A stretch of DNA of 10,181 nucleotides from Rhodocyclaceae bacterium (GTDB taxonomy: Bacteria; Pseudomonadota; Gammaproteobacteria; Burkholderiales; Rhodocyclaceae). Position numbers and translations under genes: made by a program. Shown here piece by piece: positions 1 through 10,181 of this stretch. The stretch is from the NCBI GenBank assembly GCA_018262875.1, contig JADFDL010000031.1, positions 1 to 10,181 on the forward strand, read 5' to 3'. The notes under the pieces are model-generated. The model was given only the letters and a program-made list of their open reading frames with translations. It was not told the origin of the DNA and searched no databases. Numbering within the stretch: position 1 is the first letter of the stretch; every line of letters begins with the position of its first letter.

Positions 1-554
1 GAGAGGTCGCCCATCAGCCAGAACAGCATGCCGCGCAGCTTGTTCTCGGGGGCGACGGAGAGGATCAGCGCCACCGCCGCGCCGCAGCCGGCGGCGACGA
101 TGACGCCGGTGAGGAGCAGCCGCGTCTGCGTCCACGAACCGTCGCCGCGCGCGAGGCCGAACACCAGCAGCGTGGCGGCCAGCGCGCCGGCGAAGGCACC
201 GCCGTTGACCAGCAGCAGCGGCAGGCCAAACAGCATGGCGGAGAGGGCGCCGACCGAGGCGCCGCCGGAAATGCCGAGCACGTAGGGATCGGCGAGGGGG
301 TTGCGCAGCAGCACCTGCATCAGCGCGCCGGCGAGCGCCAGCAGGCCGCCGCAGGCAAAGGCGGCCAGCGCACGCGGCAGGCGCAGTTCGCGCACCACTT
401 CCGCCGCCACGCCCTCGGTGTCGCCGAGCAGGGCGCGGCCGATGTCCGCCGCTGAAACGGGCAGGCTGCCCGCCGCCAGCGCGACGACCAGGCTCGCCAG
501 CCCGAGCAGGGCCAGCAGCAGGATCACCAGGAGGGCGCGGCGGCGGGTGGGCAC
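1..554 (-). CDS. btuC: BtuC/FecCD-family ABC transporter permease, 3' end cut by window edge
   Basis: This is an inner-membrane permease subunit of a binding-protein-dependent importer, most likely for cobalamin given its position after btuB. About 184 codons are visible; the C-terminal half lies beyond position 1. The N-terminus is a basic MPTRRR stretch followed by a Leu/Val/Ala membrane helix. The family signature follows: LRLPRALAAFACGGLLALAG, then MQVLLRNPLADPYVLGIS and GGASVGAL, and near the edge KLRGMLFWLMGDL. All are typical of BtuC, FhuB and FecCD proteins. The only sensible start is the GTG at 554-552, because an in-frame TAA, which is also the stop of btuB, sits two codons upstream. 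A weak AGG lies in the last codons of btuB. The gap to btuB is 3 nt, so the two genes should be co-transcribed and translationally coupled under the upstream riboswitch. Family assignment is firm; B12 as substrate is inferred from context. Confidence 0.92.
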   Translation of the reverse strand, partial: MPTRRRALLVILLLALLGLASLVVALAAGSLPVSAADIGRALLGDTEGVAAEVVRELRLPRALAAFACGGLLALAGALMQVLLRNPLADPYVLGISGGASVGALSAMLFGLPLLLVNGGAFAGALAATLLVFGLARGDGSWTQTRLLLTGVIVAAGCGAAVALILSVAPENKLRGMLFWLMGDL

Positions 555-557
555 GGG

Positions 558-2522
558 TTACCTGAAGTCGTAGCGCGCGCTCAGGTGGACACTGCGCCCG
601 TCCGCCGGATAGTAGTAATGGTCGACGATCCAGGGCGAGTAGCCGGCGTAGGGCGCATAGCGCTTGTCCAGCGCATTGAGCAGCCGTGCGGTGACGGTCC
701 ACGGCTTCAGGTTCCAGGCCGCCTGCAGGTCCAGCGTCGTATAGCCGGCCAGCGTGCCCCTGACATTGCTGAAGTCGCCGCCGTAGCGGCGCGAGCCGAC
801 GCGGTTGACGGCGGCGGAATAGCTCCCCGCCCGGCCGGCGTCCCAGGTGAGTTGCAGCGTGAGCTTGTCGCGCGGCACCAGCGGCATACGCTTGCCCTCG
901 TAGGGGCCGCTGCGGAACTCTGCATCGGTGTAGGCGTAGGCCAGCCTCGCCTTGAGCCGCTCGGCAATGCGCCAGTCGAGTTCGGCTTCGAGGCCCTGGC
1001 GGCGCGTCGGGTCGAAGTTGACGTTGGTGCCAACGGCGTCGTCGTAGCCGATCTCGTCCTTCAGGCGCATGCGGTAGAGCGCGGCGCGCGCCTGCACCGG
1101 GCCGAGGCTTGCGCTGCCGCCGATCTCGCCGATGCGGCCGTGCTGCGGGCGCAGGTCGCCGGCAAAGGCAGGATTGCCGGTGAGCGGGTTGAAGCCGAAC
1201 AGCTCGTCGGTATTGGCAAAGCGGAAGGTGGTGCCGATCTTTCCGTAGGCGCGCCAGTGCCCGCCGTTGTAGCTGGCGCCGAGATCCCAGGCGTTGCGAC
1301 GACGCGTGGCGCTGCCGTCCATCGCCGGAGAGAACCACGGCGCATAGGCATCCTGGTGAGCGCTTTGCGCCATGCGCTGGCTGCGCCCGCCGAGGGTGAC
1401 CGCCCAGGCTTCGGTGAGGCTGGTGGTGTTCTGGAAGTAGGCGGCGGTGCTGGTCTGTTCCGCGGACTGGCGCGGCGCCGTCGTGTAGCGCGCATCGACG
1501 TCGCCGTCGTAGTGATCGAGGCCGAACACGGTCTCGCTCGCCAAGCCGCCAAAGCCGTGGCGCCAGCGCAACCGCGGTGTGAACGAAAGCATGTCCTTGC
1601 GGCGGTCCGACCGGCTGCCGAAGGAAACGTAGTCGGCATGATGGTCTTGGCGCTCCGACGACGCTTCCGCCTCGAGTGTCAGCGCATCGGTGAGCGGCAG
1701 CTTCACGCCGGGGCGCAGGCGATAGCCGTCGCGCTTCTGCCAATCGTCGGGCGAAGCGCTCGCGCGCGGATCGGCGCGCCAGGCGGCGCGGGTCAGGTAG
1801 CCGGGCAAGCCGGAGGAATCCTGGTAGGCGGCCCAGTCGACGAAGACCTCGCCGGCGCCGAGATAGAAACCGGCGCGGCCGGACAGCGCCTGCTGGTCCT
1901 GCTGGCTGTTGCGGCGCCAGCCGTTGGTCTCGGCATGATGGGCAAAGAGGTTGAAGTAACCCTTGTCGTTGCCGGCAGCGGCGTGGGCGTCGAGCCCGCG
2001 GTGGCCGAAGCTGCCGGCGGTGGCCGTCACCGCGGCACGCGGACGGCCCGACTTGTCGGTGATGATGTTGATGACGCCGCCGCTGGCACGGTCGCCATAG
2101 AGGATGCTGCCGGCGCCGCGAATGATTTCGATGCGCTGGATGCTCTCGAGCGGAATCGCCGACCAGTTGATGGAACCCATGTCGATGGGATTGAGGCGCT
2201 GGCCGTCGATGAGGATCAGGGTATTGCTGGTCGCGGTATCGCCGAAGCCGCGCAGGTCGACGCTGGCGTCGACGCCAAGACTGCCGTAGAGCGCGCGCAC
2301 ATCGACCCCGGCGGCATTGCGCAGGACGCCAGGCAGGTCGAGGGCGGGGGTGTTGCGGATGTCCTCGCGCGTGATGACGGAAATGTTGGCCGGCACGCGC
2401 GAGTCCGCCTCGGCGAAACGGGTGGCGCTGACGATCACCGCCGCCTCGTCGGCGGCGGCCTGACTGGAATGATGGAACAGGGCGGCGATGGCAAGCGCCG
2501 CGGCTCGATGCCTGAAGTGCAT
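558..2522 (-). CDS. btuB: TonB-dependent outer-membrane receptor, BtuB-type (vitamin B12)
   Basis: This 654-aa outer-membrane receptor should bind cobalamin at the cell surface and import it using TonB energy. Residues 1-24 look like a signal peptide ending in an Ala-rich cleavage region. A TonB-box-like AVIVSATRF at about 28-36 resembles BtuB and is followed by the plug domain (about 43-165). The plug includes ISVITREDI, DLRGFGDTATSNTLILIDGQ, IQRIEIIRG, SILYGDRASGGVINIIT. The rest is a 22-strand-type barrel rich in alternating aromatic residues, ending in SARYDFR; the final Arg, where receptors usually end in Phe or Trp, is slightly unusual. Length is near BtuB proteins (about 600-650 aa). 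The ATG at 2522 has GGAGG with a rather long 12-nt spacing. Substrate assignment rests mainly on the cobalamin riboswitch upstream and btuC downstream; TonB-receptor identity is certain. Confidence 0.92.
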   Translation of the reverse strand: MHFRHRAAALAIAALFHHSSQAAADEAAVIVSATRFAEADSRVPANISVITREDIRNTPALDLPGVLRNAAGVDVRALYGSLGVDASVDLRGFGDTATSNTLILIDGQRLNPIDMGSINWSAIPLESIQRIEIIRGAGSILYGDRASGGVINIITDKSGRPRAAVTATAGSFGHRGLDAHAAAGNDKGYFNLFAHHAETNGWRRNSQQDQQALSGRAGFYLGAGEVFVDWAAYQDSSGLPGYLTRAAWRADPRASASPDDWQKRDGYRLRPGVKLPLTDALTLEAEASSERQDHHADYVSFGSRSDRRKDMLSFTPRLRWRHGFGGLASETVFGLDHYDGDVDARYTTAPRQSAEQTSTAAYFQNTTSLTEAWAVTLGGRSQRMAQSAHQDAYAPWFSPAMDGSATRRRNAWDLGASYNGGHWRAYGKIGTTFRFANTDELFGFNPLTGNPAFAGDLRPQHGRIGEIGGSASLGPVQARAALYRMRLKDEIGYDDAVGTNVNFDPTRRQGLEAELDWRIAERLKARLAYAYTDAEFRSGPYEGKRMPLVPRDKLTLQLTWDAGRAGSYSAAVNRVGSRRYGGDFSNVRGTLAGYTTLDLQAAWNLKPWTVTARLLNALDKRYAPYAGYSPWIVDHYYYPADGRSVHLSARYDFR

Positions 2523-2530
2523 GATGGATG

Positions 2531-2598
2531 GCTCCCTCCGGTCCGGCCTGCGTCCCCGCTGCCGGACAGCGTCGATAAAACGAAATGCGTGAGGGAGC
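2531..2598 (-). promoter_or_regulatory. Candidate SD-sequestering expression platform of the B12 riboswitch
   Basis: In the minus-strand leader, GCTCCCTC (2591-2598) is an exact 8-nt complement of GAGGGAGC (2531-2538). The latter contains most of the btuB Shine-Dalgarno. A second perfect 7-bp hairpin, GTCCGGC (2541-2547) with GCCGGAC (2561-2567), lies inside the enclosed loop and would bring the arms together. No T-run follows either stem, so translational control by hiding the ribosome site fits better than transcription termination. The pairing is seen directly; the role is inferred from how proteobacterial B12 riboswitches usually work. Confidence 0.6.
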
Positions 2599-2660
2599 TG
2601 GATCGGAGCGGGCAGGACCCGGTGCCGGTGGCCGCACCCCCGCGGCGATTCCGAACTGGT

Positions 2661-2849
2661 CCGTTCCAGGCCGGTATCCGGGCTCGCAAGTCTTGATCCG
2701 CCGCCTTCCCGGGCTTTCGCCCAGTGGCTGTGTGACGGACCCGCACTCGCTTACCGTTGCGGGGGCAGCTGAGGAATTGCCGATCGGTTTCGGCGCACCT
2801 CATTCCCGTTTAACCCGCCGGCGGAAAACCGGCGGAGCACCTTGAACAG
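2661..2849 (-). ncRNA. Cobalamin (AdoCbl-class) riboswitch aptamer
   Basis: The minus strand carries the hallmark elements of the cobalamin riboswitch in the right order. A P1 arm CTGTTC (2844-2849) is followed by GGTGC with a Pro/Gly-codon-like GC hairpin (2817-2840), then AACGGGAAT and a second GGTGC. Next come the B12 box GCTGCCCCCGCAACGGTAAG (2750-2769), GTCACACAGCCACTGGGC, CCCGGGAAGGCGG, and the closing GAGCCCGGATACCGGCC. The 3' arm GAACGG (2661-2666) pairs with CTGTTC to close P1 over 6 bp including one G-U. It should bind B12 and switch off btuB-btuC when cobalamin is plentiful. The short overlapping open frames here are meaningless. Confidence 0.95.
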
Positions 2850-2881
2850 GATGCCGCGTGGAAAAACACACGGCGAAACGG

Positions 2882-2909
2882 ATTATAGCTGCAAAAAATG
2901 CAAAGTCAG
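2882..2909 (-). promoter_or_regulatory. Sigma-70-type promoter of the btuB leader
   Basis: A perfect TATAAT -10 box (2882-2887, minus strand) lies 16 bp from CTGACT (2904-2909), which matches four of six consensus -35 positions. Transcription would begin near 2875, about 25 nt before the riboswitch P1 arm, giving a leader of about 350 nt before btuB. The spacer contains TGCA-N5-TGCA, a small inverted repeat that could be chance. Confidence 0.75.
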
Positions 2910-2960
2910 TCGCCGGAAGACGGCGAAGGCGTCACAAATAACATTCAAAAATCCTCCTTA

Positions 2961-2989
2961 TTGCTTGACTAGAAACTGCATTTTAGATA
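2961..2989 (+). promoter_or_regulatory. Promoter of zapB-like/zapA, predicts leaderless mRNA
   Basis: TTGCTT (2961-2966) and TAGATA (2984-2989) are separated by 17 bp. An alternative overlapping pair is TTGACT (2965-2970) with TAGTTT (2988-2993). Either way transcription should begin at about 2996-3000, at or within a few bases of the ATG at 3000. The region is AT-rich compared with its surroundings. It is divergent from the btuB promoter, with about 50 bp between the two -35 boxes. Confidence 0.6.
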
Positions 2990-2999
2990 GTTTGTCGCG

Positions 3000-3191
3000 A
3001 TGGACCGGGACCTCTTCGCGCTCGAAGAACGCATCGAGCAATTCATTTCGCTGTGCCAGAACCTGCGCACCGAGAATCAGGAACTGCGCACGCGCGTGGC
3101 CGGTCTCGAGGTCGAGCGCGGCCGCCTCAATGAAAAAATCGAGACGGCCTGCACCCGCCTGGAATCCCTCATGGAGCGGATACCCGAGTGA
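3000..3191 (+). CDS. zapB: ZapB-like short coiled-coil cell-division protein (TIGR02449 type)
   Basis: This 63-aa, highly charged protein is almost entirely one coiled coil, with heptad-like Leu/Ile spacing from LFALEERIEQFISLCQNL through the ENQELRTRVAGLEVE segment to ESLMERIPE. It belongs to the small coiled-coil family found immediately before zapA in many beta- and gammaproteobacteria. That family is thought to act with ZapA at the division ring, as ZapB does; the exact role here is inferred. The start is fixed at ATG 3000 because an in-frame TAG lies four codons upstream (2988-2990). No Shine-Dalgarno precedes it, which agrees with a leaderless message. Its TGA overlaps the GTG of zapA by 4 nt (GTGA), so the two are coupled. 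Confidence 0.85.
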   Translation: MDRDLFALEERIEQFISLCQNLRTENQELRTRVAGLEVERGRLNEKIETACTRLESLMERIPE

Positions 3192-3499
3192 GCAAGAAGG
3201 AAGCCAACACTCTCGACATCGTCCTCATGGGCCGCGAATACCGCGTCGCCTGCGCGCCGGAAGAGCGCGAGGCCCTGCAAAGCGCGGTGGTCTTCGTCGA
3301 CGAGAAGATGCGTGAAATCGGCGAAAAGACCAAATCCACCGGCGAACGCCTGGCCGTCATGACGGCGCTCAACCTCGCCCACGAACTGCTCTCCATCAAG
3401 CTGCCCGGCGGCTTTGACATGCAGGAGTTCCGGCGTAGAATCGGTTCCATGCAGGCGCGGCTCGACGAAGCGATGGCCAGCCAGGAACAGTTGTTCTAG
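3188..3499 (+). CDS. zapA: Cell division protein ZapA
   Basis: This 103-aa cytosolic protein binds FtsZ and promotes bundling of Z-ring filaments. The ZapA N-terminal globular motif is clear: LDIVLMGREYRVACAPEE, then a helix with VVFVDEKMREI, then RLAVMTALNLAHELL, a very conserved ZapA segment. A C-terminal coiled coil follows (MQEFRRRIGSMQARLDEAM). Length matches the family. The start is GTG at 3188, overlapping the previous stop by 4 nt, so translation probably depends on the upstream gene. The 6S RNA gene begins about 30 nt after the stop, a linkage conserved in many proteobacteria. Confidence 0.95.
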   Translation: MSKKEANTLDIVLMGREYRVACAPEEREALQSAVVFVDEKMREIGEKTKSTGERLAVMTALNLAHELLSIKLPGGFDMQEFRRRIGSMQARLDEAMASQEQLF

Positions 3500-3530
3500 C
3501 AGCCCTCGCACCACCCGATCCGGCGTCAAG

Positions 3531-3719
3531 AATTCCCCTGCGGTGTTCGCCAAGGCCAACCATTCCTTGAACCGATATGTTGGCATTGGCTGCGGACCAT
3601 GGCGTCACCTTTGTGAGCGTCCCTCATTCGTGAGCCGGACGCACCTGCGGTGACCGGAAAGCGGCCACTCTGGACCTCAGGTTCAGGATGCCGGCCTAGC
3701 GGCACAGGCGGGGGATCCC
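3531..3719 (+). ncRNA. ssrS: 6S RNA (regulator of sigma-70 RNA polymerase)
   Basis: 6S RNA mimics an open promoter and sequesters housekeeping RNA polymerase holoenzyme in stationary phase. The 5' part (CCCCTGCGGTGTTCGCC, then CCTTGAACCGATAT) and the 3' end (GGCGGGGGATCCC) match the E. coli 6S pattern of CUCUGAGAUGUUCGC, CCUGAGCCGAUAU and CAUCUCGGAGAUUCC. Folding supports this. TCCCCTGC (3534-3541) pairs with GCGGGGGA (3708-3715). CCTTGAACC (3565-3573) pairs with GGTTCAGG (3680-3687) around one bulge. GCGTCCCTCA (3617-3626) forms an apical hairpin with TGAGCCGGACGC (3631-3642). Length is about 189 nt against 184 in E. coli. Location directly after zapA is the conserved position. No convincing own promoter is visible, so it may be processed from the zapA transcript. 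Exact ends are estimates. Confidence 0.92.
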
Positions 3720-3731
3720 ATAGCGAGACCC

Positions 3732-3761
3732 AAAGCGCGGAGCTTCCGCGCTTTGTTTTTT
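3732..3761 (+). terminator. Strong intrinsic terminator after 6S RNA
   Basis: A perfect 10-bp stem, AAAGCGCGGA (3732-3741) with TCCGCGCTTT (3745-3754) around a 3-nt loop, is followed by G and six T residues (3756-3761). It ends the zapB-zapA-ssrS transcript. The next start codon lies only 4 nt beyond the T-run. Confidence 0.93.
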
Positions 3762-3765
3762 CGGG

Positions 3766-4232
<467 letters not shown>

Positions 4233-4236
<4 letters not shown>

Positions 4237-5039
4237 GCTTCGATCCCTGGTGGCTGTCCTACCCGCTGCTCGGCGCCTTCGCCGGCTTCATCGCCGGACT
4301 GTTCGGCGTCGGCGGCGGGCTGACGCTGGTGCCGATCCTTTTCATGCTGTACTCCGCGCAGCAGTTTCCGCTGGAGCACGTCATGCATCTCGCGCTGGGC
4401 ACCTCGATGGCTACCATCGTGTTCACCTCGATCTCCAGCATGCGCGCCCATCACGGCCACGGCGCGGTACGCTGGGAAATCGTGCGCGGCCTGGCGCCGG
4501 GGCTGGTCGCCGGCACGCTCGCCGGCACCGCTCTGGCAAGTCTGATTCCGACGCGGCCGCTGGCCATCGTCTTCGTCTGCATCGTGTATTACGCCTCGGC
4601 GCAGATGATGCTCGACTTCAAGCCGAAGCCGCACCGGCAGATGCCGGGCAAGACCGGCATGCTGGCGGCGGGCGGCCTCATCGGCGTCCTCTCCAGCCTG
4701 GTATCGGCCGGCGGCGGCTTCATGTCGATCCCGTTCATGGTGTTCTGCAACGTGGTCATCCACCAGGCGGTGGGCACGTCCGCCGCCCTGGGCTTCCCGA
4801 TCGCCGTTGCCGGCAGCGTCGGCTACCTCGTCGCCGGCTGGAACACCGCCGGCCTGCCGGCCTGGTCACTCGGCTATGTCTATCTGCCGGGTCTGGTCGG
4901 CGTGGCGGCGATGACCATGCTCATCGCGCCGCTCGGCGCGAAGACGGCACACCGGCTGCCGGTGAAGCAGTTGAAGCGCGCCTTCGGCGGCTTCCTCGCC
5001 CTCCTGGGGACGAAGATGCTGCACGGCCTCCTGGGTTGA
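4233..5039 (+). CDS. TauE/SafE-family membrane transporter (sulfite exporter type)
   Basis: This 268-aa integral membrane protein has about eight hydrophobic segments arranged as two homologous halves. Each half holds a Gly-rich family motif: AGLFGVGGGLTLVPIL near residue 23 and LVSAGGGFMSIPFMV near residue 155. LGTSMATIVFTSISSMRAHH and VGTSAALGFPIAVAGSVGYL are the matching second motifs. TauE/SafE proteins export sulfite, sulfoacetate or related organosulfur anions, but substrates vary and cannot be read from sequence. Start is ATG 4233, overlapping the EVE-domain stop, so it is translated in the same operon. It converges with the dsrE-like gene with no base between the two stop codons and no terminator visible. 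The sulfur-related neighbour is suggestive only. Confidence 0.92.
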
Positions 5040-5495
5040 TCAGGGCTTGAGGTAGGCAAAACCCTCCTGCGACTGCAGGCGGCCGATTTCCGCTACGCCG
5101 GACGGCACGATCTTCGCTTCCGGGTGCACCCTGCTCTTGTCGATGTTGCGGCCCTTGAGGGTGAATTCGCAGACGCGGAACTCGACGCCTTTCATGGAGA
5201 GATCGTCGACCGCGGCATCGTAGGGATTGCCGTTCTTGTCCTTGGCGCCTTCGAGCAGGAAGTCGATGCCCCTGAAGTGGGTGACGACGACGATTTTCGC
5301 CGTCGGATCGGCGCTCAGGTGGTTGCGGATGTTGCGCAAGCCGTCGGTGGCCTGCTCCAGTCCGCCATTGATGTGGTAGATGACCTTGTTGGGTTGATCG
5401 GCCTTGCCTCCTGCCTGGGTGCCTCCCGCGGCATAGGCCACGGATGCAAACAGCGCCACGATGGCCAGAAGGGTGAATCGGGCAATGCTTTTCAT
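5040..5495 (-). CDS. Secreted DsrE-family protein
   Basis: This 151-aa protein has a clear signal peptide (basic MKSIAR, hydrophobic core, AYA cleavage at about 20-22), so the mature protein of about 129 residues should be periplasmic. The rest resembles the DsrE/DsrF fold: strand KVIYHING (37-44), a long helix with LRNIRNHLSADP, strand AKIVVVTHFRGIDFLL, strand VEFRVCEFTLKGRNI, then PEAKIVPSGVAEIGRL and the C-terminal GFAYLKP. It has one cysteine, Cys109, at the position where DsrE-type proteins often carry a reactive thiol. Cytosolic relatives relay sulfur, but the role of exported members is largely unknown. AGGAG lies 8 nt before the ATG. It is divergent from the sigma-factor operon, and its promoter has the same ECF-type element. 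Its mature part resembles the periplasmic domain of the anti-sigma factor at 6172-6873. Confidence 0.88.
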   Translation of the reverse strand: MKSIARFTLLAIVALFASVAYAAGGTQAGGKADQPNKVIYHINGGLEQATDGLRNIRNHLSADPTAKIVVVTHFRGIDFLLEGAKDKNGNPYDAAVDDLSMKGVEFRVCEFTLKGRNIDKSRVHPEAKIVPSGVAEIGRLQSQEGFAYLKP

Positions 5496-5548
5496 GGGGA
5501 TTCTCCTGTTCTTGTAGTGGTTTTCCCGCCATCCGGCGGCATGAACAA

Positions 5549-5574
5549 GACGAAGCAGGCAGCCGAAATATTCC
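5549..5574 (-). promoter_or_regulatory. ECF-type promoter of the secreted DsrE gene
   Basis: On the minus strand GGAATAT (5568-5574) is followed after exactly 15 bp by CGTC (5549-5552). This is the same arrangement as the opposite-strand element before the sigma gene. Transcription would begin near 5542, giving a leader of about 45 nt. A GGAA(T/C)-type -35 with a CGTC-like -10 is typical of ECF sigma factors. Recognition by the adjacent sigma factor is inferred. Confidence 0.65.
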
Positions 5575-5585
5575 GGTTCCGCCAG

Positions 5586-5611
5586 GGAATAATCCGGCCG
5601 GCCGCTGCGTC
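5586..5611 (+). promoter_or_regulatory. ECF-type promoter of the sigma/anti-sigma operon (probable autoregulation)
   Basis: GGAATAA (5586-5592) is followed after 15 bp by CGTC (5608-5611). Transcription would begin near 5618, just before the GGAGG at 5623-5627. This places the ATG at 5615 at or upstream of the message start and favours ATG 5636. The element matches the divergent one at 5549-5574 in both boxes and spacing. Confidence 0.7.
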
Positions 5612-5635
5612 ACAATGAAACTGGAGGAAAAGCCG

Positions 5636-6175
5636 ATGCAATGGTTGCAGTCGCGGGTGCAGCGCGAACTGGCGGGGCAGATCGAAGCGAGCCGCGGCCG
5701 GCTCTATCGCCTGGCCTTCGCCTGGTGCCACGATACGACCCTGGCCGACGACCTTGCCCAGGAAACCCTGTCGCGCGGTCTCGCCCGGCTCGAACAGTTG
5801 CGCGAACCGGAGCGGCTCATGAGTTGGCTGTTCGCGATTCTCAACCGCTGCTGGATCGATCATCTGCGCCGCCGGCATGAGGAGGTTGACGACGAAGTGC
5901 TCGCCGAAATGCCGTCGGATCTCCCCGGGCCGGAGGGTTATGCCGAACGGCAGGAGGCGGTCATACGGGTGCGCACCGCCATCGCAGCCTTGCCGCTCGG
6001 ACAGCGCCAGGTGGTCACCCTGGTCGACCTGGAAGAGTTTTCCTACGCGGAAGTCGCCGACATCATGGCGATTCCGATCGGCACCGTCATGAGCCGGCTG
6101 TGCCGCGCGCGCGAGGCCCTGCGCGGACTGCTGAAACCGGCCGCGGCCGAACCGCGCCTGAGGAGCGTGAAATGA
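5636..6175 (+). CDS. ECF-family RNA polymerase sigma factor
   Basis: This is a 179-aa extracytoplasmic-function sigma factor with regions 2 and 4 only. Region 2 spans about 20-80: LYRLAFAWCHDTTLADDLAQ, ETLSRGLARLEQL, MSWLFAILNRCWIDHLRRR. A short acidic linker (EEVDDEVLAEMPSDLPGPEG) follows. Region 4 spans about 115-170, with ALPLGQRQVVTLVDLEEFSYAEVADIM and the helix-turn-helix IPIGTVMSRLCRAREALRGLL. I choose ATG 5636, which has GGAGG 8 nt upstream, rather than ATG 5615, which would add seven residues, lacks a ribosome site and lies at the predicted transcription start. Its TGA overlaps the anti-sigma ATG by 4 nt. It probably drives its own operon and the divergent dsrE-like gene. Fold and class are certain; the ECF subgroup is not assigned. 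Confidence 0.95.
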   Translation: MQWLQSRVQRELAGQIEASRGRLYRLAFAWCHDTTLADDLAQETLSRGLARLEQLREPERLMSWLFAILNRCWIDHLRRRHEEVDDEVLAEMPSDLPGPEGYAERQEAVIRVRTAIAALPLGQRQVVTLVDLEEFSYAEVADIMAIPIGTVMSRLCRAREALRGLLKPAAAEPRLRSVK

Positions 6176-6873
6176 ACGACGCACGAAAAAATTTCTCCGA
6201 CGAAAGCCTGAATGCCTTCGTCGACAACCAGCTCGGCGCCCAGGAGCGCGAGGAAATACTCGCCGCCATCGCCGAGGATGCCGACCTGAGCCGGCGCCTG
6301 TGCGCGCTGCGCTCCACCAAGGAACTGGTGCGCCATGCCTATGGCCAGGTGCCGGCTGTCGGCAGTACGCGGGATCGCCGCCTCCCCTTGTGGAGCGGCG
6401 CCCTGGCGGCAGGCGTGGCGCTGGTTGCCGGCGTGCTGATCGGCTGGCAGGGGCATCGCGCGGCCGACACGTCAGCGTCGAAGTCATTGCTGGCCTGGGC
6501 CGGAAGTTTCTTTGCCGCCCAGCCGACGCGGGTGTTGCTGCATCTGGACAGTTCGCAGGCCGAACACATGGAAGAGGCGCTGGATATGGTCGAAGCCTAT
6601 CTGGCCAAGGCCGGCCACGCCCGGGTGGAGGTCGTGGTCAATAACTCCGGTCTCGATCTGCTGCGCCAGGAAACCACGCCCCACGCGGCGCGTATCGCGG
6701 CGCTCGCCGCACGCCACGAAATGCTGGCCTTCGTCGCCTGCGGCAACGCCATCGCACGCTATCGCAGTGCGGGTCTGGATGTCACGCTGGTGCCGGAAGC
6801 AAAGGTGGAGCGCACCGCGATCGAACACATCGTCGACCGGGTGCGCCAGGGCTGGACTTACCTGAAGATCTGA
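6172..6873 (+). CDS. Transmembrane anti-sigma factor with periplasmic DsrE-like sensor domain
   Basis: This 233-aa protein starts at ATG 6172 with AGGAG 6 nt upstream and overlaps the sigma stop (ATGA). Residues 8-57 (DESLNAFVDNQLGAQEREEI, then ARLCALR-like helices) resemble the N-terminal sigma-binding region of anti-sigma factors. The usual zinc motif HxxxCxxC is absent; only Cys44 lies here. One membrane helix follows (about 73-92, LWSGALAAGVALVAGVLIGW), after a basic RDRR, so the C-terminus should be periplasmic. Residues 120-233 look like a DsrE/DsrF-type domain: RVLLHLDSS, VEVVVNNSGLDLL, MLAFVACGNAIARYRSAGL, VTLVPEAKVE and the end GWTYLKI. Cys190, the PEAK motif and the end match the secreted DsrE protein next door. 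It should hold the sigma factor at the membrane until a periplasmic signal releases it. Anti-sigma function is inferred from operon position and topology. Confidence 0.85.
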   Translation: MNDARKNFSDESLNAFVDNQLGAQEREEILAAIAEDADLSRRLCALRSTKELVRHAYGQVPAVGSTRDRRLPLWSGALAAGVALVAGVLIGWQGHRAADTSASKSLLAWAGSFFAAQPTRVLLHLDSSQAEHMEEALDMVEAYLAKAGHARVEVVVNNSGLDLLRQETTPHAARIAALAARHEMLAFVACGNAIARYRSAGLDVTLVPEAKVERTAIEHIVDRVRQGWTYLKI

Positions 6874-7013
6874 ACGGAACCGGGCGGGGTCGGATCGGCC
6901 GCAAAGCCGATGCCGGAAAAGGCGGTGACCAGGCAGAGGGCCACGAAGGCGGCCAGCACCTTGGCCTTGTGCTTCCACGGGCTGATCGGGTTTCTCCGGG
7001 TTTCATGACGCAT
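6858..7013 (-). CDS. 51-aa exported or membrane-anchored mini-protein, family unknown
   Basis: I do not recognise this protein. It begins at ATG 7013 with a very strong AGGAGGAGG (7019-7027) 5 nt upstream, which is the main reason to believe it is translated. A basic N-terminus (MRHETRRNPISPWKHKAK) is followed by a hydrophobic segment VLAAFVALCLVTAFSGIGF and the short tail AADPTPPGSVQIFR. This is either a signal peptide with cleavage near GFA, leaving only about 12-13 residues, or a single membrane anchor with a short periplasmic tail. Its last 16 nt overlap the 3' end of the anti-sigma gene in antisense. It follows the malonate genes on the same strand after a 113-nt gap, and it could have its own promoter at 7101-7130. 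Codon third positions look like neighbouring genes. Confidence 0.65.
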   Translation of the reverse strand: MRHETRRNPISPWKHKAKVLAAFVALCLVTAFSGIGFAADPTPPGSVQIFR

Positions 7014-7042
7014 GGCAACCTCCTCCTTTTGCTACCTGCAAC

Positions 7043-7060
7043 CTGTGCTCGCCGGCACAG
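7043..7060 (-). repeat. Leader hairpin before the mini-protein gene
   Basis: CTGTGC (7043-7048) and GCACAG (7055-7060) form a perfect 6-bp inverted repeat with a 6-nt loop. It lies 15 nt before the Shine-Dalgarno of the 51-aa gene in its predicted leader. No T-run follows, so it is not an intrinsic terminator. It could stabilise or tune the mRNA; no function is shown. Confidence 0.4.
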
Positions 7061-7100
7061 TGGATCAACGATACGCCCCGCTGCCCCGCCGGAACAACGA

Positions 7101-7130
7101 ATTATTTGATATTCAAATAAAACGGGTCAG
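7101..7130 (-). promoter_or_regulatory. Possible promoter with AT-rich palindromic operator
   Basis: On the minus strand CTGACC (7125-7130) and AATAAT (7101-7106) are separated by 18 bp and match sigma-70 boxes at four and five of six positions. A 19-bp palindrome, TTATTTGA-TAT-TCAAATAA (7102-7120), covers the -10 box and spacer and has perfect 8-nt arms. It is conspicuously AT-rich in GC-rich surroundings. The -35 box overlaps the stop of the CoA-ligase gene. It would drive the 51-aa gene with a leader of about 80 nt. A repressor site is a reasonable guess, but the regulator is unknown. Confidence 0.45.
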
Positions 7131-8629
7131 CCGGAAAAACGTTGACGCAGCAGGTTCTTCTGCACCTTGCCCATGGCGTTGCGCGGCAGGTCGTCCACGA
7201 AATGCACGGCCTTCGGCACCTTGAAGCCGGCCATGCGGCCCTTCAGCGCGGCGACAATGCCCTCGCCCGTGAGGCCGGCGCCCTCCCGGCCGCGCACCAC
7301 CACGGCGGTCACCGCTTCGCCGAAGTCCGGGTGCGGCAGGCCGATCACGGCGGATTCGGCCACGCCGGGCAGGGCGTCGATGGCCTCCTCGATCTCCTTC
7401 GGGTAGACGTTCAGCCCGCCGCTGATGATGAGGTCCTTGTCGCGGCCGATGATGGCAAGGTAACCCTCTGAGTCGAAGCGGCCCATGTCGCCGGTGCGGA
7501 AGAAGCCGTCCGGCGTGAATTCCTCCCGCGTCTTCTCCGGCATCTGCCAGTAGCCGGCGAAGACATTGTCGCCGCGCACCTGGATGTGGCCGATTTCGCC
7601 AGCCGGCAGGGGCGCGTCGTCATCCCCCACCACGCGCACGTCCGTGCCCGGCAGGGGGAAGCCGACCGTGCCGCCGCGCCGCTCGCCCTCGAGCGGGTTG
7701 GAGGTGAACATGCCGCCCTCGGTCATGCCGTAGCGCTCGAGGAGGGTCTGGCCGGTGCGTTCGCGGAACGCACTGAAAGTCTCCGGCAGCAGCGGCGCCG
7801 AGCCGGAGATGAACAGGCGCATGTGGGCGACGGCTTCGCGCGTCAGGCCCTTTTCCTGCAGCAGCCGCACGTAATAGGTCGGCACGCCCATGAACACCGT
7901 CGCCTCCTGCATCAGCCGCAACGCGCGCGATGCATCGAACTTCGGCTCGAACAGCATCGGACTGCCGTTGAGCAACGCGCAGTGCGTGGCGACGAAGAGG
8001 CCGTGCACGTGAAAAGTCGGCAGCATGTGCAGCAGCACGTCGCCGGGGCGGAAGCCCCAGTATTTGTGCAGCACCAGCCCGTTGGCGGCCAGGTTGCGGT
8101 GGGTGAGCATCGCCCCCTTCGAGCGGCCGGTGGTGCCGGAGGTGTAGACGATCGAAGCCAGGTCGCCGTCGGCGCGTTCGACGGTGGCGAACGTCTCGGG
8201 CATCTGCACCGCGGCGGCAGCCAGGCTGCCCTCGCCGCGCGCGCCGAGGTCATGTACCAGCGGCAGGCGGCTGGCCCAGGCCAGTTCCTGCGCCTCCTCC
8301 AGCCGCTCGGGCGCGCAGACGAACAGGCCGGGCCGGGCATCGTCGAGGAAGAAGGCGACCTCGCTGCGCGTATAGGCGGGATTCAGCGGCAGGAAGACGC
8401 AGCCGGCGCGCAGGCAGCCGAGGTAGAGGAAGAGCGCCTCGGCGGATTTCTCCACCTGCGCGGCGACGCGGTCGCCCGGCGCGAGTCCGGCCTCGGCGAG
8501 CAGTGCGCCGTATCGCGCGGACTGACTTTCCAGTTCGGCGTAGCTCAGGCGCCGGCCGTCGGGCAGGATCAGGCAGGGCGCCTCGCCCTCGGCCGGGAAG
8601 CGCGAGGCCAGCAGGCCGTACAGGTTCAT
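7127..8629 (-). CDS. matB: Malonyl-CoA synthetase (MatB-type acyl-CoA ligase)
   Basis: This 500-aa cytosolic ANL-superfamily ligase should convert malonate, ATP and CoA to malonyl-CoA, AMP and pyrophosphate. Motifs seen: the P-loop YTSGTTGRSKG (162-172), MLPTFHVHGLF (202-212), SGSAPL (275-280), ERYGMTEGGM (298-307), GFRTGD-like FFRTGD (376-381), GRDKDLIISGGLNVYPKEIE (395-414), and the catalytic-lysine region NAMGKVQK with Lys488. Length and the MTEGGMFTSNP segment fit MatB better than acetyl-CoA or long-chain synthetases. The start is ATG 8629, which overlaps the stop of the decarboxylase gene by 4 nt (ATGA). A longer open frame extends upstream to 9823 but only as a shadow of that gene. Pairing with malonyl-CoA decarboxylase supports malonate as substrate; methylmalonate is possible too. 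Confidence 0.88.
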   Translation of the reverse strand: MNLYGLLASRFPAEGEAPCLILPDGRRLSYAELESQSARYGALLAEAGLAPGDRVAAQVEKSAEALFLYLGCLRAGCVFLPLNPAYTRSEVAFFLDDARPGLFVCAPERLEEAQELAWASRLPLVHDLGARGEGSLAAAAVQMPETFATVERADGDLASIVYTSGTTGRSKGAMLTHRNLAANGLVLHKYWGFRPGDVLLHMLPTFHVHGLFVATHCALLNGSPMLFEPKFDASRALRLMQEATVFMGVPTYYVRLLQEKGLTREAVAHMRLFISGSAPLLPETFSAFRERTGQTLLERYGMTEGGMFTSNPLEGERRGGTVGFPLPGTDVRVVGDDDAPLPAGEIGHIQVRGDNVFAGYWQMPEKTREEFTPDGFFRTGDMGRFDSEGYLAIIGRDKDLIISGGLNVYPKEIEEAIDALPGVAESAVIGLPHPDFGEAVTAVVVRGREGAGLTGEGIVAALKGRMAGFKVPKAVHFVDDLPRNAMGKVQKNLLRQRFSG

Positions 8630-9927
8630 GCCTTGGCCAGCCGGCGGATGGCGGCCGTGGCGGCGATGCGGTCCTCGCCGACGAAGGCTTCGACGTTCTG
8701 CTCGATCTCGTCGGGGTCGTACAGGTAGTTCACCATCAGGCCGCAGGACTGCCTGAAGCCCTTGGCCGAGGCATCCGCCAGGAAATCGATGCGCTCGATG
8801 CGGGCGCCGTTGCCGAGGTGGAAGCGCGCCACCGGGTCGAAGGGACGGCCGTTCTGGCGGACGGCGTAGAGGTAGCGGGCGGCGAGGGCCTCGAGCGGAT
8901 CGCGCAGGCGGCGCGCCAGGGCCTTGTCCTGCGCCCAGCCGCCCGACTGCAGCTGGGCCAGCGTGAAGCCGAGCCCCTCGAGGGCTTCCGGCGTGCGCTT
9001 CAGCCAGGCGCAGAACTGCGGCAGCGGCGACAGCGTGGCGAAGGTCTTCAGCTGCGGGAAGTCGCGCTTCAGGTCGTCGATGACGCGCTTCAGCAGGAAG
9101 TTGCCGAAGGTGACGCCGCGCAGGCCGGCCTGGGTATTGGAGATCGAGTAGAAGATCGCCGTGTCGGCGCGATCGGCCTCCAGCACCGGGGCGTGCTCGT
9201 CGAGCAGCGCCTGGATGTTGCCGGAAAGCTCTTTCGTCAGCGCCACCTCGACGAAGATCAGTGGTTCGGCCGGCATGCGCGGGTGGAAGAAGGCGTACAG
9301 GCGGCGGTCGGAACCGAGGCGGTTCCTCAGGTCGCTCCAGGAGCGGATCTCGTGCACCGCCTCGTACTGGATCAGCTTTTCCAGCAGCGAGGCGGGAGAG
9401 TTCCAGGTGATGCGCTGCAATTCGAGGAAGCCGACGTCGAACCAGGCGGTCAGGCGCGACTCCAGCTCGCGGTCGAGCACCGCCAGCTCCTCGTCCTTCT
9501 CCAGAAAACGCAGCAGGTCGGCGCGCAGGTCGACGAGGAATTTCACGCCCTGCGGCAGGGCGTTGAATTGGGTCAGGATGCGGATGCGCGAGGAGCGCAG
9601 GGCGGCGCGCAGGTCGGCCTCGGCGTCCCACTGGCCGGGCGTGCCGGCCGCCGCCTGGTAGGCACGGTGCGCGGCGTCCACCTTCGCCGGCTCGGGGCCG
9701 AAGTCGAGGGCGATGCGCCGCAGGAACTCGTGGCGGCCGGCGTCGTCGAGGCCGAGGTAGGTCTCGCCCAGCTTCGCCGCCCGGCCGCGCGCGGCGACCT
9801 CGCCGCCTGTGCCGGCGGCGCATTCCTGCAGTTGCCGGCGCAATTGCGCCAGCAGCTTCGGCGTCATGGGCTGGCGTCCGGGCTTGCCGCCGACCAGGGA
9901 TTTGACGCGCCTGAGAATGCCTTCCAT
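8626..9927 (-). CDS. matA: Malonyl-CoA decarboxylase
   Basis: This 433-aa MCD-family enzyme decarboxylates malonyl-CoA to acetyl-CoA and CO2. An N-terminal helical oligomerisation region (about 25-150) is followed by the acetyltransferase-like catalytic domain. Conserved segments include ITWNSPASLLEKLIQYEAVH (173-192), FFHPRMPAEPLIFVEVAL (213-230), FYSISNTQAGLRGVTFGNFL (259-278), FATLSPLPQF (296-305), FHLGNGARIERI (369-380, with the His expected in the active site) and SCGLMVNYLY (394-403). Ser261 or Ser263 in the SISNTQ segment corresponds to the region of the catalytic Ser. Length agrees with bacterial MatA. AGGAGG lies 6 nt before ATG 9927 and overlaps the preceding gene's stop region. With matB it forms a malonate to acetyl-CoA pathway. 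No N-terminal targeting signal is present. Confidence 0.93.
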   Translation of the reverse strand: MEGILRRVKSLVGGKPGRQPMTPKLLAQLRRQLQECAAGTGGEVAARGRAAKLGETYLGLDDAGRHEFLRRIALDFGPEPAKVDAAHRAYQAAAGTPGQWDAEADLRAALRSSRIRILTQFNALPQGVKFLVDLRADLLRFLEKDEELAVLDRELESRLTAWFDVGFLELQRITWNSPASLLEKLIQYEAVHEIRSWSDLRNRLGSDRRLYAFFHPRMPAEPLIFVEVALTKELSGNIQALLDEHAPVLEADRADTAIFYSISNTQAGLRGVTFGNFLLKRVIDDLKRDFPQLKTFATLSPLPQFCAWLKRTPEALEGLGFTLAQLQSGGWAQDKALARRLRDPLEALAARYLYAVRQNGRPFDPVARFHLGNGARIERIDFLADASAKGFRQSCGLMVNYLYDPDEIEQNVEAFVGEDRIAATAAIRRLAKA

Positions 9928-9937
9928 GTGCCGCCTC

Positions 9938-10181
9938 CTATTTGCCGCGGAACAGCGGCGCGCGCTTCTCGAAGAAAGCGGAAAGTCCTTCGCGGTAGTC
10001 CTCGCTGTCGAGGAAGGCGAAGCTGGCCTTCTGCTCCTCCAAAGTCAGTCCCTGCGGCACGGCGGTGAGGCGGCGCACCAGCTTCTTGTGCATGCGCGCG
10101 GCGAGCGGCGCGCCGGCGGCAATGCGGCGTGCCGCGGCGTAGGCCTCCTCCGCCACTGCGTCGTCGGATACGACGCGAGTG
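9938..10181 (-). CDS. Enoyl-CoA hydratase/isomerase family protein, C-terminal part only
   Basis: The last 80 residues of a crotonase-family protein are visible; the N-terminus lies beyond the right edge. The segment reads TRVVSDDAVAEEAYAAARRI, AAGAPLAARMHKKLVRRL, EEQKASFAFLDSEDYREGLS and AFFEKRAPLFRGK. This is the typical enoyl-CoA hydratase C-terminal region ending in a DxREGxxAFxEKRxPxFxGK motif. The frame stays open to the window edge, so any start at about 10156 is artificial. Its TAG is 10 nt from the malonyl-CoA decarboxylase ATG, so it leads the same operon. The substrate cannot be told; a CoA-ester beta-oxidation role is likely. Confidence 0.92.
   Translation of the reverse strand, partial: TRVVSDDAVAEEAYAAARRIAAGAPLAARMHKKLVRRLTAVPQGLTLEEQKASFAFLDSEDYREGLSAFFEKRAPLFRGK

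Follow-up and report, generated by a model that had tools for sequence, protein, structure and literature searches.

Previous work on ECF26 circuits, in the available text of the papers, showed that they respond to sulfite, thiosulfate, taurine or tetrathionate (PMC3511301, PMC6527743, PMC6180224). The promoter consensus given there is -35 GGAAT and -10 CGTC for S. meliloti and St. novella (PMC6527743), or GGAATA/GT (PMC6180224), and the periplasmic domain of the anti-sigma factors is described as RsiW-like (PMC6180224). The window, a 10,181-nucleotide stretch of DNA from a Rhodocyclaceae bacterium, contains a sigma/anti-sigma pair that resembles the ECF26 circuits of S. meliloti (RpoE1/RpoE4/RpoE6 with EcfR) and Starkeya novella (SigE, RpoE1) in promoter consensus, in sigma-then-anti-sigma gene order, and in an N-terminal anti-sigma domain and helix that align with theirs. 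Where the ECF26 anti-sigma factors carry an RsiW-like periplasmic domain, however, the window's anti-sigma factor carries a DsrE domain. The original prediction had called the circuit undescribed. That description holds for the DsrE sensor domain, which is the new part of an ECF26-related circuit, but not for the promoter and the N-terminal anti-sigma domain, which tie the pair to the described ECF26 sulfite/tetrathionate circuits.

Four anti-sigma factors encoded beside related sigma factors on plasmid records of S. meliloti (pSymA), Methylorubrum, Caballeronia and Paroceanicella were used for comparison. The pSymA protein was taken to be EcfR6 from the gene order in the paper, the record being without annotation, and we infer that the other three belong to ECF26. 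The profile alignment with these four proteins covers residues 5-102 alone (E 5.5e-15), and none of the four matched Pfam DsrE; the window's pair is therefore provisionally classed as "ECF26-like with a different sensor". In a pairwise comparison only, the window's sigma factor shared 42% identity with the pSymA sigma factor, taken to be RpoE6, across 161 residues.

The fold and the conserved cysteine of the periplasmic domain are common to the DsrE/DsrF/YchN/TusD family. Known proteins of that family are soluble and mostly cytoplasmic, whereas in the window's anti-sigma factor the DsrE domain sits in the periplasm, anchored to the membrane and joined to an anti-sigma domain in one protein. 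Relative to MucA/RseA and class I anti-sigma factors, as far as the available text describes them (8Z6G; PMC7406223), the window's protein lacks the HxxxCxxC zinc motif (judged by eye) and has an unlike sensor domain. Arcobacter butzleri ECF sigma 2 and 7 alter sox expression, as is proposed here; the available text of that report does not mention a DsrE domain, and the two systems were set side by side by description only (PMC3445524). A literature search, with most subscription papers outside its scope, found no account of an anti-sigma factor with a DsrE domain, and source databases label individual members as "DsrE family protein" or as "transmembrane anti-sigma factor". PMC3511301 and PMC2729926 were considered as papers joining anti-sigma, DsrE and ECF and were discarded, the term in their available text being "DsRed"; PMC10512742 was likewise discarded as a DsrE-STAS link, since in its available text the mentions of DsrE and STAS stand apart.

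Gene layout and the periplasmic domain

The ECF sigma factor gene (5636..6175, + strand; 179 aa; Sigma70_r2 E 1.4e-11, r4_2 E 3.4e-16) and the anti-sigma factor gene (6172..6873, +; 233 aa) share an ATGA overlap at 6172-6175. Divergent from them is the gene for a secreted DsrE-family protein (5040..5495, -; 151 aa; Pfam DsrE E 5.1e-9) with a signal peptide to about residue 22, placed by eye, and Cys109. Both the overlap and the divergent secreted protein were as originally predicted. These two DsrE matches, the anti-sigma factor and the divergent secreted protein, were the only ones in the window's own genome, which is about 54% complete. Convergent with the DsrE gene lies a gene for a TauE/SafE-family membrane protein (4233..5039, +; PF01925 E 2.4e-52), a possible partner of the system; no promoter motif was found for this gene.

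The anti-sigma factor consists of an anti-sigma domain (about residues 9-58; 6196..6345, +), one membrane helix (about residues 73-100; 6388..6471, +), which is a helix in the predicted model and hydrophobic by eye, and a periplasmic DsrE-fold domain (residues 116-233; 6517..6870, +) assigned by profile and structure comparisons. The N-terminal helical domain is of the class I anti-sigma type and is predicted to bind sigma. In the cytoplasmic anti-sigma domain, Cys44 (6301-6303) is conserved in 78/80 relatives despite the lack of the zinc motif. For the periplasmic part, Pfam DsrE (PF02635) scored 20.9 bits against the whole protein, under the cut-off of 22.7, and 22.9 bits against residues 104-233 alone, a marginal pass; at E 1e-3 it matched just 11/50 homologues. 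Profile and structure comparisons concur clearly on the DsrE fold, with the structural match to the DsrE/DsrF/YchN/TusD family (1L1S, 2PD2, DsrE of DsrEFH, TusD) covering residues 118-233. The sole periplasmic cysteine, Cys190 (codon 6739..6741, +), aligns with Cys109 of the soluble DsrE protein and with the conserved cysteine of the DsrE family, which we take to be the catalytic position. The comparison thus bears out the predicted one-helix anti-sigma factor with a DsrE-type periplasmic part and Cys190.

Promoter motif and conservation among relatives

The 119-base intergenic region contains GGAATA-N16-CGTC twice, where base composition would predict about 1e-4. One copy is the sigma-operon promoter (-35 GGAATA, N16, -10 CGTC; 5586..5611, +) and the other, with the same elements, is the DsrE promoter (5549..5574, -). 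A looser motif with spacings of 15-17 matched three times across the window, where shuffles gave 0.02; the third match, at 816, lies inside another gene. Because the promoter element is shared, the sigma factor very likely drives the soluble DsrE gene as well as its own operon, in keeping with the predicted rise of the soluble protein. The sigma start was set from the promoter and the Shine-Dalgarno position: ATG 5615 was rejected and ATG 5636 is most likely, because the -10 CGTC lies at 5608-5611 and GGAGG at 5624-5628 fits the latter.

A profile scan of named genomes gave 333 pattern matches and 237 relatives, and the best 80 of the 237 (L021-L100) were used. These 80 loci are non-independent, with about 20 from close Rhodocyclales relatives of the window and the rest down to about 31% identity. 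They come from Rhodocyclaceae, Sulfuritalea, Thiobacillus, Sulfuriferula, Parasulfuritortus, Acidiferrobacter, Guyparkeria, Halothiobacillus, Thiohalobacter, Hydrogenophilus and numerous unclassified bins. In 80/80 loci the sigma gene immediately precedes the anti-sigma gene on the same strand. Within the flanks (up to 8 kb), 55/80 loci carry another DsrE gene, divergent in 52 and solely downstream on the same strand in three (L045, L069, L078); in the other 25 loci no further DsrE gene was found in those flanks. The three genes thus occur together well beyond the genus. Cys190 and His124 are each unchanged in all 80 proteins, and every periplasmic part has exactly one cysteine. Some loci are more elaborate: L021, L022, L023 and L028 have a tandem pair of DsrE genes opposite sigma where the window has one, and in L051 and L068 the sigma/anti-sigma pair occurs in two nearby copies, with a DsrE gene after the second. 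On contig C10 of G009 (L017, L020), pieces like anti-sigma residues 5-42 and 178-233 lie inside a 180-aa open frame, perhaps a shortened anti-sigma copy.

A first exact count of GGAAT-N17-CGT found 67/80 sigma promoters and 46/80 divergent pairs; allowing one mismatch and spacers of 15-17 raised the counts to 79/80 and 56/80. The sole locus missing the motif before sigma, L099, has no upstream sequence. The opposite-facing motif was present in 51/52 loci with a divergent DsrE gene, versus 5/28 without one. Among these five, the motif faces a YeeE/TsuA-like gene in L071, a hydrolase-like gene followed by a YeeE/TsuA-like gene in L041 and L042, a gene for a SoxB-like protein below the family cut-off in L094, and no assigned gene in L079. 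In the 36 kb upstream of the sigma genes the strict motif was counted 115 times; the remaining 1,068 kb of these loci contained four copies.

Among 370 sampled genomes of the window's class, 73 had a full-length match at our own cut. In a phylum sample of 397 genomes the full-length matches, among the matches listed, all belonged to four genomes within the window's class; beyond that class, separate DsrE parts or N-terminal parts scored. A plasmid tblastn search with the anti-sigma factor gave one weak match, in Azospirillum.

Sulfur genes and remote targets of the motif

The system is associated with Sox-type sulfur oxidisers: SoxB was found in 72/73 full-length carriers versus 87/297 others (Fisher p 1.5e-30 over the 370 class genomes, kinship ignored), the sole carrier without it being G122. 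The gene surroundings also support a link to sulfur. A TauE gene lies near the system in 17/80 loci, all among L021-L040; relatives of SoxY, SoxZ, YeeE and SoxB are found near it in L041, L042, L071 and L080; and SoxYZ genes flank it on both sides in G033. A porin-like gene follows DsrE on the DsrE strand in 20/80 loci (for example L043, L047, L057, L062 and L080). The one such protein scanned, that of L047, is Porin_O_P, an outer membrane type, and these proteins are possibly porins for sulfur compounds.

Remote motif sites were sought in 16 genomes without DsrE beside sigma, namely 15 genomes holding 16 of the 25 such loci, plus G033. The search pattern was GGAATAAN{14,15}CGTC, with the reversed pattern as control. 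It gave 62 sites versus 8 for the control; 17 were promoters of sigma itself, leaving 45 others. Downstream of these 45, on the same strand, were DsrE at eight (G033, G808, G809, G810, G812, G813, G814, G815), soxB at four (G804, G806, G808, G810), soxX at three (G804, G806, G811; leaders of about 170-287 bases), dsbD at three (G809, G814, G815), a secreted TPR protein at two (G807, G813), and soxY at five (G808, G810, two in G814, G815), two of the soxY cases comprising the first 42 residues only, at contig ends. Twenty of the 45 sites had no assigned target, and no motif-bearing DsrE was found in 8/16 of the genomes searched. Family scans placed three SoxX, two DsbD and three DsrE proteins over the cut-off, and two SoxB proteins over it with one incomplete copy below; both SoxY proteins scanned were below the NCBIfam cut-off and one was over the Pfam cut-off. 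The remaining targets were named by sequence likeness or by the profile of these loci's DsrE proteins. From the promoter sequences we strongly infer that the freed sigma factor transcribes sox and dsbD genes in some lineages.

In the window's own genus the circuit looks local, because the GGAATAA sites of two relatives are confined to the intergenic region: G001 and G010 have 14 and 23 looser-pattern matches with two GGAATAA starts each, both between sigma and DsrE. With that pair as their sole GGAATAA sites, no sox target was found in these two genomes. In the window's own genome, three extra motif sites (L262-L264) lie within or beside genes without a clear sulfur link.

A further remote DsrE gene with the motif was seen in Sulfuriferula (L133), and in a 12-genome set several further motif sites had neither a DsrE nor an anti-sigma gene within 1.5 kb. 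The secreted TPR-repeat protein is encoded directly behind the motif in two genomes (L238 1104-1904, L260 485-1300). Similar-looking sites occur in related genomes in L222 (1501-1526), L249, L242, L246 and L143; in both L222 and L249 it is oriented away from a gene for a secreted protein, which we take to resemble DUF302, and in L222 DsrE comes after.

Proposed mechanism and rival explanations

Starting from a domain make-up, a single invariant periplasmic cysteine and a conserved divergent promoter pair that were established by computation, we think it probable that the window encodes an ECF26-like sigma/anti-sigma pair with a DsrE-fold periplasmic sensor, a sulfur signal and feedback via soluble DsrE. 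The N-terminal anti-sigma domain would hold sigma until Cys190 responds, directly or via soluble DsrE, to periplasmic sulfane sulfur, thiosulfate, tetrathionate or sulfite. Release of sigma may be direct or by proteolysis. Freed sigma would then transcribe its own operon together with the gene for soluble DsrE, with the sox and dsbD genes as added targets in some lineages, and the soluble DsrE protein may carry or buffer that sulfur, closing a feedback loop. Since there is one cysteine per periplasmic domain, the candidate chemistry is formation of a thiosulfonate or persulfide, or of a mixed disulfide with Cys109 of soluble DsrE. The available text of PMC4175335 treats the conserved DsrE cysteine as the catalytic position and reports that DsrE3A cysteines pick up thiosulfate from tetrathionate and are unreactive toward thiosulfate, polysulfide and sulfite; the signal can therefore not be read from the DsrE fold. 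A bolder proposal, which we put forward tentatively, is that these proteins form a new class of periplasmic sulfur-state sensor, in which the anti-sigma DsrE domain may read thiosulfonate or persulfide load through its invariant cysteine, exchanging with sigma-made soluble DsrE carriers, as a switch dedicated to Sox-type sulfur oxidation in some lineages.

The soluble DsrE protein could itself be the primary sensor and control release by docking, in loaded or unloaded form, on the membrane DsrE domain. DsrEFH and TusBCD are hetero-oligomers, a precedent for docking among DsrE-family subunits, and the two proteins here have a common fold, an aligned cysteine and, in most loci, co-regulation. 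Yet the 25/80 loci without a flanking DsrE gene would have to draw their docking partner from elsewhere, and, because of how the search was built, the anti-sigma factor alone occurs in every locus; we regard this arrangement as rather doubtful. Chance as the source of the DsrE resemblance and gene order draws on the sub-threshold Pfam score of the whole protein; it is so improbable as to be excluded in practice, given that fold comparisons agree and that order and promoters persist in relatives with as little as about 31% identity.

A general thiol or oxidative stress signal, with the sulfur genes as downstream repair or by-product, would suit a single reactive cysteine, a plausible oxidant target, and the dsbD targets in three genomes. 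It is nevertheless unlikely: DsrE and sox targets are commoner than stress genes, carriers are almost confined to SoxB genomes, and ECF26 relatives, in the available text of their reports, answer to sulfite or tetrathionate. We give equally little weight to a circuit that simply detoxifies sulfite, as with S. meliloti RpoE4, the DsrE domain being a scaffold without a sensing role. The promoter consensus is identical to that in the available text of PMC6527743 and TauE/SafE adjoins the system in the 17 loci above, but a scaffold would have no need of the single periplasmic cysteine and His124, both invariant in 80/80.

To our knowledge, the periplasmic sensing of sulfur compounds by sulfur oxidisers is little understood. 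With its defined sensor domain, single candidate residue, promoter code and short list of targets (among them soxB, soxX and soxY in some lineages), the system makes such sensing directly testable. If the ECF26-like reading with a DsrE sensor is true, a sulfur-carrier fold would have been recruited as a receiver for transcription control.

Elsewhere in the window, a cobalamin riboswitch (2652-2859, -; Rfam, 113.8 bits) lies upstream of a TonB-dependent receptor gene (561-2522, -), whose product is therefore probably a BtuB-like vitamin B12 receptor. zapA (3188-3499, +) is followed by 6S RNA (3532-3718, +; Rfam, 58.7 bits), and an AMP-binding enzyme gene (7127-8320, -) adjoins a malonyl-CoA decarboxylase gene (8626-9927, -).

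What the first reader, a model, noticed from the sequence alone, without database searches (positions are those of the whole stretch)
5040..6873. Candidate undescribed sigma/anti-sigma circuit built on DsrE-like periplasmic domains
An ECF sigma gene overlaps a gene for a one-helix membrane anti-sigma factor whose periplasmic part looks like a DsrE/DsrF-type domain. A secreted DsrE-family protein is encoded divergently. Anti-sigma sensor domains are usually unrelated to DsrE, and I do not recall a described case of this kind. A plausible model is that the periplasmic DsrE-like domain senses a thiol-reactive or sulfur signal through Cys190, frees the sigma factor, and the sigma factor raises the level of the soluble DsrE protein as effector, competitor or feedback element. 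Topology and gene order are seen directly; the signal and mechanism are inference.
Basis: partly seen in the sequence, partly recalled or inferred. Interest (0 to 1): 0.85.

Follow-up and report, generated by a model that had tools for sequence, protein, structure and literature searches.

The report
Sulfur-linked sigma switch with DsrE sensor
A bacterial gene switch whose membrane sensor carries a sulfur-carrier-like (DsrE) domain outside the cell membrane, found next to sulfur-oxidation genes in a number of sulfur bacteria, gives a concrete candidate for how such cells sense sulfur compounds.

Summary
An ECF sigma gene (5636-6175; start corrected from 5615) overlaps a gene (6172-6873) for a one-helix anti-sigma whose periplasmic part is a genuine DsrE/MTH1491-type domain, beside a divergent secreted DsrE protein (5040-5495). 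In all 80 related loci examined the sigma gene is directly upstream. Cys190 is invariant in 121 close and 56 diverse homologues, and in the 56 it is the only periplasmic cysteine. New here: the promoter GGAATA-N16-CGTC lies before sigma in 76 of 80 loci and on the opposite strand in 52; the window has both. Of those 52, 43 precede a secreted DsrE gene, 8 precede sulfur genes (soxY, soxC, soxB-like and others) and 1 a glnE-like frame. In some genomes the motif precedes the sox cluster itself, but most sox clusters tested lack it. The promoter matches the published ECF26 consensus; ECF26 sigmas of Sinorhizobium and Starkeya respond to sulfite, but their anti-sigmas are not reported to carry DsrE. 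Best reading: a sulfur-responsive switch with a one-cysteine DsrE sensor that controls its soluble DsrE partner and, in part of the family, Sox genes. Signal, cysteine chemistry and sigma release are inferred. I found no description in the papers searched. New variant of a known kind.

The parts
5636..6175 (+).
   Evidence: Sigma70_r2 and r4_2 over cut-off; directly upstream of the anti-sigma in 80 of 80 loci; the window sigma and those of 21 loci form one clade in a 51-row tree, support 98/97
6172..6873 (+). Membrane anti-sigma factor gene, 233 aa: cytoplasmic helical N-terminal part (residues 1-70), one membrane helix (about 73-99), periplasmic DsrE domain (about 119-233)
   Evidence: Model m662b30cfa3e6, Foldseek and VIA-align, profile search of PDB sequences, hydropathy
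6526..6870 (+). DsrE/MTH1491-type periplasmic domain of the anti-sigma
6739..6741 (+). Codon of Cys190, the only periplasmic cysteine
   Evidence: Cys in 121 of 121 close homologues and 56 of 56 diverse ones; exactly one Cys after the membrane helix in 56 of 56
5040..5495 (-). Secreted soluble DsrE-family protein, 151 aa, Cys109 codon at 5169-5171
   Evidence: PF02635 36.8 bits over cut-off 22.7; Cys conserved in 72 of 73 sequences, one gap, this one included; 58 of the 73 have one Cys in the domain, 14 two, 1 none; aligned with Cys190
5586..5611 (+). Predicted sigma-dependent promoter GGAATA-N16-CGTC of the sigma/anti-sigma operon
   Evidence: Same motif before sigma in 76 of 80 loci, 71 with spacer 16; 300 permuted motifs mean 0.2 loci, maximum 13
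5549..5574 (-). Predicted sigma-dependent promoter GGAATA-N16-CGTC of the divergent DsrE gene
   Evidence: Opposite-strand motif in 52 of 80 loci; permuted motifs mean 0.13, maximum 10; 43 of the 52 lie within 240 bases of a secreted DsrE domain
4215..5039 (+). TauE/SafE-family putative sulfite exporter (start not settled): neighbour convergent with the DsrE gene, no promoter of this kind found before it
   Evidence: PF01925 178 bits; a relative in 17 of the 20 closest loci and in none of the other 60 at E 1e-3

Best explanation
A sulfur-responsive sigma/anti-sigma switch. The anti-sigma holds the sigma factor at the membrane with its cytoplasmic N-terminal helices. Its periplasmic DsrE-type domain senses a reactive sulfur species made or met during sulfur oxidation (persulfide, thiosulfate/tetrathionate-derived sulfane, or sulfite), most likely by covalent modification of its only cysteine, Cys190. 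That change releases the sigma factor, directly or through proteolysis of the anti-sigma. The freed sigma then transcribes GGAATA-N16-CGTC promoters: its own operon, the secreted DsrE protein and, in some lineages, sox genes. The soluble DsrE protein most likely carries or traps periplasmic sulfane sulfur, which also damps or relays the signal. Shown by sequence: gene order, domain architecture, conserved cysteine, promoter pair, identity of the genes behind it. Inferred: sigma binding, promoter activity, signal, cysteine chemistry, release step, role of the soluble protein.
For: DsrE fold of the sensor. Sigma adjacent in 80 of 80 loci. Exactly one periplasmic Cys, 56 of 56, which argues against an intramolecular disulfide and for persulfide or mixed-disulfide chemistry (inference). 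Promoter motif, chosen by eye in the window and tested on other loci: 76 of 80 forward, 52 of 80 reverse, against 8 hits in the other 943 kb, six of which lie beside a second sigma copy in L026, L034 and L072. Genes after the 52 reverse sites: 43 secreted DsrE, 8 sulfur genes, 1 glnE-like frame; of the 8, SoxY x3 and SoxC x2 pass NCBIfam cut-offs, Sulf_transp passes Pfam's, one is a metallo-beta-lactamase-fold protein over Pfam's cut-off, and the SoxB-like one scores 172 bits against 550. soxX, soxA and soxB follow the anti-sigma in L158, and the motif lies just before soxX in L159. Motif upstream of sox in 9 of 37 anti-sigma-positive genomes against 1 of 39 negative ones, p 0.006. Full-length anti-sigma and SoxY co-occur: 50 of 56 against 97 of 218, p 4e-10. 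The window's own genome has SoxY at 156.5 bits, cut-off 125. Published ECF26 consensus GGAAT(A)/CGTC and sulfite response (PMC6527743, PMC6180224, PMC3511301, passages read).
Against: No expression, binding or mutant data. Single-sequence Pfam score of the sensor is below cut-off. 6 of 56 genomes with a full-length anti-sigma have no SoxY match, and five of these six are at least 93% complete, so Sox is not obligatory. 28 of 37 sox clusters in positive genomes lack the motif on their strand within 3 kb, and one control genome has it before soxX. In the window's own genome the one motif near soxY lies inside what reads as the end of a MoaC-like frame and is probably chance. Away from the locus the motif is barely above background: in six genomes 35 hits, of which 11 belong to the loci themselves, against 18 for the reversed pattern, so a wider regulon is not shown. 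The co-occurrence test does not correct for kinship. 22 of 80 loci showed no DsrE gene nearby by profile, though one of them (L057) has one by tblastn and reading. In eight loci the next gene reads as a beta-propeller, with no obvious sulfur role (family shown for L043 only). Soluble partners are not always one-cysteine: 14 of 73 have two.
Confidence: 0.68

Rival explanations
1. Sulfite switch of the ECF26 type: the DsrE domain binds or reacts with sulfite itself and the circuit is a detoxification response; Sox control is secondary.
For: Same promoter consensus as the ECF26 sigmas that respond to sulfite (passages of PMC6527743, PMC6180224, PMC3511301). SoxC-family genes behind the reverse promoter in Cupriavidus sp. 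BIS7 and Pandoraea terrae. TauE-family putative sulfite exporter next door in 17 of the 20 closest loci. Best match of the window sigma in eight genomes that I chose from the SorT survey is a sigma beside sorA with the same promoter, 44% identity.
Against: Most genes behind the reverse promoter are DsrE proteins, and Sox carriers handle sulfane sulfur rather than sulfite (general knowledge). The tree does not place the SorA-linked sigma closest. No TauE relative in the other 60 loci.
Confidence: 0.35
2. The soluble DsrE protein, not Cys190 chemistry of the sensor alone, is the signal carrier: loaded with sulfur it binds, or passes sulfur to, the related sensor domain, so the switch measures the sulfur load of its own carrier pool.
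For: Sensor and soluble protein are homologous over the whole domain with aligned cysteines. Known DsrE relatives form hetero-oligomers (DsrEFH and TusBCD entries). The soluble gene keeps close linkage although its orientation differs: 47 divergent, 10 downstream, 1 both, 22 none found, of 80.
Against: 22 of 80 loci have no soluble partner found nearby by profile. Complex formation was not tested.
Confidence: 0.3
3. General thiol-stress sensor (metal ions, hypochlorous acid, electrophiles) whose domain merely happens to be of DsrE type.
For: A lone reactive cysteine would react with many agents (inference).
Against: Genes behind the promoter and co-occurrence point to sulfur oxidation; I noticed no metal-efflux or chaperone gene among those named here, but made no systematic search for them.
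Confidence: 0.12
4. The DsrE domain is only a dimerisation or stability module; the signal acts elsewhere, for example through a protease or another periplasmic protein.
For: Many anti-sigmas are cut by regulated proteolysis (general knowledge). 1l1s-type proteins oligomerise (recalled, not tested).
Against: Cys190 is invariant in 121 of 121 and 56 of 56 sequences, stronger than expected of a scaffold.
Confidence: 0.13

Closest known systems
ECF26 sigma/anti-sigma pairs: Sinorhizobium meliloti RpoE1 and RpoE4, Starkeya novella SigE (PMC3511301, PMC6527743, PMC6180224; passages read)
   Same: ECF sigma followed by a one-helix anti-sigma; promoters GGAAT(A)...CGTC; autoregulation (RpoE1, RpoE4); sulfur-oxidation targets; a Lipoprotein_15 protein and a beta-propeller are also linked to them and recur here
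   Different: Their anti-sigma periplasmic part is described as having some similarity to RsiW, not DsrE. The SorA-linked anti-sigma of L154 matches our family only over profile positions 6-97. Secreted DsrE and sox genes as targets are not described in the passages read.
MTH1491/ST0148 branch of the DsrE/DsrF-like fold (PDB 1l1s, 2pd2)
   Same: Fold and sequence of the sensor domain
   Different: Those solved chains are stand-alone domains (111 and 108 residues); here the domain is the periplasmic part of an anti-sigma, with a secreted paralogue
DsrEFH and TusBCD sulfur-relay proteins (PDB 2hy5, 2d1p)
   Same: Fold
   Different: They act in the cytoplasm (recalled; the title of PMC3397948 seen in a search listing); here the domain is predicted periplasmic and regulatory
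Class I anti-sigma factors such as MucA/RseA
   Same: N-terminal helices, single membrane helix, gene overlap with sigma; weak match to MucA (12.5 bits, E 0.82)
   Different: Periplasmic sensor unrelated to those of MucA or RseA (recalled)

Membership tests
ECF sigma factors | Regions 2 and 4 present, short protein | tested here: met
   Pfam r2 and r4_2 over cut-off, 179 aa; TIGR02937 78 bits against 42.9 (run with the longer 186-aa start)
Class I anti-sigma factors | Gene adjacent to its sigma, cytoplasmic N-terminal helical domain, one membrane helix | tested here: met
   80 of 80 loci adjacent; model helices 10-17, 23-35, 37-57 and 75-99
Class I anti-sigma factors | Recognisable anti-sigma domain by profile | tested here: inconclusive
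   zf-HC2 12.5 bits, below cut-off; MucA 12.5 bits, E 0.82; but the family profile finds the N-terminal part of other ECF-linked anti-sigmas, e.g. L154 E 2.3e-9
Class I anti-sigma factors | Physical binding and inhibition of the sigma | not testable with these tools
   Needs two-hybrid or in vitro transcription
DsrE/DsrF-like domain (PF02635) | Fold of the family | tested here: met
DsrE/DsrF-like domain (PF02635) | Sequence relation to family members | tested here: met
   Profile against 1l1s E 5.9e-18. The window's single sequence misses Pfam's cut-off, 20.9 against 22.7; 3 of the 120 homologues listed carry a precomputed PF02635
DsrE/DsrF-like domain (PF02635) | Conserved family cysteine | tested here: met
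   Cys190 in 56 of 56, aligned with Cys109 of the soluble protein
DsrE/DsrF-like domain (PF02635) | Sulfurtransferase or sulfur-carrier activity | not testable with these tools
   Biochemistry needed
ECF26 group | Promoter consensus GGAAT(A)/CGTC | tested here: met
   76 of 80 loci; published consensus
ECF26 group | Sigma sequence falls in the group | tested here: inconclusive
   Best hit in eight genomes chosen from the SorT survey is the SorA-linked sigma, 44% identity, but the tree does not place it closest and holds no labelled ECF26 reference; the classification paper is not held
ECF26 group | Anti-sigma periplasmic domain resembling RsiW, as reported for S. meliloti | tested here: not met
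   The domain here is DsrE; no comparison with RsiW itself was made; hence not filed as a full ECF26 member

The most novel reading that the evidence does not exclude
A closed sulfur-relay circuit: secreted DsrE carriers load sulfane sulfur in the periplasm and hand it to the homologous one-cysteine DsrE domain of the membrane anti-sigma, so the cell reads the sulfur load of its own carrier pool and sets Sox and carrier expression accordingly. Sensor and main regulated product would be paralogues exchanging the signal atom.
Probability: 0.28. Interest if true: 0.88.

Novelty: new variant of a known kind. Interest (0 to 1): 0.72.

Why it matters
How sulfur-responsive ECF systems sense their signal is stated as open by the authors of the sulfite work ('by an as yet unknown mechanism', PMC6527743, passage read). 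This family offers a sensor with a known fold, one invariant periplasmic cysteine, a defined promoter and nearby targets, so the question becomes directly testable by one point mutation and a reporter. It would add DsrE, known from sulfur relay, to the list of signal-receiving domains, and give a candidate regulator of Sox genes in some sulfur-oxidising Beta- and Gammaproteobacteria.

Tried and rejected
Chance gene order or misread frame: rejected (80 of 80 loci; cysteine invariant). DsrE resemblance as wishful reading: rejected. The TauE gene as a sigma target: not supported; it converges on the DsrE gene, no motif was found before it, and it has a relative in only 17 of 80 loci, all among the 20 closest. 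The third motif in the window at 816 + lies inside the TonB-receptor gene with spacer 17 and was taken as chance.

Regulon scans. Own genome: 14 hits in 2.0 Mb, three of them in the window, against 3 for the reversed control pattern. Of the 11 outside the window I read the frames after five: L083, L087, L092 and L095 (I recognised no sulfur gene by eye) and L096 near soxY, which sits in a MoaC-like frame; six were not read. Six named genomes: 35 hits against 18 for the reversed pattern; 11 belong to the sigma loci, and of the other 24 I read eight. Two of the eight are suggestive: one before a Lipoprotein_15 protein in Pandoraea terrae and one before a YeiH-type putative sulfate exporter in Sulfuricella sp. 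T08, the latter 77.5 bits against NCBIfam's cut-off of 232.6 but over Pfam's cut-off for PF03601. Given the background, neither is a claim.

SorT survey: of the ten SorT-hit regions fetched (three further regions there were anti-sigma/soxY ones), only L154 showed a sorA-linked sigma with the same promoter; two others (L148, L149) held ECF sigmas without it. Phylum survey: in 150 genomes at E 1e-20 only the window's own genome had a full-length match; three others matched from profile position 78 or later, so in this sample the full architecture was not met outside the class.

Literature: ten searches. Those bearing on a DsrE anti-sigma or an ECF/Sox link were (no paper found); one search was on ECF classification. 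None of the listings showed a DsrE anti-sigma. I read passages, not whole papers, of PMC3511301, PMC7406223, PMC2147049, PMC2864759, PMC6527743, PMC6180224 and PMC10880074; the other papers were seen as listings only. The main ECF classification paper (10.1093/nar/gkaa1229) is not held, so a mention there cannot be excluded.

Limits: the 80 loci are the best of 133 confirmed, found by patterns that require SDExLNAF- or GWTY-like words, and many Sulfuritalea loci are near-copies. Of the four loci without a forward motif, L054 and L082 have no sequence upstream of sigma; L053 and L072 do. 'Full-length' in the class survey was my own cut's list (profile from 14 or lower to 227 or higher). In the sox test the positives were 40 of the 47 genomes with a full-length anti-sigma and SoxY over cut-off: G169, G051 and G276 were left out for lack of upstream sequence, and G000, G162, G173 and G273 because their context had already been seen. 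The controls were 40 of 69, taken mostly in score order. Three positives and one control under 1 kb were then dropped. Of the nine positives, a SoxX-like frame directly after the site was seen in L169, L182 and L191 and a SoxY-like one in L196; in the other five my frame reading was not clear. The glnE-like frame was judged by eye. 'Acidiferrobacter-like' is my label for eight loci, two of which bear that name.
Full report
What is there. The window carries, divergently arranged, a secreted DsrE-family gene (5040-5495, minus) and an operon of an ECF sigma gene and a membrane anti-sigma gene whose reading frames overlap as ATGA. I therefore take 5636-6175.

Conservation. The first search found 231 homologues at E 0.01 or less and the profile search 382; 120 of each were listed. 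Cys190 is present in all 121 aligned from the first list, the window's included, and in all 56 of the diverse alignment, where it is the only cysteine after the membrane helix in 56 of 56. Trp228 is invariant in the 56 too; His124 is present in 52. The genome scan gave 133 confirmed loci, of which the best 80 were kept: Rhodocyclales, Sulfuritalea, Thiobacillus, Sulfuricella, Acidiferrobacter, Thiohalobacter, Sedimenticola, Cupriavidus, Pandoraea and unnamed Gammaproteobacteria among them. All 80 have the sigma gene directly upstream, with a gap of at most 105 bases. By an iterated profile, a secreted DsrE gene lies within 4 kb in 58 of 80: divergent 47, downstream 10, both 1; 22 have none found, though tblastn and reading show one more in L057. 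The family cysteine is kept in 72 of 73 soluble sequences, one gap; 58 of the 73 have one cysteine in the domain, 14 two and 1 none. The window sigma and those of 21 sampled loci form one clade in a 51-row tree, support 98/97.

The promoter pair. I picked this motif by eye in the window and tested it on the 80 loci. In the stretch upstream of sigma it occurs in 76 of 80 on the sigma strand (71 with spacer exactly 16) and in 52 of 80 on the other strand (50 with spacer 16). The remaining 943 kb hold 8 hits, six of them beside second sigma copies in L026, L034 and L072. 300 permuted motifs average 0.21 and 0.13 loci, maximum 13 and 10. Two of the four loci without a forward hit simply lack upstream sequence; L053 and L072 do not. 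A recount shows 43 of the 52 reverse sites within 240 bases of a secreted DsrE domain. Of the other nine, eight precede a sulfur-metabolism gene and one (L072) a frame that reads like glnE. The eight are: SoxY in L065, L073 and L075, and SoxC in L068 (Cupriavidus sp. BIS7) and L069 (Pandoraea terrae), all over NCBIfam cut-offs; a SoxB-like protein in L050, 172 bits, well below its cut-off of 550; a metallo-beta-lactamase-fold protein in L042, over Pfam's cut-off, that I take as persulfide-dioxygenase-like; and a Sulf_transp protein in L037, over Pfam's cut-off.

How far the regulon goes. Away from the locus the motif is close to background: 35 hits in six named genomes, 11 of them at the sigma loci, against 18 for the reversed pattern; in the window's own genome 14 hits, three in the window, against 3. 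So a local circuit is well supported and a wide regulon is not.

Link to Sox. In a sample of 274 genomes of the class, 56 have a full-length anti-sigma; 50 of these and 97 of the other 218 have SoxY (odds ratio 10.4, p 4e-10), or 47 and 69 at the curated cut-off (p 1.5e-12). Kinship is not corrected for, and five of the six positive genomes without SoxY are at least 93% complete, so Sox is not obligatory. In L158 the order is sigma, anti-sigma, soxX, a stretch that holds SoxY, soxA, soxB, with SoxX, SoxA and SoxB over cut-offs; in L159 the motif stands just before soxX and a secreted DsrE gene follows soxB. In a direct test the motif stands upstream of the sox cluster, on its strand, in 9 of 37 anti-sigma-positive genomes and 1 of 39 SoxY-bearing genomes without it (p 0.006; permuted motifs average 0.26 of 37, maximum 5); the control's site also precedes soxX. 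So direct Sox control is supported only in part of the family. The window's genome (54% complete) has a SoxY gene over cut-off; its nearby motif hit lies in a MoaC-like frame and is probably chance.

How it most likely works. Shown by sequence: topology, the one-cysteine DsrE sensor, a predicted autoregulatory promoter and a matched promoter for the soluble paralogue. Inferred: the anti-sigma holds the sigma through its N-terminal helices; a reactive sulfur species modifies Cys190; the sigma is freed directly or after proteolysis; the soluble protein carries or traps sulfur and so damps or relays the signal. With no second periplasmic cysteine, a disulfide within the monomer's sensor domain is excluded, which favours persulfidation or a mixed disulfide.

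What is known. ECF26 sigmas RpoE1 and RpoE4 of Sinorhizobium meliloti and SigE of Starkeya novella respond to sulfite or its sources and use -35 GGAAT(A), -10 CGTC (PMC3511301, PMC6527743, PMC6180224; passages read). The S. [quoted passage not shown] the mechanism of release by sulfite is called unknown. L154, with a sorA-linked sigma and the same promoter, has an anti-sigma matching ours only in its N-terminal and membrane part. The present system thus works like an ECF26 sulfur circuit but has a different sensor; whether its sigma belongs to ECF26 was not settled. No description of a DsrE anti-sigma was found in the papers searched, although databases already name some members 'DsrE family protein' or 'transmembrane anti-sigma factor'.

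Verdict. It is a new variant of a known kind, with a testable sensor for an open question.

Noticed in passing
window 2652-2859 (-): Cobalamin riboswitch (RF00174, 113.8 bits) upstream of a TonB-dependent receptor gene (558-2522, minus), so probably a vitamin B12 receptor.
   Followed up: partly
window 3532-3718 (+): 6S RNA (RF00013, 58.7 bits) directly after zapA (3188-3499).
   Followed up: partly
window 7127-9927 (-): Malonyl-CoA decarboxylase gene followed by an AMP-binding (acyl-CoA synthetase-like) gene.
   Followed up: no
L036, L043, L046, L047, L051, L052, L058, L076, just downstream of the anti-sigma: In eight loci a secreted beta-propeller (Lactonase/YVTN) frame follows the anti-sigma gene instead of DsrE (family checked for L043 only); a YVTN propeller is also linked to RpoE1 of Starkeya (passage).
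   Followed up: partly
L104 (Pandoraea terrae), L123 (Sulfuricella sp. T08): Motif sites away from the sigma locus precede a Lipoprotein_15 secreted protein and a YeiH-type putative sulfate exporter; the former resembles the described first gene of the S. meliloti rpoE1 operon. Background hits are common, so either may be chance.
   Followed up: partly
L026, L034, L072: Two sigma/DsrE-anti-sigma pairs lie close together in one locus, suggesting local duplication.
   Followed up: no
window 6869-7015 (-): A short frame on the opposite strand, overlapping the end of the anti-sigma gene, reads like a small secreted peptide; read by eye, not tested.
   Followed up: no
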